Source: a virus. From it: a stretch of DNA of 64,000 nt. The DNA is taken from positions 24,413-88,412 of the IMG/VR virus record IMGVR_UViG_3300032271_000867; one strand, given 5' to 3'. The position numbers and the translations under genes were made by a program. Positions 1 through 64,000 of the stretch are shown here, in pieces; positions within the stretch are counted from its first letter, which is position 1, and every line of letters begins with the position of its first letter. The notes under the pieces are model-generated. The model was not told where the DNA came from and did no database searches. It worked only from the letters and a program-made list of their open reading frames with translations.

Positions 1-1987
1 CCCATTTATCCACAATGTGAATGTCAGCAATTAAAGGCACTGTAATTTCAGTAAGTTTAATTCCTTCCATTGAAATACGGATGGCTTCAGCTGTTTCTTC
101 TGCACGGTCTTCTGGAGTAATTGTCACAAGTTCATCGTGTACTGTAAGAATTACATTAATGTTAGGTTCATCTACAAAACATGAGTGAGCACGAACAATA
201 GCCAACTTCATTAAATCAGCTGCAGATCCTTGAATAACAGTATTAAATGCCTGACGTTCAGCTCTTGCAAGTAGTCCAACCTCTTTACTTAGAAGGTCCG
301 GAATGTAACGTCTACGTCCTAATACAGTCTCTACATAGGGAATAGCTCCACTACGTTTCGCATCACGAACAACTTGACCTTTATAACGATTAATTGAAGA
401 AAACTTTTGTTCAAAATCACTTAATAGTTTTTTAGCATCTTGAACACTGCACCCAATAGAAGCTGCAATTTTGTCAGGGCCAACGCCGTATGAAATAGCA
501 AGAACAAGAACTTTACCTGCTTTGCGATCTACTCCCATAGTATTACCAATAGTAGTGTAAATATCTCCGCCAGTAATATAGTTGTTTATTAAAACTTCAT
601 CTTTAGAAAAAGCAGCAATAATACGAGGCTCAATTTGAGAGTAATCAGCTACTACTAATTTATAACCTGGAGGAGCTACAAATAAATTACGTACTAATTT
701 TCCATAATCACCTGATGATGGAATATTTTGTAGGTTAGGTTCACTGGATGAAAAACGACCAGTTTCTGCGCCATGAGCTTTAAAATTAGTATGAACACGT
801 CCATTAATTAACAATGAGCGTTTATTATGAATTTTTTCAATACCTTTGCTAGTACGTTTTACTTCTCCACCAGTATAGGGAACTACGTAAGTAGTCATTA
901 ATTTATTTAAATCTTGATATTCCAAAATACTATCTACTAGCTCATCTTTATTTCTGTAAAACTCTAGGGCGTCTGCACTTACTGAAAAATGAGAAGCATT
1001 AAGTGGTTGTTTTGCTTTAAATGCTTCTGTACCTTTAGGAGTAAGTGCTACTTTAAGTCTAGTGTTTGGGGTAATCCTAGGTTTTTTTCCTTCTTCTGCA
1101 GTAAACAATAATTTTTGTTTTTCTGGAATTGAATTTATTGGAAATGCTTTGCCTGCAATTTTATACACCTTAGCTTCTGCTTTTAATTTATCGGCATTAA
1201 TTTGCTCTGCCAATACTTTAAGAGCGTTTTGATCCATATATGCACCAGTTAATTCCATATCACAAAGTGCAGACAAAACATCCATTTCTAATTTCCATAT
1301 TCGTTTTAAATTGCCTGTAATTTTGGCGTTTAAAACTTTATACAATTTCCAGGTGAGATCAGAATCAATTCCTGAGTAATTCGCTACATCAGAAAATGAA
1401 TGTAGTGCAACATTTTCTCCAATACCTTTTTCCATGTTAACGCCAAGCTCACGTTCAACACACGCTTTCAGATTTAACCCATTTTTATTTTGATTATTTA
1501 TTATAAATGCAGCTGTAAGAGTATCAAAATAAGGTTTACTTGGCACACGTCCTTTGTAATATTTTGCTACGGATTTAAGGTCAAATTTTGCGTTATGCGC
1601 TACTTTTAAAGCAGGTCCAAACATAATTGGTTCAATTGTTTTAAAAACTTCTGCTGGAGTTAATTGTGCAGGTGGTTCTGCAAAAATAGGCTCCCATTTT
1701 TTTTGATCTTTAGAAAAGTGAGACTCTAGAAGTTCTTTTCCCTCTGCAATGCGTTTTTTACCTGAAAGTAATACGGGTTTATTCCAATATTCAAATTCAC
1801 CATTAGGGTGTCCCATAGGAATAACATCTATTCGATTATCAGTAGCAAATGAAATCCAGCAAACATCATTAATGACTGGATATAAACGGTTTTCACCAAT
1901 GGTCTCTACGTCAAATGCAAATGCATCTACGTTTTTGTAATATTCTACAAATTCTTGTAGTTGTTCTTGTGTAGTAATAATATTCAT
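1..1987 (-). CDS. polA: Family A DNA polymerase with 3'-5' exonuclease domain (partial)
   Basis: Replicative phage DNA polymerase of the Pol I family; 662 residues are visible and the C-terminus continues past the left edge. ATG at 1987 has a GAGGGAA ribosome site. The exonuclease domain is N-terminal: DVET (D26, E28), the VAHNAKFDLK motif, and YSGID. The polymerase domain shows motif A VVADYSQIEPR (D448), motif B R-x3-K-x7-YG with K492 and Y500-G501, and motif C VHDE (H617-D618-E619). No 5'-nuclease domain is present, as is usual for phage polymerases. The residue matching E. coli F762 is Leu496, a known viral variant. It is the last gene seen of the replication module, behind the SSB gene and a strong hairpin. 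Family assignment is certain. Confidence 0.97.
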   Translation of the reverse strand, partial: MNIITTQEQLQEFVEYYKNVDAFAFDVETIGENRLYPVINDVCWISFATDNRIDVIPMGHPNGEFEYWNKPVLLSGKKRIAEGKELLESHFSKDQKKWEPIFAEPPAQLTPAEVFKTIEPIMFGPALKVAHNAKFDLKSVAKYYKGRVPSKPYFDTLTAAFIINNQNKNGLNLKACVERELGVNMEKGIGENVALHSFSDVANYSGIDSDLTWKLYKVLNAKITGNLKRIWKLEMDVLSALCDMELTGAYMDQNALKVLAEQINADKLKAEAKVYKIAGKAFPINSIPEKQKLLFTAEEGKKPRITPNTRLKVALTPKGTEAFKAKQPLNASHFSVSADALEFYRNKDELVDSILEYQDLNKLMTTYVVPYTGGEVKRTSKGIEKIHNKRSLLINGRVHTNFKAHGAETGRFSSSEPNLQNIPSSGDYGKLVRNLFVAPPGYKLVVADYSQIEPRIIAAFSKDEVLINNYITGGDIYTTIGNTMGVDRKAGKVLVLAISYGVGPDKIAASIGCSVQDAKKLLSDFEQKFSSINRYKGQVVRDAKRSGAIPYVETVLGRRRYIPDLLSKEVGLLARAERQAFNTVIQGSAADLMKLAIVRAHSCFVDEPNINVILTVHDELVTITPEDRAEETAEAIRISMEGIKLTEITVPLIADIHIVDKW

Positions 1988-2009
1988 AATTCCCTCAAAG
2001 ATAAGTATA

Positions 2010-2047
2010 GGGGGCTAAGATACCAACCAAAAAATATCTTAGCCCCC
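2010..2047 (-). terminator. Strong hairpin between SSB and polymerase genes
   Basis: A perfect 13-bp inverted repeat (GGGGGCTAAGATA at 2010-2022 and its complement at 2035-2047) encloses a 12-nt loop. It lies directly behind the SSB stop codon. On the minus strand it is followed by UAUACUUAUCUUUG, which is U-rich but not a clean U-tract. It may act as a partial terminator, or as an RNA end-stabiliser that raises SSB expression over polymerase. Confidence 0.6.
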
Positions 2048-2069
2048 ATGGGGTGGAGTGAGAAGTAAG

Positions 2070-2720
2070 TTATGCTACAGCTTTAGCAACATCCATCAGC
2101 TCTTGACGAGTTGACATACGAACTACTGAGGAATCATACGGAATTGCGTTAGCAACCATTTCATTAACATCATCAATGTCAATGTCCCACTCTTCGGCAA
2201 GGTCGGTTGCACGGACACGTTCGAGGGTATACGTTGTCTGTGGGCCGGTACCTTGACGAGAAATTGACCAGCAGTGCTTTGTTAGCGGACCACGACGTGG
2301 GTCGTCATTTGCTGCACGAAGCTGACGGGCCAAAGTTGAAGAAGCAGTCAATACTTGTACAGTAGGAGTTTCATCCGAAATTACAATAATATTGAACGCA
2401 AACTTACCACGTGGTTTGAGGTAAGCTATGTGGCATAGAGGGCACTCTACGCCTAAACAAACAAATGATTTTTTACCCTCACGCTCTACCCAGTGCGACT
2501 CATACGACATAAATGGCGCATCTTCTAGGAAGCGGATAAGTTGAGTTTCCTCACTGATCTTAAAGTCAGTAGGATAATCACCTGATTGAGCCTTTGGTTT
2601 GAGAAGAGCATCAGCTGCTCCCCAACCTGCTTGAACGGTGGTTCCATGTTTTGGCGTTACGTCTGCATCATCGTCTACTAGGTAGTCGTTGACATTGACA
2701 GTTGGATTGGCAATTGCCAT
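2070..2720 (-). CDS. Zinc-binding single-stranded DNA-binding protein, gp32-like
   Basis: Predicted phage SSB, 216 aa. It would coat single-stranded DNA at the fork. I placed the start at the ATG at 2720 because AAGGAAAC sits just upstream; an in-frame ATG 12 codons earlier has no such site. The core resembles T4 gp32-like proteins of other phages: ETQLIRFLED, then HWVEREGKKSF, then a zinc knuckle with C88, C93, C96 and H97 (possibly H76), then KFAFNIIVIS. The tail contains an acidic DIDIDD stretch, and acidic C-termini are common for SSB partner binding. Position next to the polymerase and primase genes supports the role. The exact family is inferred from motif layout. Confidence 0.65.
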   Translation of the reverse strand: MAIANPTVNVNDYLVDDDADVTPKHGTTVQAGWGAADALLKPKAQSGDYPTDFKISEETQLIRFLEDAPFMSYESHWVEREGKKSFVCLGVECPLCHIAYLKPRGKFAFNIIVISDETPTVQVLTASSTLARQLRAANDDPRRGPLTKHCWSISRQGTGPQTTYTLERVRATDLAEEWDIDIDDVNEMVANAIPYDSSVVRMSTRQELMDVAKAVA

Positions 2721-2787
2721 TGTATCGTTTCCTTTTATATAGTCAGAGATTAACACTCTGTATTGGCATGAGGCTTTTCAGCTCTCG

Positions 2788-3267
2788 TTATTTATTATAC
2801 ACTACTTCTGACCATTGTTTTTCAATGGCTTTAGTCAGATCTTCGTGTTTTTTCCACTCTACACGAGCAGAACCTAATAAATTACGTTTTTCAAATTCTT
2901 CAATTGCAATTTCAATTAGTTCTCGTGTATAAACACGATTTCCACTAACTTTTTTTTCATTTAAAATTTTTGAACGTAATCTATAGGGAGAAGCAGGAAT
3001 ATAACCTTTTTTCTCCCATAAACGGATAGTAACTATTTGTTTTTCTAATGCTAATGCTAATGCACTAATTGTAAACATTTCGGTTTCTACACCATTTAGA
3101 ATTTTTTTGATTGGATTTTCATCCCAACCATTTGATTCATTTAGAATTTTAGCACGTCTTTTTTTAGATAAATCTGTTGGATCTTTGCGTTTTTGCTTAG
3201 ATCCTGGAACGTATTCTAAATCTTCAAATGCTTTTAAAATTTCTTCTTGACTTCTAATTCCAGTCAA
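2788..3267 (-). CDS. MerR-like helix-turn-helix protein
   Basis: 159-aa protein with a MerR-type winged helix in its second half. The segment TEMFTISALALALEKQ is followed by TIRLWEKKGYIP and then GNRVYTRELIEIAIEEF. The N-terminal 60 residues are Lys/Asp-rich and look disordered. The start is TTG at 3267, one base after the stop of the upstream gene, so translation is probably coupled. A DNA-binding regulatory role in the early/replication operon is inferred; MerR-like phage proteins also include excisionase-type factors, but no integrase is visible. Confidence 0.6.
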   Translation of the reverse strand: MTGIRSQEEILKAFEDLEYVPGSKQKRKDPTDLSKKRRAKILNESNGWDENPIKKILNGVETEMFTISALALALEKQIVTIRLWEKKGYIPASPYRLRSKILNEKKVSGNRVYTRELIEIAIEEFEKRNLLGSARVEWKKHEDLTKAIEKQWSEVVYNK

Positions 3268-3268
3268 T

Positions 3269-3706
3269 TTATTTCTTCTTAGTTACTAGTGCCCAAGTTT
3301 CTTTAATAGGGAACATCCTATCAACTTCAGTTTCAGTGAGCTTATCTTCATATAATGCAGACATAATTGCTTGTTCGTCAATTACCCGGATTGTTTTGTA
3401 TAGAAGATCTTCTAATCCTTTTTCAGCAATTAATTCATCAGCAACAGTCTCATCAATTTTACGGCTAACTCTACGTTGCTTTTCAATACGAACAATTCCA
3501 GCTACTGCACTTGGAAGTTGATATTTCCAACCACTTAGATCTTCTTCGCCTTCATTTTCAATTTGTTCAATAATTTTATCACGAAGAAGTTTGGCCCTTT
3601 CTTCTAGGGCATCAATTGAAGTTTTCAATTTAGCAAATTCTGCAACTTGACTATTAAAATCATTTGGATTTGAAATGCGTGGTTCTTCATCGGCTATTCT
3701 TGCCAT
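3269..3706 (-). CDS. Unknown coiled-coil phage protein
   Basis: 145 aa, not recognised. ATG at 3706 is preceded by AAGGAG. Residues about 15-55 form a likely coiled coil (VAEFAKLKTSIDALEERAKL), followed by an acidic turn and a compact C-terminal half ending in lysines. It lies between the SNF2-type ATPase and the MerR-like gene with near-zero spacing, so it is probably a replication or recombination accessory factor. No catalytic motif is visible. Confidence 0.6.
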   Translation of the reverse strand: MARIADEEPRISNPNDFNSQVAEFAKLKTSIDALEERAKLLRDKIIEQIENEGEEDLSGWKYQLPSAVAGIVRIEKQRRVSRKIDETVADELIAEKGLEDLLYKTIRVIDEQAIMSALYEDKLTETEVDRMFPIKETWALVTKKK

Positions 3707-3716
3707 TTTGTACTCC

Positions 3717-5291
3717 TTATTGTTGGTTTAAATTGTTGCTCAAAAAGTCTATCAGACTTCCTGCAGTAAAATCAATTCCGCCTTTGTCGTTAATTCCGAC
3801 TCCATCAAGTATTGCTCCTGCAACTATTTTCTTTTGATTAAGCATATCATATTGTCTTTGCTCTATTGAATTTTTGATCAGTATGTCTTGAATGGTAATT
3901 GTTGGCCATTCACTTGATGTTCTGTTAATCCTACCATTACGTTGAACAGCAAGTCCGGCAGACCAAGGTTGGTCATAATTTATTAAAAGGTTAGCTTGGG
4001 GTAGATCAACACCATATCCACCAGCATCACTACTAATAAGAACACGAGTATCAATATTAGATTGAAAATCAAGTTTTGCAACTTCTTTTTCTTTGGCATT
4101 CATTTCCCCTGTGTACATTACTGAACTAATACTACTGTCTTTAAACTCCATAAATAATTGAGTTACACTCCACAAATAAGAAGAAAAAATAACTACCTTA
4201 TATTTTGGATCAATGCTTAAATGATCTTTAACATATTGTACTACTGCATCTTGCTTTACTTTTTTAGTTATGTCTTCTAATTTATCACCTAAAGAAGAGA
4301 TATAGGCACTTCCTTTTCCCGTATGATTGTCAAACATTTTTTTACTAACTTGTAAAATTGCCGGGTTACTGCACAGCATCCGTAAGGCTGTAATTCTTGA
4401 CATTATTTGTCCCCGCATCTCGTTAGCCGGGTCATTTAGGTCTCTAGATTGGCCGTAATGGGCAGCAATGCTAAAGTTTGTTCCGAATGTATCTCTGGCT
4501 TCTATTAGCAGCTCTATAAGGTCAGAGACAATAAAGTTGTATAGTTTTTGACTCTTTGAATCTAATGAGATTAATAGTGGTTCACGATAAACTGCATCCG
4601 GTAAGTAAGGTTTTACATCTTCATCATTTTGAGATTTGCGTACTGAGTACGAAGAAACTTTAGAATGTAAAGTTGGAAGATTAACATATCTATCTACTCC
4701 TCCAAATTGATTACGAATAATAAATGCTTTATCAAATAGATCAAATCTACCTAAAATTTTTGGATCTACAAACTGCATGATTGAGTAGATTTCTTCAGGT
4801 CTGCCATTCTCAACTGGTGTGCCGGTCAGTGCAAATCTTACTGGAATCTTTTTAGAAAGTTCTTTTACTTTTTTAGCACGTTTGGCTTTGAATCCTTTAA
4901 TAGCAGTTGCTTCATCACAAATGATGGCATCAAAGTCATGTTGTTTAATTATGTCCCAATCATTTACTATCTGTTCGTAGTTCATGATTACATAATCATT
5001 TGATATAAGTTGTTGATATTGTTCTTTACGTTGCTTTGGATTTCCATCTATAACAATTGATGACGAATCACTGAATTTAACAATTTCTTTTTGCCATTGA
5101 TATTTAAGTGAAGAAAGGCATAGGACAAGGACCGTTTTGGTCATCTTGCCTATGCCTCTTAGTTCTTCAATAGCTGCAATTGTCATAGGTGTTTTACCTA
5201 AACCCATTTCATATGCAACCAAAATATTCTTTTGTTTTACCATTTTTTCAACGGCTTCAACTTGGTAAGGTTTCAACGTTCCTTTGAACAT
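3717..5291 (-). CDS. SNF2-family helicase / DNA translocase
   Basis: Superfamily 2 ATPase of the SNF2 type, 524 aa. Motifs in order: Walker A GLGKT (residues 30-34), motif II DEAT (126-129), motif III LTGTPVEN, then the second RecA-like lobe with VIFSSYLW, LISSDAGGYGVDLP, and motif VI QRNGRINR. The start chosen is ATG at 5291, with GGAGA eight bases upstream, inside the 3' end of the primase gene (35-nt overlap). A GTG 20 codons earlier is possible but lacks a good ribosome site. Such proteins are frequent in phage replication clusters and probably remodel forks or branched DNA, as T4 UvsW does. The specific role is inferred. Confidence 0.88.
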   Translation of the reverse strand: MFKGTLKPYQVEAVEKMVKQKNILVAYEMGLGKTPMTIAAIEELRGIGKMTKTVLVLCLSSLKYQWQKEIVKFSDSSSIVIDGNPKQRKEQYQQLISNDYVIMNYEQIVNDWDIIKQHDFDAIICDEATAIKGFKAKRAKKVKELSKKIPVRFALTGTPVENGRPEEIYSIMQFVDPKILGRFDLFDKAFIIRNQFGGVDRYVNLPTLHSKVSSYSVRKSQNDEDVKPYLPDAVYREPLLISLDSKSQKLYNFIVSDLIELLIEARDTFGTNFSIAAHYGQSRDLNDPANEMRGQIMSRITALRMLCSNPAILQVSKKMFDNHTGKGSAYISSLGDKLEDITKKVKQDAVVQYVKDHLSIDPKYKVVIFSSYLWSVTQLFMEFKDSSISSVMYTGEMNAKEKEVAKLDFQSNIDTRVLISSDAGGYGVDLPQANLLINYDQPWSAGLAVQRNGRINRTSSEWPTITIQDILIKNSIEQRQYDMLNQKKIVAGAILDGVGINDKGGIDFTAGSLIDFLSNNLNQQ

Positions 5292-6258
5292 AGGCAGGTT
5301 CTCCGAGTAGTGAGGATTGAGAGTTTTCAATGCCCCAACGGATCTCTTCACTTGTCATTTCGCCAGGGTCTTTTGCACTACTACTACCATAATTGAAAAA
5401 GAATAGATTTAAATTGTATTTACGTGCTAATTTTAGTATTTCTTTACTAGCTTTATTACCGGCTGCATCATTGTCAAAAGCTACGATTACTTTTTGTGAG
5501 TATCGGAGAAGTCTGATCTGTTCTTCACTAACACTACTGCCACAAATAGCAACAGCACCGACCACGCCGACAGAATACAAGCGAAGGCAATCCAAAGGGG
5601 ATTCCACGACAATAGTGCACAATTCATTTTGATTCTCGATTCCAAATAGTGTTTTTGATTTTTGTAGTCCAGCTGGGCGGTTCATAAAGGTACGGTTTAT
5701 TGTACCTTTTTCTTGCCAACCCATTAGGTTATTAAAGTGAGGTTCTCTAAGAGGTAGGATCCAATTTTTCTTTACTGAATCCCATAGTACTCCATAAACC
5801 TGTGCAGATTCTAAAGTTATGTTTCTTTTGTCTAGTTCATCTTGTGAAGGATCAACAAATATTGCAAGTCTAGCTTCTGACATAGGAACTGGTTTTGGTA
5901 ACTCATGTATGTACGTAGGAATGTTTGCTAATCTTTCAGCCAATACTTCCATAGAAACTTCTGCTACAGTTTTTAGCCATTCTTCCGCTGTCTTGTAATC
6001 ATAGTCGTAACTATCATTCCAAGATGGCAGATAAAATCCTTGTACATCACAAATTAAATGTAAAAGATTTCCCTTGTAACCACAAGAAAAACATATATGC
6101 ATTCCTGTATCAAGATTAATCCACCAGGATGGTGAATGGTCTTGTTTTCCTACATTTTTAATGTGTCCGGGACAGAGTGCATTTGCTTCATGGCCATTTG
6201 TTTGAAATAATACCCCTAATGCTTCAAGTACTAGTTCAATATCTGAGTCAAACATCAT
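5257..6258 (-). CDS. DNA primase with CHC2 zinc finger and TOPRIM domain
   Basis: DnaG-like primase, 333 aa, about half the length of bacterial DnaG because the helicase-binding C-terminus is absent. The N-terminal zinc finger has C29, H32, C56 and C59 (CPGH ... CFSC). The TOPRIM fold shows the catalytic Glu in IVVESPLD and the metal pair in VAFDND. ATG at 6258 or 6255 follows a GGAG and overlaps the helicase stop codon, giving tight coupling. It would make RNA primers for the family A polymerase together with the DnaB-like helicase next door. Confidence 0.92.
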   Translation of the reverse strand: MMFDSDIELVLEALGVLFQTNGHEANALCPGHIKNVGKQDHSPSWWINLDTGMHICFSCGYKGNLLHLICDVQGFYLPSWNDSYDYDYKTAEEWLKTVAEVSMEVLAERLANIPTYIHELPKPVPMSEARLAIFVDPSQDELDKRNITLESAQVYGVLWDSVKKNWILPLREPHFNNLMGWQEKGTINRTFMNRPAGLQKSKTLFGIENQNELCTIVVESPLDCLRLYSVGVVGAVAICGSSVSEEQIRLLRYSQKVIVAFDNDAAGNKASKEILKLARKYNLNLFFFNYGSSSAKDPGEMTSEEIRWGIENSQSSLLGEPAYVQRNVETLPS

Positions 6259-7502
6259 ACACTCCAGGGAGTGCAATATTTGCAAGAGTTACGCTCTGAA
6301 TCATCATGAAAACATCCTAGATCCCATCGCCAAGTAATTTGTGTTTCAGTTGGTTGACAGTTTCGTGATTGAACAATCTTTAGCACTCGTAATTGATCAT
6401 CTTCTTCAATTGGTTCTAGACCAAGAATTACATCAGAATCTTGGAAAAATGATGATGAATAACCAATAGAGTCTGCTGTTACTTTTCCACCTTTCATCTT
6501 CCACAAAAGAGTTTGGGTAGTAATAACGACAGGAATATTTAAGCGTTGTGCAACACGTTTTAGTCCACGAGTAATATTTGTAATAGCTTGTGGAGTATTA
6601 GCATCACCAGTTTGTTGGTCAATCATTAAATACACACCATCAATAAATAGTATGTCTGGTTTTAATTGGTCTGCTTTAGCTACTAATGCGTCAATTGTCA
6701 ATCCATTTACAGCATCTACAAAATGAAATGGTTTGCGTTCTTTTAATTTGTCAATAAATTCAAGAAGTCTATCTTCTTCTGTACCTTTTAATGTTCCTAG
6801 CCTAAGACGTTGTGCAGATAGATTAGCGCCCATAGACATAAAACGCTGGGTTTGTTCGTGGTTATTCATCTCAAATGACTGAAACATTGGAACTAATCCG
6901 GCTTCATGTACGTTAGCTGCAATTCGCAAAGCAATCTGTGATTTTCCAGTTTTAGGGGGAGCAATGAGAGTAATCAACTGACCACCTTGTAAACCTGCAG
7001 TTGCATCATCAATTACTTTAAATCCAGTAGGTACTCCTAGCAAAACTGAGTTTTGTCGTTGCTCGTACTCTACAAAAAATGCATCAGGATCTTTTGTAAT
7101 ATCAATGTGGGTAGTGCCAATTACACCTTGCTCATTTACTGTTGAAACTACTTTAGACATTTCAACTAGAGCAGATTCATGATCATTGTCAGTCATTAAT
7201 TTGACTACATCTTGTACACCGTTACGAGTAATTCGATTGCGGGTATACTCAACCATTTTATCAAGAAGATAATCAAGTGAATCTTCTACATTAATAATTT
7301 TAAAATTAGGAAAGTTATCTTTAACTGCCGCTGAAGATGGGACTTCTTGATATTTAATATTGTGTTCACGAATAAATTTCCAAACACGACGTAGATCATC
7401 ATCAATGATCCAGTCATCTTTGACACCTCGTTCAATTACGGTGTTAATGTTTTTGTCAGTAATTACTTTACTAACTAGTCTGTGTTCGTTATCGTAGGCC
7501 AT
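6255..7502 (-). CDS. DnaB-like replicative helicase
   Basis: 415-aa RecA-fold helicase of the DnaB/gp41 family. It has a helical N-terminal region, then Walker A APPKTGKSQ (181-189), FQSFEMN, the Walker B strand DILFIDGV, and the TTQTLLW and IVQSRN motifs. The last 20 residues carry an unusual C-x-H-x7-C-x2-C cluster (C397, H399, C407, C410), suggesting a small zinc knuckle. ATG at 7502 follows AGAGGAAAA. Neighbours are the loader upstream and primase downstream, a complete primosome set. It should encircle and unwind DNA at the phage fork. Confidence 0.92.
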   Translation of the reverse strand: MAYDNEHRLVSKVITDKNINTVIERGVKDDWIIDDDLRRVWKFIREHNIKYQEVPSSAAVKDNFPNFKIINVEDSLDYLLDKMVEYTRNRITRNGVQDVVKLMTDNDHESALVEMSKVVSTVNEQGVIGTTHIDITKDPDAFFVEYEQRQNSVLLGVPTGFKVIDDATAGLQGGQLITLIAPPKTGKSQIALRIAANVHEAGLVPMFQSFEMNNHEQTQRFMSMGANLSAQRLRLGTLKGTEEDRLLEFIDKLKERKPFHFVDAVNGLTIDALVAKADQLKPDILFIDGVYLMIDQQTGDANTPQAITNITRGLKRVAQRLNIPVVITTQTLLWKMKGGKVTADSIGYSSSFFQDSDVILGLEPIEEDDQLRVLKIVQSRNCQPTETQITWRWDLGCFHDDSERNSCKYCTPWSV

Positions 7503-7523
7503 TTGGTTTTCCTCTAATTTGGT

Positions 7524-7943
7524 TTAAAAGGTTGTGTGCAGTTCTTTTCCGTAAGAACCATATCTAGTAATTCTTTTTGGAGTATCTACTATACACAAAA
7601 GGTTTATTCTATATGGTAATTCAAAAACTAGATCATCTACACTATCGTATATTTCTGTGTAGTTAACAGGGTTTCCCCCTTTACGTTCTAGCTTGTCCAT
7701 TATTTCATCTAGTAATTCCTGCGTCCATTGATCATTTGCAAAAGCAACTAGTTCTACTGATAATCCAAATCGGTTTGCCTGTCTCCAAAGTTCAGAAATA
7801 GCAACACTATTTGGTGTTTTTAATTTTCTTTGTTCAGTTTTTTTAAATAAAGTTTTTTTTATTTCAATTTCAGAATTCCAGATAACATCTGCATGAATAA
7901 TTAATCTTCTTGGTGTTTCATTTGAAATATCTCCATTTTTCAT
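7524..7943 (-). CDS. Unknown protein of the replication operon
   Basis: 139 aa, not recognised. It contains RRLIIHADVIW near the N-terminus and ELWRQANRFGLSVELVAF in the middle, an alternating strand/helix pattern that suggests a small alpha/beta fold. Its ATG overlaps the previous stop as ATGA, so its expression is coupled to the SWIM-finger protein. Position between loader and helicase genes implies a replication role, but no catalytic residues can be named. Confidence 0.55.
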   Translation of the reverse strand: MKNGDISNETPRRLIIHADVIWNSEIEIKKTLFKKTEQRKLKTPNSVAISELWRQANRFGLSVELVAFANDQWTQELLDEIMDKLERKGGNPVNYTEIYDSVDDLVFELPYRINLLCIVDTPKRITRYGSYGKELHTTF

Positions 7944-8233
7944 TCTATTACTTCTACAATTCCATATTTTAAAATTAATTGTCTAAATGCTTTTGAATTA
8001 GTTTGTGCTTGAAAAATTTCATCATTAGGAACATCTTCTGGTAAAATGACTGTCAAACTTCCATTTTGTCTTTTTATTTGATTTTTCATAAAAGTAATAT
8101 GAGAACAATTTCCTTCATTAGAAAATATTTTACAAGTACATCTCATATAACTTTTGTTTCCAGCATTTACCTCTATTTCTGAAACGCCTTTTGGTCCTAG
8201 AAAAAATTGAATGGTACGCCAATCATCCTCCAT
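7940..8233 (-). CDS. Small SWIM-type zinc-finger protein
   Basis: 97 aa. The segment YMRCTCKIFSNEGNCSHITF has the CxCx(n)CxH spacing of SWIM zinc fingers, which bind DNA or protein and often accompany SNF2 ATPases. I chose the ATG at 8233 because GAAGGA lies about 7 bases upstream; an ATG five codons earlier has a poorer site. The gene sits between the helicase loader and an unknown protein. Given the SNF2-type ATPase in the same operon, a functional pairing is possible but inferred. Confidence 0.55.
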   Translation of the reverse strand: MEDDWRTIQFFLGPKGVSEIEVNAGNKSYMRCTCKIFSNEGNCSHITFMKNQIKRQNGSLTVILPEDVPNDEIFQAQTNSKAFRQLILKYGIVEVIE

Positions 8234-8249
8234 AGTGAATCCTTCCATA

Positions 8250-8972
8250 TCAACGTTTTCTCAAATCGGCTGTATCTAATTGTACACGAGTAAATGCTTC
8301 ACGAACAAAACTTCCCATCGCATCTCCGTACTGTGCTGCCCAGCGATCTCTTGGAACGTTAGTTGTAACAATTGTGGGAAGTGCACGGTCATAACGAGCT
8401 CTTAGTAGTTCATCAAATGATGTGTCATCATACTTTGAACCATACTCTTTTCCTAGATCATCTAATATAAGAACACGAACATTTAGAGTATCATCTTTAG
8501 CACGTCCGTGTAACCCTTCAAGTTCATGATGTAGTCGATATCTTTCATCTCCATCGGCACTCATTAGTGCTTTTTTCTTAGAAAGAAAATCAGGAAATGT
8601 TTGATAATAAATTGGTCGAAAATGTGACCCAAAATCTTGTGCTTTAATTTTTAGAATATCACGAGTTTGCTCCACATCGTCAGGAAGCTGTCGAACAAAT
8701 TCCATAGCAGCTACTACTGCGTGAGTTGTTTTACCCCGTCCCGGTGCACCATCAAACAATAGCCCTACTCCGGTGTCTTTAAGTCCACCAATTCTTTTGA
8801 TGATTTTTCCATCAAGTGCATCAGCAATCCATTCACTAATTTCATCGGCCCATTCACCAATGTCATCAATAATGTCTTGTGGTTCATATCCCATAAATCT
8901 ACTAGGGATATTTGAGTTATGAAGTAGCCAGGTTCTCTTAATTGCGGAAAGTGTTTGGATGTTGTATGTCAT
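8250..8972 (-). CDS. DnaC-like helicase loader (AAA+ ATPase)
   Basis: 240-aa AAA+ protein. Walker A is GAPGRGKTT, Walker B is VLILDDLG, sensor I lies in TIVTTN, and an arginine-rich C-terminus (FTRVQL, DLRKR) supplies the arginine finger region. It would load the DnaB-like helicase on the origin. ATG at 8972 has GGAG six bases upstream and overlaps the initiator-like gene by 35 nt; a start eight codons earlier is less likely. The order initiator, loader, helicase matches lambda O-P logic. Confidence 0.85.
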   Translation of the reverse strand: MTYNIQTLSAIKRTWLLHNSNIPSRFMGYEPQDIIDDIGEWADEISEWIADALDGKIIKRIGGLKDTGVGLLFDGAPGRGKTTHAVVAAMEFVRQLPDDVEQTRDILKIKAQDFGSHFRPIYYQTFPDFLSKKKALMSADGDERYRLHHELEGLHGRAKDDTLNVRVLILDDLGKEYGSKYDDTSFDELLRARYDRALPTIVTTNVPRDRWAAQYGDAMGSFVREAFTRVQLDTADLRKR

Positions 8973-9927
8973 TTTTTTCTCCGATTGATTTTTCATATAT
9001 CTTTAGTTTTTCACGGCCACGCATTGAGTTATCAAACTTTTTTCCATCTGATGCAAATACGTAATCCAGTGGGATTGATTCTTCTGAGCTTACATCATCA
9101 AGTTTTAGATCTTCAACAACTTGAGTAACATTCTCAGTGATTGCTCTAAGAAATATACCATGAGCTTTTAATGGCATTTTTCTGATGGCATTTAGGTTTC
9201 TTTCATCAGAAAAAAACTTATCCATGATCTCTACTTCAATCAAAGCAGTGATTCCAAACTTAGCTCTATTTGCAGCTAATGCACCTCTGAGGTTTTTGGT
9301 ATTAATTAACCCTGGAATGCCACGAATACGATCATAGGCTCTATAAGCAAACTCTGAGGCCGTGTCTGCTGCTGTCCATTCTTCGTGGGGCCGTTGATGT
9401 CTAGTTTTTGGGTCTCTTTTGCTTAGAGGTTTTTGTTTTTTAATTTTTTCTTCATCGAACAAACGTCCAAAACCACCCTCGTCCTCATCCTCAGACCATC
9501 GATTAACCATGTGTTTTTCCTCTCTCGGGGCGGTAGCCCCCAATAAATACGAAGTATTTATTGCTTTAGTACTAATAGTAATAACTGTAGTATCAGTAAT
9601 ATTAGTAACTATATCAGTAGTACTTAGTACTTGGTTACTAGTAGATACATAGTCATGTGTTGATCGCTCATTAGTAAGCGTAATTAAAACTTTGTAAATG
9701 TTGTAAGAATATTTTGCAAGATTGCGACGAGTACGGGTAGTTTGAAGATAGCCTTTTTGTTCTAGGCCCCTAAATCCTCTACGAAGAGAGGCAGTGCTAT
9801 ACCCAGTAAGTTTTGCTAATTCTTTGGTTGTAAGTTTTACGATGCCATTAGCATCCATTTTGCTCTGTAAAGCAAGAAGCGTCTTTAGCTCAACTGCAGC
9901 CAAAGACGCTAATATTGATTGATCCAT
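8938..9927 (-). CDS. Replication-initiator-like protein with winged HTH
   Basis: 329 aa. Residues about 5-75 form a winged helix-turn-helix (KLTTKELAKLTGYSTASLRRG then LEQKGYLQTT). A Thr/Ile/Ser/Val-rich linker (about 90-130) separates it from a C-terminal helical domain (AYRAYDRIRGIPGLINTKN ...). This two-domain plan, followed by a DnaC-like loader and DnaB-like helicase, parallels lambda O or DnaD-type initiators. The DNA encoding the linker is unusually repetitive and may be the origin. ATG at 9927 has TTAGGA upstream. The role is inferred from architecture and context, not from a confident family match. Confidence 0.6.
   Translation of the reverse strand: MDQSILASLAAVELKTLLALQSKMDANGIVKLTTKELAKLTGYSTASLRRGFRGLEQKGYLQTTRTRRNLAKYSYNIYKVLITLTNERSTHDYVSTSNQVLSTTDIVTNITDTTVITISTKAINTSYLLGATAPREEKHMVNRWSEDEDEGGFGRLFDEEKIKKQKPLSKRDPKTRHQRPHEEWTAADTASEFAYRAYDRIRGIPGLINTKNLRGALAANRAKFGITALIEVEIMDKFFSDERNLNAIRKMPLKAHGIFLRAITENVTQVVEDLKLDDVSSEESIPLDYVFASDGKKFDNSMRGREKLKIYEKSIGEKNDIQHPNTFRN
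9542..9650. other. Repeat-rich candidate replication origin inside the initiator-like gene
   Basis: A perfect 9-bp inverted repeat with a 3-nt centre (AATAAATAC at 9542-9550, its complement at 9554-9562) is followed by nine AGTA tetranucleotides within 80 bp (9568, 9577, 9589, 9595, 9604, 9616, 9619, 9626, 9640). TATCAGTA recurs 21 bp apart at 9591 and 9612, and AGTACT is itself palindromic. The stretch is very AT-rich and encodes the low-complexity linker of the initiator-like protein. It resembles an iteron plus unwinding-element layout; function is inference. Confidence 0.35.
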
Positions 9928-9935
9928 AAGTAGTC

Positions 9936-10205
9936 CTAATAATATCTACGCTCCCTCGGTGAGGGAGTTGTAACTGTGATTGGTTTATCCAATAGTAGCA
10001 TAAGTGCAAGAGCTACAAAAGAAGAGGCAAATGGCAAAACAAAATCTAGGTGATATAGTAGAAAAATGCCAAGAAAAGAAAGTGGAAGGGTAAAAATTAA
10101 TTTAACAATTTTTTTGCGAACAACTCTCTCTAATAAAGATACGAGTAACTCAGTAGTATACGCTACACCCATTCCAACTATGATTATATAAATAATTAAA
10201 TCCAT
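9936..10205 (-). CDS. Small membrane protein
   Basis: 89 aa with three likely membrane segments: LIIYIIIVGMGVAYTTELLV at the N-terminus, then LIFTLPLSFLGIFLLYHL, then PFASSFVALALMLLL, with a basic KK between the first two. Not assignable to a family. It sits between the last tail gene and the initiator-like gene, the border of structural and replication modules. A TATACT-like element lies just before the ATG, but no matching -35 is convincing. It might be a membrane-associated replication or exclusion protein; this is not supported beyond the topology. Confidence 0.5.
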   Translation of the reverse strand: MDLIIYIIIVGMGVAYTTELLVSLLERVVRKKIVKLIFTLPLSFLGIFLLYHLDFVLPFASSFVALALMLLLDKPITVTTPSPRERRYY

Positions 10206-10217
10206 AATTTAAGTATA

Positions 10218-12626
10218 TTACACTATGCCCTTGCTATATACTCCAGACACAAGTTTAATGACATACGGAGTATTTGCAGGAAGTTGATCTTTTAAATTAG
10301 CATTTAATCTAGAAAGTTTTATGTCCCTTGTTGTGTACAACATACTTGGAGAGTTTCCGGCAACTCCTGTAGTCCATACTCCGCCATAAGTAGACGCAAT
10401 TGTTCCATCAAAATAATCTGTAGGAAAATTGCCGTATTCCATTTGTGCCATATCCAAATACAGAACTTGAGAAGCAGAAGTAGGATTATTTAGTAAAGTA
10501 GATACTCCTACAGTAATTGTCGTATTTGCTGGGTCTATGTTTTCTGGAGTAGTAATTGACGAAAATTGTCTAGACCAAATATTGGTAAATTTTCTTGTTC
10601 CATTTAAAGTGTCAATTGTTGTCCAAGTAGCAGAAACAGTTCCGCCAGTAGTTGCTGCAATTGTGCTTGAAGCTGTATTGTCAACGTAAGTAAGTGAGTT
10701 AGAAGCTGCTGTTGCTACTGTTGCAGTAGTGCTATATCCTGATCCAAATGATTGTATAGATATATTATCTCCAATTTTAAATGGGTGAGGATTTAAAAAT
10801 CTAACAGTTACAATGTTATTTATTTTTTGTTTAGTTAAAACTGTAGATTGAGAACTTATACTAAAATAAATACTGTTATAGCTAACATTAGTTACTGATC
10901 TACCATAGATAGAAAATGTATAAGTCTGAGTAGGAAGTACGTTTGAAATGCTAGTTTGTACTCTTGTTGCATAAGTTGTAGGAGATGCATCACAAGTAAC
11001 TGTAAGCATTTTAGTTCCTGAAATTGCTTGACCTAAAGTGGTATCTACTGCAGCATTTGAGATAGATACTGAAGTAGTTGCACCAGAACTATTTATTTTA
11101 TAACCATTCCAACTATTTGTGTTTAGTTCAAATGAAGGATTATAAAGAAAATTATTTTTATTTCCAAGTAATGTAATTATGATACCATTTGCTTCATTAA
11201 AAGGCTGTAATGATGCTCCATTACTTACTTGAATCATATCTAAGTAAAATGTGCCAGTAACTAAAAATTTAAATCCTACTACGCAAAATACGGCATTAGA
11301 CGGAGAAGTAAAACTACTATTAGATCTGGTCCAACCAGTTGCTAATGAACTAACCGCAGTTCCTGTAACAGCACTTCCAATAATAACACCGTATTGGTCA
11401 TACCACTCTATAGATAATTGGATAGTATTTCCTGAAGGAGTGGTAGAATTTTTATGAAAAAAACTAAAATTATAAGCAGTACTTCCTGCAACAGGAATAC
11501 CTTTTGTTTTTGGGCTGCTAGCGCCATTTTTTATGTAAGTATTGCTAGTTTTTACTGTTACTTTTCCACAATATTGAAGATCAACAGCCAAAGAAACATC
11601 TGACGGAAAACTTACAATAGTTGGAGTTACTACTGAGTTTTCAATATTAATTCCAATGTTACCTATAGCTTCCCAAAAACCAATAGATTTGTTAAATGTA
11701 CTATCCTGATTAGTAAGCATTAAATTAGGGCTATCAGATAATGTGGTTAAATATCCAGTTAAAGACTCTATATATGTTTGTAAAGCTGTATATGTACCTT
11801 TACGTTGGTAAATATACACAGCTTCTCTAATTAACGCTTTTCTATTTTTAAAAGGAAGAGTATTTTCAACGGGTAAACCCAAGCTTAATTCAGCTGCATT
11901 AATTGAAAATGGATTAATATTTTTTTGTTCATAATTTGGAGCAATAAAATCCATATAAGTCATAAACTCGTCGTAAGTTAATGAAAATCCTTTAAGAAAT
12001 TTATATAGAGTTGACGTAGTATCAATTGGTTCTAAAGAACTTTGACCTGAAGTTGTAAATACTTTGGGAATACTCTCCATAAGTTTATCTTGAGTAGAGA
12101 TAGCTTGAATACCAGGTTGAACTCTATCAATAAGCCCGCTTAGTTCGTTTACACTTTGTGGAGTAGCTGATGCAGACACAGCATGACTTACCACAATGCT
12201 TTTATAATTTTTTGGAATTAATGTAAAAGTTTGTCCAGTAATTATCCAATTATTTGAAGAAGAACTTCTTGACCAAAGAGTGTAAAAAGCAAACTTACCA
12301 GGAATTAAAGAAACTTGATTAAAATCTGTAGGATATAAATAAAAGTTATCTAATCCATCTATAAACGAATTAATACTTGGTATTAAAGAATACTCTTCGT
12401 ATAAAATAACTCCATCATCCTGTGTTTCTGAAAAATATTCTTGATTTCTAACTAGTCTAAAAGCATTAGATGCACCAGATGGTATATTCCAAGTAATTTT
12501 AACAAGTTCATACTCAATACACTCTGAAGTAACGGGGTTAGAGTTAAGTGGGCTAACAGTTAATTGGCCGTATTGTTGGCCCCCATTAACTTGTGGGTTA
12601 TATTTAAAACTACTGTATATTGGCAC
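10218..12626 (-). CDS. Tail/baseplate protein with P2 gpI-like region and fibre-like C-terminus
   Basis: 802 aa. Residues about 185-300 (ESIPKVF, FLKGFSLTYDEF, LREAVYIYQRKGTYTALQ) match the P2 gpI-like tail proteins that join baseplate to fibres. The N-terminal 150 residues look like a beta-sandwich. The long C-terminus has two or three carbohydrate-binding-module-like sandwiches (YNFSFFHKNS..., YTFSIYGRS...). I placed the start at GTG 12626, which shares a base with the preceding TAG and has GGAG seven bases upstream; a TTG six codons earlier is weaker. It closes the baseplate operon and probably displays a receptor-binding surface. Confidence 0.75.
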   Translation of the reverse strand: MPIYSSFKYNPQVNGGQQYGQLTVSPLNSNPVTSECIEYELVKITWNIPSGASNAFRLVRNQEYFSETQDDGVILYEEYSLIPSINSFIDGLDNFYLYPTDFNQVSLIPGKFAFYTLWSRSSSSNNWIITGQTFTLIPKNYKSIVVSHAVSASATPQSVNELSGLIDRVQPGIQAISTQDKLMESIPKVFTTSGQSSLEPIDTTSTLYKFLKGFSLTYDEFMTYMDFIAPNYEQKNINPFSINAAELSLGLPVENTLPFKNRKALIREAVYIYQRKGTYTALQTYIESLTGYLTTLSDSPNLMLTNQDSTFNKSIGFWEAIGNIGINIENSVVTPTIVSFPSDVSLAVDLQYCGKVTVKTSNTYIKNGASSPKTKGIPVAGSTAYNFSFFHKNSTTPSGNTIQLSIEWYDQYGVIIGSAVTGTAVSSLATGWTRSNSSFTSPSNAVFCVVGFKFLVTGTFYLDMIQVSNGASLQPFNEANGIIITLLGNKNNFLYNPSFELNTNSWNGYKINSSGATTSVSISNAAVDTTLGQAISGTKMLTVTCDASPTTYATRVQTSISNVLPTQTYTFSIYGRSVTNVSYNSIYFSISSQSTVLTKQKINNIVTVRFLNPHPFKIGDNISIQSFGSGYSTTATVATAASNSLTYVDNTASSTIAATTGGTVSATWTTIDTLNGTRKFTNIWSRQFSSITTPENIDPANTTITVGVSTLLNNPTSASQVLYLDMAQMEYGNFPTDYFDGTIASTYGGVWTTGVAGNSPSMLYTTRDIKLSRLNANLKDQLPANTPYVIKLVSGVYSKGIV

Positions 12627-12886
12627 TAAATAGCTCCGCCACAATCAATGATATAAATACCATTTTCTATATTTGTAATTCGATCACTTAAACTAGTCCA
12701 GGTAGTTGTAGCTGTACTAAAATTGCCCACATTCCATGCAGAAGTTCTGCTGTGAGGGTTAGTTCCAATGATTGATTGAATAGCATAAATTTCTGCAAAC
12801 AAAGCGTTTACATCATTAGCAATTACATAATCTACGTTGTCTACACGAGTAGCGTATGAAGCAAGTTGGTTTGGGTAATATGACAT
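12626..12886 (-). CDS. Small structural protein at the baseplate-fibre junction
   Basis: 86 aa with ATG preceded by AGGAG. It contains DVNALFAEIYAIQSIIGTNP, a helix often seen in small fibre-attachment proteins, then a Ser/Thr-rich stretch and a DRITNIENGIY helix. It overlaps the next gene's GTG start by one base. I infer a trimeric connector or fibre-tip adapter; no family is recognised with confidence. Confidence 0.55.
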   Translation of the reverse strand: MSYYPNQLASYATRVDNVDYVIANDVNALFAEIYAIQSIIGTNPHSRTSAWNVGNFSTATTTWTSLSDRITNIENGIYIIDCGGAI

Positions 12887-12944
12887 TAAATCTCCTATAA
12901 TCTATTACAATTTTTACTTATTAAGTAAGTTTTATCAAGGTAAG

Positions 12945-13211
12945 CTACGGAGTTCCACCGTCAATTGAGTTAGATGTTGTTAACCATACTGGAAAAGATG
13001 GGTCTCCACCTTCAAACATTGCCCACACGGTAGATCCAATAACTGGAATAAAAAATACTGAACTACCAGGCCAGGACCAACCAGTTATTTCTGTTAAAAA
13101 TATTTGAGGTATTTGTAACTTTAATCTTTTTTTATCTAAAGGATCTTTATTGTCAATTACAATAGCTCGATATACTCCATAAAACCTTTTGTAGTTAGTA
13201 GTTTCATGCAT
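12945..13211 (-). CDS. Baseplate spike OB-fold protein (gpV/gp5 N-domain type)
   Basis: 88 aa. YGVYRAIVIDNKDPLDKKRL, then LQIPQIF and VIGSTVWAMFEGGDPSFPVW, is the typical OB-fold sequence at the base of phage spikes (T4 gp5 N-domain, P2 gpV, VgrG). It is short and has no beta-helix or lysozyme domain, so it would form only the trimeric OB collar; a separate tip is not visible. It lies between baseplate J and the small junction protein. Confidence 0.75.
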   Translation of the reverse strand: MHETTNYKRFYGVYRAIVIDNKDPLDKKRLKLQIPQIFLTEITGWSWPGSSVFFIPVIGSTVWAMFEGGDPSFPVWLTTSNSIDGGTP

Positions 13212-13212
13212 T

Positions 13213-15111
13213 TTATCCTCTAGTAACTACTAAAGTGTATGTTTGTGAGTGAATTTTATCACTAGCAGTTACTTTAATAGAAATGCTATTAAATCCAGAA
13301 CTTAAACTAATAGCACTACTAGTAACACCAGAAGCAACAGTAAGTGGACTACCAGAAGGTGGAGTGATTACTATTGTGGCATTTATATCAGTACTAGTTG
13401 GTGTTAAAGTAATTGTAGATACACCACTAGCTACTGCTAGTCCATAGTTAACAATGTTGCTTGAAAGAGTAATAGAACCAGAAGAAGTAGTTAGCAAACT
13501 TAAAGTTGTGACTGATGATCGTTCAGTAACTGTAATAGCAGAATCTTGTAAAGTGAAAATTTCATTTACTGCACCATTTAAAATTTTTCTTGATGTGCCG
13601 GAGTTAGTGTCTAAAATAGTTACATATGCATTTGTCACACCAGGTGCAGCACGTAATGCAGCTTCAATTACTTCCGGAGTTACAATCGCATTAAAATCTG
13701 TGCCTTGGTAAGAAAATCCTGCTCGTAAAATAGTTTTTATATTATTACTTACTTGGTCATTTGTAAATCGTAAATCTCTAGTATATTCAACTGTTATTTT
13801 TACAGGTACATAGGTAGGAGGAAGAAGAGTTACAGCTACTCCTATTTGAGTGTAAGGTTGAATTACAGGGTAAACACTGCTTGTTAAAGTCGTCCATTTA
13901 TCTGTAAGTAATCCAATATTTCCGGAATCATATAGAGGATAAGGATCATAAGCAGATCCAGTAGAAATTGGTGCAATGTATAAGTTTACTGAATTCCATA
14001 CATCTGCAGATGCTTTTGCTTTTCCTACAAAAGATGAATTCATTACTAATTTTTCGTAATCCGAGAGTGTAATAGCTCTATAAAAAGGAGATAATGCATT
14101 TGCAGCATTTACTCTAATACTAGAGTTAGTTTCAGGATCACTGCCTCCGGTACCTAATCCAGTTACTGTTGCAGTTATAGTATTATTAATTGTTAAATTA
14201 GAATTAATAATGGCTAAATCAGAAGAAGAATAAGGAGTATATGTAGAGTCAAAACCATAATAAAGTGTGTTTAAAGTATTATTAGGAATATTGCCTATTA
14301 CTCCTCCTCCAATTGAGTATTGCACTTTAATTGCCGCATTAACTTGAGGAATACTTCCTGATAAACCATTTCCAAATTGAATATACAATTGGTCAAACTC
14401 ATCAAAATAAATTTGATAAACAGTAGAGTTTTGATTTGCATCGACAATGTGGTCAATTTTTGACCATTGCTCATACGTAGTACCATTTAGTACATATACA
14501 ACTACACTGTCCTCTAAAACATTGTCTGAGTTAATTGGAAAAATTTGATTTGAAGTTCCATCTGAATACCCGATAATTTTTCCAGCAATATCTGTAGAAT
14601 TTTGTGCAGGATAGTCAAGTATACTTGGTCGTCCATGAGTCGCAGTAACAGTTGTCGGTGTATTTGGAGCAAGCATTACTTGAGAATCTAAAGTAAAATA
14701 AATAGTAGAAAATACTCCATTATTATTTATTTCACCAGAAATTACTGATCCGTCAGATATAGTATACGTATTATTACTATTATTAGTAATTGTAATATCT
14801 ACAGAAGCTGCTTTATATCCTGTAGGAGAATATCCATAAATACGTGAAAGATTTAAAAGACTTTGCCGTTGATTAGCTGTGTAAATAAAACTTTCATTTG
14901 CAATTCTGTCAATATAATAATTTATAAGATCACCCATATACGCAAATGTTTCTACAAGAGCCACACCAAAGTCAGCAGGGTCAGTACCTTGCCATTCAGG
15001 AATAGATTGTTGAACTCTAGCTATAAGAGCACTTCTTAAAGAATTAAAATCTCTGTTAGTGTAATCAATTGATACAGGTAAAGTTGTATCTGTAGTATTT
15101 TTTATTGCCAT
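13213..15111 (-). CDS. Baseplate J-like protein with C-terminal cadherin-like domain
   Basis: 632-aa baseplate wedge protein of the J/gp6 type. The N-terminus shows VSIDYTNRDFNSLRSALI, DPADFGVALVETFAYMGDLI and RIANESFIYTANQRQSLLNL, which is diagnostic. The centre (AITLSDYEKLV, VTPEVIEAALRAAPGV) completes the J domain. After about residue 545 comes an extra 85-residue beta-sandwich resembling the cadherin-like domain family (NYGLAVASGV, FNSISIKVTASD, TYTLVVTRG). This extension would decorate the outer rim of the baseplate and could bind sugar. It is adjacent to gp25. Confidence 0.88.
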   Translation of the reverse strand: MAIKNTTDTTLPVSIDYTNRDFNSLRSALIARVQQSIPEWQGTDPADFGVALVETFAYMGDLINYYIDRIANESFIYTANQRQSLLNLSRIYGYSPTGYKAASVDITITNNSNNTYTISDGSVISGEINNNGVFSTIYFTLDSQVMLAPNTPTTVTATHGRPSILDYPAQNSTDIAGKIIGYSDGTSNQIFPINSDNVLEDSVVVYVLNGTTYEQWSKIDHIVDANQNSTVYQIYFDEFDQLYIQFGNGLSGSIPQVNAAIKVQYSIGGGVIGNIPNNTLNTLYYGFDSTYTPYSSSDLAIINSNLTINNTITATVTGLGTGGSDPETNSSIRVNAANALSPFYRAITLSDYEKLVMNSSFVGKAKASADVWNSVNLYIAPISTGSAYDPYPLYDSGNIGLLTDKWTTLTSSVYPVIQPYTQIGVAVTLLPPTYVPVKITVEYTRDLRFTNDQVSNNIKTILRAGFSYQGTDFNAIVTPEVIEAALRAAPGVTNAYVTILDTNSGTSRKILNGAVNEIFTLQDSAITVTERSSVTTLSLLTTSSGSITLSSNIVNYGLAVASGVSTITLTPTSTDINATIVITPPSGSPLTVASGVTSSAISLSSGFNSISIKVTASDKIHSQTYTLVVTRG

Positions 15112-15524
15112 TAGTATCTCTTTTCAGAAATGATTCCAGAGTTATCTACTGTAGATAGTCCAACTATCAAAGAAGAAGTAGACTCATTAGGTAGGGTGTA
15201 GGTAACATTCACGTTGATAGTTGACCCATCTGCACTATAAGTTACATCTACGCTATTTAATCTCAATAATCTAAAATATAAAGAAAAAATTCTATTAATT
15301 TCTGTTTCAATAGTAGAACTTAAAGAGTCTCTTGTATCTAAAATAGTGAGACCAATTGTAGTCCCAAATGCGGGATACATAACACGTTCACCAAGATTAG
15401 TATTTATAGCTGATATAATTCTATCATTCCATATTTTTTTAGGGTCTGTAGTAACATTTATTTTTCCGTAACTATCTATAGAAAACGGTAAAGTAATTGT
15501 TTTTTCAGTTAATCTTTGAGCCAT
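15111..15524 (-). CDS. Baseplate wedge protein gp25-like
   Basis: 137 aa. ITLPFSIDSYGKINVTTDP, then IWNDRIISAINTNLGERVMYP and FGTTIGLTI is the gp25/IraD-type signature found in contractile tails. It would help nucleate sheath polymerisation on the baseplate. It overlaps the J gene by one base and follows the hub gene, the standard order of contractile systems. Confidence 0.88.
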   Translation of the reverse strand: MAQRLTEKTITLPFSIDSYGKINVTTDPKKIWNDRIISAINTNLGERVMYPAFGTTIGLTILDTRDSLSSTIETEINRIFSLYFRLLRLNSVDVTYSADGSTINVNVTYTLPNESTSSLIVGLSTVDNSGIISEKRY

Positions 15525-15526
15525 AA

Positions 15527-16792
15527 TTATCTACTGTTCCATCTCATAGGAGTTCTTAAGTATCCTTGATTACCCATACTAATTAACATAGTCTGAGAAT
15601 CTAATACTGAGGTATTTTGTTTTACAGGTTTATTTAAATTATTAAGTAAATTTGCTTCAAGATCAACAGTTCCAATACGTCCAAAATTTGTATCTCTAAA
15701 AGCAGTAGATTTAGTTGAGTTTAACCCATCTGTTACTACATTCATTTCTACTTGATATTGCCCAAGTTTAAAAAATCTATGAGTTACTTGTTTGATAATC
15801 CAATGACCATCTGTACTGTTACCTGTTCCGTCTACATATATAACACCGTATGGTTTAAATCTAGGATCCCCTTGACAAAGAATTTTTGCAGGAATATTAA
15901 AACGAGACATGTGTGCATGTCCTTTAGTTACTGACTCTACATCTGTAATATTATGAGTTACTTGTGAATTAATAGGTTCATTAAATAATGAGTCACTAAC
16001 ACTAGACCTAAGTGATTCACCGATAGTTGTTGAAGACTGAGAAGTAGTAATAAGTTTTTCTGTATAAGGATTTATACCAGCAACTTGTTTATTTGTGTGA
16101 AGGTATTCAGTTCCTTCAATGTGTTCACCATTTAATACTTTAAAATAATCTAAAGTTCTATCAAAAAAATCTTGACCAGTAGGTCCTACACTAGTTCTTT
16201 GAGAAAGAACCGGAACATCAGAAAAATTAGAGTCAATAAGTTTGTCTATACTTCTAAAAATTAAATGAGTATTATCTATGACCATAGCAAACCCAATTCG
16301 TTTTGCTTGTTCCTGCAGCCACTCCCAGTATGAATGTCCTGCTATTGTTAACTGTTCAAATCTTCTTGAATCTGAATCACCAGTAAATTTAAAACCATTT
16401 TCTATAGCAATTATTTCTGCAATTTCAGGAATGGTTTTATTATTAAATACACGGGTTATTTTTTCTTTTAAAGGATAAGAAGCAGAAACACAATGTATTT
16501 GCATTAATTGTTGAGTAGCAGGAGTAAGTTCTTTAGAAATATAGGAAACATATCCTACCCATATTTTATTTTTATTTCCCTGTTTCCATTCAAATTTAAT
16601 TGGAATACCAGTTTTTATAATAGAAAAATATAAAGGACTAATTGTTGTGTATTCAATAATTAAAATATCATGTCGATATTGTTCTTGAATTAAATCAACT
16701 CTACTTGGTTGAACACTTATTCCAGGTAAAGAAGGCCATGAAATTCTATAATCTGTACCAAATCTATATTTTCTAAATGTTTGATCAGACAT
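15527..16792 (-). CDS. Baseplate hub protein (gpD/gp27-like)
   Basis: 421 aa. The N-terminal domain (RFGTDYRISWPS, PIKFEWKQGN, WVGYVSYIS) and central part (IPEIAEIIAIENGF, YWEWLQEQAKRIGFAMVI) fit the two-barrel hub proteins of contractile tails. GHWIIKQVTHRF near residue 345 matches the last hub strand. It should form the trimeric ring that receives the spike and the first tube ring. Neighbours are the LysM-type protein and gp25. Confidence 0.78.
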   Translation of the reverse strand: MSDQTFRKYRFGTDYRISWPSLPGISVQPSRVDLIQEQYRHDILIIEYTTISPLYFSIIKTGIPIKFEWKQGNKNKIWVGYVSYISKELTPATQQLMQIHCVSASYPLKEKITRVFNNKTIPEIAEIIAIENGFKFTGDSDSRRFEQLTIAGHSYWEWLQEQAKRIGFAMVIDNTHLIFRSIDKLIDSNFSDVPVLSQRTSVGPTGQDFFDRTLDYFKVLNGEHIEGTEYLHTNKQVAGINPYTEKLITTSQSSTTIGESLRSSVSDSLFNEPINSQVTHNITDVESVTKGHAHMSRFNIPAKILCQGDPRFKPYGVIYVDGTGNSTDGHWIIKQVTHRFFKLGQYQVEMNVVTDGLNSTKSTAFRDTNFGRIGTVDLEANLLNNLNKPVKQNTSVLDSQTMLISMGNQGYLRTPMRWNSR

Positions 16793-17060
16793 TAGGAATC
16801 CTAACTAATGTTCCTACAGGAATATTAAATGCATTACTTATTTCAGGATTTATATCCATAATTTTCCACCACATTTCTGGTGCTCCAAAATAATCATTTG
16901 CCACTGAATCAATTCGATCACTATCTGACCATGTGTAATAAAAGAAAGAGTTATTAGAGGGTAAAAATGTTCTTAGTACAGTAATAGGGTAGTTACCTGT
17001 CCTACTATCATTGGCTTTAAATATTCTGCCATTTGCATATCTACTATCAGAATAAATCAT
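16785..17060 (-). CDS. LysM/gp53-like baseplate protein
   Basis: 91 aa. The second half, DSDRIDSVANDYFGAPEMWW followed by KIMDINPEI and IPVGTLVRIP, is the LysM-like pattern of tail protein X / gp53-type wedge proteins. It is located between the tube-adapter and hub genes and overlaps the hub start by 8 nt. LysM in this setting is structural and contacts other tail proteins rather than peptidoglycan. Confidence 0.75.
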   Translation of the reverse strand: MIYSDSRYANGRIFKANDSRTGNYPITVLRTFLPSNNSFFYYTWSDSDRIDSVANDYFGAPEMWWKIMDINPEISNAFNIPVGTLVRIPNV

Positions 17061-18446
17061 TTAAAATCCTGTATCTGGAATTCTATTGGCACTAAATGTT
17101 ACAGAAGAAAGTAATGGAACCATTCTGTGATCAAAAATAATGTGTTTAACTGTTATACCTGAAATTTGAACTAAGTAACGTAATGATTTTCCTAAATGAA
17201 GTTCTAGTGGTCTAACTTGAATAAACCCAATATCTGCAGTCAATCCATCTGCACTATTTCTTTCAACAAATTTACTTTTTAAACCAAAACCTAACAACGT
17301 TCTTAATAGCGACTCTAGATCATACATCGTGCCTTTATTAAAAATTTCTTTTTGCTCTGCAGCACTTGGAGGAATTGGGTAAATATCCTGAGCATTAATA
17401 CCCGTTAATACTTGTTGAGTTGTTGGATCATAGTAGGCAAAATCAGCCATCCTATTTAAAATTAAATCAAATTGGATAGTACTTTGAGATAAACTAGAAG
17501 AAATTGGATTGAAATAGTCTAAACCAGCAGTAAAAATTGATGGATCACTTTTTAAAACTCCTTGATAAGACATAGTAATAGTAGTTGGATTATACAAAAA
17601 TTGGTATGCATAACGTTCTGTTATCTCAGGAAAAAGTCCAGGATCATTAATTTGATTTTGAATATCATTAATACCATTTTTTACATTTGAAGGAGTTGAA
17701 CTTGTAGAATTAGGTTTTGGTATATATAGAACAATCATTCCTTTATGGCCAGCAGAATTTGACCAAAGATCATGCGCTTCTTTAATTTTTGCAGGTTCAG
17801 TAATCTTTTTACCGTAAATTTTACTAAACTCTCCAGAATAAGCAGCAGGAGAAAGATACGCATCATGAACCGCACTAGCATTAAATCTTAATGGTTTTTT
17901 AAAAAGTTGTGCTGCACTTGTTGAGGCAGGTGTAGGAGTTACAGAATTAGAAGAAGCTACGTACCCTTTATCTCCAGGTAAAAAACGGTGTGAGTTTACT
18001 TGAGGTATATAACCAGAATCTCCGGGTAAAAAGTGGTGTGATCCACCTCCAGTTAAATTAGCTATCTGTAGTAATAACGCTTTTTCTCTATCTTTGTATT
18101 GTTGCCAATGACTATGTTGTTGCTTATATTTAGCATAAATTACATCTCTTTGACTTTGTAAAGTACTGGGATCACTTAATGCAGCTATTCCTGCATCTAG
18201 TTCATTTAATTGGGCTTTAAGATTTTTCCAACCCTCTACACCAGCATTTGTGTCCCCATCTTTTTGTTGTTTTTCTAGTATTTTAAGATAACTTATTTCA
18301 GCTTGGCATTTAGCAATTGTCGTAGGCAAAATAGGTACACTATTAATTTTAGGATCTGCAGTTAAAAATCCACCAGAAATAGAGGCAACTGCATTTGACC
18401 CCCCATTTATTATACTATCTATAAAATCATAAAAAGGATCACTCAT
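17061..18446 (-). CDS. Tube-baseplate adapter protein (contractile-injection-type)
   Basis: 461 aa. Residues about 280-461 (YAYQFLYNPTTITMSYQG, IQFDLILNRM, VRPLELHLGKSLRYLVQIS, FDHRMVPLLSSVTF) resemble tube-type adapter proteins located between tape measure and hub in contractile systems. The N-terminal 150 residues include coiled coils (LKILEKQQKD, AQLNELDAGIAAL). Between them is a direct repeat HxFLPGDxGY (residues about 137-165) in two copies, a flexible linker. Role inferred from position and similarity of pattern. Confidence 0.6.
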   Translation of the reverse strand: MSDPFYDFIDSIINGGSNAVASISGGFLTADPKINSVPILPTTIAKCQAEISYLKILEKQQKDGDTNAGVEGWKNLKAQLNELDAGIAALSDPSTLQSQRDVIYAKYKQQHSHWQQYKDREKALLLQIANLTGGGSHHFLPGDSGYIPQVNSHRFLPGDKGYVASSNSVTPTPASTSAAQLFKKPLRFNASAVHDAYLSPAAYSGEFSKIYGKKITEPAKIKEAHDLWSNSAGHKGMIVLYIPKPNSTSSTPSNVKNGINDIQNQINDPGLFPEITERYAYQFLYNPTTITMSYQGVLKSDPSIFTAGLDYFNPISSSLSQSTIQFDLILNRMADFAYYDPTTQQVLTGINAQDIYPIPPSAAEQKEIFNKGTMYDLESLLRTLLGFGLKSKFVERNSADGLTADIGFIQVRPLELHLGKSLRYLVQISGITVKHIIFDHRMVPLLSSVTFSANRIPDTGF

Positions 18447-18448
18447 TA

Positions 18449-20740
18449 TTAGAACCTTCCCATGCTAGACATTTGTAAATCTTGTTCTAAATAAGATTTA
18501 ACTAAACTTGCAAATTTACGTGCTTCAGACTCAGACGCATTAGCAATACTTAAATTAATTTCTACTTTAGGACTTCCAGAAGATCCAGAAGAGCCTGACC
18601 CATACCCACTAAACCCACCAAGAGTCATAGTACTAGCAGGACCACCAGAACCTGCGTCAGAACCCCCTGAAGAAGCATTAGAGGATGCAAAACTTAATCC
18701 TACGGAAGGAGAGGTAGCAGATACTCCCGTAGCTCCTACAGACAAAATAGAAGATGCAGCAGGAACATAAGCAGTAAATGCAGTAGGATCTAATTGAGTA
18801 ACTCCGGGAACAATATTGTTAATAGAGTGAGGGTCAGTTGTAATAGCTGAACTAGTTCCAGAACTAGACTTAGCATTTTTTGGGTTAATACCAATAGCGC
18901 CACTCATAAATGCTGAAGGATTAACTGCTGCACCATCTTTTTGAACTTCAAAGTGCAAGTGAGGCCCAGTCACATAACCTGAATGTCCGGATTTAGCAAT
19001 TTGTTGTCCAGCAGTTACTTTATCTCCAGGATAAACATTTGCTTGACTTAAGTGTGCGTATAAAGTTTTGTAACCATTACCGTGGTTAAGTACTACATAT
19101 TTACCATAAGAATAAGGACCACTACCAACAGTAGATGAGTCTACGACACCATCAGCTGCAGCAACAACGGATGTACCATCGGCAACTCCATAGTCTGTGC
19201 CATGGTGAACACCTTTGCCCCACGGACCACCTGTTGCACCGAAAGGCGCAGTAACCGCCCCTGAAGTTGGTACTACGTGCTTGTAATTACCCTGTAAACC
19301 ATTATCAGGCATGGTAGTTCCACCAATAGTACTAGTTGGTCCACCTATAACCTTTCCTGTATTTCCTGTAAATGGATTTAAATAATTGCCCATTTGATTT
19401 GCAGTATTGGCTGCCGGTGCAAGATTACTTACAAGAGCAGAAATACCCGAAACAGCTAATGCAGGCACTGCAACTTCAAATTGTCCAGCTAATGCAGCAG
19501 CTCCAGCAACAGCTAATGAACCTCCAGTAACTGCATTTGCTGTATCTTTAATAAAGTTATTAGTTCCTTGGACTTGCTGCAGTTTACCTTGAAAACCAGC
19601 ACTTGATCCTAACACTTGTAAGTAAGCGTTAGTTACCTTAAGAATGCTGCTCATATTAGCAAATTCATCATTGAGAGCTTTAATTTTTCCAATAGCACTG
19701 CTCATGCCTGAAATGTAGTCAGATTCTACCTTTGAGGCATTTTGAGCTTGATTACTATTTAAGTCGTACATCCCAGCCAATGGATTTGCATTTCCTCCAG
19801 CAGCAGATCCACCCAAAAGTTTATTCATAGCAGCATTATTTGAAAGATCCATTTTTGTACCTTTGGATCTTTCAATCATGTATTGTGCAAACATAGCTTG
19901 TTGAGCAGGATCTTGAAAAGCATCGTTAATTATTTGACCAAGGTAACCCTGACGTAATTGTTTTTGTGTTATAGCAAGGCTAGCTTTAGGATGACCTGCA
20001 GTAAGACGTTGTGCTAATTGTTCAAAAATTTGACCTTGTGTTAACGGATTTGCAGTTCTAGGGTCTGAAGTGCGAATACCAAATTGCGCCATTAAACTAG
20101 CAGAAGTAGAGCCAGAAGTAAGATTTTCAATTGCAGCGACTGCTTGCTGATTAGGCATGTTTAAATATTTAGCAGCATTAGCCACAGATCTAAGTGATTG
20201 TTGATATGTGCTATTAGGATCTTGGCTAAATGCCATACCTGCACCAGTTAAATACTGAGCAGTGTATGCATCGCTACCATTAGAAGTAATGCCACCTCGC
20301 ATTGTACCAAAAGTGGCGGCTTCCATTACACTACGGTTTACGCCACCCGCACTAATGCCCGCATTGTAATAAGTTGCCGCTCTATTTAATACGTCACCTA
20401 CACCAGGCATACCTGTAGCATTAGCAGAAAGTTGAGCTAATCCAAAATTAATTCCTGCTTGGCCTACTCTAATTCCCGTAGATATTGCTGCTCCAGCTAT
20501 TCCCGGAATAAAACCAGTAGCCATACTAGCCATACTAGATGCAGAACCAGTAACTGAAGATACTGCAGCTAACGCACCTGCCATAGAATTATTAGAGCCA
20601 GATGCCCCCATACCACTAGCAGCAGTGCTAGGCGCTCGCCAAGATTTAAAGCCACCAGAAATATCTTGGACTAAACTTTTAATGCTGACTAATTGGGATT
20701 TGACATTAGCCAAATCTCCAATAATGTTTTCATCAGTCAT
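18449..20740 (-). CDS. Tape measure protein with M23 endopeptidase domain
   Basis: 763 aa. The N-terminus is helical, the centre contains hydrophobic Ala/Gly-rich segments (AVAGAAALAGQFEVAVPALA), and residues about 495-610 form an M23 (LytM-like) zinc peptidase. Catalytic elements are H512 and D516 in HHGTD and the H594-L-H596 motif in GPHLHFEV. It sets tail length and probably opens peptidoglycan cross-links during DNA entry. The C-terminus is Gly/Ser-rich followed by a helix ending MSSMGRF. Location directly upstream of baseplate genes is canonical. It is short for a myovirus tape measure, so a short tail is expected. Confidence 0.88.
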   Translation of the reverse strand: MTDENIIGDLANVKSQLVSIKSLVQDISGGFKSWRAPSTAASGMGASGSNNSMAGALAAVSSVTGSASSMASMATGFIPGIAGAAISTGIRVGQAGINFGLAQLSANATGMPGVGDVLNRAATYYNAGISAGGVNRSVMEAATFGTMRGGITSNGSDAYTAQYLTGAGMAFSQDPNSTYQQSLRSVANAAKYLNMPNQQAVAAIENLTSGSTSASLMAQFGIRTSDPRTANPLTQGQIFEQLAQRLTAGHPKASLAITQKQLRQGYLGQIINDAFQDPAQQAMFAQYMIERSKGTKMDLSNNAAMNKLLGGSAAGGNANPLAGMYDLNSNQAQNASKVESDYISGMSSAIGKIKALNDEFANMSSILKVTNAYLQVLGSSAGFQGKLQQVQGTNNFIKDTANAVTGGSLAVAGAAALAGQFEVAVPALAVSGISALVSNLAPAANTANQMGNYLNPFTGNTGKVIGGPTSTIGGTTMPDNGLQGNYKHVVPTSGAVTAPFGATGGPWGKGVHHGTDYGVADGTSVVAAADGVVDSSTVGSGPYSYGKYVVLNHGNGYKTLYAHLSQANVYPGDKVTAGQQIAKSGHSGYVTGPHLHFEVQKDGAAVNPSAFMSGAIGINPKNAKSSSGTSSAITTDPHSINNIVPGVTQLDPTAFTAYVPAASSILSVGATGVSATSPSVGLSFASSNASSGGSDAGSGGPASTMTLGGFSGYGSGSSGSSGSPKVEINLSIANASESEARKFASLVKSYLEQDLQMSSMGRF

Positions 20741-20933
20741 TCTTAATCACCACTTTGCCGTATTCTCTGGCTATCTCTAACCAATTCATTCGTTCTCTTG
20801 GAGTCAACTCTTTTATTTCTGTGAGTGTCCATCCAGGAAAACTAGATGTTAGTGCAACCCAGTGTGATAATAATTCTGGATAAGACACTTTTCTAGAACT
20901 GAAATAAAGCCCCAAGGTTAATTGGGACCACAA
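20733..20933 (-). CDS. Second tail assembly chaperone frame, possibly made by frameshift
   Basis: Open frame of 66 codons overlapping the previous gene by 41 nt and the tape measure by 8 nt. The product (YPELLSHWVALTSSFPGWTL then TPRERMNWLEIAREYG) resembles the short partner seen beside gp26-like proteins. The only upstream initiation codon is TTG at 20933, three bases after GGAGAGG, which is close spacing; the next ATG is at codon 49. The frame is +1 relative to the upstream gene, so a +1 (or -2) shift within 20893-20933 could produce a fused chaperone, analogous to G/GT. Confidence 0.55.
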   Translation of the reverse strand: MWSQLTLGLYFSSRKVSYPELLSHWVALTSSFPGWTLTEIKELTPRERMNWLEIAREYGKVVIKND

Positions 20934-21705
20934 CCTCTCCTGTACAATCAGGACAGGTCACAGTTACTGAATCAAATAGTGGGCCAGGTGATCGTTTTGA
21001 TATTTCAAGTGTAATATTTTTTCTATCAACAATACCCATATTCTGCACTTGAAATTTTCCAAGTACTGGGGAATCATCAATCTGAATTACAGTTCTCTCT
21101 AAAAGAAGAGTGGTTAGTTCTGCGTATGTTTTATCTGCTTGAACTGCCATTTCTTTTTGAGTTTTGCCATTGGGCAATAAAACCTTATATTCTTTAGTTG
21201 TGCCTTTATAAGTAAAGCCACGATCATTAATTGGATCAACTAGCTCTTTAATATTGATATCTGTATCAATATCTACTTCTACTGTTTTAAATTCTTTACA
21301 TCCATTACAGTATGAAGGAATAGGAGCAGTATTACCAAATGTTGCTCTATAAATTCCCAGCATGAGAGCATCTCTGTCACCGGCAAGAAGTTCATCTAGA
21401 AGTTCTTCAGTAGCAGGAGTTTCTCCAATTTTTACTACTCCTCTGTTTAAAACAGTAGTAAAAACTTTACCCATATTATCGGCCTTAGAGATAAGTTCCT
21501 CATCTCTACCATTAAGTTCTCGAACTTCAGCTACTTTGATAACCTCCCCACTGGGTGTAATATACCCAGCAGGAAGGTTAACCAAAGTGTCATAAGGTTC
21601 TTTGATGTTTGCTTTTTCAATAGGTTGTTCTTCATTTAATACATTATCCAAGATGCTATTTGCAAGTGTTGGATTAGTAGTTGCTTTTACCGTATTATTT
21701 ACCAT
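20893..21705 (-). CDS. Tail assembly chaperone / gp26-like zinc-binding protein
   Basis: 270 aa. VAEVRELNGRDEELIS is followed by a helical region and a Cys pair C133/C136 (CNGC); a second pair C251/C254 (CPDC) lies near the C-terminus, giving a probable zinc site. This layout fits the T4 gp26-like baseplate assembly proteins. It sits between tail tube and tape measure, where tail chaperones are expected. ATG at 21705 is preceded by AAAGAA. Its last 41 nt overlap the next open frame. Confidence 0.65.
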   Translation of the reverse strand: MVNNTVKATTNPTLANSILDNVLNEEQPIEKANIKEPYDTLVNLPAGYITPSGEVIKVAEVRELNGRDEELISKADNMGKVFTTVLNRGVVKIGETPATEELLDELLAGDRDALMLGIYRATFGNTAPIPSYCNGCKEFKTVEVDIDTDINIKELVDPINDRGFTYKGTTKEYKVLLPNGKTQKEMAVQADKTYAELTTLLLERTVIQIDDSPVLGKFQVQNMGIVDRKNITLEISKRSPGPLFDSVTVTCPDCTGEVVVPINLGALFQF

Positions 21706-21721
21706 TTATTATTCTTTCTAA

Positions 21722-22369
21722 TTAAAATGCTGCAGCCTGACCACCAGTTGCATAACTTGTACCTGACCAGTGAAGGTCAAACCCTTCGTGAACAAGAGTC
21801 ATCTGTTCAACAAAGATAGCGTTGTCACCAGCGTTTAGGTCTGAGTAAGCAAGAGAAGTAATCCAAGCATTGTAAACGTTAAAACGAAGAACTACAAAGT
21901 CACTAGTGTCCCCAGCAACACTTGGAATAATTCCTGTTCCTGTGGCACTTGCACCACTACCGGCAATTGGGTGAGCCAAAACTTGGATTTCAATATCGCA
22001 ACGGAAGTTGTCAGTAATTTTTCCAGTATTGGTGCCTTCTACCGTAGCGAATAGTTTTTTCATCCACTTCCAGTTTTGGTCGGTACCAAGAATTACACCA
22101 CGCTGTAAAGTTAGTGGAGCAAAAGTTGTTTGACCTGGAATCTGGTGAACAGTAGTGTTGTAACCACCTTCACGGTAAGGGATGCTGTCAGTAGTTACTG
22201 ACATACCTGATACTGAAGTAAACCCAAGAGTAGCTCCAGTATTTAGCCAATCAGATCCGCCACTTCCTGCAGTACCAGAAGAAGCTAGAGGCTTAAAGGT
22301 AACTAGGAACCTAAAGTTTCTTAATGGGTCAGTTTCTAGTGTTGAACGGTTATTAATAATAGTAGCCAT
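21722..22369 (-). CDS. Tail tube protein (gp19-like)
   Basis: 215 aa. DPLRNFRFLVTF near the N-terminus, FTSVSGMSVTTDSIPYREGG, then TFAPLTLQRGVILGTDQNWK and a C-terminal MTLVHEGFDLHW are the hallmarks of T4 gp19/contractile tube proteins. It would stack as hexameric rings within the sheath. Directly downstream of the sheath gene in transcription order, as in other myoviruses. Confidence 0.92.
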   Translation of the reverse strand: MATIINNRSTLETDPLRNFRFLVTFKPLASSGTAGSGGSDWLNTGATLGFTSVSGMSVTTDSIPYREGGYNTTVHQIPGQTTFAPLTLQRGVILGTDQNWKWMKKLFATVEGTNTGKITDNFRCDIEIQVLAHPIAGSGASATGTGIIPSVAGDTSDFVVLRFNVYNAWITSLAYSDLNAGDNAIFVEQMTLVHEGFDLHWSGTSYATGGQAAAF

Positions 22370-22387
22370 TAGTCAAACTCTCCTTAA

Positions 22388-23929
22388 TTATTGTGAGACA
22401 AGCTGGTTGAGGTTAATAACAACAAACTCTGCAGGATACTCAAGAGCAACACCGACTTCGATGTGGACTTCACCACTTGCAATAGTTTGAGGAGTGTTGT
22501 TTTCAGCGTCAATCTTTACGTAAAAAGCGTCAGCAGGAGTAGCTCCAACTAGTCCACCTTGGTTACGATACTGATTTAGGAATACTGAAATAGAAGTACG
22601 AAGTCGTGACCATAGAACTGAGTCGTTGTTTTCAAACAAAGCTGAGTTACCAATGTCTTTAAGATTTTTCTTAATGTAGATCAAACTTCTACGCATTGAG
22701 ATGTAACGGTTAGCAGTACCATCCTGAAGAAGAGTACGTGCACCCATAACCACTACACCAGAACCAGGAATGCTACGAATAGCATTTACTGAAGAACCAT
22801 TAGTTCCTCCATTACCAGTGTTTAGGTTATCAAGATCAGTATTAGTAAACTGACGTTCAGTAGCTAATGCGCCCTTAATCTGGGTACGCAATCCTGCAGG
22901 AGATTTAAATGGACCATACTGCTTGTCATTAGCAATAAACAAACCAGCAATTGGACCAGCAGGACCAATCTTACGAAGGTTTCTGCTTAGTGGATCTTGA
23001 ATATAAATGTATGGGTAGTAAACTGCAGCTTGACTTGATTTGTAGTTAGTACTATTAGCATAAGTAATTGCATCTGACACTGACAAGTTAGCAGCAGTAT
23101 CAAGGACAACAAACACGTCTTTACCACTAGCCCAAGTAATCATGTTTAATTGAACAGCAGCAGGAATACTAGTAGTACTAAATGAATTAAATAGTTCTGG
23201 TGAAAATAGAACTAATGGTTGGTTGATAACTTCAAAATCAGATAGTGCAGTGTTATAGTCAGTAGCTGCAATTGCGCTTCCATCTAAACCACTTCCAGTA
23301 AATGGAAAAATAGTATTAAGAACAGGAGTTTTTCCTGGATTAGCAGTGCTTACTACTGTAATAAACCTAGAAGTACTGTTGATTACAGATTGAATATACG
23401 AAGGTGATGTAGGGTCAAAACTTACGTTGTAGTATTGCTCTACAATAACGTCATCTGAAGAACCGGCGGTAACTACTCCTGTAGTAATAGTATCTGCAAT
23501 GCCAGCTTCTTTAGTAAGTGTTACGTTATATTTACCTGCAATAGATCCAGTAGTAAAAGTAATTCTAAAATTAGTACCATCACTACCATAACTTAGTGAG
23601 TTAATAGTGGCCATTGTAACTGGGGTAGTATCAGTAGATGGAATTGTAATTGATGCTTGACCTGCACCTGAACCAAGTACTCGGCGCACGTAAAGGTCTC
23701 CACCACCATTTGCAAAGTACTGAGCTACACCAAAAGTTGCAGGGTATGATGGGTTGTATGAACCATACAAGTTAGTAAAGTCATACCATGAGTTAATTTT
23801 AGTTACTGTTAATGGGCCCTGAGCAAATTGAGCAATTACTGCACCAGTAGCATTAGCAGAAGATGTGTCCGCAATTGGAACACTAGAAAGAGTTTCATTA
23901 ATATAAACTCCCGGACGATTGTACGTCAT
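22388..23929 (-). CDS. Tail sheath protein
   Basis: 513 aa. Begins MTYNRPGVYINETLS, the typical sheath N-terminus, with TGAVIAQFAQGPLTV next. The conserved C-terminal domain shows YISMRRSLIYIKKNLKDI, LFENNDSVLWSRLRTSISVF and HIEVGVALEYPAEFVVINL. ATG has AAGGAGAA upstream. It polymerises around the tube and contracts on infection. The middle region (residues about 90-230) is a variable surface domain. Confidence 0.95.
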   Translation of the reverse strand: MTYNRPGVYINETLSSVPIADTSSANATGAVIAQFAQGPLTVTKINSWYDFTNLYGSYNPSYPATFGVAQYFANGGGDLYVRRVLGSGAGQASITIPSTDTTPVTMATINSLSYGSDGTNFRITFTTGSIAGKYNVTLTKEAGIADTITTGVVTAGSSDDVIVEQYYNVSFDPTSPSYIQSVINSTSRFITVVSTANPGKTPVLNTIFPFTGSGLDGSAIAATDYNTALSDFEVINQPLVLFSPELFNSFSTTSIPAAVQLNMITWASGKDVFVVLDTAANLSVSDAITYANSTNYKSSQAAVYYPYIYIQDPLSRNLRKIGPAGPIAGLFIANDKQYGPFKSPAGLRTQIKGALATERQFTNTDLDNLNTGNGGTNGSSVNAIRSIPGSGVVVMGARTLLQDGTANRYISMRRSLIYIKKNLKDIGNSALFENNDSVLWSRLRTSISVFLNQYRNQGGLVGATPADAFYVKIDAENNTPQTIASGEVHIEVGVALEYPAEFVVINLNQLVSQ

Positions 23930-23970
23930 ATTTTCTCCTTAAATAGGTTTGTTATTCTGAAGGTTCCGTA

Positions 23971-24618
23971 TTATGCACTGAGGGTAAAAGAACCAATACT
24001 TGTGTATTTATTACTTACAAGTTGATCTAGTTTTACTTTATTTACTTTTTGAACAGCTATATAGGTTTCTACAGGAAGTTCGCTTGAAATTCTTACTGTA
24101 ATTGCATTTACAAATAAGCGCTTTGCCTGTTCTGTAATATCTCTTTTTGAGATAGCCATGACATCTAGTCTTCGCATAGTAGAAGTAACTAAAGTGTCTG
24201 AACCAGATACTGTAGTTTTTTCTACTACTTCTAGAGTGCCAAATCTAATTGGTAATTTATACCCCATTAATTGAGAAATAATTTCACGGTCATGTCTTGG
24301 ATGACGAGCGTATGAAGTTACTTGGTAATCAATAAATACTGGAATAGGTAGATGGTGGTTATAGTTTTGAGGAGATGCAAGGTTAGTGTATCCAGGAGCA
24401 GTTCCATAGCCACGCATCTCTCGTGTATTATCCCGTTGAATATCGATCATGTCGATTGTTATGTATGGATAATTTTGAGTTCTTAGTTCTTGGTCTGGTT
24501 GACCAAACCAAACACCTACTTGACGAGAAACTGAATCTGCATCTGATTTTTGATCAGTAACAATAATTCCTTGAAGTTGCTCACGAAGAGCTTTATCTTC
24601 TGACAATAAAAAAGTCAT
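23971..24618 (-). CDS. Probable tail terminator/neck protein
   Basis: 215 aa, ATG overlapping the upstream stop as ATGA. It includes YPYITIDMIDIQRDN, a polypeptide rich in beta strands and with PIPVFIDYQVTSYARHPRHD, resembling tail-completion proteins that precede sheath genes. The C-terminus has SSELPVETYIAVQKV. Assignment as tail terminator is by position immediately before sheath and by strand pattern, not by a firm family match. Confidence 0.55.
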   Translation of the reverse strand: MTFLLSEDKALREQLQGIIVTDQKSDADSVSRQVGVWFGQPDQELRTQNYPYITIDMIDIQRDNTREMRGYGTAPGYTNLASPQNYNHHLPIPVFIDYQVTSYARHPRHDREIISQLMGYKLPIRFGTLEVVEKTTVSGSDTLVTSTMRRLDVMAISKRDITEQAKRLFVNAITVRISSELPVETYIAVQKVNKVKLDQLVSNKYTSIGSFTLSA

Positions 24619-24917
24619 AAATGTCCTTTCATATGTCTAGAAATATTAGCTACAAAAACATTTCCTGCACTATGTGGGCTATTGTCATATTTACGAATAA
24701 CACCAGTAGGTTGAGATGTTTCGCTACCATACTCATGCTTAAATGCAGCAGAGCCATGCCTTGAAGGAACAGTGACTTTAAAGTCATCATTTACTGAAAT
24801 ATGCTGAACTACTTTTGGGTCCCAACCATGCAACAAAGCTTTGCCACGTAGATCATTAGTAATGAAATTTAACGTGTCATTGGTTGCGTGGTCTATGGCA
24901 TCAAGTAGTTTTTTCAC
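24615..24917 (-). CDS. Small neck/tail-completion protein
   Basis: 100 aa. N-terminal helix with DAIDHATNDTLNFI, then KVVQHISVNDDFKVTVPSRH and EYGSETSQPTGVIRKY. The phrase EYGS..QP..VIR followed by a C-terminal hydrophobic/basic helix is reminiscent of small HK97 gp10-type neck proteins. Both ends overlap neighbours by 4 nt, so it belongs to the completion-protein operon. Family call is tentative. Confidence 0.5.
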   Translation of the reverse strand: MKKLLDAIDHATNDTLNFITNDLRGKALLHGWDPKVVQHISVNDDFKVTVPSRHGSAAFKHEYGSETSQPTGVIRKYDNSPHSAGNVFVANISRHMKGHL

Positions 24918-25114
24918 TGCGATTTCTTGCCTGTGTATGGGTTTACTTTTGCAAAATTGCTATTTACATATCCTGAGTTAATCATCGACATCATAATATT
25001 TTGTCTATTAGCAGGATTGTAAACTACTGCACCCTGAACAAAGTTTTGTTGTTCATTAAATAATAGGAACTCATTGGGTTTTTCCCACCAAGGTTTCCAG
25101 TCAGTATTTAGCAT
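24914..25114 (-). CDS. Small unknown protein at the start of the tail operon
   Basis: 66 aa, first gene after the terminator. I set the start at ATG 25114 (GGGGA upstream) rather than an ATG five codons earlier without a site. It has an aromatic DWKPWWEKPNEFLLF start and NPANRQNIMMSMINSGYV. No family recognised. Overlaps the next gene by 4 nt. Confidence 0.5.
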   Translation of the reverse strand: MLNTDWKPWWEKPNEFLLFNEQQNFVQGAVVYNPANRQNIMMSMINSGYVNSNFAKVNPYTGKKSQ

Positions 25115-25153
25115 TTCGCAAATCCCCATTCGAGGCGGCAGTGTTTAGCAATA

Positions 25154-25180
25154 ATGTAGGATCCGCACAGATGCCTACAT
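25154..25180 (-). other. Leader hairpin ahead of the tail operon
   Basis: Perfect 7-bp arms ATGTAGG (25154-25160) and CCTACAT (25174-25180), with an inner ATC/GAT pair, lie between the terminator at 25189-25216 and the first tail gene. It may be part of the 5' leader or a processing site. No clean promoter could be picked in the 40 nt around it. Confidence 0.4.
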
Positions 25181-25188
25181 CTATAGGG

Positions 25189-25216
25189 TAAAAGAAAAGG
25201 CAGCTAAAAGCTGCCT
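25189..25216 (-). terminator. Intrinsic terminator after the small basic gene cluster
   Basis: Stem AGGCAGCT (25198-25205) with complement AGCTGCCT (25209-25216) and a 3-nt loop. On the minus strand the stem is followed directly by UUUUCUUUUAC. It begins 5 nt behind the stop codon of the last Lys-rich gene. This is a textbook rho-independent terminator for leftward transcription. Confidence 0.85.
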
Positions 25217-25221
25217 AAACT

Positions 25222-25419
25222 TTACTTACCTTTTTTAACTTTTTTAGCTAATGCTTTGTCTTTCTTTATATCTTCAGATTTAGACATCTTTTTATTTTTG
25301 TCCATCTTGTCATCAGCTTTTTCAAACTTCTTTTTTTGAGCAGGGGTCATACCTTTTTCAAGTTTCTTATCTGCTTTTTCATCTGCCTTTGATCCAGGCC
25401 ATGGCTTTTTACTTGTCAT
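25222..25419 (-). CDS. Lys-rich small protein
   Basis: 65 aa, about 40 percent Lys with Asp/Glu alternating (KADEKADKKLEKGMTPAQKK). Predicted disordered or helical and strongly charged; likely binds nucleic acid or packs in the virion. ATG at 25419 lies inside the end of the previous gene (AATGACAAGTAA). No family recognised. Confidence 0.55.
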   Translation of the reverse strand: MTSKKPWPGSKADEKADKKLEKGMTPAQKKKFEKADDKMDKNKKMSKSEDIKKDKALAKKVKKGK

Positions 25420-25582
25420 TCTTTTTACCTTTATTCATTTTGGCTGCAGTAATAACATCGCCACGAGTAATTTTATTTTTGTCACCATACATCGCTGCAA
25501 GTTTTGCATTTTTTGGTGAAAGTTTTTTTGATCTAGACTTACACTCAGAACATTTGCCACATGTGCATTTTTTACTTGCCAT
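25409..25582 (-). CDS. Small Cys-cluster basic protein
   Basis: 57 aa, below the usual gene-finder cut-off. Starts MASKKCTCGKCSECKSRSKK, giving a CxCx2Cx2C cluster that could bind one zinc, followed by a helical LSPKNAKLAAMYGDKNKITR segment and a basic tail. Both ends overlap neighbouring genes by 11 nt with ATG in the same AATGxCAAGTAA context, indicating translation by coupling. Confidence 0.6.
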   Translation of the reverse strand: MASKKCTCGKCSECKSRSKKLSPKNAKLAAMYGDKNKITRGDVITAAKMNKGKKNDK

Positions 25583-25712
25583 TTTTACTTCCTTTTTTCT
25601 TTACTTTTTTAGGTAATGGTTTATTTTTGGGAGTATGTTCTTCCCATTTTGCAGCCATTTCTGGATCATTTGCATACATCCATTTACGTTGTTGTTTTGA
25701 TACAAAAGGCAT
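25572..25712 (-). CDS. Small MPFVSKQQRKWMYAN-type phage protein
   Basis: 46 aa. The sequence MPFVSKQQRKWMYANDPEMA and following KWEEHTPKNKPLP is a pattern I recognise from small conserved proteins of many phages, of unknown function. It overlaps the next gene by 11 nt (AATGGCAAGTAA). Ends in a Lys-rich tail like its neighbours. Confidence 0.6.
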   Translation of the reverse strand: MPFVSKQQRKWMYANDPEMAAKWEEHTPKNKPLPKKVKKKGSKNGK

Positions 25713-25714
25713 TT

Positions 25715-26020
25715 TTACTTCTTTTTAGAATCAAGTCGTTTTGAAATAGCAGCTGCTTTTTTCCTAGCATCGGCTTTTGAGGAAGCTCCCCAAGCCTGTA
25801 ATGATAGTAGCAGACGAGTTGGCTCACCGTTGGGTTTACGCTCAGGACCTGGATTACCTGCCATACGAGCAAGAAATGAAGCACGGCGAGGGTTATCGCC
25901 AGATTTAACAGGTGGTTTTAGGTCATGACCTTGAGCCTTTGCAGAAGCACGACCTTTGGCATTTAGGCCACCTTTAGGATTCTTGCCTTCTTTACGCTCC
26001 CAAGCTGGAGTTTTAGCCAT
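25715..26020 (-). CDS. Conserved small basic phage protein
   Basis: 101 aa from ATG 26020, which lies within the end of the upstream gene (AATGGCTAA); an upstream start eight codons earlier would lengthen the overlap. It contains TPAWERKEGKNPKGGLNAKG, then RASFLARMAGNPGPERKPNG and RLLLSLQAWGASSKADARKK. I recognise this as a widespread phage protein pattern without known function; the RRxSFxARM core suggests nucleic acid or virion binding. Confidence 0.6.
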   Translation of the reverse strand: MAKTPAWERKEGKNPKGGLNAKGRASAKAQGHDLKPPVKSGDNPRRASFLARMAGNPGPERKPNGEPTRLLLSLQAWGASSKADARKKAAAISKRLDSKKK

Positions 26021-26183
26021 TTTTCTTTTTCTTCTTTCTAGCAATTGCCATATTATCTACTAGATTAGGATAAGGACGACCGGCTGCTTGAGCACGTGCT
26101 TTAGCAGCAGATTCTTGTTTAGAAGTAAGATCTTTGTGTTTTTTCTTTGGGTTCTTTTTATCCCAAACTGGTTTATCTGCCAT
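26013..26183 (-). CDS. Small Lys-rich protein
   Basis: 56 aa: MADKPVWDKKNPKKKHKDLT followed by SKQESAAKARAQAAGRPYPN and a poly-Lys end. Overlaps upstream gene by 11 nt and downstream gene by 8 nt. Not recognised, but AKARAxAAGRPYPNLVDNM resembles short conserved phage proteins found near the head-tail genes. Confidence 0.6.
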   Translation of the reverse strand: MADKPVWDKKNPKKKHKDLTSKQESAAKARAQAAGRPYPNLVDNMAIARKKKKKNG

Positions 26184-26412
26184 TATTTTTCTTTACTGGT
26201 TTAGGTGTTTCTATTTTTCTTTTTGATGGTTTTAAAGTTTTAGATTCAACATCTTTAGGTTTAAAACCGTCTCCCGTAATTCCATATTTATTATGAACAG
26301 TACGGGAGTTTTCTGGATTAGCACTTTTGTTTATTGTGCCAGAATGATATTCTTTAATTTTTTTACCAGCAGTTCCAGTACCTTTAATTTTTACTTTTTT
26401 ATGATTTTGCAT
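26173..26412 (-). CDS. Small Lys-rich protein
   Basis: 79 aa, strongly basic and low in hydrophobic residues: KKVKIKGTGTAGKKIKEYHS, HNKYGITGDGFKPKDVESKT and a Lys-rich end. Probably disordered. ATG at 26412 has AAGGAT upstream. Part of the seven-gene tiny cassette, function unknown. Confidence 0.55.
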   Translation of the reverse strand: MQNHKKVKIKGTGTAGKKIKEYHSGTINKSANPENSRTVHNKYGITGDGFKPKDVESKTLKPSKRKIETPKPVKKNNGR

Positions 26413-26419
26413 TTTATCC

Positions 26420-26545
26420 TTACCAAGTAGACAAAGTAGTTCTTGCCCAAGTATTAGTTGCTACACATACATATAGAAACCCAGATACACCTGCTCGAAC
26501 TAGGCGTGGGTCTTTTTTACTTGCTGCTTTTTTCTTTTCAGTCAT
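26420..26545 (-). CDS. 41-aa protein with fibre-end motif
   Basis: Starts by TAATG overlap with the beta-helix fibre gene. The first 20 residues are basic (MTEKKKAASKKDPRLVRAGV), and DPRLVRAGVSG is shared with small phage proteins I have seen. The rest, YVCVATNTWARTTLSTW, reads like the C-terminal strand of phage fibres (YVCxATNTW). It may be a fibre-derived fragment fused to a basic leader. Function unknown. Confidence 0.5.
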   Translation of the reverse strand: MTEKKKAASKKDPRLVRAGVSGFLYVCVATNTWARTTLSTW

Positions 26546-27594
26546 TATGCGTTTCCTAACGTAGTTACTGTTCCTGATGAGCCTCGGTACTTGAGAGCAC
26601 CAGCCTCAACGAAAAGGATTCCTCCACCTGTTAAGTTAGCAGAAGGTGCTGTTCCATTTTGCATAAGAAGTCTATCTGCGTTTACATATTGGAAGTAGTC
26701 AACAGACCCTGTAGAACCACCAGTTCCTGATAGTGCTACTAGAGTTGAGTTTGGCTTATCGAACACGCAGTTAAATATTGAGTAAAAACCATTTAGTACA
26801 ACTGGGGCAACACCATTTAGTGTTGACGTCAAAAACTGGCAGTTTGCTAGTGTGATAATGCTAGAGGCAGCAGATGTAACGGCATTGGTAACGGTAGCAG
26901 CAACTACAGAGTCCACAAGGCTTAGTGTTCCAGCAGTTAGAACAGGGGCAACGGTGACAGCACTTTTTACAATTACATTGGCACTAGCGTTGTTGACGGT
27001 TATGAAGTTTGGGTTACCACCAAAGATAGCGACTAAACCAGACCCAGTGATGCTTGCAGCGTTAATGTCACATAGGCGAGCAACAACGTAAGTAGCATTG
27101 CTGGTTTTTGTAAAAGTTCCAGAGACCTCGCAGTTTAGGATGTTAACGTTTCCCGTACCAGTCGGCGTATTCACAGTTAAGTTTGTCATTTTTATGCCAG
27201 AAATAGTGCACCCAGTATTTGTGCTCAAAGTTCCATAAAGTACAATGTTTCCACCAATAAGACCAGGTCCAGTTATGGTCGTGTACTGAGTAGTTATTGA
27301 TGGGCTTTCAGTGTAACCTCCTGGGTGAACAATAATTGTTTTACGGCTTGAAGTAACTAAAGTCAACGCTTTAGTAATAGTAGCAACTGGCTTTAGAATG
27401 TCACCATTACCAGTAGTGTCATTTCCGTCTACTCCACTGACATGGATTTCTTGGTCATACCCGTTAAAGGTTGTTTGTTTTCCATTGACAGTTGTAGATA
27501 GGGCTGTAGTTGTCACATCTAAATAAGTTAACCAGTTATTTAAAGTTACATCCCAATTATTGTCGCCTTTAACGGGCAAATTTGGTGCAGTCAT
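26545..27594 (-). CDS. Fibre/appendage protein with right-handed beta-helix
   Basis: 349 aa. N-terminal attachment segment (MTAPNLPVKGDNNWDVTLNN W) leads to a parallel beta-helix: DGNDTTGNGDILKPVATITK, TIIVHPGGYTES, then repeated Ile/Val strands separated by turns every 20-25 residues. The pectate-lyase-like start is typical for virion adhesins. The C-terminal 50 residues (GGGILFVEAGALKYRGSSGT) are shared in style with the other fibres. No catalytic acid cluster is evident, so binding rather than cleavage is inferred. Confidence 0.65.
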   Translation of the reverse strand: MTAPNLPVKGDNNWDVTLNNWLTYLDVTTTALSTTVNGKQTTFNGYDQEIHVSGVDGNDTTGNGDILKPVATITKALTLVTSSRKTIIVHPGGYTESPSITTQYTTITGPGLIGGNIVLYGTLSTNTGCTISGIKMTNLTVNTPTGTGNVNILNCEVSGTFTKTSNATYVVARLCDINAASITGSGLVAIFGGNPNFITVNNASANVIVKSAVTVAPVLTAGTLSLVDSVVAATVTNAVTSAASSIITLANCQFLTSTLNGVAPVVLNGFYSIFNCVFDKPNSTLVALSGTGGSTGSVDYFQYVNADRLLMQNGTAPSANLTGGGILFVEAGALKYRGSSGTVTTLGNA

Positions 27595-28203
27595 TTAATC
27601 TCCGTAAGGTGTTGTGCCATAACCATTTAAGCCATAGCCATATTTGTCATTTCTAGGATCCCGCAATGCAGGACTAGCATATTTAGTAAATTGTGGATCA
27701 TTTACAAGTTCTTCTAGGTTTACCTGGTTGCAGTCAATAGTTACTACTGCATATCTAAGACCAAAAGCACCTCTAGGCAAAACTCTTGTAGGAGTAAAAA
27801 TTTCACCTTTATATAAAATTCTATCTTTAATATGCGAACTTGGATCGGCTAACATACTAGGAATTAATCGTTGTACATCACCAACATTTACAACTAGTCG
27901 TAGTGTATCTGTGGTATAAAAACCACGCTCATTCATAATGTTTGTTGATCGAATAAGTTGGGCCATCACCACAGGAAGTTTAAATGGCAAAACCCATCTA
28001 CGACCATTACCTTGTTCGTAGCTAGATACATCGTAAATTTCATCTACAATGTCCCTATATTTATCCTCTAGATAAGTTGTACTCCATTTAAACCAACTTA
28101 CATCAGTACCAACTGTAGCTCCAAGATCCTCGCCAATTCCTTCATAAATCGACTTAGCTTCATAATCAATATTAAATCTTCCTTGAAGTTTGGTACCACG
28201 CAT
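27595..28203 (-). CDS. Virion structural protein, possibly connector
   Basis: 202 aa. A compact alpha/beta sequence unlike the surrounding fibres: SWFKWSTTYLEDKYRDIVDE, NGRRWVLPFKLPVVMAQLIR, RVLPRGAFGLRYAVVTIDCN, and a Gly/Tyr-rich tail YGYGLNGYGTTPYG. It is not repetitive. I infer an attachment or connector protein because it sits between two fibre genes; no family was recognised. Confidence 0.5.
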   Translation of the reverse strand: MRGTKLQGRFNIDYEAKSIYEGIGEDLGATVGTDVSWFKWSTTYLEDKYRDIVDEIYDVSSYEQGNGRRWVLPFKLPVVMAQLIRSTNIMNERGFYTTDTLRLVVNVGDVQRLIPSMLADPSSHIKDRILYKGEIFTPTRVLPRGAFGLRYAVVTIDCNQVNLEELVNDPQFTKYASPALRDPRNDKYGYGLNGYGTTPYGD

Positions 28204-29339
28204 TATTTAGCCTCTAAAATCTCAATACGTTTTAGAGCGTCCTGCAAAGCAGACACAAGGTAAGGAATAATTTTGCTTTGGTCTACCATTTGATAGTTAG
28301 GGTCACCATTTTCATTTACAGCGTCTTTATCTCCTGTAACTGCTTCTGGAACTACCGACTGTAGTTCGTGAGCAAGAAACCCATAAGAAAGTTCTTTAGA
28401 ATCACGCCAGTTAAACTCAACAGGATTCAACGCAAGGATTTGAGAAGAACCAGTTGTAAACTTTTTTACATTATTTTTTAATCGGTAGTCTGACAAGTTG
28501 CTAAACCCAGTTACAGGGTTACCACCGTTAGCGCTAACTGTAATAGCTCCACCGATACCGTACGAAGAACTAGAAAAAATCATTGCGTATCTAGCAGTAG
28601 CACTATTATTTGCAGTAGTAACAATTTCAATACCCGCATAATTAGAATTAGTGCCACTAGTTGCAGTTGCACTTGCTGGGATAGTTAAATATGCACTAGC
28701 CATTTTTGGACTGAGAGATAAGGTAAGTGTGTTTAAGTCAACGTAAGTAGCATACGTAGTACTACGTAAATAAGTAGTAGCAGCAATGTCTAAAGAGTTA
28801 AATGAAGCTAATCCCTGATAAGTCACTGCAGCTAAAATAGCATTACTTTGATCCACCCATGTAGTTAAATTAGTTGGTCCGCTACCTGTATACTTAAAAA
28901 TTACTGAAGGTTGACCAGAATTAGGATTTGTAAATGTTTTAGCATTTACAAATGTTTGGGTTCCTTCTAAGTATGCCACGGTACCACCAGTACCAAATGC
29001 CACTGAGGATGCATCAGTTCCACTAAAAGTTAATGTATTATTTAAAGTTAAAGCTTTGCCATCAATTCCATTAAATGTCAATGTATTATTTACAGTTAAA
29101 CTTTTTAAATTAGCAACAGTTAATGTAGAACCAGTTGCAGGGGCTGTAATCGTAACTTTGTTAAAAGTAGTAGTGTCACTTTTTAAAAAATAAGGCAAAC
29201 TTTGAAAAGCAGTTGAGTTATTACCCATTTTAATTTGGTTAAGAGTAGTATCATACCCAAATTCACCCGAACCAAGTACGACACCATTCCAGTTAGTAGT
29301 AGTATCTCGTCTTTGGTAAATACGGTGGTTGACTGTCAT
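28203..29339 (-). CDS. Tail fibre with S74 intramolecular chaperone
   Basis: 378 aa. The N-terminus (RIYQRRDTTTNWNGVVLGSG, FGYDTTLNQIKMGNNSTAF) is the short attachment domain shared with many fibres. The C-terminal 100 residues are a peptidase S74 chaperone: NLSDYRLKNNVKKF (Ser/Lys pair for self-cleavage), LNPVEFNW, YGFLAHELQSVVPEAV, and a coiled-coil end. The chaperone trimerises the fibre then is cut off. Overlaps the next gene by 1 nt. Confidence 0.85.
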   Translation of the reverse strand: MTVNHRIYQRRDTTTNWNGVVLGSGEFGYDTTLNQIKMGNNSTAFQSLPYFLKSDTTTFNKVTITAPATGSTLTVANLKSLTVNNTLTFNGIDGKALTLNNTLTFSGTDASSVAFGTGGTVAYLEGTQTFVNAKTFTNPNSGQPSVIFKYTGSGPTNLTTWVDQSNAILAAVTYQGLASFNSLDIAATTYLRSTTYATYVDLNTLTLSLSPKMASAYLTIPASATATSGTNSNYAGIEIVTTANNSATARYAMIFSSSSYGIGGAITVSANGGNPVTGFSNLSDYRLKNNVKKFTTGSSQILALNPVEFNWRDSKELSYGFLAHELQSVVPEAVTGDKDAVNENGDPNYQMVDQSKIIPYLVSALQDALKRIEILEAK

Positions 29340-29399
29340 TATGGCTCCTAGGATTATTTATCAACTTATAGTTTGCCTGATTTAGTTAAATTTTACAGG

Positions 29400-30527
29400 T
29401 TATGCAGTTAAGTAACTACCTGAAAGGTACATGTATCCTGCAGTAGTTAAAGTAACTGGATTTGTTCCAGTAAATGGATCATCATATACATAACTATTTG
29501 AACCATTAGTATTTTGAAAATGATATAAGTTTAAAGTGGTAGTTCCCGCAGCTGCATCTCCTGTTATGGCATAGTGAACACTTCCTTGATGCAGACCGCC
29601 ATCTCGAAAAACATAATCTCCATCAGGTGCCCAAGGAAGAGTTAAACGGTATTGTGCAGTACCAAAAGTATTTACAGTAGTAAATATAACTTTTATTTTA
29701 AAAAATACTAATTTACCAATTTTTACATAAGAACCTGTTGTAGGAGTTCCCGTATAACTAAGTCCTGTTCCTGACGAAGTAGACCATGTAGGAGTGTAAG
29801 AAGTAGGAGAGTTTACATTTGCTGCATCACCTGAGACAGAAAATGAAACGTTAATTGGAGAAGGAGCCCCATTAGCATCATTATATATATTTGGATTTGA
29901 AGCTATGTTTAAAGCAGCATCAGAAGCAACTAAAAATGTAACTGGAATTTCATAAACATTTGCACTATATCCGGGAGTCGGTGAAGATGGAGTATGTATA
30001 GTAGGTGCTCCAGTAATGGCTAATATAATCCAAAATTTTGGGTCAACTAAAGAAGTTATTTTTATATGACCTTTAATATTTGATGTAGAAGACGTTGCAT
30101 AATTTAAAATTTTTGTTACATCAACGATGCCTTCAACAGTTGATTGTTGAGGAAAATTATACAAAAAAGAACTGTAAGCATTTGCACTTACATAAACTTT
30201 TGAAACTGGAGTTAAATTAGTAAGAAAATCAGAAGGGTTGGGATTTATTCCCCAATCTCCATATAGAGAAAATGATCCATCAAGCATTCCCGCATCATAC
30301 GCATAAGGGCCACTTAATAAATCATTATAAGTTAATCCTTCTCCACCAAAAGCACCTTGCTCACCACTTTGGTATTTAAGCAAGTTCCAAGGAGTAACAC
30401 CATCGCCAATTTTAAATTTATTGGTATCAAGTTCAAATCCAGGTTCACCGGCATCAAGAATAGGATTTACTGAAATCCATTCCGTAGCTGTTCCTCTACG
30501 TAGTTGTATATCTGTTAATCTAGGCAT
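29400..30527 (-). CDS. Tail fibre protein
   Basis: 375 aa. Begins DIQLRRGTATEWISVNPILD AG and GFELDTNKFKIGDGVTPWNL, the same fibre attachment domain as its neighbour. The remainder is a beta-rich receptor-binding region with no known enzyme motif (FLTNLTPVSKVYVSANAYSS, TSYTPTWSTSSGTGLSY, LPWAPDGDYVFRDGGL). The C-terminus ends in a compact sandwich. Probably one of several alternative host-binding fibres. Confidence 0.7.
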   Translation of the reverse strand: MPRLTDIQLRRGTATEWISVNPILDAGEPGFELDTNKFKIGDGVTPWNLLKYQSGEQGAFGGEGLTYNDLLSGPYAYDAGMLDGSFSLYGDWGINPNPSDFLTNLTPVSKVYVSANAYSSFLYNFPQQSTVEGIVDVTKILNYATSSTSNIKGHIKITSLVDPKFWIILAITGAPTIHTPSSPTPGYSANVYEIPVTFLVASDAALNIASNPNIYNDANGAPSPINVSFSVSGDAANVNSPTSYTPTWSTSSGTGLSYTGTPTTGSYVKIGKLVFFKIKVIFTTVNTFGTAQYRLTLPWAPDGDYVFRDGGLHQGSVHYAITGDAAAGTTTLNLYHFQNTNGSNSYVYDDPFTGTNPVTLTTAGYMYLSGSYLTA

Positions 30528-30642
30528 TGTTCTCTAACTGTTAAAAAAGTTTAATAATAACTAAGTATTACTGCGGGTTAACCATACCTTGTCGGGTATT
30601 TTTGTTCCTACCTACACTGCGAGGTAAGTTTTTATACTAGTT

Positions 30643-31152
30643 TTAGTATGGGGTTGCTCCAGAAACTACATAAACATCATCTATGTAAAAATTTCCACTA
30701 GATGTAAATCCTGCCATTTGAAAGTCTAAGTTTAAATAGTCAGCACCTCCAGGCAAAACATTGGAGTATGTAAATTTGTACCAAGTGTTTATTGAAGGCA
30801 GAGTCCAATAACCGCTGAACCCATTTCCACCTAAATCAACTGAATAGTTAATAGTGTTGTACGTAATGTTAGTAGTTAAAAACCAAACTGAAAATGAGAA
30901 TCTACCTCCAGAAACACCAGCTCCAGAATAGCCAGCAGACATTGTGCCGTTATATGCATCATACACAAATTTACCAGAATATGTGCCAGAATGAGCGTAA
31001 GAAGTGCTTCTAGTCATTGTAGTAGCGTCGCTCTGAGTATACCATTGATTCATTGTGGCTGACTCAAATGTGCCGTTAGTAATGTAGTTGGTAGGAAGAG
31101 CGACTCCTGCTTTTTTTACGCTTCCAACTAACCCTGCAAAACTACCAGTCAT
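30643..31152 (-). CDS. Small carbohydrate-binding-module-like protein
   Basis: 169 aa. From residue 20 on: NYITNGTFESATMNQWYTQS, YAHSGTYSGKFVYD, FSFSVWFLTTN, and SSGNFYIDDVYVVSG. This NGTFE...W ... FYIDDVxV arrangement is the jelly-roll of CBM4/9-like domains. It shares the same fold pattern as parts of the 802-aa tail protein at 10218-12626. Likely a soluble or fibre-associated sugar binder. It overlaps the preceding fibre gene by one base. Confidence 0.6.
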   Translation of the reverse strand: MTGSFAGLVGSVKKAGVALPTNYITNGTFESATMNQWYTQSDATTMTRSTSYAHSGTYSGKFVYDAYNGTMSAGYSGAGVSGGRFSFSVWFLTTNITYNTINYSVDLGGNGFSGYWTLPSINTWYKFTYSNVLPGGADYLNLDFQMAGFTSSGNFYIDDVYVVSGATPY

Positions 31153-33878
31153 TACGTTAACCCGTTTCCACTAATCATCCAAGATGTTGAAGTAATCTTT
31201 ACAGCTGTAGCCATACCGTAAGCAGCAAGTGTGCGAGAACCTGTTGTTCCTGCACCAGCTAAGTACAAAGTATCTGTATTAATTGAAATAGTCATAGTTG
31301 CGCCTGTACCAGCGATAAAAGTCAAAGTTGTTCCAATAGGAAACGCCACCGAGCTGTTAGCAGGGATTGTGACTGTGCGGGTAGCCGAAGCATAAACATG
31401 CGTTCCTGCATCACCAACAACAATTGTGTAAGCGCCTATGGTTGTTGCATTTTGTGGAAGTCCCATATAGCCAACACCAGTAGCAGCATTATTTGTATTT
31501 GCTGAATTTATAATGACAGTGTTACCTGAGTATAAAGTGGCAGAGCTTGGTATAGGAGTATTATTTACGCTACTTAAATTTGATAAAGAAGTAGTTGAAG
31601 TAGTTACTAAAGTGGCACTAGATGGAATAGTAGTTCCGTTAATAGTAGTGGCTGTTGCTATACCCAAAGAGAGCGTTCCATCAGCATTTACTAGTGTTCG
31701 AGCAGAACCTGAAGTCCCAATGTAGTTGAGCGCACCTGCTGAAACGTAAAGAACACCGCCACCTGTTGGGTTTGAGCTTGGGGCAACTGAAGCATTTGAA
31801 ATACCAATGACACCAGAACCGCCACCAAATGACGGGCTTGCAGAAGCAAACCCAACATTTCGACCAGTTTGTAAAGTTATACCAGTTAGACCGTCATTTA
31901 AAGCTTGGATACTTGCAATTCGCACACCACCAGTTGTGCCAAATGCAGCTAACAAACCGCCGCTTGAGTCTTGAATTTCAAACGGACTAGCGCTACCCGA
32001 TGTTGCTAGTTTGATTACTAAACCTTTTGTGCCTGCACTTCGTGCCGTGATGCTTGCCTGTGCAGGTGCAGTAACTGAAGCTGGAAGACTAGAAGCAGTA
32101 GTAGTTGCAGCAGTAACTGTTGCACCAACAAGAGCAAATTGAATGTAAGAAGCATTTGCAGTAGCACTGTTTAGCACTCCAGTAACTATGTAAGTTGCAG
32201 CAGGAATAATAGAAGTTCCAGAAGCAGCAGCTACAACAACTAAATCATTTACAGCAAGGTTTGTAGCAGAAACAAAGTTAATTTGTCCTTGAGTTGTCGT
32301 ATTAATTTGAACGCTATAAACAATTCCTACTGAAGAGTAGATAGGAGTTGTTGAGCCTGTGTAAGTTTGGCCAACAGCGTTAGTGCCAGAGTTGGCTGTA
32401 CCCGCTGAAGTTTGTGTTTGCAACAAGTCGGCAGTTTGAGAAGTTACGCCTTTGATAACTAATCCAGAAGTAGACAAGTTTCTAGGTGTAATGCTTGCTT
32501 GTGCAACTACTGCTACTTTTGCGCTAGCATATCCCGTAATTACTGGGTTAGTTGCAAGTTGGTATTGAATAAATAAAGTTCCAGAGTTAGATACGTTAGT
32601 GATAACAAACGTTCCATTGGGGTTTGTTCCTGTATACGTAAGACCAGAGACAGTAACACTGTCTCCAATTGCTAAGGCTGTAGCTTGTGAGAAGTTTACT
32701 TGAACAGTGTAGTATGAGGTGGTTACTGTAGGAGTGCCACCAAAATTACCTATGGCACCTCCAACGGTATACCCAATTGCATATGGAGACGTGTTGCTAA
32801 CGTAATTAACAAACCACTGTCCATTTGGATTAGTACCACTAGTATAGGTTAATCCTGAAACAGTAACCACAGTTCCAATTGCAATGTTTGGAGCATAAGT
32901 AAGGTTTATGGTTACCCTACCAATACCAGACGAATAAGTAGCTCCAGTTATAGGTGAACCTGGCACTGAGTTACTAGCGGTTACAGAAGTAAGCCCAGGT
33001 AATACAGTAGTTAGAGGAGTTCCAACATACATTTGTCCATAGGTTGTTACGCCAACAGCATTTCCTAAATAGTTAGTAGCTGTAAATAAGTCGGTAGTAG
33101 ATTGTAGTAATGAACCAGTAATGTTTAAATAGGCAGCTCCGTTGCTATTGCTCATACTCATGTTAGAAGCATTAAACCCACCACTGCTAGTAATTACGTT
33201 TTTTCCACCAATTGTTAAACCATCAGATGCTCTCCAATAACTTGTCGGGGTAGTTCCTGTATTGTTATACGCTCCTAAATAAAATCCATACCCAGAGGAT
33301 ACTCCAGAATAAGAGGTAGTACCTTTATATGCGTACCATTCTTGAGCTATATTTTGTACACCATAATTTGAATCAAAATAAGAAGGTTCATAAACTTTTA
33401 AAGAAGCATAATTCCAATTTTTAGCTGGAGCAATGCTAACGTTACTAACGTATCCATTAGTTTTTATTGAAAAAAGTGGATTTTCTGAAGAGTTATTTGT
33501 TATTGAATTTCCATTAGCAACTAAAAGTACGTTTCCAATTGCTCTAACAGTTCCCCCTGATACATAAGTTAAAGTACTATCAATTTGGTAAATAGTAATA
33601 GTAGTTGAGTCAACTCCACCTACTAACCATGTGCCATTAAATCCCGTTGGATTTACTCCAGCAATAGTTACGTATCCACCCCATTGAGCATTATGCCCAG
33701 GAGCAGTGATTACCCACTGGTCTGTAGACACAGAGCTAACAGAAATTCCTGTAATAGATACTGGAGAAGAAGTTCCATTTGAATTAGAAACTATTCTTAC
33801 AGCATCTAAATCTGGTCTATTTTGAAAAAGATTTATAGAACCATTTACTGCCACATCATCTAAAAAGTTTTTAGCCAT
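31152..33878 (-). CDS. Large tail fibre protein
   Basis: 908 aa, Ser/Thr/Gly-rich and beta-repetitive. Residues about 19-230 form a module (NRPDL..., ITAPGHNAQWGGYVTIAGV, YWRASDGLTIGG) that recurs in the next fibre gene. The middle has two Ig-like repeats (VSGLTYTSGTNPNGQWFV and VSGLTYTGTNPNGTFVI). The end GYMGLPQNATTIGAYTIV leads to TFIAGTGATMTISINTDTLY, a common fibre C-terminal domain. Receptor-binding or structural fibre. Confidence 0.75.
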   Translation of the reverse strand: MAKNFLDDVAVNGSINLFQNRPDLDAVRIVSNSNGTSSPVSITGISVSSVSTDQWVITAPGHNAQWGGYVTIAGVNPTGFNGTWLVGGVDSTTITIYQIDSTLTYVSGGTVRAIGNVLLVANGNSITNNSSENPLFSIKTNGYVSNVSIAPAKNWNYASLKVYEPSYFDSNYGVQNIAQEWYAYKGTTSYSGVSSGYGFYLGAYNNTGTTPTSYWRASDGLTIGGKNVITSSGGFNASNMSMSNSNGAAYLNITGSLLQSTTDLFTATNYLGNAVGVTTYGQMYVGTPLTTVLPGLTSVTASNSVPGSPITGATYSSGIGRVTINLTYAPNIAIGTVVTVSGLTYTSGTNPNGQWFVNYVSNTSPYAIGYTVGGAIGNFGGTPTVTTSYYTVQVNFSQATALAIGDSVTVSGLTYTGTNPNGTFVITNVSNSGTLFIQYQLATNPVITGYASAKVAVVAQASITPRNLSTSGLVIKGVTSQTADLLQTQTSAGTANSGTNAVGQTYTGSTTPIYSSVGIVYSVQINTTTQGQINFVSATNLAVNDLVVVAAASGTSIIPAATYIVTGVLNSATANASYIQFALVGATVTAATTTASSLPASVTAPAQASITARSAGTKGLVIKLATSGSASPFEIQDSSGGLLAAFGTTGGVRIASIQALNDGLTGITLQTGRNVGFASASPSFGGGSGVIGISNASVAPSSNPTGGGVLYVSAGALNYIGTSGSARTLVNADGTLSLGIATATTINGTTIPSSATLVTTSTTSLSNLSSVNNTPIPSSATLYSGNTVIINSANTNNAATGVGYMGLPQNATTIGAYTIVVGDAGTHVYASATRTVTIPANSSVAFPIGTTLTFIAGTGATMTISINTDTLYLAGAGTTGSRTLAAYGMATAVKITSTSWMISGNGLT

Positions 33879-36800
33879 TATCCAACCATCATTACTCTGT
33901 ATTTACCTGCTGCAACGGTAGTTGCAGCGTTCCAAGAAAGGGTAACGTTACCCGTAGTTTCATCAATTACAATATCTGTAACAACAATAGCAGCTGCAGT
34001 ATTTGTTGTTATATCTCTAACTTGAACTAAAAACAGACCAGCAGTTCCTAGACCATGGGTAGCAGCACTAATTGTCCAAGTTACTACACCTGATGTAGGC
34101 GTCAAAGAAGGGTTAGTAGCAGTGTATTTATTTACAGTGCTTGCAGACAAAGTTCCATCTGCAGTTACAGATAACCCAGTTCCTACTTTAATTCCACCTA
34201 ATGCAGAAGCAGTAGCAGCTGGAAGAACATACGTATTAGCGCCAGAAATAACACCAGAACCATTAATTGTAATAGTGGTTCCATCTACTTTTACACCACC
34301 AAGTGTTGTAGTAGAAGCAGTTGGCAATGTATAAGAATAAGTACCACTCAGTACTCCAGAGCCATCAATAACAAGGTTTGAACCAACTTTAACACCACCA
34401 AGAACTGTGCTAGAAGCTGTAGGTAAAGTGTAGGTATACGGTGCGCTAATTACTCCAGAGCCGTTAATAGTAACGGTAGTACCATCAATTTTTACACCAC
34501 CCAAAACTGTGGTAGAAGCAGTAGGCAAAGAGAACGATGGGCTACCACTAATTACGCCATTATTGATAGTAATGGTATTTCCATCAACAGTTAGTGTAGA
34601 ACCATTAGCAGCAAGAATTTGACTTGAAGTTCCGTCATTGATCTTAAATGAACCAGCAAGGAGCGTGTCGTAAGTTACCGAGGTTAAATCTACTGTTTGA
34701 CCAGCAGGCTCTACACCATTAGAAAACAGTGTCCAAACACCATTTGTATGATTTCTTACAAGACCAGCATGTTTGTGGTTTGAAACATCCCCACCAGTTG
34801 TGCCGTATGCACCATAGAACCCAATGTCCAAGGCATCAGTTGAATACTGGTTGTTAGACAAATAAATTACAGAGTCACTAACAGATAAGTTAGTGCTAGT
34901 GATTATGTTGTAAGTGCCGACTGTTAAAGTTCCAGAGACATTCATATCAGCAGCATTTACGGTACCTGTAAATGTAGGACTAGCTAGAGGAGCTTTTAAT
35001 GCTAAATCTGAAGTTAAGTTAGTTACTTGAGATTCTGCAATATTTGGAATATCACTAGCTAAAAGAGTTGTTCCAGAAGTAACACGTCCTTTAGAATCTG
35101 TGGTTACTTTTGTGTAAGTTCCAGCCGTACCAACTGCAGATAAAGTAGGGTTTGGGTAGTTACCCGTCAAGTCTCCACCAGCAGTGGCTGTAGCTGAAAG
35201 TCTTGAAGTATCAGTAGGGTGAGTATGGTCTTGACGAGCAAACCTAGTAGAAGTTCCTACAGATGCAGTACCGTCCATATTTGGAGTAGCAGTTCCAGCT
35301 TGACCTAAAACAAACGCTGTGCTTGCTGCTTGCGTAGTGTTTGTGTCGGCAGTTGCTGTTGGTACTGTTGGAGTACCTGTTAATGCAGGACTAGCTAGGG
35401 GGGCTCTAGTTGTGTCTGTAGGGTGAACGTGATCTGCCCTGGCGTATGAAATAGATGTTCCAACTGCAGCTGTTCCATCAACAGTAGGGGTAGTAGTAGA
35501 CGGAGTAGTTGTAGGAGTAAAAGCAATTGAATCAGTATTAATTTTTACAACGGTATTAGTGGCAGTTCCAGAAGAGGATAGCACCCAACTAGTGCCAGTG
35601 TTTACTGTTCCATTTGTAACTTGTACTCGTTTATTGGTAAACAGTTGACCAAAAGTCGAGTTATTAGCATCTGTCGCTCTAGTAAAGTAAAGATTTCCAG
35701 TAAAACCAGAGCAATAATAAATTCCGTTTTGTTTAGGGTCTGCCTGGTCTTTTATAAGAACTCTAGTGCCATTAGTTACATCAGTAGAGCTAAATGATTT
35801 GCCATCAATAACAGTGCCAGTTGAGGTATAGAAATAAGAACCTACTCCCGTACCACCATTAGCGTCTGAAAATACATAAGAACCCGATGCAGCAGCAGTT
35901 AAACTAGATGACAAAGTAACTGCATATGGGCTACTTCCAGATACAGCAGTAACAGTAGTTCCTGATGGTATTCCTGTACCAGTAACAGTTTGTCCTACAA
36001 TAGGTACAACACCTGTATACGTTACTGTTATTTGATTAGTTCCACTAGTTCCAGATACGTTAGTAGCGGTTCCCCCACCTGTAAAATAAGTAGCACTAAG
36101 TGGACCAGTAGTGGCATATGCCACTGTAATGTTAGTATTTGAAGGAGTAACTGGGCCTGTGACATTTCCAAAACCATTAATAACATTTGTTCCATTAATG
36201 GTTAATCCGTCAGAAATTCTCCAGTAGTTTGTGGGCGTAGCTGTTGAAGAGTATTCTCCTAAATAGTTTCCATAGATAGAAGAAACTCCCCCAATACTTT
36301 TACTAGAATAGTCGTACCAAATTTGAGCTGGACGTTGAAGTGGAGTTCCTGACTCATATACTGCTAAAGAAGTTAGCGAGTTAACTGCGGAGTCAACCGT
36401 AAATGGAGATATTCCTCCAGTTGTTGATATAGAAAAACTACTACCAGTATTAGAGCGGATGCTAACTGCGGTAGGAACTACTGTAACCGTTCCCCCAGAA
36501 ACATAAGTAAAATTAGAAACATAATAAATAGTGATTATATTAGTAACACTATTTACGGCACCAACTAAATATTTTCCATTAAACGAACTTGGAGTTACTC
36601 CATCAATAGTTATGTATTGTCCCTGTACAATGTTGTGCCCTGGAGCAGTAATTCTCCAATAACCAGTGCCAGTAGCACTAGAAATGTTAGTAATTGCAAA
36701 GGCATTTGGGCTAATGGCAGTATTTGATACAACGTTTAATGCTGAAAGGTCTGGTCTATTTTTATTAGTAATAGTCAACGTGCCATCAGAAGTAGCTGCT

Positions 36801-38473
36801 ACAGCCGTATTTCCAGAGGCGTCAATGACGTTAAAAATTGAGTTATTTTGATAAACAGATGCAGTTATAGTGCTTCCACTGTAGCTGAAGTATGACCTAA
36901 GCCCTACAGTAAAAGTGTAAGTAGTAACTGAAATAATCGGCAAAGGGGCACCAAAACCAGTTTGAAGACCATAAACACCACCACCCCCAGTAGGAAAAGT
37001 AACAAATTGACCTACAGAAAATGAGTGAGCAACGGAGCCCGTAGAAAATGTTGTGTCGTTAGTATTAGCCGTAGCGCTAACTACTGTAGCTGTTAAAACT
37101 TTTCCGTACACATTTACTGCAGAGCTAGTAATGTTTACTGGGTAAAACCTTTGAATGTTAGTCCAAGTATTATCTGTACTTAACAAGTCTGAAGTAAGCA
37201 GAGTACCACTAGTAGGAATGCTAGTTCCATTAATAGACGTAATATTACTTAATAGGGGATTTAAACCTAAAGTAATGCTAGAGGTTCCACCATCCCAAGT
37301 AGTCCCAGAACTAAATGTAAGGTTAGAGTTAGTTAACCCTAAAGTATAAGTAGTGCTAGATTTAACGGTAATAGCTGCAGAACCGTCAAAGTTAACTCCG
37401 TTTATAGCACGGGGAGTAGCTAGGGTAGTAGCGGTAGAGGCGTTTCCAGTAAGTGCTCCAGTAAAAGTAGTTGCAGTTACTGATGTTAATCCAGATAAAA
37501 AAGTGCTACTATTTCCTAAAGAAATTGGGGTAGTACCTATAGTAATAGCACTATTTGTCAATCCAGTATTAGGTATAGTGGCAACTGTGCCCAAAGTTCC
37601 ATTACTAGTGTTAGTTACATAACCAGAGGTAGTAAGGCCACTGTCTTTAATAATTGGAGCTGTAAGAGTTCCCGTAAAAGTAGGGTTATTAATTGGGGAA
37701 AAAGTGCTTGCTGCAGTTGAAGTAGTTAAATAACTACTACTATCTAATGAGCCATCTGCCTTTAAAAACTGTGTTGAAAGTCCACCATTAATTACTACAG
37801 AGCCAAGCTTAAGGGTATCGTAATTAACTGATGACAAATCTACTGTTTGGTCTGCTGGCTCTACTCCATTTGAAAATAGATACCAAGTGCCATTAATATG
37901 ATTACGAACAAGCCCAGTGTGCTTGTGGTTGCTGATTGTTCCACCAGTAGTTCCATAAGCACCATAGAATCCAATGTCTACAGCATCGAGAGCATACTGA
38001 TTTTGTGAAAGGTAAATTACTGAGTCATTAACTGCCAAGTTAGTGGTGTTAATGATTGTTTGAGTGCCACTAACAGTAAAGTTACCTGATACAGATAAAT
38101 CACCAGAAAAACTAGCAGTAGTTCCTGTAATTCCTCCAGTAAAAGCAGCTCCTGAAAGATTAGCTTTGGTAGCTAAAGCCGTGTTTAACCCAGTGACTTG
38201 GGAAGTAGTAATCTGCAATAAAGTTTGGTCAATTCCTAAAATGTATTGACCAATAGATGCATTACCTGCATTTGTAATTGGGGAAACTACAGTTAAAGAT
38301 GTTGGGTTAATCCAACTTCTAACTCCTGCAGTAGTTGACGATAAAACTTTACCAGAAGTATCGGGAACACCTAAGTCAGGCTCTACCTGGTCTAGGCTAA
38401 TAAAATTGTAACGGTCTGCAGAAACTTGAGTAGGTGGAGTTTTCTTGACCTTACCTGAAACAAGTTTAGCCAT
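33878..38473 (-). CDS. Very long tail fibre protein with internal duplications
   Basis: 1531 aa; start set at ATG 38473 (GGAG upstream) inside AATGGCTAA of the preceding gene. Composed of repeat modules: a duplicated 110-residue unit (VDIGFYGAYGTTGG / LDIGFYGAYGTTGG) at both ends, a copy of the NRPDL-ITAPGHN module found in the neighbouring fibre, multiple TPTVDGTAAVGTS / THPTDTSR units, and four C-terminal LPTASxTxLGGVKV repeats of about 33 residues. Typical of long phage fibres that change by recombination. The final domain (YTATNPSLTPTSGVVTWTIS) may bind receptor. Confidence 0.8.
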   Translation of the reverse strand: MAKLVSGKVKKTPPTQVSADRYNFISLDQVEPDLGVPDTSGKVLSSTTAGVRSWINPTSLTVVSPITNAGNASIGQYILGIDQTLLQITTSQVTGLNTALATKANLSGAAFTGGITGTTASFSGDLSVSGNFTVSGTQTIINTTNLAVNDSVIYLSQNQYALDAVDIGFYGAYGTTGGTISNHKHTGLVRNHINGTWYLFSNGVEPADQTVDLSSVNYDTLKLGSVVINGGLSTQFLKADGSLDSSSYLTTSTAASTFSPINNPTFTGTLTAPIIKDSGLTTSGYVTNTSNGTLGTVATIPNTGLTNSAITIGTTPISLGNSSTFLSGLTSVTATTFTGALTGNASTATTLATPRAINGVNFDGSAAITVKSSTTYTLGLTNSNLTFSSGTTWDGGTSSITLGLNPLLSNITSINGTSIPTSGTLLTSDLLSTDNTWTNIQRFYPVNITSSAVNVYGKVLTATVVSATANTNDTTFSTGSVAHSFSVGQFVTFPTGGGGVYGLQTGFGAPLPIISVTTYTFTVGLRSYFSYSGSTITASVYQNNSIFNVIDASGNTAVAATSDGTLTITNKNRPDLSALNVVSNTAISPNAFAITNISSATGTGYWRITAPGHNIVQGQYITIDGVTPSSFNGKYLVGAVNSVTNIITIYYVSNFTYVSGGTVTVVPTAVSIRSNTGSSFSISTTGGISPFTVDSAVNSLTSLAVYESGTPLQRPAQIWYDYSSKSIGGVSSIYGNYLGEYSSTATPTNYWRISDGLTINGTNVINGFGNVTGPVTPSNTNITVAYATTGPLSATYFTGGGTATNVSGTSGTNQITVTYTGVVPIVGQTVTGTGIPSGTTVTAVSGSSPYAVTLSSSLTAAASGSYVFSDANGGTGVGSYFYTSTGTVIDGKSFSSTDVTNGTRVLIKDQADPKQNGIYYCSGFTGNLYFTRATDANNSTFGQLFTNKRVQVTNGTVNTGTSWVLSSSGTATNTVVKINTDSIAFTPTTTPSTTTPTVDGTAAVGTSISYARADHVHPTDTTRAPLASPALTGTPTVPTATADTNTTQAASTAFVLGQAGTATPNMDGTASVGTSTRFARQDHTHPTDTSRLSATATAGGDLTGNYPNPTLSAVGTAGTYTKVTTDSKGRVTSGTTLLASDIPNIAESQVTNLTSDLALKAPLASPTFTGTVNAADMNVSGTLTVGTYNIITSTNLSVSDSVIYLSNNQYSTDALDIGFYGAYGTTGGDVSNHKHAGLVRNHTNGVWTLFSNGVEPAGQTVDLTSVTYDTLLAGSFKINDGTSSQILAANGSTLTVDGNTITINNGVISGSPSFSLPTASTTVLGGVKIDGTTVTINGSGVISAPYTYTLPTASSTVLGGVKVGSNLVIDGSGVLSGTYSYTLPTASTTTLGGVKVDGTTITINGSGVISGANTYVLPAATASALGGIKVGTGLSVTADGTLSASTVNKYTATNPSLTPTSGVVTWTISAATHGLGTAGLFLVQVRDITTNTAAAIVVTDIVIDETTGNVTLSWNAATTVAAGKYRVMMVG
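34180..34545 (-). repeat. Tandem repeats in fibre gene 3' region
   Basis: Units of about 100 bp encode LPTAS(T/S)T(V/T)LGGVK(V/I) followed by DGTTxTINGSGVISG. Three full and one degenerate copy are visible. They probably form repeated shaft turns and are a substrate for copy-number change. Boundaries are approximate. Confidence 0.6.
34600..34950 (-). repeat. Second copy of fibre duplication (partner near 37765-38100)
   Basis: About 110 codons matching the segment near 37765-38100 in the same gene: both encode DSVIYLS(Q/N)NQY, DIGFYGAYGTTGG, SNHKH(T/A)GLVRNH and LFSNGVEPA(D/G)QTVDL. DNA similarity is evident by eye. Likely arose by intragenic duplication or exchange between fibre genes. Ends approximate. 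Confidence 0.65.
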
Positions 38474-38795
38474 TAGCACTCTCCAAAATAGAAAGAGTTA
38501 GCTTCAAAGCATTATTAGTATCAGAAACAATTTGCAAAGAGTTGCCCGTCTCTAAAACCAGTTTACCTGTGGTAACAGACGAAGCGTCATTTGCTGGAAT
38601 TGAAAACCCGTTTACAAGTTCGGTAGCAACACCGTTTCTAAAAAGTGAGACAGTAGCTTTTGCAGTAGTAGCTCCTACATTAGAGATTTGAGCCATCAAA
38701 ACAATTCCAGTGTAACCATCAGGAGCAGTATAAACAGTTTGAGTAGTAGTAGTAATAACTAAAGTAACTGTTCTAAATATATTTAATGCAGCCAT
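38466..38795 (-). CDS. Small beta-sandwich structural protein
   Basis: 109 aa: AALNIFRTVTLVITTTTQTV, APDGYTGIVLMAQISNVGAT, VSLFRNGVATELVNGFSIPA. The pattern resembles small fibre-associated or tail proteins of T4-like cyanophages that carry one beta-sandwich. No family named. Located at the head of the fibre operon; 8-nt overlap with the long fibre gene. Confidence 0.5.
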   Translation of the reverse strand: MAALNIFRTVTLVITTTTQTVYTAPDGYTGIVLMAQISNVGATTAKATVSLFRNGVATELVNGFSIPANDASSVTTGKLVLETGNSLQIVSDTNNALKLTLSILESANG

Positions 38796-39064
38796 TATTT
38801 AACCTCAAGTGCAAATAAAGTTTGGATAGCGTCATCAAACGCAGTGGGATTTGCTAGCGCAATTTTGTGGACTTCAGGATTACTATGAAAAATAGAAGTA
38901 GTTACAGAGCGCAAAGAATTTTTAACTACTTCAGCTACTTCTGCACCGTGAACTTCAGTAACTTTGTTTATTTCATCAATCATTAAATTTTCTACAAAAG
39001 CACGTAAAGTTTTAACAGTTAATGACGTGTTACCTGGCATAGTTGATGCATTAAATTTTTCCAT
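38795..39064 (-). CDS. Small unknown structural protein
   Basis: 89 aa from ATG 39064 (AAGG five bases upstream); the TTG four codons earlier is less likely. It is helical: TSLTVKTLRAFVENLMIDEI and VTEVHGAEVAEVVKNSLRSV. Not recognised. May chaperone or anchor the fibres, by position only. Confidence 0.45.
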   Translation of the reverse strand: MEKFNASTMPGNTSLTVKTLRAFVENLMIDEINKVTEVHGAEVAEVVKNSLRSVTTSIFHSNPEVHKIALANPTAFDDAIQTLFALEVK

Positions 39065-39065
39065 G

Positions 39066-40442
39066 TTAACCTTCAATGGCTAGTAGGTACGGGGTCATAA
39101 CTGCAAAAAGACTCTTATTAAAAGCATCGCCTTCAATAGTTCCAGAGGCACGGTTAATAGTTAGCCCGCTACCAATACGGAAGTCACCTCGTTGATCAGT
39201 ACTAGTATAGAAAACTTTGCCACCATTTAACTCCCTAACTTCCTTAGTTTGGTCAGGAATACCGCCAAGTTGTGGAAGTGCAGTAGCCAATTCTGTTCCA
39301 GCACCTGCATACTCAAAAGTATGTCCAGAAGCTGTAATAAGACTTCTTTGATAAAAGTTAACTGCTCCACTAGGAATATCATTTAATAATGGTTCAAGTA
39401 AAGTTACTGTGCAAGTATTGCTTATAGAAGAATAGTTAGTAACATTAGCAACAGTATAAAATTGACTTGATGGGTCATTTGAAAATCTAACAGTGTTATT
39501 AATTCGTGGTCTTGCAGTTAAATTAGTTAAAGAAATAGTGGTGCTTCTTTTGCTTAAACTTGCGGTAGATCCTGTGTAAAGCGATGGGCTAGTTCCATCA
39601 GCAACTAAACCATAATTACCAAAAGAAGTGTCTGAGCCAATCAAAGAACAAAATCCACCAGACTCGCACCAAACTCCATAGTTACAGGCAATTGTGTAAA
39701 TACTTACTAATTGAGCGTATCCCTGATTAATAATGTGGATACCGATTCCACCTTGATTTACTTGAGTAAACTGTCCGGCAACCATAGATTTACCGCCATA
39801 TGCCAAACTACCATCGATACGCATACCAGTACCCGTAGTAGTAATAGATGAGCAGTTATAAATATATGGGCTAGCAGTAATTACTCCAGCACCAGTGGGA
39901 GGAAATGCAATAGCAGCTGCCGGAGACACATGGTTTCTAAAAGTAACTTCTTTTACATAAGATCCATTATTTACATAAAAAATGTCTTGAGTAGGGTTAG
40001 CTGGCTGAATGTTTACTGAACGAAGACTATCACCAACAATAGAAGTTTTAGCTGGAATAGTTACTGGGTTTTGTTCTGTATAAGTTCCACTTTTAACAAA
40101 AATAGTTGTAAAGTCTGATGTTACAGCCGCACAAGCGGCTTTAATACTAGCAAATGAATTGTGGATAGTAGACCCGTCATTATTATCATCGCCTGTTTTT
40201 GAGACATACAAAACATTTGTTGTTGAATCTGCAGGTCCCACAGGTCCTCTTGGTCCAGTTGGACCACGTTGACTAGGAACCCCGGGAAGTAAAGCAATAT
40301 CTAGTTCTGGTTGGGGGCCATTAGGGTCTATAAAAGGAGGAGGAAATATTGCGTCTGGTTGTGGGTAATTATTAGGATTGTATGGTTCTTCTCTATAAGG
40401 AATTAAATTAATATCTTTTTCAGGTAATGGCACATTTGTCAT
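39066..40442 (-). CDS. Structural protein with collagen-like tract and beta-helix
   Basis: 458 aa. Pro-rich N-terminus (PYREEPYNPNNYPQPD), then GPTGPRGPVGPA, a short collagen-like Gly-Pro tract, then a parallel beta-helix (LYVSKTGDDNNDGSTIHNSF, TIFVKSGTYTEQNPVTIPAK). The C-terminal GGKVFYTSTDQRGDFRIG and NKSLFAVMTPYLLAIEG are motifs I know from T4-like cyanophage structural proteins. Probably a collar or fibre-base protein. Overlaps the next gene by 4 nt. Confidence 0.7.
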   Translation of the reverse strand: MTNVPLPEKDINLIPYREEPYNPNNYPQPDAIFPPPFIDPNGPQPELDIALLPGVPSQRGPTGPRGPVGPADSTTNVLYVSKTGDDNNDGSTIHNSFASIKAACAAVTSDFTTIFVKSGTYTEQNPVTIPAKTSIVGDSLRSVNIQPANPTQDIFYVNNGSYVKEVTFRNHVSPAAAIAFPPTGAGVITASPYIYNCSSITTTGTGMRIDGSLAYGGKSMVAGQFTQVNQGGIGIHIINQGYAQLVSIYTIACNYGVWCESGGFCSLIGSDTSFGNYGLVADGTSPSLYTGSTASLSKRSTTISLTNLTARPRINNTVRFSNDPSSQFYTVANVTNYSSISNTCTVTLLEPLLNDIPSGAVNFYQRSLITASGHTFEYAGAGTELATALPQLGGIPDQTKEVRELNGGKVFYTSTDQRGDFRIGSGLTINRASGTIEGDAFNKSLFAVMTPYLLAIEG

Positions 40443-41521
40443 AGAACTACATCGCTAACTCTTACAGTAAAGAAATTATCTCCCTTAATCTCAACAGGAA
40501 GAATAGACCCACTATTAGGGTTTGTGTTATTTGGATCAATAATCTGAAGAGACCAGTAAGTGCGTTCTGCTAATCTTAGTGTTTGATCTGATGTTAAAGA
40601 TAAAGTGGCAGTGTAGGTTCCGTTCGTTGGTCCCACTACAGACAAAGTAAAATTTTGAACGACCAAAACACTGCCACGCTGATTCAGGAGTTTTGCTACG
40701 TATGAGATTGAGTTGTCATACGATCCTGTAAACTGTACAGTCGTACTAAATGCACGACCTTGATATGCAGTAAGTTCTCCACCAGATGTAGGCCATGCAG
40801 CTGGTTTATCAGCATAACTAGGCATAGGAGAATGTACACGCTGTGGGTAAGAACGGTCGTCAACTTCTTGAGGCTTATACACAGGAACATAGCGACCTGT
40901 AGCCTTAGAAATACGGCGAAGTGAAGTGACATCGACCTTGTAAAGTCCAATACCTAATTGAACACAAAGATCCCGATACTGAGCCTGACGAGCCTGTACC
41001 ATGTCCATTAGCTGACGATATCGCTCAGATCGTGGAATGCTAACACCATCAGGCGCTGCAATATCAATGTCAAATGATGCATCTGTGGCCAAAGTATAAA
41101 GTGCAATTGTAACTGCATAAATAGCTACAGGATATTCTTCAATTTGTGGCAAAGATTCTACAGTTACTTTTCTGCCCATTGAATCTTGGTGACCAGCAGA
41201 GTGTTGATTTACAGAATCAGTAACAATAGTTCCTAATTCAGTAGGAGTAAAGTACCTGTAGTATTTTCCACTTACTGTCATCTCATCGCCATCAGCAGGA
41301 ACAGTGTCAATAATAAGAACACCCGTTTGCTCTTCAATTTCACAATGGCTAGAAATATCTACACCATTTTTAAAAATTAAAGTTGCCTCTGCATCTAAAG
41401 GAGCATAATCTAATTTAAAACGGTTAGTACTTCCATCTGCAACAAATTGAGAGACAAAAGTTTTTCCTAAATCTCCAAGTTCTAGTCGAACTCTATCAAT
41501 TAGTGTTGTTAATGAAGCCAC
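40439..41521 (-). CDS. Virion structural protein, probably head-tail junction
   Basis: 360 aa. N-terminus TTLIDRVRLELGDLGKTFVS and the FKLDYAPLDAEATLIFKNGV strand pair look like head-tail connector or neck proteins. EEYPVAIYAVTIALYTLATD and RYRQLMDMVQARQAQYRDL form the helical core. The C-terminal 110 residues form an immunoglobulin-like domain (TVQFTGSYDNSISYVAKLL). Placement between capsid and fibre genes fits a connector/collar role. ATG follows GGAGGAA. Confidence 0.6.
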   Translation of the reverse strand: MASLTTLIDRVRLELGDLGKTFVSQFVADGSTNRFKLDYAPLDAEATLIFKNGVDISSHCEIEEQTGVLIIDTVPADGDEMTVSGKYYRYFTPTELGTIVTDSVNQHSAGHQDSMGRKVTVESLPQIEEYPVAIYAVTIALYTLATDASFDIDIAAPDGVSIPRSERYRQLMDMVQARQAQYRDLCVQLGIGLYKVDVTSLRRISKATGRYVPVYKPQEVDDRSYPQRVHSPMPSYADKPAAWPTSGGELTAYQGRAFSTTVQFTGSYDNSISYVAKLLNQRGSVLVVQNFTLSVVGPTNGTYTATLSLTSDQTLRLAERTYWSLQIIDPNNTNPNSGSILPVEIKGDNFFTVRVSDVVL

Positions 41522-41589
41522 ATTTCCTCCGAAATTTTAATACTTTTATGGTCTCGCATATTTGCTAATAATTCAGCCCAAACGTAAAA

Positions 41590-41632
41590 GTCCGCCCTGC
41601 TGTGAGGATGTTGGCAGACCAGCAGGACGGAC
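41590..41632 (-). terminator. Intrinsic terminator after 124-aa head gene
   Basis: Arms 41590-41602 and 41620-41632 pair over 13 bp. The only non-Watson-Crick position is C-A on the plus strand but a G-U wobble in minus-strand RNA, so the RNA hairpin is intact only for leftward transcription. The minus-strand stem is followed by UUUUACGUUU. It separates the capsid operon from the collar/fibre operon. Confidence 0.8.
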
Positions 41633-41650
41633 AGAATTTGAAGATAACTT

Positions 41651-42025
41651 TTAGTTAGGTCTCCAAATATAACCAAGGCGCTCTAGGTAATCAGCAAGGT
41701 CGACTGGAACCTCGTATTTGACACCGGCCTTGAAATCAAAGGTATTTCCAACACCATAAGTCATCTGCTCAATGTCAGTAATAGTACGGATAATAGTAGT
41801 TTTTTTAGAAGCAGTAGTAATGCCTACTGTTTCAATTTCATCAATAATGATAGGTTGATCTGGACGTTTTGGATCAAATACTGCAGTTTCTAAAAGTTCT
41901 TCTTCAGCAGCACGAGATATAGAAATCTCATCTTTTCGTCTTTTTAATTCTGCAGCATTCTTTTTTGCTGCATCTTCCACTGCACGGCCGGTAGCGTCTA
42001 GTGGGCTTGTTGGGTTATTTGCCAC
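41651..42025 (-). CDS. Conserved head-region protein, unknown function
   Basis: 124 aa. N-terminus helical and charged (NAAELKRRKDEISISRAAEE), then EIETVGITTASKKTTIIRTI, MTYGVGNTFDFKAGVKYEVP and a C-terminal DYLERLGYIWRPN. The last part is a pattern I associate with small head-completion or scaffold-related phage proteins. ATG preceded by AAGGAG. Lies between two terminators, so it probably has its own transcription unit. Confidence 0.5.
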   Translation of the reverse strand: MANNPTSPLDATGRAVEDAAKKNAAELKRRKDEISISRAAEEELLETAVFDPKRPDQPIIIDEIETVGITTASKKTTIIRTITDIEQMTYGVGNTFDFKAGVKYEVPVDLADYLERLGYIWRPN

Positions 42026-42058
42026 GATGTTTTTTCTCCTTATTAGATGTGGTAAAAA

Positions 42059-42090
42059 GTAAGGGGACGGAGCGAACTCCGCCCCCTTAC
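42059..42090 (-). terminator. Intrinsic terminator behind major capsid gene
   Basis: In minus-strand RNA the 14-bp stem (42059-42072 with 42077-42090) is closed by a UUCG tetraloop and followed by UUUUUACC. The one A-C mismatch on the plus strand becomes a G-U pair in the minus-strand RNA. Begins 11 nt behind the capsid stop codon; a very strong terminator and RNA stabiliser. Confidence 0.9.
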
Positions 42091-42100
42091 GCTAGCTTTG

Positions 42101-43216
42101 TTAGTTGGTGTAAACCTTAACAATAGCCTGGTCGGTGATCACACCAAGACCCCAGATTGAGTACCATGCTAGAGCATGCTCACGACCAAAGTCTAGAACA
42201 CCGCCATCACGAAGCTCAACTGGAAGGCTGATTGCGTGACCAAATGCGTTGTCACCAATCATGATTGACTCGTAGACATCTGCACCTGGAGTACCAGAAG
42301 TTGCAGTTGCACCTGAGTTCTCAGGGTTACCACCAAGACCTGGGCCAGTGTTAGCCTTTACAGGAACACCGGTCTGGTCAGCAACAGTACCAACTAGTGA
42401 GCTGTAGTCAACTGCTACACTGCTAGTTAGCTTGTTAACCTGAGTGGTCTCGATGAATACGACGTCATATAGACGGCCAATCTCACCTAGCATAAAGTTA
42501 CCTGGGGCAGCATACTTGGTAACTTCGATAAACTCTGGGTTTGAACGAAGGTCACGTGACTGCTTAGGGTGAATGAACTGGACGTAGGTCTCACCTAGAC
42601 GTGGAATGTTCTTACTAGCAAGAGTAAGAGCAGCATCCTTGATTGCACCAGTGGTTAGCTTAAACTGACCAGTTAGTGAAGCAAGCGAAGTACCTACAGT
42701 ACCTTCAGCATAAGTGTTGAAGGTAGTTGATGCTGAGAAACCTGAACGGTCATAACCATAGACAGCTGAGGTAGCAGCTGCAAGAGTGTTACGTGCCTGG
42801 AGGTCTAGGTACTGTGCCATGTGGCGACCTAGAAGACGTGAAGCCGAAGCCATGATGTCGTCAAACGAAGCGTTCAATAGAAGCTCCGAAACAGCGACAG
42901 CATAACCGTGCTCTGCAACAGTAATAGCAATCTGCTCTGCAGTCAAAGCGTTAGTGGTCATACGTACACCTTCAGTAAGTGGAGAAGCCACTACATCAAA
43001 GTTCTTGTAACGTAGGAAGTTAACACGAAGACCAGGAGCTACACCAAGTTCAGTTTTCTTAACAGCAAACTGCTCGAAGCGTAGAATTGGCATTGCCTGG
43101 AAAAGGATTTCCTTTGACCAGATGGTTTGAATAGCCTGCGATAGCTGACTATTAGAACCCGAATAAGCGGTAGGGGCTCCAGCAAGCTGGCCCGAACCTG
43201 TAATAGCTGACGCCAT
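42101..43216 (-). CDS. Major capsid protein (HK97 fold, N4 gp56-like)
   Basis: 371 aa. LSQAIQTIWSKEILFQAMPI, RFEQFAVKKTELG and VRMTTNALTAEQIAITVAEH are typical of the N4-gp56-type HK97-fold coat proteins. Later RLGETYVQFIHPKQSRDLRS and PGNFMLGEIGRLYDVVFIET complete the fold, with EHALAWYSIWGLGVITDQAI near the end. Base composition is richer in GC than neighbouring genes, as for highly expressed phage genes. ATG has AGGAGC upstream; terminator directly behind. Confidence 0.92.
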   Translation of the reverse strand: MASAITGSGQLAGAPTAYSGSNSQLSQAIQTIWSKEILFQAMPILRFEQFAVKKTELGVAPGLRVNFLRYKNFDVVASPLTEGVRMTTNALTAEQIAITVAEHGYAVAVSELLLNASFDDIMASASRLLGRHMAQYLDLQARNTLAAATSAVYGYDRSGFSASTTFNTYAEGTVGTSLASLTGQFKLTTGAIKDAALTLASKNIPRLGETYVQFIHPKQSRDLRSNPEFIEVTKYAAPGNFMLGEIGRLYDVVFIETTQVNKLTSSVAVDYSSLVGTVADQTGVPVKANTGPGLGGNPENSGATATSGTPGADVYESIMIGDNAFGHAISLPVELRDGGVLDFGREHALAWYSIWGLGVITDQAIVKVYTN

Positions 43217-43251
43217 TTATTTGCTCCTTTCAAGAGCGTTGATAGGTTAGG

Positions 43252-44031
43252 TTAGTTACCGAACAATCCCTGTCCACGGTTATTACTGTTGCCCAAAAGT
43301 TTTGAGCGATTTTTGATGTATTCGTCCATTGGCATCTTAGAGATGTCTTCCGGTGTATATGATCGTTGGTCCATATTGTTGTCGAGGGGTCCAGACGCAG
43401 GAACTGTAATTCTAGTTCCTACTTGTTCCTTACGACTCTGCTGTGCCACTGACGCAACAGAGTCCAGGATTTTAGCAGAGCGATCTTTCATAACTAAGAC
43501 GCTCTGCTCTATCTCGTCTTTAGTTCCACCCTGAATTAAATCTAATAATTCAGGAAGTACATTGTCACGTTCTTGGTCAATACGCTGACGGCGGTATGTG
43601 TCTAGCTCTTGATACTCACGTTCACGCTGAAGAAGTGCAAATGTGCGCTCTCGCTCTTGGCGCTCTGCCTCAAGCTTTGCTGCCCATTCATCTTCTTTAG
43701 TTTTTAGAAGTTGTTTAAAAGACATTTCGTCTTCTTCTTGAGCCTTTTTTTCAGCAAGCCGCTGTGCTTCACGTTCATGGCGTTTAGCCTGTTTTTCCGC
43801 TTCTCTAGCAGCTTGTTCTTCACGCTCTTTGCGAAGAATAGAAATTTCTTCCTGTAACTTTTCTAGTTGAGGATATAACTTATCTTTTTCTTGTTTTCTA
43901 GCTTTTTGAATAGCCTCTGTAAGATCCGATTGATTTGGGATCTCTACTTCAGGGGTATTCGGCGTTGTTGGCTCTGATTCAGTTTCAAAACCATCTTCGT
44001 TATTTTCCATAAATACATATTCTCTTTTCAT
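43252..44031 (-). CDS. Capsid scaffold protein
   Basis: 259 aa, highly charged and helical. Residues about 35-150 are a long Glu/Lys/Gln coiled coil (EKDKLYPQLEKLQEEISILR, AEKQAKRHEREAQRLAEKKA). The C-terminus (SYTPEDISKMPMDEYIKNRS) is shared in pattern with scaffold proteins next to N4-like coat proteins. It lies between portal and coat genes. ATG at 44031 is possible, but the ATG at 44010 (MENNEDGFE) would also serve; neither has a strong ribosome site. Confidence 0.75.
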   Translation of the reverse strand: MKREYVFMENNEDGFETESEPTTPNTPEVEIPNQSDLTEAIQKARKQEKDKLYPQLEKLQEEISILRKEREEQAAREAEKQAKRHEREAQRLAEKKAQEEDEMSFKQLLKTKEDEWAAKLEAERQERERTFALLQREREYQELDTYRRQRIDQERDNVLPELLDLIQGGTKDEIEQSVLVMKDRSAKILDSVASVAQQSRKEQVGTRITVPASGPLDNNMDQRSYTPEDISKMPMDEYIKNRSKLLGNSNNRGQGLFGN

Positions 44032-44095
44032 TCACTTGGTCGTTTTCCGAATTAATAACACATGACCTATTACTTGTACAAAACTATTGCACCGC

Positions 44096-44125
44096 ATTAT
44101 AGACAAATTGTCTCTATAAACTCAA
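44096..44125 (-). promoter_or_regulatory. Sigma70-like promoter with overlapping palindrome before scaffold-capsid operon
   Basis: Minus-strand TTGAGT (plus 44120-44125) and perfect TATAAT (44096-44101) are 18 bp apart, a good bacterial promoter. The spacer contains AGACAAATTGTCT (44101-44113), a perfect 6-1-6 palindrome that touches the -10, a likely operator. Transcription would start near 44088 and run into scaffold and coat genes. Function is inferred from consensus match only. Confidence 0.6.
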
Positions 44126-44134
44126 TAAAAATTA

Positions 44135-45775
44135 TTAATCTTTATCTACAGTTCTTCTTTGCGGTAGTTTAGTTCCATACGCTTCTGTTACAAGGGCATT
44201 CCTAATTGAAGCCTCACCCTGCAAAATCTCTTCTGCTGATTGCGTATTTTCAGGAGACTTTTCATTTTCTGGAGTTTGAGGTCCTAGAACACCATCTCCA
44301 AGAACATCGCCATCACCCATCATCATTGGGTCCATTGGAGTAGCAACTCCACCTTCAGGACCAGGCATCATGCCAGTTAGATCCATAATTTCTTTTTGAA
44401 TCTGAGTTCTGATGAGAGTTAGAGCACCATCTGCTTCAGCATCTGCAATAAGCTCTGCACGAATTTCTTGTAGTTTCTCTTCTGGGAATTCCTCACCAAG
44501 AGCACGAAGAGCGCCTTCTTTAGATTCAAGACCCAAAGACATTTTAGTCTGTAACTCATTAAGCAAGATAAGTTTATCTAGAGGAAGTGGGTTAGGAAAT
44601 TGTGCATAAGTTACATAGGTAAGAGGATCATTAGGATCAAGTTGAGCTACTTGACCTTCTTTAATAGGCCCATCTGTTTCTGGATTGTAACTAAAAGTTT
44701 CTGGTTCTTTTACAGCTAGGTTCAAAAGAATAAGCTGGTTAATTTCCTCTAGACCTCTGCCATACTGAGAAACTTTTTGTGACCAGCGATTCATAAGAGG
44801 CTGATATTGAATAGAAAGAGCAACACCAGAAGTGTTAGAAATTGGTTGAATTTGGCCAAGAGCAGCTTCTGGAATATTCATAAGTTCATGCATTGATGTT
44901 TTCAACATTTGCATATATTCCATAGCACCTGAAAGTCCGGCAGATCCACCTTCTAAGTTAAATACTTGTGCATCTTTAGGAAGGCCTCCCCAAACTTTCT
45001 TAGCGCCTTTTTCCATACCTTCAAGTTTTGCTCCAACAACAACAGTTACAGGAGCTGCGTGATAATTAACAATATCTGCAATGTCAGTTGCAATTTCGTT
45101 GTAAGAACGATTTATGGTAATAATGTCGTGAGCGTCTGAAAGACCCCAAGGCGAACCAGATACAGGAATGTTAGGGATGTGGACAACTGGAATTTGTCCC
45201 AAAGGGTTTGGTCTGCTGTCGATAAGTTCGTCATTTACATACTCCTCAATAATGTCGTCAGTAAGAATCTCAGTATAGGTATAGACCTGACGGGTACCTT
45301 CTAAGCTAGTACCCCAAAAACGATATTTTTGCTTAAAACGAAGAAGACGGCTACGATCGTGAGGGTGAAACTCTGGAAAACAAAACGCAGGGTTTAAAGG
45401 AAGAACACGAACACGGCCTGGGTGAAAACGTCCGATGCTATCTTCCCAAGCTTCTTCATAAGCAATTTTAACAAAACAATCCCCTGTAATACCGCCAGTT
45501 TGTGCCATTTCAAGTAGAACACGCTGTTTGTTATTGTCAATTTCCCAAACTCGTTCTAGACGATCTGGAACAATAGCTTCAGTAGCTTTAGGAGAACGGA
45601 AGTGGATACCTTTACCAAAAGTAAACCTAGCAAGATAGTCTAGGAATGCACGGTAGTAGTTAAGCGAAATTTGCATTTCGCCTTGTTCTCTACGGTAGCC
45701 CCAATGGTGTCCCAAGTACATGGCCCAGTTGAGTGAGTAACGATTTAGGCGAGGACCATGGACCTCACTATTCAA
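44135..45775 (-). CDS. Portal protein (main open frame)
   Basis: 546 aa open frame for the dodecameric portal. The order RLNRYSLNWAMYLGHHWGYR, RAFLDYLARFTFGKGIHFRS, then GDCFVKIAYEEAW, IPNIPVSGSPWGLSDAHDII and MNIPEAALGQIQPISNTSGV identifies it. The first possible codon is TTG at 45775, only three bases behind GAGG; the next ATG is at WAMYLGHHW, residue 19. The preceding 36-codon frame at 45768-45878 starts with a strong ribosome site and reads as the natural portal N-terminus in the -1 frame. So the true product is probably joined to it, by a +1 shift or by a base missing or added in the sequence. Confidence 0.9.
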   Translation of the reverse strand: MNSEVHGPRLNRYSLNWAMYLGHHWGYRREQGEMQISLNYYRAFLDYLARFTFGKGIHFRSPKATEAIVPDRLERVWEIDNNKQRVLLEMAQTGGITGDCFVKIAYEEAWEDSIGRFHPGRVRVLPLNPAFCFPEFHPHDRSRLLRFKQKYRFWGTSLEGTRQVYTYTEILTDDIIEEYVNDELIDSRPNPLGQIPVVHIPNIPVSGSPWGLSDAHDIITINRSYNEIATDIADIVNYHAAPVTVVVGAKLEGMEKGAKKVWGGLPKDAQVFNLEGGSAGLSGAMEYMQMLKTSMHELMNIPEAALGQIQPISNTSGVALSIQYQPLMNRWSQKVSQYGRGLEEINQLILLNLAVKEPETFSYNPETDGPIKEGQVAQLDPNDPLTYVTYAQFPNPLPLDKLILLNELQTKMSLGLESKEGALRALGEEFPEEKLQEIRAELIADAEADGALTLIRTQIQKEIMDLTGMMPGPEGGVATPMDPMMMGDGDVLGDGVLGPQTPENEKSPENTQSAEEILQGEASIRNALVTEAYGTKLPQRRTVDKD

Positions 45776-45878
45776 ATTCCTCGTCTGCTAATTCAACTAA
45801 TCCAAGTGGAGAAATGGAAATAGTTAAGTCAGAAGACGCCGCACGATAAGATGGCGGTGAAAAATCAAGGAATGACAT
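45768..45878 (-). CDS. 36-codon frame, probable portal N-terminus
   Basis: ATG at 45878 with AAGGAGG nine bases upstream gives MSFLDFSPPSYRAASSDLTI followed by SISPLGLVELADEEFE and TAG. The portal frame opens inside its last codons (TTG at 45775) in the +1 frame. Joined at GAATTTGAATAG by skipping one base, the fusion would read EEFNSEVHGP. It overlaps the upstream HNH stop by 14 nt. Either a separate leader peptide, a programmed +1 frameshift, or an indel. Confidence 0.55.
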   Translation of the reverse strand: MSFLDFSPPSYRAASSDLTISISPLGLVELADEEFE

Positions 45879-46197
45879 CAGGCATCACCTCCTTAGAATT
45901 CTGGAGGTTTCGTACCTCATTGGCAATACGCTTTTTGATTTCATCTGTAAAAGGAAAAATTGCATTTTTACGGATGTTACAAGGAGAACAAGCTGGGCGT
46001 AAATTATCCACAGTATGTGCTCCTCCTTTTGAAAGTGGTTGAACATGGTCCCAATGAATATCTGTCAAAGGTTGTTTACAAATCCAACATAGATTGTTAA
46101 ATTCTTCTAAAATACTTTCATATTCTTTATCAGAAATCTTAGTAAACTTAGTATTAGCTTTTTGTGCTCTACGTTCACGTTCTTTTCTAGCTACTAC
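45865..46197 (-). CDS. HNH endonuclease without canonical start codon
   Basis: 110 open codons. The sequence NNLCWICKQPLTDIHWDHVQ, then PLSKGGAHTVDNLRPACSPC and NIRK is a full HNH core: C-x2-C, DH of the catalytic strand, N, C-x2-C. From the TAA at 46198-46200 to the first Cys there is no ATG, GTG or TTG in frame; the first is a TTG in the middle of the domain. The frame is the same as that of the upstream 96-aa gene, so readthrough of TAA would produce a fusion. Otherwise initiation is on a non-standard codon, or the gene has lost its start. HNH genes by the portal/terminase often assist packaging cleavage. Confidence 0.6.
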   Translation of the reverse strand, partial: VVARKERERRAQKANTKFTKISDKEYESILEEFNNLCWICKQPLTDIHWDHVQPLSKGGAHTVDNLRPACSPCNIRKNAIFPFTDEIKKRIANEVRNLQNSKEVMPDVIP

Positions 46198-46488
46198 TTA
46201 ATCATCTTTTTTGTCGTGCTTAGAATCTTTTTTGTGAAGTTTCTTTTTTAACTCAGCTTTTTTAGCTTTTAATTCTTGAATTCGTTCTTCACGTTTTGAG
46301 CTAAATTGACGACTCATAATTTTCTTGCGTCTAGTTTCTTCTGAAGTATCTTCAAATTTTCCACCATTTTTAATATATTGCTGGTGGACCCAGTGAGATG
46401 CCCCCGGATTAGGATAGTTAGTATACTTAGCTTTAGCTTGGGTAATAATCATTGCCCAAAGCCTTGTGTTTGTAGGTACCTGTGCCAT
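46198..46488 (-). CDS. Conserved head-region protein
   Basis: 96 aa. MAQVPTNTRLWAMIITQAKA, then KYTNYPNPGASHWVHQQYIK NGG and a Lys-rich C-terminal coiled coil. The N-terminal half is a pattern I associate with small proteins near portal genes of actinobacterial phages. Its stop TAA is directly followed, in frame, by the HNH open frame. Confidence 0.6.
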   Translation of the reverse strand: MAQVPTNTRLWAMIITQAKAKYTNYPNPGASHWVHQQYIKNGGKFEDTSEETRRKKIMSRQFSSKREERIQELKAKKAELKKKLHKKDSKHDKKDD

Positions 46489-46509
46489 AACTGTCCTTAA
46501 CGATTAATA

Positions 46510-46534
46510 TACCCCCTGCTATTAACAGGGGGTA
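46510..46534 (-). terminator. Hairpin behind 131-aa gene
   Basis: TACCCCCTG (46510-46518) and CAGGGGGTA (46526-46534) form a perfect 9-bp stem with a 7-nt loop. Minus-strand RNA continues UAUUAAUCGUUAAGG, which is not a full U-tract. It lies between two head genes. A partial terminator or RNA end stabiliser. Confidence 0.55.
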
Positions 46535-46545
46535 ATAAGCAATTA

Positions 46546-46941
46546 TTAGTCGTTTACAACCGTTGGATTCATGCGCATGGTACGGCCACCAGAAACAAAC
46601 TTCTCTTCAATTTTCTGTTCTGCATAGTCAGTAAATGAACCATGTGCAAATTCTCCAAGGAAAGTTGGTGCTTCGATCCATGCAGCTGAACCTACGTGTG
46701 CTCGCTCTGAAAGAGTCTCAGCAGCTGGCTTCTGCCATACTGGTGCATTACGGTTTGGACGACCTGGTGCGGCTGCAAAGCCGTTCATAATACCAGTCTG
46801 AAAATCAGTAGGTACGTCAGTGTCGGTTGCGATGCCTTCTTCAAAACGAAGTGGGCCCCGGCGCTCTGGATTGCCGGTTAGTTTACGCTCATAAATCTGT
46901 GGTGAACGCTCAGGGAACTGAGGTGCTGGACCAATGCCCAT
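46546..46941 (-). CDS. Conserved small head-region protein
   Basis: 131 aa, Pro/Arg-rich and low in secondary structure: MGIGPAPQFPERSPQIYERK, GRPNRNAPVWQKPAAETLSE, WIEAPTFLGEFAHGSFTDYA, and an Arg/Met end. GC content is higher than around it, suggesting strong expression. Position between terminase and portal suggests a head decoration or minor protein. Not recognised with certainty. Confidence 0.5.
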   Translation of the reverse strand: MGIGPAPQFPERSPQIYERKLTGNPERRGPLRFEEGIATDTDVPTDFQTGIMNGFAAAPGRPNRNAPVWQKPAAETLSERAHVGSAAWIEAPTFLGEFAHGSFTDYAEQKIEEKFVSGGRTMRMNPTVVND

Positions 46942-47038
46942 GTTGACTCCTTAAAGGTAGATAGGGAAAACTGCAGTATTTCCAATTATCAGTTTCTCTA
47001 ATTTTTGTGTATTTATCTTAGTTAACTCAAATTTTATT

Positions 47039-48640
47039 TTAAAAAAACGGATTAGCAGAAACTTGAACTGTAGGCATTACAAGTTCTTGAGTTAATGAAC
47101 AAGCAATAGCTAGTGAATCTACAAAGTCATCGTGAGCGTAGTTTTCATCAGGAGCTGCTACTGTAAAGTTTGGTCCTTTATATTGTACTTCAGCATCTGT
47201 CATTTGTTGATAGAAACGTTTCCATATTCTTAATCTTTTTGTTTTAGCATGGCCTGGAAAACCAATGGCTTGACGCTGAATAAGTGCCTGTAAATGTTTA
47301 AACCTTTTTGATTGCTCTGATTGACTTGACGTTAGCGGAATAACTTCAGATCTTGGAAGCAAGATTTTAAGACGTTGTGCAACAGCATCACCTACACCAT
47401 TAGCATCTACGCCTACTGCCAATACATCATAATTAGCTAAAAATGATTGAATTTTAAAGTATTGTTCTTCCCAGTCATCGCCTTGAATTTCAAGCCAATT
47501 TAACACACGATGATCAAAATACCCAAATTCATCTGGTCTATCCCAGTCAACCCAAACAACTGTAACAACAGTAGAGTCCATTTTACGAGCAGGGTCAATT
47601 CCAACTACCACTGGAGTTTTGTGCCACATAGGCTGAATTGGTTGAGAAGTATCGCACAAAGCATCTAATGCAGATGAAGTAACAAACATACCCCGTTCAA
47701 GCAACCATTTACAGTTGTAAGACATTTGAAACTCATCTGAGTCTTCACCAATACGAAGCATTTCTTTTTTTATAAACTTTAGATAATTTTCGTTATATTT
47801 AGCGACATCCCTCCAGTCCCATTGAAAATGATTTTGTTTACCATTACGGCCAGTTTGACGTCGTTTATTAAGTTGAATAGCTCTATAAAAGTTATTTTTA
47901 CTAGTAGTAGGAGTTCCCGTTTTAACCATAGTACCTGCATAGTATGCAAGCATAGGGCTAATAGATTTTGAAACTACAAAATCATCAGCTTCTTGACATT
48001 CATCAATGACAATAAGATGAAATGATTTAGACTCAATTTTTGCTCTTGGGTTTGCAGTCATCATGGTAATTGATGACCCTAACTTTTTTAGTCTAATTTG
48101 ACGAGTAACGCCACCTACACGAGCAGCAGAGTCATCAATTTCTGGATCTGCAAATACACTATTAGCATGTTCTGAGGTAAGTCGGGTTACTACACGACTA
48201 AATAATGTTTCAGCCTGACTTTCAGTAGGAGCAAATAACCCTACCCAAATACCATTTTTAAATTTACTAAGAAGATCCGGATAAATATCAGAAAGAAGAG
48301 GAAGAAGGATCATTAAAGTAGCAACAGTATCCGCCACAGTTTCCGATTTTCCTGACTGACGAGAAGCTAATGCAGTAACTTCTTCGCCATCATTAATCAA
48401 CACAGATTCAATGATTCTTCTTGCAAGTGGCTTTTGATAAGGATGCAAATCATGCCCAACAAGTACTACAAGAAACTGCATAATTTTGTCTATTAATTTG
48501 ACAACAAATTCTTTGCTTAATTCATCGAGCTCATCATCGGCATCATCTTCAAAAAACTCATCTTGTTTAAAATTTTCTGGATTAATTTCCTCAAATTTAT
48601 CATCACCAATGTAAATTTCTTCTGCGGAATTAAAATCCAT
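47039..48640 (-). CDS. terL: Terminase large subunit
   Basis: 533 aa ATPase-nuclease that packages DNA. N-terminal acidic extension about 40 residues; Walker A ASRQSGKSE (92-100), Walker B LIVIDECQE (D213-E214), coupling motif in KTGTPT. Nuclease domain Asp residues: VGIDPARK (D349), VGVDANGVGD (D412), and AHDDFVDSL (D504/D505/D508). Complete length for the family. ATG overlaps the upstream small gene by 11 nt. No clear small subunit is seen, though the two small genes upstream are candidates. Confidence 0.95.
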   Translation of the reverse strand: MDFNSAEEIYIGDDKFEEINPENFKQDEFFEDDADDELDELSKEFVVKLIDKIMQFLVVLVGHDLHPYQKPLARRIIESVLINDGEEVTALASRQSGKSETVADTVATLMILLPLLSDIYPDLLSKFKNGIWVGLFAPTESQAETLFSRVVTRLTSEHANSVFADPEIDDSAARVGGVTRQIRLKKLGSSITMMTANPRAKIESKSFHLIVIDECQEADDFVVSKSISPMLAYYAGTMVKTGTPTTSKNNFYRAIQLNKRRQTGRNGKQNHFQWDWRDVAKYNENYLKFIKKEMLRIGEDSDEFQMSYNCKWLLERGMFVTSSALDALCDTSQPIQPMWHKTPVVVGIDPARKMDSTVVTVVWVDWDRPDEFGYFDHRVLNWLEIQGDDWEEQYFKIQSFLANYDVLAVGVDANGVGDAVAQRLKILLPRSEVIPLTSSQSEQSKRFKHLQALIQRQAIGFPGHAKTKRLRIWKRFYQQMTDAEVQYKGPNFTVAAPDENYAHDDFVDSLAIACSLTQELVMPTVQVSANPFF

Positions 48641-48860
48641 TTGCTGACCTTTTTTTAAGTTCTTTAACTATTGCCAATAATGCTTCAGCACCCATTTCTG
48701 CTTCCTCTAAAGCGTAATCATCTTTACGATTAGTTACATTTTTACCAATAGTAAATAATGCATTTTCTGCCCAAACAACCAGTTCATGCGTCCCAATCCC
48801 AGAGATCCGTTTCTCCAGTTTCGTAAGCTGGTGGGATCCAGCCTTCTTGAAAATCTTCAT
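48630..48860 (-). CDS. Small helical protein upstream of terminase
   Basis: 76 aa. Centre THELVVWAENALFTIGKNVT and EEAEMGAEALLAIVKELKKR, a pattern I associate with conserved small proteins of actinobacterial phages next to terL. It overlaps the previous gene by 77 nt in another frame, long for this genome; the ATG at 48860 has only a poor ribosome site (AAAAG). It might be a terminase small subunit by position, without direct evidence. Confidence 0.5.
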   Translation of the reverse strand: MKIFKKAGSHQLTKLEKRISGIGTHELVVWAENALFTIGKNVTNRKDDYALEEAEMGAEALLAIVKELKKRSANGF

Positions 48861-49104
48861 CTTTTAGTATCCGTCCTTGTGTCGCATTATTAAGTGCCGA
48901 TTCTTCACTATTTTGTTTACCAGTCCATTTTCCTAAAACTAATGCTCTATAAAAAGGAAGTTTTAAAATATAAGGAGTAGCAGTTCTAAATGGCTCTTCA
49001 ATTTCTTGAGTCCATCCTTTTACTACAATTTTATTTTCCCAATTAACCGGGAACTTGATAAATTGAAAAAATCTTTTTGATCCGATGTTGTATACCTTGG
49101 GCAT
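48784..49104 (-). CDS. Unknown protein upstream of terminase
   Basis: 106 aa: YNIGSKRFFQFIKFPVNWEN, KGWTQEIEEPFRTATPYILK, LPFYRALVLGKWTGKQNSEE and an acidic/Trp end DLWDWDA. Not recognised. Located between the KTSC protein and the terminase cluster with near-zero spacing, so co-expressed with the packaging genes. Confidence 0.5.
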   Translation of the reverse strand: MPKVYNIGSKRFFQFIKFPVNWENKIVVKGWTQEIEEPFRTATPYILKLPFYRALVLGKWTGKQNSEESALNNATQGRILKDEDFQEGWIPPAYETGETDLWDWDA

Positions 49105-49106
49105 TA

Positions 49107-50000
49107 TTACTTTCTTTTTGCTTTTTTATTTGCCGTAACTGGAGCTTGGTTTCCGTTTCGTTTAGCAGCTCTTGCTGCTTTTTTAGCAGCTGCTGCTTTT
49201 GCCGCATTTTTAGCGGCAACTCTTTCAGCTCGTTCTGTAATTGTTAATCGTCTTTCAAGACTAGGTTGACGTCTACTTTCCCACATTTCATTTTGTGAGA
49301 CACCTTTAGCTCTAATTTGATTAGTACGAGCAATTTTATACCTAAGAAGCTGCGCATTTGCATCAATATATGAAATGTCTGCATAGCCACGAGGTTTTGA
49401 ATCTAAATATTGACGAATAAAAACGCCCTTAGATTTTGCAAATTTAAATTGCAACCATAGATCTCTACTTACTTCATAGTAATTATAGTAAGTACCATCT
49501 CTAAAAATTACTGTAATAATTCCTAATCTTTGACCTTTATCTCTTTTATAGCCAGCAGCTACAGTTCTAGGTCTTTTAGGATTAGTAGTTTGAGTAGGAA
49601 GAACTGTAATAGGTGCAGGAGTTTCATCATGATTTCTAGGATCATCAGCAAGATTAGGGTAGTAAATTGGATTGTAAAGTGCTTCAGCAGATTGTGTAAA
49701 TCCAAACTGTGTCATTAAAGCTTCATCACCAGTAAACAAAGCTTTAGATTCTATACCTGCACCCGATTTAGCAAAATCTCCACGAGATGAAGCTACAGGC
49801 AAAGCTTCAAGAGAACTTTGATTTGGGTTATTTAGTACCGCACCTTGTTCTTGCCAAGTAGCATATTGCAAAGCTAAAGCAGCTTCATCTTGAATTCCAT
49901 AAAATCCTAATCTAGGATCCATACGTTGAAGAGCTTGAAGCTTTACCTCTTCTGGCGATAAACTACTAGGATTCCATGGCTGAAAGGTTCTTCGTGCCAT
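49107..50000 (-). CDS. KTSC-domain protein with Ala/Lys-rich C-terminus
   Basis: 297 aa. N-terminal 120 residues have WNPSSLSPEEVKLQALQRMD and QDEAALALQYATWQEQGAVL. The central GIITVIFRDGTYYNYYEVSR, then LWLQFKFAKSKGVFIRQYLD matches the KTSC-type small domain, thought to bind nucleic acid or RNA-binding partners. The C-terminal 50 residues are an Ala/Lys-rich, histone-like helix (NAAKAAAAKKAARAAKR). ATG follows AGGAGG. I infer a virion- or DNA-associated protein. Confidence 0.6.
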   Translation of the reverse strand: MARRTFQPWNPSSLSPEEVKLQALQRMDPRLGFYGIQDEAALALQYATWQEQGAVLNNPNQSSLEALPVASSRGDFAKSGAGIESKALFTGDEALMTQFGFTQSAEALYNPIYYPNLADDPRNHDETPAPITVLPTQTTNPKRPRTVAAGYKRDKGQRLGIITVIFRDGTYYNYYEVSRDLWLQFKFAKSKGVFIRQYLDSKPRGYADISYIDANAQLLRYKIARTNQIRAKGVSQNEMWESRRQPSLERRLTITERAERVAAKNAAKAAAAKKAARAAKRNGNQAPVTANKKAKRK

Positions 50001-50016
50001 TAAAACCTCCTAATAA

Positions 50017-50062
50017 ATAAATAAACCGTGCTACCAGTTTATCGGCAGCACGGTTTATTTAT
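50017..50062 (-). terminator. Long-stem intrinsic terminator
   Basis: Perfect 16-bp arms 50017-50032 and 50047-50062 with a 14-nt loop. On the minus strand the stem ends in UUUAUUUAUUUAUUAGG, giving a U-rich tail. Lies 12 nt behind the 272-aa structural gene and just before the ribosome site of the KTSC gene. Good terminator for leftward transcripts. Confidence 0.8.
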
Positions 50063-50074
50063 AGGGTTAAAATA

Positions 50075-50893
50075 TTAAGCAAACTTGGTAATAGTAATGT
50101 CAGCTGAACCAGTAATGGAGTTAGCTGCAGGAGCTACGCTCTGTGAGAACACAGTTCCTGATACACCTACAACTGAACCAGTCAAAGTTGACTGTGAAAC
50201 AGCGGTAGAGTTTAGCGAAGTAATTGAGAAGCTGTTAGTAGCGTTAGCAGTAACAACCCAAGTACCATTAAACTCGGTGTTTGGTGAAACGAGCGCTGAA
50301 ACAGTCACTTTGGTACCTACTGGGTACTGAGCACCTGCACCAGTAGCAGTCAAAACTGCAGTGGTTGAACCAGCAGTGCGAGCAATAGCAGTCACTGTGA
50401 TAGCGGTGTTAGTCTGGCTAGTACCGTTTACCTTGATATTTGCGTTCTGATAGCCTGCATCACGAAGACCGTCCTGAGCTGCATAAGCATACAAGGTAGT
50501 GCTTACACCAGAAAGGGTGACAGTTGTATCAGTAGTAGCTGCGTTCAACCCTAAAACGTTAGGTACAACGATGTATGGGGTGTAGTTGTAGGCACTTCCT
50601 GTAAACTCACCTAAGTCATTTGGAGTGTATAGAGGGTAACCGTTCCATCCACCAAGAATGATGTCATGGTTGTCCTTACCTGGAACAAGTCGTTTGCTAC
50701 CACCAGTTACTGGATCAGTAGTGGTAGTTGAAGTAGCAGTGTCAGTAAGGGAAGTGCGAAGGTCGTTAGGTTGAGCTGCCATGTTTCCCCATACAAAATC
50801 AATCTGAACGTTACCGCCAGTGTCAAGTGCGTGACCGCTATTTGTAGTTTTAACTCCTAGACCACTAACAGTGGTTCCATTTCCTAGGCTCAT
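50075..50893 (-). CDS. Ser/Thr-rich virion surface protein with PASTA- and Ig-like parts
   Basis: 272 aa. The middle YIVVPNVLGLNAATTD then LYAYAAQDGLRDAGYQNANI resembles a PASTA domain (VPNVxG ... Lxx AGY), and the second half (TAVLTATGAGAQYPVG, FNGTWVVTANATNSFSITSL) is the same beta-module as in the tail fibres. Composition and GC suggest a well expressed structural protein, perhaps a capsid decoration. PASTA assignment is by motif only. Terminator behind it makes it a single-gene unit. Confidence 0.6.
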   Translation of the reverse strand: MSLGNGTTVSGLGVKTTNSGHALDTGGNVQIDFVWGNMAAQPNDLRTSLTDTATSTTTTDPVTGGSKRLVPGKDNHDIILGGWNGYPLYTPNDLGEFTGSAYNYTPYIVVPNVLGLNAATTDTTVTLSGVSTTLYAYAAQDGLRDAGYQNANIKVNGTSQTNTAITVTAIARTAGSTTAVLTATGAGAQYPVGTKVTVSALVSPNTEFNGTWVVTANATNSFSITSLNSTAVSQSTLTGSVVGVSGTVFSQSVAPAANSITGSADITITKFA

Positions 50894-50950
50894 AATTTTT
50901 TTTCTTTCTCTAGAGTTTTTTTTGTTACTTTCCCTCGTCAGGGAAATCTT

Positions 50951-51190
50951 TTAAATTATAAATTGCTCTTCACAAAGATGTTCATTTAATTCATCTTCAA
51001 ATAGAAATTCTTTACAATCTCTACATCTAAACATTTTCGTGTCTTGTTCTTCTACGTCTTGTTGAGCCGGAGAATGATCATATACAACTTTTGTTTGCAT
51101 ATATATTTCACGTGGAAATGGGCCTAATGCTGGACGATATCCATTTGGAACAGCATGAGCTTGAATAGCTTGTTTACGGATTAGTGTCAT
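50951..51190 (-). CDS. Small zinc-finger protein
   Basis: 79 aa. The C-terminal MFRCRDCKEFLFEDELNEHL CEE has C-x2-C ... H-x-C spacing, a single zinc finger. N-terminus: KQAIQAHAVPNGYRPALGPF. Overlaps the previous gene by 17 nt. Small zinc proteins of this size are frequent in actinobacterial phages; function unknown. Confidence 0.6.
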   Translation of the reverse strand: MTLIRKQAIQAHAVPNGYRPALGPFPREIYMQTKVVYDHSPAQQDVEEQDTKMFRCRDCKEFLFEDELNEHLCEEQFII

Positions 51191-51371
51191 TGGTAGTAGT
51201 TTTAGTTGATTTCTTGCTTACTGAAGTATCTTCTATAGGAGTAGTCTCAATAATAGTTACTTTGTTTACAAGACTTCTAGGTAAATGATACGCACAATAC
51301 TTAATTGAAAAATCATTGGTAATAGCGTAATCATAAAACGCATCGGCATTGCAGTTGGCACATGTTGGCAT
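51174..51371 (-). CDS. MPTCANC-type small zinc-binding protein
   Basis: 65 aa. Starts MPTCANCNADAFYDYAITND then FSIKYCAYHLPRSL, giving C-x2-C and C-x2-H ligands for one zinc, then a Thr/Lys-rich disordered tail. I recognise the pattern (MPxCxxCxAxAxYxY...YCxxHLP) from many actinobacterial phages. Its ribosome site lies in a hairpin (51379-51395). Confidence 0.65.
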   Translation of the reverse strand: MPTCANCNADAFYDYAITNDFSIKYCAYHLPRSLVNKVTIIETTPIEDTSVSKKSTKTTTNDTNP

Positions 51372-51378
51372 AGTTACT

Positions 51379-51395
51379 CCTTATCTTAAATAAGG
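51379..51395 (-). promoter_or_regulatory. Hairpin masking the ribosome site of the small zinc gene
   Basis: Minus-strand CCTTAT and ATAAGG form a 6-bp stem with a 5-nt loop; the second arm is part of the AAGGAG ribosome site just before ATG 51371. When folded, the site is hidden, so translation may depend on temperature, ribosome passage or a factor. Stem is short and weak; inference. Confidence 0.35.
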
Positions 51396-51430
51396 TTGCC
51401 AAACTTTTATAGTTTTGTCAGTATGAACCA

Positions 51431-51775
51431 TTATTCATCTGAAATGTTATTTGTTTGATTTTTAGCTTTTTTTAAAAGAGGATAAATTGAATTTACTCTA
51501 AATTTGGGGTCTATTAACTTTTCTCTCCTTTTTTGTTCTTGTAGATTTGCTTTTTCTGCAGTCGTAAATTTTTTACGAAGAACTTGCTCAGTTTCATCTG
51601 TCCGTTTATGCCATGCATTTAAAGCATTGCCATATTCGGGGTCTGAAAATAACCTAATAAATTTAGTAGTATGATTAGCATGTTTTTCTAGCAACTCATC
51701 AGACCATGTAGATGGGTCATTAGGGTCAGTGTCTTTAGTGACCCCTAATTTTTTAAGAAATTCAGGAAGTTCCAT
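51431..51775 (-). CDS. TDPNDPSTWS paralogue 3
   Basis: 114 aa, third of three adjacent related genes. Starts MELPEFLKKLGVTKDTDPND followed by PSTWSDELLEKHANHTTKFI, then FSDPEYGNALNAWH. The first 55 residues match the two upstream neighbours; the rest is charged helix (KFTTAEKANLQEQKRREKLI) and a short tail. Function unknown; see neighbours. Confidence 0.6.
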   Translation of the reverse strand: MELPEFLKKLGVTKDTDPNDPSTWSDELLEKHANHTTKFIRLFSDPEYGNALNAWHKRTDETEQVLRKKFTTAEKANLQEQKRREKLIDPKFRVNSIYPLLKKAKNQTNNISDE

Positions 51776-52462
51776 TTAATCGTATTTATTTTCTTGTCTG
51801 GGAAGAACTTTTAGATTATTGCCGACAGCTAAATAGTGTTCATTAAATTGGCTATTTCTTTTAGCAATACCTTGGACAAGGTTATCCAAATGTGTTTCAA
51901 AAGAATCGTTCATAGACAGTTGAATTGGATCAGTATGATGTCCAAAATGTCCAGATATATGATGAAAACTACCAATTTTTCCAAAAGAGTTATATTCTAA
52001 AGCATTTTGTTTAGGTTTACCATTTTCAAAAAATTTACTTTGAATTTCATCTTTTGACCAACTTCCATCAGGATTAGCATATATTGGAGCAACTTTTGCT
52101 CGAAGTTTATCAATAGGAAGTCCCTCTACTAATGGTTTTGGACTAGTGTAATTAGCTATTTTATGGCCAAATTCATTAGTTTTAATTTTAAATAAACTTC
52201 TAATTTTTTCAGGATCAGTTTCATATGGACCAGTAATTAATCCATTATTACTTTTGTTTTTTATTTGAGTAATGTTTTCGGCACGACTTGTAAATTTAGG
52301 ACCAATTTTTGCATAAAGTGCTGGATTGTTTTGACGCATTTTTTCAAGATGTTTTGCGTGGTTTAATGTCAACTCTGCAGACCAAGTACTAGGATCATTA
52401 GGGTCAGTGTCATCCCTAACTCCTAATCTAGATAATCTATAAACATCAAAATTATATGCCAT
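51776..52462 (-). CDS. TDPNDPSTWS paralogue 2
   Basis: 228 aa. N-terminus VYRLSRLGVRDDTDPNDPST then WSAELTLNHAKHLEKMRQNN is shared with flanking genes. The C-terminal 110 residues differ (KVAPIYANPDGSWSKDEIQS, SFGKIGSFHHISGHFGHHTD). The His-rich stretch SFHHISGHFGHH could bind metal. Ends one base before the next start. Shared leader plus variable C-terminus suggests a common delivery or docking signal. Confidence 0.6.
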   Translation of the reverse strand: MAYNFDVYRLSRLGVRDDTDPNDPSTWSAELTLNHAKHLEKMRQNNPALYAKIGPKFTSRAENITQIKNKSNNGLITGPYETDPEKIRSLFKIKTNEFGHKIANYTSPKPLVEGLPIDKLRAKVAPIYANPDGSWSKDEIQSKFFENGKPKQNALEYNSFGKIGSFHHISGHFGHHTDPIQLSMNDSFETHLDNLVQGIAKRNSQFNEHYLAVGNNLKVLPRQENKYD

Positions 52463-53100
52463 TAGTCTTTCTTTTCAGTAGACTGTCTATTGCCTTCTGC
52501 CATCTGAGATAAAATAATTGCATCTTGCATATTTTTAAAACGAGCACTTGCAGATGACATTGGCGTTCTAGGCGATGTTGGAAATTTTCTTTCAAATGAC
52601 TCAATATCACTAGGAAACTCTTCAATAGGTTGACCGTTATCCATAGTAATCTTAAAGGTAGAAGTAGGAGCACTATCAAATAAGTCTTTTCTTATAGAAG
52701 TTTTTCTTAAAGTAGACTTAAAATCTTTTTTAGGTTTATCTGAAGTAGGTGGAGTCCAATTTGGGTCATCTTTAGCCCAAAAAGGGTTACTTCCACCAAA
52801 AGTTGGGGAAGTTGGTGTGTCAGTGATGGGCTCTTCTGCAGTAGATTTTTCTACAGTAACTGGTTCTTCTACGATGGACTCTTTTGTTGGAGTTGCCGGC
52901 CCTGTTACTTCAGGCGTAGTTGATTCTGTTAAAGGGGTTTTACTAGCTGCCACGTTAACATAGGCTTCAGGATTACTTTCTTTTAAAACTTCTAGATGAC
53001 TTGCATGCTTTGATTTTAAAGTGTCAGACCAAGTATTTGGGTTATTAGGATCAGTATACTCATCAATTCCTAATTTTTTAAGAAATTCAGGAAGTTCCAT
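52462..53100 (-). CDS. TDPNDPSTWS paralogue 1
   Basis: 212 aa. N-terminus MELPEFLKKLGIDEYTDPNN then PNTWSDTLKSKHASHLEVLK is almost identical to paralogue 3. From residue 60 on a Pro/Thr/Glu-rich linker (EVTGPATPTKESIVEEPVTV) leads to a short Ser/Arg/Phe C-terminus. Probably disordered beyond the leader. It overlaps both neighbours by one base. Confidence 0.6.
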   Translation of the reverse strand: MELPEFLKKLGIDEYTDPNNPNTWSDTLKSKHASHLEVLKESNPEAYVNVAASKTPLTESTTPEVTGPATPTKESIVEEPVTVEKSTAEEPITDTPTSPTFGGSNPFWAKDDPNWTPPTSDKPKKDFKSTLRKTSIRKDLFDSAPTSTFKITMDNGQPIEEFPSDIESFERKFPTSPRTPMSSASARFKNMQDAIILSQMAEGNRQSTEKKD

Positions 53101-54173
53101 TAGCTATTCTTTACCTCGTTGAATACGTTGAGCGAATGCTGGCACCAACCATTTGGTTGAATAGCGTGTTTAGCGTGAATATCTTCAGGAGTATTTTCGT
53201 AATTACCACACCAAGTACACTGAACTTGGTTACCTGCAGGTTCATACGACCCGGCACCTTTAGTGTGACGGAATGCGGGGCCAGAAACTGCTGCAGTGGG
53301 GGCTTGTGGAATTGGAGCAGGTTCTCTAGAAGCTGAAGAAACAGGTGCAGGAGAACTTTCTTCATGCTCTTCTTCATCATGGTCTTCGTGATCAGGCTCA
53401 TTATAATCATTGTGAACAGCAGAGTATGACTCATGCATAGGGCCATTTCCCATAGGTGCTTGTTCTGAAGAACTGCGTGATGTTCTAGCTAATTCATCTG
53501 CATCTTTATCAGCTTGAAGCTTACGAGCCCAATCATAAGCGTCCTGACGCTGCAATCGTTCAAATCCAAACTCAGAGTTACGACTTCTTCTTTCTGCAGC
53601 TTCTTTGTCCGTTTGTTCAAGAAGAGAACTATTACGATCAAATCGGGCATCTCTAGCTTTATTAGCGTATTCTTCATCCGCAGTCTTAGGCATAACAGCA
53701 TTTTGATTGCGAATAGTCTCAGCTTTAGCCATTTCAGTTGGAGCAAATCGTTCAATAGATGAAGAACCAGCAGTATTTTTTTCAGTATCAACGTTAAAAG
53801 TTTTAAAGTCTGAATTTGCAGCCATAGCAGCAGCATGAGCTTTAAGAGTGCTTCTAGTTTGACGTCCCTGAGCAGTTAACTCATTAACTCGGTTAATGCC
53901 CTCTTGCTCAGATTTACCTAATGCTACAGCACCATTTACTAGTGAATCGTGTTTTCTAGCTTCTAATTCAGCATCAATAGCAGCAAGTTTTACTTTTAGG
54001 TCTTTTTGGTGGCCCATAGCTTGTGCAACAGCGCCAATATTTCCCCCAGCACCATTGTTACGGCCCGCTTGCCATTTGTTTACCATGTCTAACATACTGC
54101 CAATTGATCCTTTGTTTACAAGATCATTAGCATCTGGACCTTGGCTACGCCAATTCTTAAAATCTCCAGCCAT
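53100..54173 (-). CDS. Helical protein with C-terminal zinc finger
   Basis: 357 aa. The first 200 residues are helical and charged (KDLKVKLAAIDAELEARKHD, RFDRNSSLLEQTDKEAAERR); residues 255-300 are a His/Glu/Pro-rich disordered part (NEPDHEDHDEEEHEESSP), and the end contains VQCTWCGNYENTPEDIHAKH followed by GWCQHSLN, a Cys/His zinc finger. Not recognised. Starts the 54-51 kb operon of paralogues, so may act with them as virion or host-takeover proteins. Confidence 0.5.
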   Translation of the reverse strand: MAGDFKNWRSQGPDANDLVNKGSIGSMLDMVNKWQAGRNNGAGGNIGAVAQAMGHQKDLKVKLAAIDAELEARKHDSLVNGAVALGKSEQEGINRVNELTAQGRQTRSTLKAHAAAMAANSDFKTFNVDTEKNTAGSSSIERFAPTEMAKAETIRNQNAVMPKTADEEYANKARDARFDRNSSLLEQTDKEAAERRSRNSEFGFERLQRQDAYDWARKLQADKDADELARTSRSSSEQAPMGNGPMHESYSAVHNDYNEPDHEDHDEEEHEESSPAPVSSASREPAPIPQAPTAAVSGPAFRHTKGAGSYEPAGNQVQCTWCGNYENTPEDIHAKHAIQPNGWCQHSLNVFNEVKNS

Positions 54174-54182
54174 TGTTTATAC

Positions 54183-54557
54183 CTATCTTTTAAAATTTGT
54201 CATACTTGATTCTAGCTTTTCAATACGTTTTTCGTTCTGTAAAAAACGGTCATTACCCTCATCAAGTCTAAATTTAACTTCTTTTATATCTTTATGCATT
54301 TCATCCATAGAATCTTTCATAGATGATCCGCCATTATTTTTAAATTGACCATCTATAGCATTAAGTCTTTCCATTACCCCAGGAACTGCAACTCTACCAG
54401 GAGTAGCTTCTTCTCCAAACCAATCTCTAGTAAATAAATCTAAAGAGTTTATTAAAGTTTTAAGTCTTTTAAACACAGGAGTTATTACTTTCCAAATAAC
54501 TCCCAAAGCTCCACCAACAGCAATTATTGTGGCAGACCACCAAAGAACCTGGTCCAT
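54183..54557 (-). CDS. Membrane-anchored coiled-coil protein (DUF2746-like)
   Basis: 124 aa: one N-terminal membrane segment (LWWSATIIAVGGALGVIWKV) then KLKTLINSLDLFTRDWFGEE and a C-terminal coiled coil (MHKDIKEVKFRLDEGNDRFL). The WFGEE...G...PGVMERL... pattern resembles DUF2746-type phage proteins found by endolysin genes, considered holin partners. Probable lysis or membrane accessory factor. Confidence 0.6.
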   Translation of the reverse strand: MDQVLWWSATIIAVGGALGVIWKVITPVFKRLKTLINSLDLFTRDWFGEEATPGRVAVPGVMERLNAIDGQFKNNGGSSMKDSMDEMHKDIKEVKFRLDEGNDRFLQNEKRIEKLESSMTNFKR

Positions 54558-54746
54558 TTACTTTCCTACTACTCGTCCACCACCAAAACCTTCTGAGTTT
54601 TGACGGCCTTGCCTAGCCCATAATCTAATTGAAGGTTTTTCTTTAGATTTAGGGTATTTAATGTAGAGAACCTCTGACGACCTAAATTCTTGTATTAAGC
54701 TATTAGCTGTACGGTTATTAGGCGCCAGAGGTTTTCTATCTAACAT
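54558..54746 (-). CDS. Small unknown basic protein
   Basis: 62 aa: APNNRTANSLIQEFRSSEVL and YIKYPKSKEKPSIRLWARQG, ending in a Gly/Arg-rich GFGGGRVVGK. It overlaps by one base the end of the membrane protein gene upstream. No family recognised. Confidence 0.45.
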   Translation of the reverse strand: MLDRKPLAPNNRTANSLIQEFRSSEVLYIKYPKSKEKPSIRLWARQGRQNSEGFGGGRVVGK

Positions 54747-55093
54747 TACTTAGTTGGTGCGTATGGATCTGGTTGAACACCAGGAGTAACTGGTGCAGTT
54801 GCAGCAACTGAAGGTTGGTCTACTGCCTGAATAGCAACTGACGCTGGATCAGAAGCTCCTTTTAGCTGTAGCGTCTGAGTAAATGCAGCGTTAATTTCTG
54901 CAGAGCTCAACTTTCCATCCTCTAGGAAAGCAATTGACAAAAGACGAATAACTTCAGCTACGGCTAAAATACCGCCTAATGATGCAGAGATAACTGGATT
55001 AACTCCGCTAATGGCTCCAGCACCAATAACGCCGAGAGCATTAGCAACGAAGGTAGCAATAATGCGAAGAAAGACATTACCAAAAATTTTCAT
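54746..55093 (-). CDS. Holin-like membrane protein
   Basis: 115 aa. Two hydrophobic stretches (IIATFVANALGVIGAGAIS and ISASLGGILAVAEVIRLLSI) are followed by a soluble Ala/Pro/Val-rich tail (VAATAPVTPGVQPDPYAPTK). Starts 8 nt behind the endolysin stop. Size and topology fit a phage holin, but no family motif is certain. Holin alternatives are the 54-aa and 124-aa membrane proteins nearby. Confidence 0.55.
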   Translation of the reverse strand: MKIFGNVFLRIIATFVANALGVIGAGAISGVNPVISASLGGILAVAEVIRLLSIAFLEDGKLSSAEINAAFTQTLQLKGASDPASVAIQAVDQPSVAATAPVTPGVQPDPYAPTK

Positions 55094-55101
55094 GATTCTC
55101 C

Positions 55102-55653
55102 TTACGCAGTTGGGGTTTCAGCAGTTGCAACGCCTGGGTGGGCGTGTGCAGTTTGTTGATCAGCGTGAACAACAGGGGTGTGAAGAACAGGTTCTGCAAA
55201 TTTTACAGGGCGACCAAAACCAGTAATCCATTGAGCACCAACAGTATTTACAGTTACGATACCTGGAATAACTTTGCCAGTGTCAGCAGAAACATAGGTT
55301 ACGGTTTTCTTGTGTGGATTAACCGAAATAACCATACCAATGTGGTCAGTGTTGGTGTTACGACCAATACCCTTACCAGATTCCCAGTCAAAAATAACTG
55401 CGTCACCAGGAAGTACGTGGTTAAAATCGGTGTGCCAGGTTTTGTTGTGCAAGCACAAATCACGCATAACGTGGCACGATACAACTACAGGACGAAGACC
55501 TGAGAAGTACGAATAAGCAAGGGCACAGTCATAAAAACCGTGAACACGGTTAGGAAAACCGTGAGTAGTTCCATTTAACCAAGGAAGTTCAGTACGAGGT
55601 TTTCCAAGGAATGATTTGAAATGCTCAATAGCATCGTGTGCAGTAATCGACAT
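55102..55653 (-). CDS. CHAP-type endolysin
   Basis: 183 aa. C43 in GFYDCALAYSYF and H104 in TDHIGMVISV, with PGDAVIFDW between them, are the catalytic residues and fold of CHAP/NlpC-type peptidoglycan hydrolases (amidase or endopeptidase). No clear cell-wall-binding domain; the last 30 residues are a His/Ala/Pro-rich tail (TPVVHADQQTAHAHPGVATA). ATG has AAAGGA upstream. Releases progeny with a neighbouring holin. Confidence 0.85.
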   Translation of the reverse strand: MSITAHDAIEHFKSFLGKPRTELPWLNGTTHGFPNRVHGFYDCALAYSYFSGLRPVVVSCHVMRDLCLHNKTWHTDFNHVLPGDAVIFDWESGKGIGRNTNTDHIGMVISVNPHKKTVTYVSADTGKVIPGIVTVNTVGAQWITGFGRPVKFAEPVLHTPVVHADQQTAHAHPGVATAETPTA

Positions 55654-55687
55654 TTGTATCCTTTCAAGACATTACTATTGTCGGGTA

Positions 55688-55852
55688 TTATTCATCTTTT
55701 CGCAGTGGAAACGTAATCACCCAAATAAACATGGTGATAACAATTCCCCATCCCACAATTACTTGGGGAGTTCCATCAAGAACAAGCCAAGCAGCACCCA
55801 TACCTAGCAATGTCCAAACCTGGTTAATAATGTCGTTAAAAAATTTTTTCAT
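55688..55852 (-). CDS. 54-aa two-span membrane protein, holin candidate
   Basis: MKKFFNDIINQVWTLLGMGA then AWLVLDGTPQVIVGWGIVIT and MFIWVITFPLRKDE give two membrane spans with a charged tail. Short for most gene finders. Start ATG 55852 overlaps the lectin gene stop by one base. Immediately before the endolysin gene, the classical holin position. Role inferred by size and location. Confidence 0.6.
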   Translation of the reverse strand: MKKFFNDIINQVWTLLGMGAAWLVLDGTPQVIVGWGIVITMFIWVITFPLRKDE

Positions 55853-56571
55853 TATTTTCGCTTTCTAATCATTGATGCGGTAGTAGCGATTTGAGAAACA
55901 ATAACTGTTGCAACTATTACTTTTTGACCTTTTTTACGAGCTTCTGGACTTATTTCTTTCCATCCTATAGAATTAGAGGATGAAAGTTTATGAAATTTTG
56001 GTTCCTGTGACGGTGTTGGTGTTGTTGTCGGCTCTACTAGTGTTGGCGATGGGCTTGGTGTTTGTACTAACTCAGGGGTGGGTGTTCCTACTGTTGCCAC
56101 TGGTGTGGGCATTATTTTTGTGGGTATTTGGGAAGGTGTTGGATTACTTTTGGGAGTTGGGGAGATTAAGGTAGCCTGAATAGTGTAAGCAAGTACTTGG
56201 GAGTATTCAGGACAAGGATTTCCGTAAATAGCAGGATCAGCTGAAATAACTACTGAAGTTTTGCCGTTAATTAAATTAAACAATTTATACATGGTACTAA
56301 ATGACGTTGTACATGTAGGATCTATGTTTAAATTAAAATTATTATCAAAATATGGTTTACCAAAATCTGCCCAAACAACATTTGAAAAAACATATCCTTC
56401 TGGAGCGTCAACTTGCATTGAAATTCCCTCAGTATACATATAAGTAAATTTAGCTGGAGGGTAATAATTAGGGCCAGTATCTTGGCCAAAGGCTGGTATT
56501 ACAGCTAGTAAAGGTGCAAAAGCAAAAAATAGTATAACGATTATTACTGCGATTTTACGCAGTTTATTCAA
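55852..56571 (-). CDS. Secreted SUEL-lectin-like protein with Pro/Thr stalk and membrane anchor
   Basis: 239 aa. Signal peptide: KLRK then a long hydrophobic stretch, ending near AFGQ (30). Residues 45-134 show TEGISMQVDAPEGYVFSNVV, WADFGKP, C87, GKTSVVIS, and YGNPCPEYSQVLAYTIQAT with C120, closely matching the SUEL galactose/rhamnose-binding lectin layout (FASFGTP ... GKxSC ... FGDPCxGxxKxLxV). Then a Pro/Thr/Ser stalk (about 136-192) and a C-terminal membrane span (218-235) followed by RKRK. So it is exported and displayed on the cell surface. It lies in the lysis operon. SUEL call is by motif only. Confidence 0.6.
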   Translation of the reverse strand: MNKLRKIAVIIVILFFAFAPLLAVIPAFGQDTGPNYYPPAKFTYMYTEGISMQVDAPEGYVFSNVVWADFGKPYFDNNFNLNIDPTCTTSFSTMYKLFNLINGKTSVVISADPAIYGNPCPEYSQVLAYTIQATLISPTPKSNPTPSQIPTKIMPTPVATVGTPTPELVQTPSPSPTLVEPTTTPTPSQEPKFHKLSSSNSIGWKEISPEARKKGQKVIVATVIVSQIATTASMIRKRK

Positions 56572-56580
56572 TCAGTCTCC

Positions 56581-56835
56581 TTAAAAAGTAACTCCACCAT
56601 CAGGATAAGGTATAGCAGCTCCTGCTCCTCCACCAACTTTAGAAAATGCCATTTCTTTGACAGCATCTAAATTTGACCCAGTTTCAGTCGCAATATTTGG
56701 TAATCCTACTACTCCTGAAATATACGCAGGATACCCTTTCCAGTACTCTCCAATACCACTATATGGACCTGCTGAATATACTTCGGTATTCATGGCTTGT
56801 CTATAAGGGTCTAATTGACTTGGTTTTGGTATCAT
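56581..56835 (-). CDS. Small unknown protein
   Basis: 84 aa: MIPKPSQLDPYRQAMNTEVY, GEYWKGYPAYISGVVGLPNI and a Gly-rich end. Aromatic and Gly-rich without clear helix; could be a small virion protein. Starts by ATGA overlap with the 23-aa acidic peptide gene. Not recognised. Confidence 0.45.
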   Translation of the reverse strand: MIPKPSQLDPYRQAMNTEVYSAGPYSGIGEYWKGYPAYISGVVGLPNIATETGSNLDAVKEMAFSKVGGGAGAAIPYPDGGVTF

Positions 56836-56903
56836 TCGTCTTCGTCATCTTCGTCAATGAAAATAAAGTCTTCATCGCCCTCGTCTTCAAGTTCATTCCA
56901 CAT
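56832..56903 (-). CDS. 23-aa acidic micropeptide
   Basis: MWNELEDEGDEDFIFIDEDD EDE. Its ATG (56903) overlaps the upstream stop (TAATG) and its TGA overlaps the next ATG (ATGA). This tight placement, rather than composition, is the reason to believe it is translated. It could simply be a coupling device that hands ribosomes to the next gene. Confidence 0.4.
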   Translation of the reverse strand: MWNELEDEGDEDFIFIDEDDEDE

Positions 56904-57253
56904 TAAAAACCACCAAATGATCCAAAAGTATTGTTTGGATTATTCCCAAATTGACTACGAGATAAATTTTTTGATACTGCATTAGCCATACCTAATGCCA
57001 CACCTACTTTTGCAGTCCTTACAACATTTCTAAAAGGTTTATCTAATTGGCCAGCTCTAGCAGCAGTATCAAAACTTTGTCCTGCTTGTTTAATTACATT
57101 TCCAACTTGCTCAGTAATTGGGTGGTTTAAAAACCCACCAACTTTACCTCCACCAGTTTTGATGGCATTAAAACTTGGTTTAGCAGCTTGAAAAGCAGGT
57201 TTAACAGCATCTGCTGCACCTTTATAAATTGCACTAAATGGTAGACTTGCCAT
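56903..57253 (-). CDS. Small Gly/Ala-rich protein
   Basis: 116 aa: SLPFSAIYKGAADAVKPAFQ, KTGGGKVGGFLNHPITEQVG, KPFRNVVRTAKVGVALGMAN, end NNTFGSFGGF. Mildly amphipathic, no signal peptide. May be a minor virion protein. Starts by TAATG overlap with the 33-aa peptide gene. No family recognised. Confidence 0.45.
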   Translation of the reverse strand: MASLPFSAIYKGAADAVKPAFQAAKPSFNAIKTGGGKVGGFLNHPITEQVGNVIKQAGQSFDTAARAGQLDKPFRNVVRTAKVGVALGMANAVSKNLSRSQFGNNPNNTFGSFGGF

Positions 57254-57354
57254 TATCGATTCCTAATTCCTGAAGTATTGTTATTTGGAATATAAATTCC
57301 TAAGTTAGTTCTAGGGCCACCAAACATGCCGGTTACTTGTGACATAGAGATCAT
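57253..57354 (-). CDS. 33-aa peptide
   Basis: MISMSQVTGMFGGPRTNLGI then YIPNNNTSGIRNR. Start and stop each overlap neighbours as TAATG, making a chain of single-base overlaps from 57354 to 56835. Believed real mainly because of that architecture. No recognisable motif. Confidence 0.45.
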   Translation of the reverse strand: MISMSQVTGMFGGPRTNLGIYIPNNNTSGIRNR

Positions 57355-57566
57355 TAGCCTTCTCCAATAAACGCTTGCTTACCAGCAGTGTAGCCGGCAA
57401 AAGAATTACTATCTGCTTGATTGCTTGGGTCTTTTAAACCATTTCCATCAAATTTGTTTGACATTGGAGTAGCAGATTTTAAACCGGAAGAACCTGTGCC
57501 GGTACAGCCTTCTCTAAGAGGATCACAAGCATAAGCGCCTGTTCTCATTTCATCATTACAAGACAT
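57354..57566 (-). CDS. Small Cys-containing unknown protein
   Basis: 70 aa from ATG 57566 with GAAAGA upstream; a TTG 13 codons earlier would read into the region next to the terminator and is unlikely. Three cysteines (MSCNDEM, YACDPLREGCTGTG) might form a metal or disulphide site. First gene after the terminator at 57604-57649. Unknown function. Confidence 0.45.
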   Translation of the reverse strand: MSCNDEMRTGAYACDPLREGCTGTGSSGLKSATPMSNKFDGNGLKDPSNQADSNSFAGYTAGKQAFIGEG

Positions 57567-57603
57567 ACTAGTTCTTTCAATAAGTTTATATCTATAGTAT
57601 GAC

Positions 57604-57649
57604 AATAAAAAAAGACCCTTGCAGCGTAATCTACAAGGGTTCTTTTTTA
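57604..57649 (-). terminator. Intrinsic terminator behind the tRNA/HNH unit
   Basis: Minus-strand AAGAACCCTTG and CAAGGGTCTT form a stem (one bulged base) around a 12-nt loop and run straight into UUUUUUUAUUG. A-tract on the other side makes it nearly bidirectional. It ends the transcript that carries tRNA-Leu and isolates the lysis-side operon. Confidence 0.8.
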
Positions 57650-57677
57650 TTTATTGTTTAGTTTAGCAATAATGCAG

Positions 57678-57758
57678 TACTCGAAACGGGACTTGAACCC
57701 GTATGCCCAGGGCGGTTGATTTTAAGTCAACTGTGTATACCGATTCCACCATTCGAGC
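57678..57758 (-). tRNA. tRNA-Leu (anticodon UAA)
   Basis: Minus strand 81 nt. Acceptor arms GCTCGAA and TTCGAGT pair (first pair G-U). The anticodon arm GTTGA-CTTAAAA-TCAAC reads UAA. A long variable arm (CGCCCTGGGCATA) marks class II Leu tRNA, and the T-arm is ACGGG-TTCAAGT-CCCGT. CCA is not encoded. Leu UUA is a favoured codon in this AT-rich DNA, so the gene probably supports late translation. Confidence 0.92.
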
Positions 57759-57764
57759 TTAAAA

Positions 57765-58211
57765 CTAGTCTAGCTCATCAATATAAAGCTCTGTAACATC
57801 TAGACCTTCACTGATAGCTACTCTTCTAAAAAAACTTCGATTAGCATGACAATTAGCACATACTAATTCGCATTTAGCCATTTCAGAAATTACAACATCT
57901 ATATCTTTTGTGTAAGATTTAAAATTTGCTATATTAAATAGTTTAGTTACACCAGGTAAATGATCAAACTGCATTATCCAATAACTGTATTTATTTCCAC
58001 AATCTGCACAAGGATTATTTTCTTTATACTCTCTTACCATTTCTCTAATGGCAGTTTCTAAAGTTTTAGTTCTGACCTTAGTTTTATCAGGTTGATCTTC
58101 TCCTAAATAATAAGAAATAGTACTTTTAGAACAACCTAATTTTGCTTTTATTTGACTATAAGTTAACCCTTGTTCTCTGAGTTCTCTAATTGACTTTTCT
58201 AGTTCAGTCAT
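57765..58211 (-). CDS. HNH endonuclease with N-terminal HTH
   Basis: 148 aa. The first 40 residues are an HTH (LREQGLTYSQIKAKLGCSKS, TISYYL). The HNH core shows C68/C71 (CADC), MQFDH (D83-H84), and CELVCANCHANR (C118/C121/H122). Resembles stand-alone phage nucleases with built-in DNA recognition, often mobile. Situated directly next to tRNA-Leu, a usual landing site for such elements. Confidence 0.85.
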   Translation of the reverse strand: MTELEKSIRELREQGLTYSQIKAKLGCSKSTISYYLGEDQPDKTKVRTKTLETAIREMVREYKENNPCADCGNKYSYWIMQFDHLPGVTKLFNIANFKSYTKDIDVVISEMAKCELVCANCHANRSFFRRVAISEGLDVTELYIDELD

Positions 58212-58213
58212 TA

Positions 58214-58315
58214 TTAAACTCTGACTAGCCTGCGCTTTGCTGGATCAAACATCTTTGGATGTTTTTTACTTGCCTTACCATTATTACGGTCTGAATTACG
58301 GGCACCTTTTGCCAT
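58214..58315 (-). CDS. 33-aa basic peptide
   Basis: MAKGARNSDRNNGKASKKHP then KMFDPAKRRLVRV, very basic. ATG has AAGGAG seven bases upstream, a strong site, and the stop is 2 nt before the HNH ATG. Similar in style to the small basic proteins at 25-26 kb. Too short for family assignment. Confidence 0.55.
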   Translation of the reverse strand: MAKGARNSDRNNGKASKKHPKMFDPAKRRLVRV

Positions 58316-58377
58316 GTTTATTTCTCCTTAATGTTGCAGGAATACACCTGCTACATATAAGTATACAGTAAAAATTG

Positions 58378-58450
58378 CTGACCTACCTGGATTCGAACCA
58401 GGAACCTTAGAGTTAACAGCTCTCTGCGATGCCAATTTCGCCATAGGTCA
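58378..58450 (-). tRNA. tRNA-Asn (anticodon GUU)
   Basis: Minus strand 73 nt. Acceptor TGACCTA/TAGGTCA pairs perfectly; T-arm CCTGG-TTCGAAT-CCAGG; anticodon loop CTGTTAA gives GUU, with four Watson-Crick pairs plus a G-A in the stem. CCA is not encoded. It begins 8 nt behind the endonuclease VII gene. Confidence 0.92.
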
Positions 58451-58458
58451 ATATTAAG

Positions 58459-58890
58459 TTATGAGATATATTCTAGTAGGTTTTTTATGTTTTGTGTACT
58501 ATCTTTTAAAATACCTAACGCAACATTGCATGGAAAACATAGCACACCACGAACACAACTTCCACAAGAAAAACGTTTATTACAGCAAGAATGATCATGA
58601 TCAATGTTAACTGCTTCATTTACTTTACAGGCATGGCAGTTACCCTCGTATAAAGCTAATAACTCATTGTACTTTTCTTCAGTTAGTTTATGTCGTTTCC
58701 AGTTAGTTCTGTAAGTAGAACTCATTTGTACTTTTTCAGCGTATTTTTCAGGATTATCTTTATAATACTGAGAAACATAAGTTGAATGACATTTTTTACA
58801 AATGTTTCTTCGTCCATCTACATATTTTGCACCTTTGGCAAACAATTCTAGATCTTTATCTTCGTTGCATTTATTACACGTTTTTATCAT
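58459..58890 (-). CDS. Recombination endonuclease VII
   Basis: 143 aa. The core is ALYEGNCHACKV (C85/C88), NIDHDH (96-100), VRGVLCFPCNVALG (C118/C121, N122) and a C-terminal helix, the endonuclease VII family (T4 gp49 type) that resolves branched DNA before packaging. An extra N-terminal zinc ribbon is present (C5/C8 and C31/C34). It follows the tmRNA-like RNA and is followed by tRNA-Asn. Confidence 0.88.
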   Translation of the reverse strand: MIKTCNKCNEDKDLELFAKGAKYVDGRRNICKKCHSTYVSQYYKDNPEKYAEKVQMSSTYRTNWKRHKLTEEKYNELLALYEGNCHACKVNEAVNIDHDHSCCNKRFSCGSCVRGVLCFPCNVALGILKDSTQNIKNLLEYIS

Positions 58891-58909
58891 AAAAACAGTA
58901 TAGCATTAG

Positions 58910-58989
58910 TGGACCTGGGGCGAATTGAACGCCCGTCTTACTTCCTCCGACATGCGGCTTTAAAAAGCAATCGACACCATTTCAGGCCC
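58910..58989 (-). ncRNA. tmRNA-like RNA of minimal size (tRNA-like domain only)
   Basis: Minus strand, 80 nt. Acceptor GGGCCTG pairs with CAGGTCC (one G-U). The 5' end GGGCCTGAAATGGTGTCGAT matches the tmRNA 5' consensus (GGGGnTGAAAnGGTnTCGA), and there is no D-stem. A T-arm GGGCG-TTCAATT-CGCCC precedes the acceptor. Only about 36 nt replace the normal 280-nt body; TTGCTT can pair with AAGTAA as a mini-P2. No tRNA anticodon arm could be folded. CCA not encoded. Either a minimal or degenerate tmRNA, or an unusual tRNA-like RNA. Confidence 0.55.
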
Positions 58990-59035
58990 TAGACATCCTG
59001 GGCACTGTTAAGCACCCAGGTGTTTATTTGTCTAG
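58989..59035 (-). other. Stable hairpin upstream of the tmRNA-like RNA
   Basis: Two nested stems: CTAGACA/TGTCTAG (58989-58995 with 59029-59035) and CCTGGG/CCCAGG (58997-59002 with 59015-59020). It touches the 5' end of the tmRNA-like RNA, so it may be a processing signal for RNase III-like cutting or a terminator of the upstream hsp20 transcript (no U-tract seen). Confidence 0.5.
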
Positions 59036-59047
59036 TCTACACCAAAG

Positions 59048-59142
59048 TTAATTGATTTTAATGACTTTTGGGCGTTTTTCAATAGGTAGTTCTCGGTTGA
59101 ACTGAACAGTCAACATACCGTTCTCAAGCAGGGCATTGGTTG
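59048..59142 (-). pseudogene. 3' remnant of a second hsp20 gene
   Basis: The minus strand encodes TNALLENGMLTVQFNRELPI then EKRPKVIKIN and TAA, matching the last 31 codons of the neighbouring hsp20 (TNALLENGMLTVQFNKNLPE...). No start or remaining domain exists; between the two lies about 85 nt without homology (59143-59227), with a short GTGGG/CCCAC dyad. It looks like a leftover after gene replacement or duplication. Confidence 0.75.
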
Positions 59143-59227
59143 TGGGACTTCCACCCACCGTCTAAACTTTCCAACTCCCAAGATGTAAGTTGCAAAACTT
59201 AGTCAGTAAACTATTGAATCACACTTT

Positions 59228-59752
59228 TTAGTGAATGTCAATAACCTTCGGCTTTTTTTCTTCAGGAAGGTTTTTGTTGAACTGAACTGTAAGCATGCCG
59301 TTTTCAAGCAGGGCATTGGTGACTTCCCAATACTCAGCTACAGCAAGTTCTAGTTTAAAATCACGAGTAGCAATTCCTTGGTAAACAACTTCGCCAAGTT
59401 GCTTATCTTTTTTCTTACCTTCAATAGTAAGAACAGAATCTTGAACAGTTACAGTGATTTCTTTTTTGTAAAAACCAGCCACAGCTACATTAAGTAGGTT
59501 AGTACCATCTTCCAACGACACAATGTCGTATGGAGGATAAGAGGGGCGATTGTTAGTTACTTCTTTGAGTTGTTCAAGAAGGGGAAACCAGCCAATAGAT
59601 AGGCGGTCTAGGCGGGGAAACAAGTCAGCAATAGTGACTGGTCTCGGCACAGATGGGGTTTTCCACTGGTCATAGTAATCCAAACCATGTGGATTCTTTT
59701 TCTTTTGGGTTTTTGACCAAGGGTTTTGTGGGTCAAATGGTTGTTCGTGCAT
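59228..59752 (-). CDS. hsp20: Small heat-shock protein (Hsp20/alpha-crystallin)
   Basis: 174 aa. Alpha-crystallin domain residues about 75-174: YDIVSLEDGTNLLNVAVAGF, KKEITVTVQDSVLTIEGKKK, GIATRDFKLELAVAEYWEVT and LENGMLTVQFNKNLP. The usual C-terminal IxI is replaced by KPKVIDIH. The first 60 residues are a disordered Pro-rich tail. AAGGAG lies seven bases before ATG. Phage Hsp20s occur in T4-like cyanophages and help protect or fold virion proteins. Its leader carries direct repeats (59773-59842). Confidence 0.9.
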   Translation of the reverse strand: MHEQPFDPQNPWSKTQKKKNPHGLDYYDQWKTPSVPRPVTIADLFPRLDRLSIGWFPLLEQLKEVTNNRPSYPPYDIVSLEDGTNLLNVAVAGFYKKEITVTVQDSVLTIEGKKKDKQLGEVVYQGIATRDFKLELAVAEYWEVTNALLENGMLTVQFNKNLPEEKKPKVIDIH

Positions 59753-59772
59753 ATTGTCTCCTTAGACGACAA

Positions 59773-59842
59773 CTGTGCTATGAGAACGAACGGTTACAAT
59801 CTCAAATGAGAACGAACGGTTACATTACTGCCCGTAGCACAG
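59773..59842 (-). promoter_or_regulatory. Repeat-bearing leader of hsp20
   Basis: Two identical 19-bp direct repeats (ATGAGAACGAACGGTTACA at 59780-59798 and 59806-59824, 26-bp period) are bracketed by an 8-bp inverted repeat (CTGTGCTA at 59773-59780, TAGCACAG at 59835-59842). TCTCAAATGAGA between them is nearly palindromic. In RNA the flanks could bring both repeats into one stem-loop just upstream of the ribosome site. Suggests an operator pair or an RNA thermometer. Confidence 0.6.
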
Positions 59843-59890
59843 TATTAGTTATAGACACCCGATTGGCATGTCTAAAAAGATTATAACAGA

Positions 59891-59992
59891 TTATTTAAAT
59901 GTTACAGGAATATGAGTCATACCAAGCTGTCTTGCAGCCATAACTCGGTGGTGTCCTTCAAATTGCTGGCCCATATTTTCTTTACTTGTCAC
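59891..59992 (-). CDS. 33-aa ParB-like fragment
   Basis: GTG-initiated frame MTSKENMGQQFEGHHRVMAA then RQLGMTHIPVTFK. GHHRVxAARxLGxxxIPV is the core of ParB-like nuclease domains, but the remaining domain (about 50 residues before and after) is absent. The first 13 residues match the next gene upstream (MTSEENLGSQFDG). Could be a degenerate gene, or a micro-domain attached to a common leader. Confidence 0.45.
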   Translation of the reverse strand: MTSKENMGQQFEGHHRVMAARQLGMTHIPVTFK

Positions 59993-60007
59993 TAGTATTG
60001 CCCGATC

Positions 60008-60481
60008 TTAATTGTAATCATTTTTAAATGCGTTAAAATCGTCAATATGTTGTAAAAACTCATGAGGAGTAAATAACCCTTTTTCATAAGGAGCATCTCC
60101 ATAACCTCCAATATTCTTAGAATCAATACTGGTTGCATCTACTAACCCATGTTTTGGGTGATGATGCTCAATGTAGGGGCCTCCATACCAAGTATGCTTC
60201 CAACCATCCGGTTCAGTATGGCTGACATGAAATTGGCTATTTTCATCTGATTTGATCATAGAATTAGGAAAATGAGTAGCACGATTCATAAATGTATAAT
60301 TACGATGAGTAACTAACTCGTCTTCAGAAGCATCAGACTTAGGGCCACCAAAAATAGCTGCAATTCCATCCATTAAATTTAAAGCAATTGCTTTAGCATG
60401 CATTTCTTTTTGTTCATTTTTAGAAACATTACGACCAATAATACCATCAAATTGGGAACCAAGGTTTTCTTCACTTGTCAT
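60008..60481 (-). CDS. Unknown His-rich protein of the accessory cassette
   Basis: 157 aa from ATG 60481 (AATGACAAGTGA context at end of the upstream gene). MTSEENLGSQFDGIIGRNVS, KALNLMDGIAAIF-like helix, then RNYTFMNRATHFPNSMIKSD, SHTEPDGWKHTWYGGPYIEH HHPKHG. Many His residues (HHHPKHG) suggest a metal site or nuclease-like surface, but no family was recognised. Confidence 0.5.
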   Translation of the reverse strand: MTSEENLGSQFDGIIGRNVSKNEQKEMHAKAIALNLMDGIAAIFGGPKSDASEDELVTHRNYTFMNRATHFPNSMIKSDENSQFHVSHTEPDGWKHTWYGGPYIEHHHPKHGLVDATSIDSKNIGGYGDAPYEKGLFTPHEFLQHIDDFNAFKNDYN

Positions 60482-60944
60482 TATTGTTTTTACCCCAATC
60501 ATGGCCATTTGTATCATCTTTTTTACTATTTTTATTATTTTTCCAAACATCATCCCCATAAGCATAATTACCAGATAATTTAGAATAATTAAACGCACTA
60601 GAATTCATACTGTTAGCTCTAGTGCTTAAACTAAGTGCTAATGGAGTATCCGGATATTTTGTGCTAAATTCTTTAGCTGCCTTTGCCCAATGGCTTGCTG
60701 CGTTAGTTAAATGATTTGAAGCTTCTAAATAATTACGATTAACATGCTCTTTAATTGCTGCTTCAAAATGAGGGTTAGCATTAGAAATGTGATTAGCTAC
60801 TGCATCTAATGCACCTTGCATATCTGAAGTACCAAAAGCATCTACATCTTTCAACAATCCATCAGTATTTTTACGCATACTGACTAAATATAGAGTTAGT
60901 TTATCATGCAAAAATTGCTTGCCAAAATTATTCTCATGAGCCAT
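60471..60944 (-). CDS. Helical-bundle unknown protein
   Basis: 157 aa. MAHENNFGKQFLHDKLTLYL, then EHVNRNYLEASNHLTNAASH and WAKAAKEFSTKYPDTPLALS are helical repeats; the end is disordered Asn/Lys/Asp. HL..A..HW..A pattern also occurs in the 169-aa protein at 62014-62523, so the two are likely paralogues. Overlaps the next gene by 11 nt. Confidence 0.5.
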   Translation of the reverse strand: MAHENNFGKQFLHDKLTLYLVSMRKNTDGLLKDVDAFGTSDMQGALDAVANHISNANPHFEAAIKEHVNRNYLEASNHLTNAASHWAKAAKEFSTKYPDTPLALSLSTRANSMNSSAFNYSKLSGNYAYGDDVWKNNKNSKKDDTNGHDWGKNNNDK

Positions 60945-61257
60945 TTGGGTCTTTTGCCTCTCCTATGACTTTGAAACCACGTCTATCATTGATCTCTTTA
61001 CCCTCAAATCTATTATTAGTTAATTCTTCTGCAGGACTCAATGGCTCTACTTCCCAAACTTTAGGGGTATAACCAGCTTCACGTTGACTTTGTACAACAA
61101 GTCTTCCATTTGCATAACTTTTAGCAAAATCATAATCTGGTGTGGCTGATGCACCAAATTTTCTTCGTGAGGGAATTATATCTCCAGGTTTATAAGGACG
61201 AGAAGATCCATGGTACAAAGTACCAAATTGATGGGCACTATTATTTTGTTCACTCAT
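60934..61257 (-). CDS. Arr-like mono-ADP-ribosyltransferase
   Basis: 107 aa from ATG 61257 (AGAGG nine bases upstream). It follows the compact Arr (rifampin ADP-ribosyltransferase) plan: FGTLYHGSSRPYKPGDIIPS (H16 of YHG, GDxI), a central A-rich helix, KVWEVEPLSP, then ELTNNRFEGKEIN and GFKVIGEA. LTNxRFxG...VIGE is close to Arr (LTNKRFPG...VVGE). The acidic residue after VEP is Glu instead of Asp. Arr modifies rifamycins; a phage version may modify a host protein or nucleic acid. Family call strong by motif, substrate unknown. Confidence 0.65.
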   Translation of the reverse strand: MSEQNNSAHQFGTLYHGSSRPYKPGDIIPSRRKFGASATPDYDFAKSYANGRLVVQSQREAGYTPKVWEVEPLSPAEELTNNRFEGKEINDRRGFKVIGEAKDPNGS

Positions 61258-61549
61258 TTGGGTGTACCTCTGCATTGTGGGCTAATAGATTTGTGTAACC
61301 ATGAGGAATAATTTGGCCACAACCTCTTGTACAAAGAAATCCTTCTTCAGGTGTTTCTTTTTTAAACCCAAAACCACTGTCATTACGCTCCATGCCTTCT
61401 GGTATTGGAGTTTGTTGTGCGGCACTCATCGAAGATCCGGCTCTAGGAGGTTGTGCCTTCTTTTTTCTTTTTTTAGGTTTTTTTGGTTGAGGCCCAAAAT
61501 CATCATCACCAGAAAGCCACTCACCTTCATTACTCCACATTCTTCCCAT
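61250..61549 (-). CDS. Small protein with C2H2-like zinc finger
   Basis: 99 aa. C-terminal EEGFLCTRGCGQIIPHGYTN then LLAHNAEVH has C-x3-C ... H-x4-H spacing of a C2H2 finger. N-terminal half is a Lys/Pro/Gly-rich disordered segment (PQPKKPKKRKKKAQPPRAGS). Overlaps the Arr-like gene by 8 nt. DNA or RNA binding is possible. Confidence 0.6.
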   Translation of the reverse strand: MGRMWSNEGEWLSGDDDFGPQPKKPKKRKKKAQPPRAGSSMSAAQQTPIPEGMERNDSGFGFKKETPEEGFLCTRGCGQIIPHGYTNLLAHNAEVHPNE

Positions 61550-62014
61550 TTATTTCTCCTTTCCACCATTGTGCTCTGGATCATGATCCCAGTGGTCTTC
61601 TAAGCCCCATCTGCTTTCTGCAACATAATCGCAAGGTTTACCAGTCATATCATTAGTTTGACCACAGTAATGCAACCCGTAATCTTTAGATCGGTAATTA
61701 CTTTCATTCCAAAACTCATGTGGTTTATCAGAAAAAATAGGTTTATCAGGTTTAGGATATGAAGAATGTCCAACACCGGCATCTTCCAAAGTTGACCAAC
61801 AAGAGTCACATTCTGGGCTATCTGTACCACCCTCTACACCAGAATAAGCGTGTTTTTTACACATAGAGCAAGTAAATGGCTTACCAAAAGTATTTTGGTA
61901 CTCTTGCTCAGACATACGCAAATTATTAACTCTATGGTTATAGCTAATATCTGTAAGGTTTAAAGGTTGATTACCTTCGTAATACCCGCTTTTATCTTCT
62001 GGCAATTGTGCCAT
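61550..62014 (-). CDS. Zinc-finger protein with Cys4 and C2H2-like sites
   Basis: 154 aa. KPFTCSMCKKHAYSGVEGGT followed by SPECDSCW makes a C4 zinc ribbon, and a second site is formed by LHYCGQTNDMTGKPCDYVAE then SRWGLEDHWDHDPEH (C-x9-C ... H-x3-H). N-terminal 45 residues lack structure. Likely binds nucleic acid or host factors. Begins where the helical 169-aa gene ends (1-nt overlap). Confidence 0.55.
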   Translation of the reverse strand: MAQLPEDKSGYYEGNQPLNLTDISYNHRVNNLRMSEQEYQNTFGKPFTCSMCKKHAYSGVEGGTDSPECDSCWSTLEDAGVGHSSYPKPDKPIFSDKPHEFWNESNYRSKDYGLHYCGQTNDMTGKPCDYVAESRWGLEDHWDHDPEHNGGKEK

Positions 62015-62523
62015 TATTCACTCATCATTCTTTTATAAGAGTTTGCAGTTTCTTTACTTAGTTCAATATGTTTATCAATTACATCATTGATTGGGTGGTT
62101 ACCAAACGAAGCTTTAGCATAATTAGCAGCAAATGACAGTTGGTGATGGGCCATAAGCATATTTTGTGAAGCTTCATTGTAATCACCAAGTTTGTGATTG
62201 TCATATGACTGGCGCAAATATTGTTGTGCTAAATCTACGTGATCTAATGATTTTGGCAAAAATTCTGGTGCATTTTTGTGAGCAAGTAATTCCGGATTCA
62301 TACGAATATGGTTACCAATATTTACGGCAAAACTATCGCCAATTTGGTTCATAGTTTTTAAATGCTCTAGACCTTTTAAATGATTAAGTACTGGGTCAAA
62401 TTGACTACCATTTAAATTTCTAGCTCTTTCTTGATCCCATTTGTTAGTTTGCTCTTCTTTAATAAGGCGTTGATGTGCTGCCTCTAAATCATCGTCACTT
62501 GGCATTTCAAAGTTATTAGCCAT
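62014..62523 (-). CDS. Helical-bundle unknown protein, paralogue of 60471-60944
   Basis: 169 aa. LDHVDLAQQYLRQSYDNHKL, then GDYNEASQNMLMAHHQLSFA ANYAK and KHIELSKETANSYKRMM. The G-D/N-Y-x-E-A-S-x-x-L motif recurs in the 157-aa protein. Such helical pairs resemble TPR-like scaffolds. Start and stop overlap neighbours by one base. Not recognised. Confidence 0.5.
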   Translation of the reverse strand: MANNFEMPSDDDLEAAHQRLIKEEQTNKWDQERARNLNGSQFDPVLNHLKGLEHLKTMNQIGDSFAVNIGNHIRMNPELLAHKNAPEFLPKSLDHVDLAQQYLRQSYDNHKLGDYNEASQNMLMAHHQLSFAANYAKASFGNHPINDVIDKHIELSKETANSYKRMMSE

Positions 62524-62990
62524 TATTTTACCTTCTTTGCTTCAATACCAAGTTTCTCAAACATTTTAATATTTTTCTTTTTATCGTCATACGCTTTTTT
62601 GACATCAAACTTAGGAAGTATATCTTCTTCTAAAAGTTCTTTTTTTACTTTTTTGTCTTTTTCTGTCAAATCATCCGTAGGACGCATTATGAGAGCATCA
62701 TATGGTATATGGTTCTTATGTAACCATTTCTTAGTTTCAGGGCGATAGTAAGCACTTCTAGCCGTTAATATAACAATATTTTCGCCATTGGCTTTAGCTT
62801 TGTGCATTTTTTCTACAATGTCTTCTTTTACAGGCACATCGAGAGCTTCTTTAGCAAAATCCTCATTACGGTGTTTGTGATGTTTTTCATACTTCATGTC
62901 ATCGGCAATTGTGCCATCTAGATCAAACAACACAGTTTTAGCTCTTTTGTGAAGAGGTTTTTGTAATTCAAAGTCGTTATTCTTTGACAT
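62523..62990 (-). CDS. HAD phosphatase, PNKP-like
   Basis: 155 aa. AKTVLFDLDGTIADDMKY (catalytic D23/D25), IVILTARSAYYRPETKKWLH, ALIMRPTDDLTEKDKKVKKE and the C-terminal AYDDKKKNIKMFEKLG (acid pair) are the motifs of polynucleotide kinase 3'-phosphatase-like HAD enzymes (T4 PNK C-domain). No kinase domain is attached. It may heal RNA or DNA 3' ends after host nuclease attack, for example on tRNAs. Single-base overlaps on both sides. Confidence 0.8.
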   Translation of the reverse strand: MSKNNDFELQKPLHKRAKTVLFDLDGTIADDMKYEKHHKHRNEDFAKEALDVPVKEDIVEKMHKAKANGENIVILTARSAYYRPETKKWLHKNHIPYDALIMRPTDDLTEKDKKVKKELLEEDILPKFDVKKAYDDKKKNIKMFEKLGIEAKKVK

Positions 62991-63475
62991 TATTCTTCAT
63001 CTATTCTCTTAGGGATGCCATCTGATCCTAATCTGTATTTTTTATCATAAACAACTGCAGGGGTATACCCTTTCATACTTACTCTTTTTACAAACTTTTC
63101 ATACGGCTCTACTAAAGGAAATTTAGCATTGTCATTAAATTGTTTATGAGTAAAGTCAACTACATGCAATCCTTCAGTAGTATGGACAACATTTACGTAA
63201 TGGTTTTCTTTAGTAATAGGATGCTTAAACTCTAGTTGTCCTGATCTATAATCTGGTAAATAAGGCTCAACTGCATCTGCCGCTTTGTCACATTCTCCAG
63301 TAGCACCCCATTTATTTCCGTAAGAATACTGTAGATAGTTTTCTCCAGGTTCACCAGTATTACGATCTATGCCATTTTCCCCAAATCCTGGATGATCAAC
63401 ACTAATAAGTCCTTTAGCAATTGCTTTTAATTCTTTTGGAGTAACAAGTTTTGCTTGGTCAAATTCCATTCGCAT
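62990..63475 (-). CDS. Unknown protein with Cys/His/Asp arrangement
   Basis: 161 aa. GATGECDKAADAVEPYL, then NHYVNVVHTTEGLHVVDFTH KQF supplies a Cys, a His and an Asp in the order used by small papain- or transglutaminase-like folds. The triad is not proven. N-terminal MRMEFDQAKLVTPKELKAIA, C-terminal YDKKYRLGSDGIPKRIDEE. Not recognised; a cysteine hydrolase is a low-confidence possibility. Confidence 0.45.
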   Translation of the reverse strand: MRMEFDQAKLVTPKELKAIAKGLISVDHPGFGENGIDRNTGEPGENYLQYSYGNKWGATGECDKAADAVEPYLPDYRSGQLEFKHPITKENHYVNVVHTTEGLHVVDFTHKQFNDNAKFPLVEPYEKFVKRVSMKGYTPAVVYDKKYRLGSDGIPKRIDEE

Positions 63476-63744
63476 TACTTTTTACCTCTAAGTTCCCACA
63501 TACGTTTACTGATGTTACCTACGCCACTGCCGGTAATGCGGTTAATGTCATTAAAAGTTTGATTTTTGTATGCTTCTTCATTATCTGCTAATTCTTGTTT
63601 TGCAGCTAAATGTTGCTCCAAAGAATGAGAAGGAATAATTTGATGAGTGTTTAGTGCACTTCTAATGTGCTGCCAAGTAGACCCTGTACCTGGCTCAATA
63701 ATACCGCCACATTCATAACAAGTTGGAGATATAGGACTAGTCAT
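63475..63744 (-). CDS. Small zinc-binding protein
   Basis: 89 aa from ATG 63744 (GAGGA upstream). MTSPISPTCYECGGIIEPGT then GSTWQHIRSALNTHQIIPSH contains C-x2-C plus His ligands. The remainder is helical (LAAKQELADNEEAYKNQTF). Overlaps the 30-aa gene by 8 nt. Unknown function. Confidence 0.5.
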   Translation of the reverse strand: MTSPISPTCYECGGIIEPGTGSTWQHIRSALNTHQIIPSHSLEQHLAAKQELADNEEAYKNQTFNDINRITGSGVGNISKRMWELRGKK

Positions 63745-63829
63745 TGTGCTTCCTCTCACAGTCCCTAGCTAAGGAAGGCACTGCGTGTTGTTTCTTGCAA
63801 ACTGTACAGGTGTACTTTGAAGTTTTCAT
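63737..63829 (-). CDS. 30-aa zinc-finger micropeptide
   Basis: MKTSKYTCTVCKKQHAVPSL then ARDCERKHND: C-x2-C ... C-x3-H, a minimal single zinc finger. Stop overlaps the next ATG in an AATGACTAG context, as in the other overlapping genes. Below the usual size cut-off but convincing by ligand spacing. Confidence 0.55.
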   Translation of the reverse strand: MKTSKYTCTVCKKQHAVPSLARDCERKHND

Positions 63830-63872
63830 TACTGCAAGTTTACTGGCAACTACTTACTTTTTTCTGCTTATT

Positions 63873-64000
63873 TTAGTCGACTTCTCCACTAGAACGCTTA
63901 GGTAATCTAGATTTAGTAGATTTTGCCCAAAGTTCTCCAAGATCAGTTCTTTGATCTGAATGTACGGGATTTAAACCTTGCTGCTTGGCGTAGTTAAACA
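63873..64000 (-). CDS. Partial unknown gene at the right edge
   Basis: The last 41 residues only: FNYAKQQGLNPVHSDQRTDL then GELWAKSTKSRLPKRSSGEV D. The N-terminus lies beyond the window. A basic Arg/Lys/Ser C-terminal tail; I have seen the QQGLNPVH..RTDLGELW pattern in small phage proteins but cannot name it. Confidence 0.5.
   Translation of the reverse strand, partial: FNYAKQQGLNPVHSDQRTDLGELWAKSTKSRLPKRSSGEVD

What the first reader, a model, noticed from the sequence alone, without database searches (positions are those of the whole stretch)
55852..56571. Phage-encoded secreted SUEL-type lectin on a Pro/Thr stalk
Architecture is signal peptide, lectin-like domain with WADFGKP, GKTSVVIS and YGNPCP motifs, 55-residue Pro/Thr/Ser stalk, one membrane span and RKRK. 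That is a cell-surface protein made by an infected cell, not a virion protein. It could bind host wall galactose or rhamnose, block receptors for superinfecting phages or aid aggregation and lysis. SUEL domains are best known from animals and plants, less from phages.
Basis: partly seen in the sequence, partly recalled or inferred. Interest (0 to 1): 0.7.

Follow-up and report, generated by a model that had tools for sequence, protein, structure and literature searches.

The report
Phage surface protein with swappable heads
A virus of freshwater actinobacteria carries a gene for a lectin-shaped protein that appears built to sit on the surface of the infected cell, and hundreds of related virus contigs carry the neighbouring partner gene, in those examined nearly always beside the same membrane anchor bearing a different, often sugar-binding-type, head, which points to an undescribed phage surface-display system.

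Summary
In detail: 55852-56571 (-) encodes signal peptide, SUEL-fold head, Pro/Thr/Ser stalk, weak C-terminal hydrophobic segment and RKRK. The fold holds: AlphaFold2 pLDDT 90.9; the top 14 PDB fold matches are all SUEL/rhamnose-binding lectins; a profile built without this protein finds it at E 2e-14. The proposed galactose/rhamnose ligand does not hold: Tyr, Asn, Asp, Gly and Lys of the known sugar site are replaced, only Glu remains; 12 of 14 related phage heads keep Glu/Tyr/Asp/Gly/Lys.

The larger finding is the family. Phages with capsid proteins 85-89% identical keep the anchor, usually the signal peptide, and a small two-helix membrane gene directly downstream, but exchange the head (PA14, canonical SUEL, others). 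The pair also occurs, without phage genes around it, in 3 of 296 genomes of one actinobacterial family. In 36 of 36 relatives where head and anchor are split, the anchor lies in the -1 frame behind a canonical slippery heptamer: probably a programmed frameshift setting soluble versus anchored lectin. This window's gene is one ORF.

Best reading: infected-cell surface display, probably for receptor occlusion; the function is inferred. Anchor and partner were not found in 50,697 catalogued phage records.

The parts
55852..56571 (-). SUEL-head surface protein, 239 aa, TTG start (AAGGAG Shine-Dalgarno at 56577-56582)
   Evidence: homolog L093 43% identical full length
56482..56571 (-). signal peptide, residues 1-30 (MNKLRKIAVIIVILFFAFAPLLAVIPAFGQ)
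   Evidence: hydropathy 3.18; 50% identical to signal peptide of relative L084
56167..56460 (-). SUEL/RBL-fold head, residues ~38-135; canonical Rha/Gal-binding residues mostly replaced; one Cys pair kept
   Evidence: AF2 pLDDT 90.9, Foldseek, profiles, residue table
55981..56166 (-). Pro/Thr/Ser stalk, residues 136-197
   Evidence: 16 Pro and 20 Ser/Thr in 62 aa
55855..55980 (-). conserved C-terminal anchor, residues 198-239 (ISPEARKKGQKVIVATVIVSQIATTASMIRKRK)
   Evidence: profile of other phages' anchors, E 5e-10; alignment A6
55688..55852 (-). partner gene: 54-aa protein with two hydrophobic segments; its start overlaps the lectin stop (TAATG)
   Evidence: adjacent to the anchor gene in 96 of 100 loci; relatives in about 600 IMG/VR stretches
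55102..55653 (-). CHAP-type endolysin, 183 aa (neighbour)
   Evidence: phrog_21357 endolysin E 6e-4; CHAP E 0.003, below cut-off
54746..55093 (-). r1t-like holin candidate, 115 aa (neighbour)
   Evidence: phrog_443 holin E 0.008, weak r1t holin match

Best explanation
The gene encodes a surface-display protein made by the infected actinobacterial cell. Export by the signal peptide and a C-terminal hydrophobic anchor with a positive tail leave a SUEL-fold head on a flexible Pro/Thr stalk outside the membrane; the 54-aa membrane protein encoded right behind it is its partner, perhaps packing against the anchor. The head is the exchangeable part of a family that keeps the anchor and swaps heads, many of them of glycan-binding folds. 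Most likely job (inferred): the head binds a ligand of the host envelope, in this phage probably not rhamnose or galactose, so that the infected cell and its debris no longer take up this or competing phages (receptor occlusion, in effect like T5 Llp). Shown: architecture, fold, lost sugar site, head exchange, gene pairing. Inferred: display, ligand class, receptor occlusion. Surface display itself I put at about 0.85, receptor occlusion at about 0.4.
For: Fold. Anchor; 101 anchor hits among 24,323 ORFs, 96 of 100 directly before the small membrane gene. Heads in the family: PA14 25 of 71, GLEYA 8, fn3 6, SUEL 5 by Pfam. Head exchange between phages with capsid proteins 85-89% and terminases 77-80% identical. 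In the phage loci held, SUEL heads occur only on anchor proteins. The pair is present in 3 of 296 genomes of one actinobacterial family, with no phage genes seen around it and no copy of the window's terminase, so it can exist outside lysis. Relatives L089, L090, L092, L095 have endolysin and holin but no such pair in the stretch read. WhiB genes mark an actinophage. Fast head turnover on a constant anchor fits recognition of variable host surfaces.
Against: No expression, localisation or binding data. The anchor segment is only weakly hydrophobic and was not modelled with confidence. The position next to endolysin and holin genes would also fit a lysis role. The ligand is unknown and the canonical sugar site is lost. 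Genes of lysis clusters are usually late, which would limit early superinfection exclusion.
Confidence: 0.45

Rival explanations
1. Lysis accessory: the small membrane protein is a holin or pinholin and the anchored lectin holds the wall or regulates it, a spanin-like or lysis-timing device for actinobacteria.
For: Next to CHAP endolysin and r1t-like holin; the small protein has two hydrophobic segments like holin-like proteins; two family members hit an Rz-like spanin profile, probably through coiled coils.
Against: Pair in three bacterial genomes without lysis genes beside it; endolysin and holin without the pair in L089, L090, L092, L095, and pair separated from the endolysin by other genes in L097; heads change far more than a core lysis part should.
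Confidence: 0.2
2. Adhesin: the displayed head sticks infected cells to neighbouring cells, particles or other bacteria, bringing progeny close to new hosts or protecting the cell from grazers.
For: PA14, GLEYA and SUEL heads on Pro-rich stalks are adhesin-like architectures; SUEL occurs in bacterial adhesins such as RemA and in exported MAG proteins.
Against: No direct evidence; the benefit to a lytic phage late in infection is unclear.
Confidence: 0.25
3. Virion or tail-associated lectin for adsorption.
For: Phage carbohydrate-binding domains often sit in tail proteins; structural genes lie in the same strand's cluster.
Against: Signal peptide, anchor and positive tail; SUEL heads in these phages are only on anchor proteins.
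Confidence: 0.05

Closest known systems
SUEL / rhamnose-binding lectin domain (PF02140: sea urchin SUL-I, CSL3, latrophilin lectin domain)
   Same: Fold, core motifs and the Cys pair that by alignment appears to correspond to the loop1-loop2 disulphide; best structural matches.
   Different: No Pfam hit for this protein; two Cys instead of four disulphides; five of six CSL3 sugar-contact residues replaced.
Bacterial SUEL proteins (RemA of Flavobacterium; MAG surface proteins)
   Same: SUEL domain in exported bacterial proteins.
   Different: None of the 56 cellular loci carries the phage anchor or partner gene.
T5 Llp superinfection-exclusion lipoprotein
   Same: Phage-made envelope protein; superinfection-exclusion proteins of this kind stop adsorption to infected cells and lysed fragments (PMC9586334), the effect proposed here.
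   Different: Llp is a small lipoprotein acting on FhuA from the periplasm; no architectural likeness.
Holin-like two-TM proteins of actinophage lysis cassettes (e.g. LysF1a, PMC13056207)
   Same: The 54-aa partner has two hydrophobic segments and lies by an endolysin gene.
   Different: No family match to holins; also found beside the anchor gene in bacterial genomes.
Ig-like domains added to phage structural proteins by programmed frameshift (own knowledge)
   Same: A frameshift decides whether an extra domain is attached, as inferred for the split relatives.
   Different: There an Ig domain on virion proteins; here an anchor on an exported lectin-type protein.

Membership tests
SUEL/RBL lectin (PF02140) | SUEL fold | tested here: met
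   AF2 pLDDT 90.9; top 14 PDB fold matches all SUEL/RBL, best E 8.9e-6
SUEL/RBL lectin (PF02140) | profile similarity to solved members | tested here: met
   phmmer 5h4s whole-sequence E 1.1e-6 (best single domain 0.01); profile of phage heads: 5h4s 3e-43, CSL3 2e-20; window found by a profile without it, E 2e-14
SUEL/RBL lectin (PF02140) | Pfam gathering score | tested here: not met
   no PF02140 hit; five relatives match at E<=0.01, those printed lie below the cut-off
SUEL/RBL lectin (PF02140) | Rha/Gal-binding residues Glu, Tyr, Asn, Asp, Gly, Lys | tested here: not met
   only Glu kept (PMC3269628, PMC2430599)
SUEL/RBL lectin (PF02140) | four conserved disulphides | tested here: not met
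   two Cys only in the head
Anchor surface-protein family defined here | C-terminal anchor profile | tested here: met
   E 5e-10 with a profile lacking the window
Anchor surface-protein family defined here | small two-segment membrane gene directly downstream | tested here: met
   1-nt overlap, TAATG; 96 of 100 loci
Anchor surface-protein family defined here | head and anchor joined by -1 frameshift (feature of a subset) | tested here: not met
   single ORF here; only part of the family is split
Holin / lysis protein | match to a lysis family | tested here: not met
   no PHROG or Pfam hit for the lectin or the 54-aa protein
Superinfection-exclusion protein | blocks adsorption of later phages | not testable with these tools
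   needs an adsorption experiment

The most novel reading that the evidence does not exclude
Freshwater actinophages run a two-gene surface-display system in which exchangeable glycan-binding-type heads coat the infected cell, part of the family sets the ratio of soluble to anchored lectin by programmed -1 frameshifting, and the pair has moved between phages and their hosts, where it may serve as phage exclusion.
Probability: 0.4. Interest if true: 0.88.

Novelty: new variant of a known kind. Interest (0 to 1): 0.72.

Why it matters
Phages of abundant freshwater actinobacteria are known mainly from metagenomes, and how they control adsorption on their hosts is open. A widespread phage family with a fixed anchor and fast-changing lectin-type heads would be a readable record of which surface ligands matter, and is testable with single domains. 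The inferred frameshift switch between secreted and anchored lectin would be an unusual use of recoding. The pair's presence in bacterial genomes points to exchange with hosts and possibly to a host-side exclusion system.

Tried and rejected
Canonical galactose/rhamnose binding: rejected for this head on residues. Holin/lysis-only reading: weakened. Tail protein: unlikely. Pfam, PHROGs, isolate phages and a plain IMG/VR search with the protein gave no usable hit. A genome-contig scan with the small gene found nothing; the profile search over genomes did. Full-length AF2 from two sequences was too poor to use. The fixed-column covariation test of the frameshift stem was negative, I think because of register shifts between sequences; a register-free permutation test was positive but was designed after seeing the sequences. 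The Pfam terminase model tried on the three bacterial genomes was not shown to detect this phage's terminase, so the window's own terminase was used instead. Paper searches found no phage SUEL protein in the open-access library, which lacks most subscription papers.

Full report
WHAT IS THERE. The ORF at 55852-56571 (-) starts at TTG, with AAGGAG 5 bases upstream, and reads 239 aa: signal peptide, head, 62-aa Pro/Thr/Ser stalk, a weak hydrophobic segment and RKRK. The window is part of G000, an 88.4-kb IMG/VR virus record whose terminase is about 50% identical to that of Streptomyces phage BRock and which carries two WhiB genes, so it is an actinophage. The stop of the lectin gene overlaps the start of a 54-aa gene (TAATG), followed by a CHAP-type endolysin and an r1t-like holin candidate.

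FOLD. Pfam finds nothing, but phmmer against the PDB finds the L-rhamnose-binding lectin 5h4s at a whole-sequence E 1.1e-6, summed over three repeats (best single domain 0.01), and CSL3 at 0.002. A profile of 14 phage heads finds 5h4s at 3e-43, CSL3 at 2e-20 and the bacterial protein RemA at 2e-15. AlphaFold2 on that alignment gives pLDDT 90.9 and pTM 0.78, and the 14 best Foldseek matches in the PDB are all SUEL/RBL domains. A profile built without the window and L093 finds the window at E 2e-14 among all ORFs held.

LIGAND. In CSL3 the sugar is held by Glu7, Tyr27, Asn74, Asp79, Gly83 and Lys86 (PMC3269628); in latrophilin-1 changes of Glu42 sharply weaken or abolish binding and K120R or K120A abolishes it (PMC2430599). 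By motif position the window has Glu, Phe, Pro, Asn, Glu, Gln, and its nearest relative L093 has Gln, Phe, Pro, Asn, Gln, Gln. The other twelve of the 14 phage heads keep Glu, Tyr, Asp, Gly and Lys. So other members may bind rhamnose or galactose; this one most likely binds something else. Two Cys remain, which by alignment correspond to the loop1-loop2 disulphide (inference).

THE FAMILY. In 102 held loci with it, the gene before it nearly always ends in the same anchor; the anchor profile hits 101 of 24,323 ORFs, and 96 of the 100 hits in loci with the small gene lie directly before it (some loci overlap, so counts are not all independent). Of 71 non-redundant members 25 match PA14, 8 GLEYA, 6 fn3 and 5 SUEL in Pfam (one protein can match several); others have coiled coils or heads without a name. 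Phages with capsid proteins 85-89% identical to the window's (terminase 77-80%) carry different heads at the same place, while the anchor and small gene stay recognisable, as does the signal peptide in two of the three. A canonical SUEL head, an anchor and the 62-aa version of the small gene found no match in 50,697 phage records, nor did the window head, apart from one chance-level hit at E 7.

OUTSIDE PHAGES. In G370 the pair sits between genes that I read as housekeeping, downstream of thrS and upstream of trpD and cytochrome bc genes, with LysE, PAP2 and hydrolase families confirmed around it; none of the three has the window's terminase, which the same search found in the control phage G002. 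So the pair can exist away from lysis genes. In the other direction, L089, L090, L092 and L095 have endolysin and holin candidates without the pair in the stretch read, and in L097 the pair is separated from the endolysin by other genes. This argues against a core lysis role, which is the main mechanistic rival along with adhesion.

FRAMESHIFT IN RELATIVES. Five loci showed head and anchor in separate frames. A further scan and a systematic check gave 36 unique phage cases: in all 36 the anchor is in the -1 frame; 32 have a slippery heptamer X XXY YYZ directly before the head stop (CCCAAAA 18, TTTAAAA 13, AAAAAAA 1), and the other four (L285, L286, L288, L290) have C CCA AAA one codon earlier, in frame. 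Over all 1,564 unique ORFs of at least 150 aa, which include these, 51 end in such a heptamer, so the background is about 1% (my subtraction). Most of these cases were fetched with one query and are related to each other. Single-sequence folds place a stem 5-6 nt behind the heptamer in most of 12 sequences, with z-scores from -0.3 to -4.5; a fixed-column covariation count was negative; a register-free permutation over nine arm types gave p 0.00015. I read this as probable programmed -1 frameshifting giving soluble and anchored forms. The window's gene is a single ORF and shows no such site at its stalk/anchor junction.

FUNCTION. Surface display follows from the architecture; receptor occlusion is an inference from head turnover, glycan-binding folds and the known effect of T5 Llp (PMC9586334). 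Adhesion and help in lysis remain open. No functional data exist here.

Noticed in passing
L084, L128, L135, L151, L160 and 31 further loci among L249-L292: Head and anchor split into two frames with a canonical -1 slippery heptamer at or one codon before the head stop, 36 of 36: probable programmed frameshift deciding secreted versus anchored lectin.
   Followed up: yes
L241 (G370), L242 (G409), L245 (G733): Anchor gene plus small membrane gene in three actinobacterial genomes with no phage genes seen around them.
   Followed up: partly
window 54746-55093: Product matches phrog_26427, labelled nuclease (E 4.6e-18), although a weaker match and the gene order suggest a holin; the label may be wrong.
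   Followed up: no
window 57677-58890: tRNA-Leu and tRNA-Asn genes beside two short ORFs with endonuclease-like Cys/His patterns (57765-58211, 58459-58890).
   Followed up: no
L128, L139: A 151-aa ORF that begins like an endolysin lies between the anchor and the small gene, an alternative gene order.
   Followed up: no

What the first reader, a model, noticed from the sequence alone, without database searches (positions are those of the whole stretch)
58910..58989. tmRNA-like RNA without the mRNA body
The 80-nt RNA has the tmRNA 5' consensus, no D-stem, a tmRNA-type T-arm and closed acceptor stem, but the usual ~280-nt body is replaced by 36 nt. TTGCTT and AAGTAA could form a very short P2. 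Within the loop an Ala-initiated mini-frame (GCC GCA TGT CGG AGG AAG TAA) is present, so it could still tag with a few residues, although this part is speculation. If it is charged, it could free stalled ribosomes or compete with host tmRNA. A permuted or degenerate tmRNA is the alternative.
Basis: partly seen in the sequence, partly recalled or inferred. Interest (0 to 1): 0.7.

Follow-up and report, generated by a model that had tools for sequence, protein, structure and literature searches.

The report
Phage tmRNA stripped of its message
A bacterial virus encodes an 80-letter RNA that looks exactly like the tRNA half of the cell's ribosome-rescue RNA (tmRNA) but carries no message to read; the same stripped-down RNA is conserved in hundreds of other phages, where it probably hijacks or jams the host's rescue of stalled ribosomes.

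Summary
Minus strand 58989-58910 encodes an 80-nt RNA: a 7-bp acceptor stem with G3-U70 and A73 (alanine identity), a stemless tmRNA-type D-loop, a 9-bp P2 capped by a bulged hairpin, and a perfect T-arm. It has no tag frame and no pseudoknots. A record-wide tmRNA model search scores it 51.3 bits, above cut-off; no tRNA model or ARAGORN call covers it. It is not a one-off or a remnant. Pattern scans of viral contigs and genomes gave 172 distinct RNAs (118 below 85% identity). G3-U70 is kept in 171/172 (118/118) and A73 in all, although neither was searched for, while P2, T-stem and acceptor pairs 4-7 vary by compensatory change. Cultured Streptomyces phages (BRock, LuckySocke, GiJojo, pSt2308, Alone3) carry it unannotated, and are also the window terminase's closest relatives. 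The records tested carry no SmpB and no full tmRNA. The kind is known: mycobacteriophage DS6A has a 'TLD-only' tmRNA, and a similar RNA inhibits tmRNA. New here are its breadth, its conserved apical hairpin and the invariant alanine identity, which simple SmpB titration does not explain. Best guess: an alanine-charged competitor of host tmRNA.

The parts
58910..58989 (-). TLD-only (message-less) tmRNA-like RNA, 80 nt without CCA; discriminator A73 is base 58910
   Evidence: RF00023 51.3 bits over cut-off; fold; family model R1 77.9 bits; homologues
58983..58989 (-). acceptor stem 5' strand GGGCCTG, with G3
   Evidence: G3-U70 171/172 in the family
58971..58982 (-). stemless tmRNA-type D-loop AAATGGTGTCGA
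   Evidence: GGNNTCGA in 22/24 members found with a bait that did not include it
58962..58970 (-). P2 5' strand TTGCTTTTT
58947..58961 (-). apical element AAAG-CCG-CATGT-CGG: A-rich bulge and hairpin, counterpart of the conserved AAARCCGCAYGCGGA
58938..58946 (-).
58918..58934 (-). T-arm GGGCG TTCAATT CGCCC
58911..58917 (-). acceptor stem 3' strand CAGGTCC, with U70
   Evidence: G3-U70 171/172 and A73 172/172 in the family
59228..59752 (-). hsp20 gene upstream; conserved neighbour in relatives
   Evidence: PF00011; same-strand hsp20 ends about 60 nt upstream of the RNA in 14 loci
58459..58890 (-). endonuclease VII-type gene starting 20 nt downstream
   Evidence: PF02945
58377..58450 (-). tRNA-Asn(GTT), same strand
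57677..57758 (-). tRNA-Leu(TAA), same strand

Best explanation
It is a TLD-only tmRNA: the tRNA-like domain of tmRNA closed off by a short P2 hairpin, with no message and no pseudoknots. Inferred working: host RNase P and CCA-adding enzyme mature it, host AlaRS charges it with alanine through G3-U70 and A73, and host SmpB (the phage seems to bring none) binds its elbow. The Ala-RNA-SmpB-EF-Tu complex then competes with host tmRNA for SmpB and for ribosomes stalled at the end of an mRNA. With no message to switch to, it cannot direct the usual tag, so trans-translation is damped during infection. Shown: structure, conservation, alanine identity elements, absence of a tag frame, absence of phage SmpB or full tmRNA in the records tested. 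Inferred: maturation, charging, SmpB binding, competition. Confidence in the identity (a TLD-only tmRNA) is about 0.97; the figure below is for the function.
For: Structure and covariation. G3-U70 171/172, 118/118 diverse, A73 172/172, neither part of the search pattern. With the apical hairpin as bait instead of the D-loop, 24/24 have a 7/7 acceptor, G3-U70 and A73, and 22/24 have GGNNTCGA, the tmRNA-type D-loop. No SmpB in 25 records and no full-length tmRNA: every strong RF00023 match in those records is about 80-100 nt. Literature: SmpB binds the TLD elbow, and D-/T-loop contact is needed for it (PMC3968760). [quoted passage not shown] A DS6A-like TLD-only RNA strongly inhibits tmRNA (PMC4131195; PMC11915505).
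Against: The reported inhibition did not need charging, whereas G3-U70 and A73 are invariant here; titration of SmpB alone does not explain that. The conserved apical element has no role in this model. Expression, charging and SmpB binding were not tested.
Confidence: 0.5

Rival explanations
1. Active message-free rescue: Ala-RNA-SmpB enters stalled ribosomes, accepts the nascent chain and adds one or more alanines without a template, leaving alanine-tailed chains.
For: SmpB with a TLD fragment supports poly-alanine synthesis in vitro without mRNA (PMC3929946, citing Shimizu and Ueda 2006). Invariant alanine identity fits a role in which the alanine is used. Message-less mitochondrial tmRNA is kept along with SmpB (PMC11915505).
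Against: No in-vivo evidence; without a stop codon the route to ribosome release is unclear; the known in-vivo effect of such an RNA is inhibition.
Confidence: 0.22
2. Alanine donor outside rescue: Ala-RNA feeds a non-ribosomal aminoacyl transferase or another phage enzyme.
For: Strict alanine identity without an anticodon.
Against: The flanking genes differ across the family, with no single constant partner. The tmRNA D-loop is conserved, which a simple donor would not need.
Confidence: 0.08
3. Decayed tmRNA remnant or attachment-site copy with no function.
For: Phages often integrate at tRNA or tmRNA genes and carry the gene's 3' half (PMC10865867).
Against: Attachment sites carry one end only, whereas both ends pair and covary here; P2 is kept by compensatory change in 118 diverse members; a tyrosine integrase was found in 2 of 25 records and not in this one.
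Confidence: 0.02
4. Unusual tRNA lacking a D-arm that decodes a codon.
For: It lies near tRNA genes here and within tRNA arrays in Streptomyces phages.
Against: RF00005 and ARAGORN do not call it; no 5-bp/7-nt anticodon arm; the apical loop varies in length and sequence; only 28 of 125 loci with 1-kb flanks have a tRNA within 1 kb.
Confidence: 0.02

Closest known systems
TLD-only tmRNA of mycobacteriophage DS6A (tmID 11587; PMC4131195, PMC11915505)
   [quoted passage not shown] no tag frame.
   Different: DS6A was reported as a single phage case; its sequence was not found in the collections here, so a shared apical hairpin could not be checked. Here over 200 viral contigs, several cultured Streptomyces phages and a Stenotrophomonas phage carry such an RNA.
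Standard tmRNA (ssrA, RF00023)
   Same: Acceptor with G3-U70 and A73, stemless D-loop GGNTTCGAC, P2 beginning straight after it, GGAC, T-arm.
   Different: No tag reading frame, no pseudoknots, no long P2; 80 nt in place of about 350.
Message-less tmRNAs of mitochondria (RF02544) and of Mallomonadaceae plastids (about 65 bp) (PMC11915505)
   Same: tRNA-like domain without a coding sequence.
   Different: Organellar; the mitochondrial genes are usually permuted.
Engineered TLD fragments used for structures such as 2CZJ (PMC3929946)
   Same: Nearly the same cut: 5' 25 nt and 3' 34 nt joined by a short loop.
   Different: Artificial; the natural RNAs mostly end in a conserved bulged hairpin, not a UUCG loop.

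Membership tests
TLD-only (CDS-less) tmRNA | tRNA-like domain of tmRNA in standard (unpermuted) order | tested here: met
   RF00023 51.3 bits, model 1-374; fold
TLD-only (CDS-less) tmRNA | alanine identity G3-U70 and A73 | tested here: met
   present here; 171/172 and 172/172 in the family
TLD-only (CDS-less) tmRNA | no tag reading frame | tested here: met
   the stretch between D-loop and T-arm forms P2 and a hairpin; in-frame stop in only 32/73 homologues
TLD-only (CDS-less) tmRNA | inhibits host tmRNA as the DS6A-like RNA does | not testable with these tools
   needs a tagging assay
TLD-only (CDS-less) tmRNA | sequence kinship with DS6A | not tested
   DS6A record not held under the two accessions tried
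Standard tmRNA (full function) | tag-encoding message with resume and stop codons | tested here: not met
Standard tmRNA (full function) | pseudoknots and long P2 | tested here: not met
Standard tmRNA (full function) | SmpB binding and ribosome entry | not testable with these tools
   D-loop consensus kept, binding not tested
Permuted tmRNA (RF04321) | acceptor piece followed by intervening segment and coding piece | tested here: not met
   20.1 bits over the first 87 positions only, cut-off 47; a gene starts 20 nt downstream
tRNA | tRNA model / ARAGORN call with D-arm and anticodon arm | tested here: not met

The most novel reading that the evidence does not exclude
A phage-made, message-free trans-translation: the RNA, charged with alanine and carried by host SmpB and EF-Tu, adds untemplated alanine to chains on stalled ribosomes, a phage counterpart of alanine tailing in ribosome quality control, with the conserved apical hairpin steering what happens next.
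Probability: 0.15. Interest if true: 0.88.

Novelty: new member of a known kind. Interest (0 to 1): 0.64.

Why it matters
Message-less phage tmRNA was known from one mycobacteriophage; the tmRNA database of 97,179 sequences lists nine standard-order CDS-less forms in all (PMC11915505). Here it is a large, structurally conserved phage RNA family that ARAGORN, and the window-wide Rfam search at gathering thresholds, passed over. That points to host ribosome rescue as a recurrent target of phages. Invariant alanine identity suggests that the charged form matters, which sits badly with the simple 'titrates SmpB' view. Cultured phages on laboratory Streptomyces carry it, so the question can be tested directly.

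Tried and rejected
Mini-tag frame: not conserved. Permuted tmRNA: rejected. tRNA: rejected. Attachment-site remnant: rejected. Plus-strand Plastid-ycf2 match (19.5 bits, cut-off 65.7): it is the complement of the acceptor and T-arm. Pattern hits in Synechococcus genomes (L202, L206, L207) fail the acceptor test and are probably ordinary permuted tmRNA 3' pieces (inference). BLAST of the window RNA against phages gave only weak matches, mostly canonical tmRNA T-arms, and against plasmids none; a consensus-like probe was needed to find cultured phages. DS6A could not be fetched. The MAFFT alignment A1 misplaces the acceptor 5' strand because the D-loop length varies (3-6 nt), so pair counts for that helix come from anchored counting. 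Promoter/terminator scan: no more than chance. Single-sequence folding is not a reliable witness for every homologue: P2 is missed in the minimum-energy fold of L275 and the T-arm in L205.

Full report
Observation. The window lies in an 88,412-base virus record that encodes a phage-type terminase and an Mtd-type protein. On the minus strand, 58989 to 58910, is an 80-nt RNA gene: acceptor GGGCCTG/CAGGTCC, D-loop AAATGGTGTCGA without a stem, P2 TTGCTTTTT/AGGAAGTAA (9 bp with G-U pairs), bulge AAAG, hairpin CCG-CATGT-CGG, GAC, and T-arm GGGCG-TTCAATT-CGCCC, with discriminator A. The minimum-energy fold is this structure. Pair 3-70 is G-U and base 73 is A, the alanine identity elements; [quoted passage not shown] No CCA is encoded.

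Models. The window-wide Rfam search at gathering thresholds and ARAGORN report only two tRNAs. A targeted search with the standard tmRNA model RF00023 gives 51.3 bits, above its cut-off of 47, spanning model positions 1-374 with 83 nt; the tRNA model finds only the two ordinary tRNAs. The permuted-tmRNA model reaches 20 bits on its first 87 positions, and a gene starts 20 nt downstream, so there is no coding piece.

Family. Of 261 matches, 223 have an acceptor of at least 6/7 and a T-stem of at least 4/5 pairs; these are 172 distinct RNAs, mostly 77-80 nt, or 118 below 85% identity. The pattern did not include the acceptor or the discriminator, yet G3-U70 is present in 171 of 172 and A73 in all, while pairs 4-7 of the same stem take four or more pair types. 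P2 positions 1-6 pair in 107-117 of 118 sequences, against shuffle means of 47-90. On a MAFFT alignment of 71 members the covariation score is 0.593, against 0.164 in shuffles and 0.106-0.215 with slid partners; on 27 distinct members fitted to the model it is 0.739 against 0.193 (that alignment leans towards the structure).

Independent bait. Searching with the apical motif AAAGCCGCAYGCGGA instead of the D-loop gave 41 contigs. All 24 distinct RNAs have a 7/7 acceptor, G3-U70 and A73, and 22 have GGNNTCGA. So the tmRNA-type D-loop and the alanine identity are properties of the family, not of the search.

No message. The loop sequence varies with the hairpin. This is a message-less RNA.

A covariance model (R1) separates the family from its relatives. 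Members left out of the training set score 51-80 bits; canonical phage tmRNAs reach at most 29 and tRNA-like places at most 26 in the annotated loci tested, with up to 35 bits for other places in whole genomes. In a sample of 394 genomes of the class of Cellulosimicrobium, 4 have a match at E of 1e-11 or better, the Cellulosimicrobium genome itself among them.

Who carries it. Cultured phages carry it without annotation as an RNA: Streptomyces phages LuckySocke, GiJojo (where a hypothetical protein was called over it), pSt2308, BRock, Alone3 and, more divergent, Riptide; and Stenotrophomonas virus Jojan60. A Pseudonocardia plasmid has one too. In LuckySocke it sits between tRNA-Val and tRNA-Ser. 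The window terminase's best matches are BRock, LuckySocke, Alone3, pSt2308 and GiJojo at about 50% identity, the same phages, so the window phage belongs to that wider lineage and probably infects an actinobacterium (inference). Across that lineage the stems have changed by compensation while G3-U70 is unchanged; the apical element is AAAGCCGCAYGCGGA in all the Streptomyces phages and AAAGCCGCATGTCGGA in the window.

Surroundings. In the window the order on the minus strand is hsp20, this RNA, an endonuclease VII-type gene, tRNA-Asn, a gene with a weak HTH match, tRNA-Leu. A same-strand hsp20 ends about 60 nt upstream of the RNA in 14 loci. Elsewhere the neighbours are diverse, capsid- and portal-like genes among them by eye, and only 28 of 125 loci with 1-kb flanks have a tRNA within 1 kb. 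No fixed protein partner was seen. SmpB was not found in any of 25 viral records, nor a full-length tmRNA; many of these records may be incomplete. A tyrosine integrase was found in 2 of 25 and not in this record.

Mechanism. SmpB binds the elbow of the tmRNA tRNA-like domain and stands in for the missing anticodon arm (PMC3968760; PMC3929946). Engineered fragments of the same extent bind SmpB; [quoted passage not shown] and with SmpB a TLD fragment makes poly-alanine without mRNA (PMC3929946). A DS6A-like RNA strongly inhibits tmRNA whether or not it can be charged, perhaps by titrating SmpB (PMC4131195). The likeliest role is therefore competition with host tmRNA. The invariant alanine identity suggests that the charged form does the work, either as an EF-Tu-delivered competitor on the ribosome or by adding alanine to the nascent chain. 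Which of the two is open.

Novelty. The kind is known from DS6A, listed as TLD only; 'standard, no CDS' forms number nine in 97,179. Further literature searches in the held library found no description of a widespread phage family, but most subscription papers and preprints are not covered. The new content is the size and spread of the family, its conserved apical hairpin, the strict alanine identity, the absence of phage SmpB in the records tested, and its presence in phages of laboratory hosts.

Noticed in passing
window 59048-59140 and 59228-59320: A 93-nt direct repeat (74% identical) duplicates the 3' end of hsp20 between hsp20 and the RNA; the second copy still reads as an hsp20 C-terminus ending in a stop (ALLENGMLTVQFNRELPIEKRPKVIKIN*).
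   Followed up: partly
window 57765-58890: Two small genes, one endonuclease VII-type and one with a weak helix-turn-helix match, alternate with the tmRNA-like RNA, tRNA-Asn and tRNA-Leu, as if mobile endonuclease genes had entered an RNA gene cluster.
   Followed up: no
L308 1499-1741: Streptomyces phage GiJojo gene 44 ('hypothetical protein') is annotated directly over the tmRNA-like RNA and is probably a spurious call.
   Followed up: partly
L120 6175-6254 and L147 (same record, IMGVR_UViG_3300027749_000047): One 136-kb virus record carries two different copies of the RNA about 67 kb apart.
   Followed up: no
L083, L106, L168, L097: A subgroup lacks the apical CC/GG hairpin; its P2 closes directly on a loop such as TAACATTAATTTAG.
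   Followed up: no
loci, cluster represented by L175: In 18 loci a gene that looks by eye like a major capsid protein (not scanned) starts about 120 nt downstream of the RNA on the same strand.
   Followed up: no
L311 about 4001-4079: A 27-kb Pseudonocardia plasmid with a tyrosine recombinase carries the RNA in an intergenic gap.
   Followed up: partly
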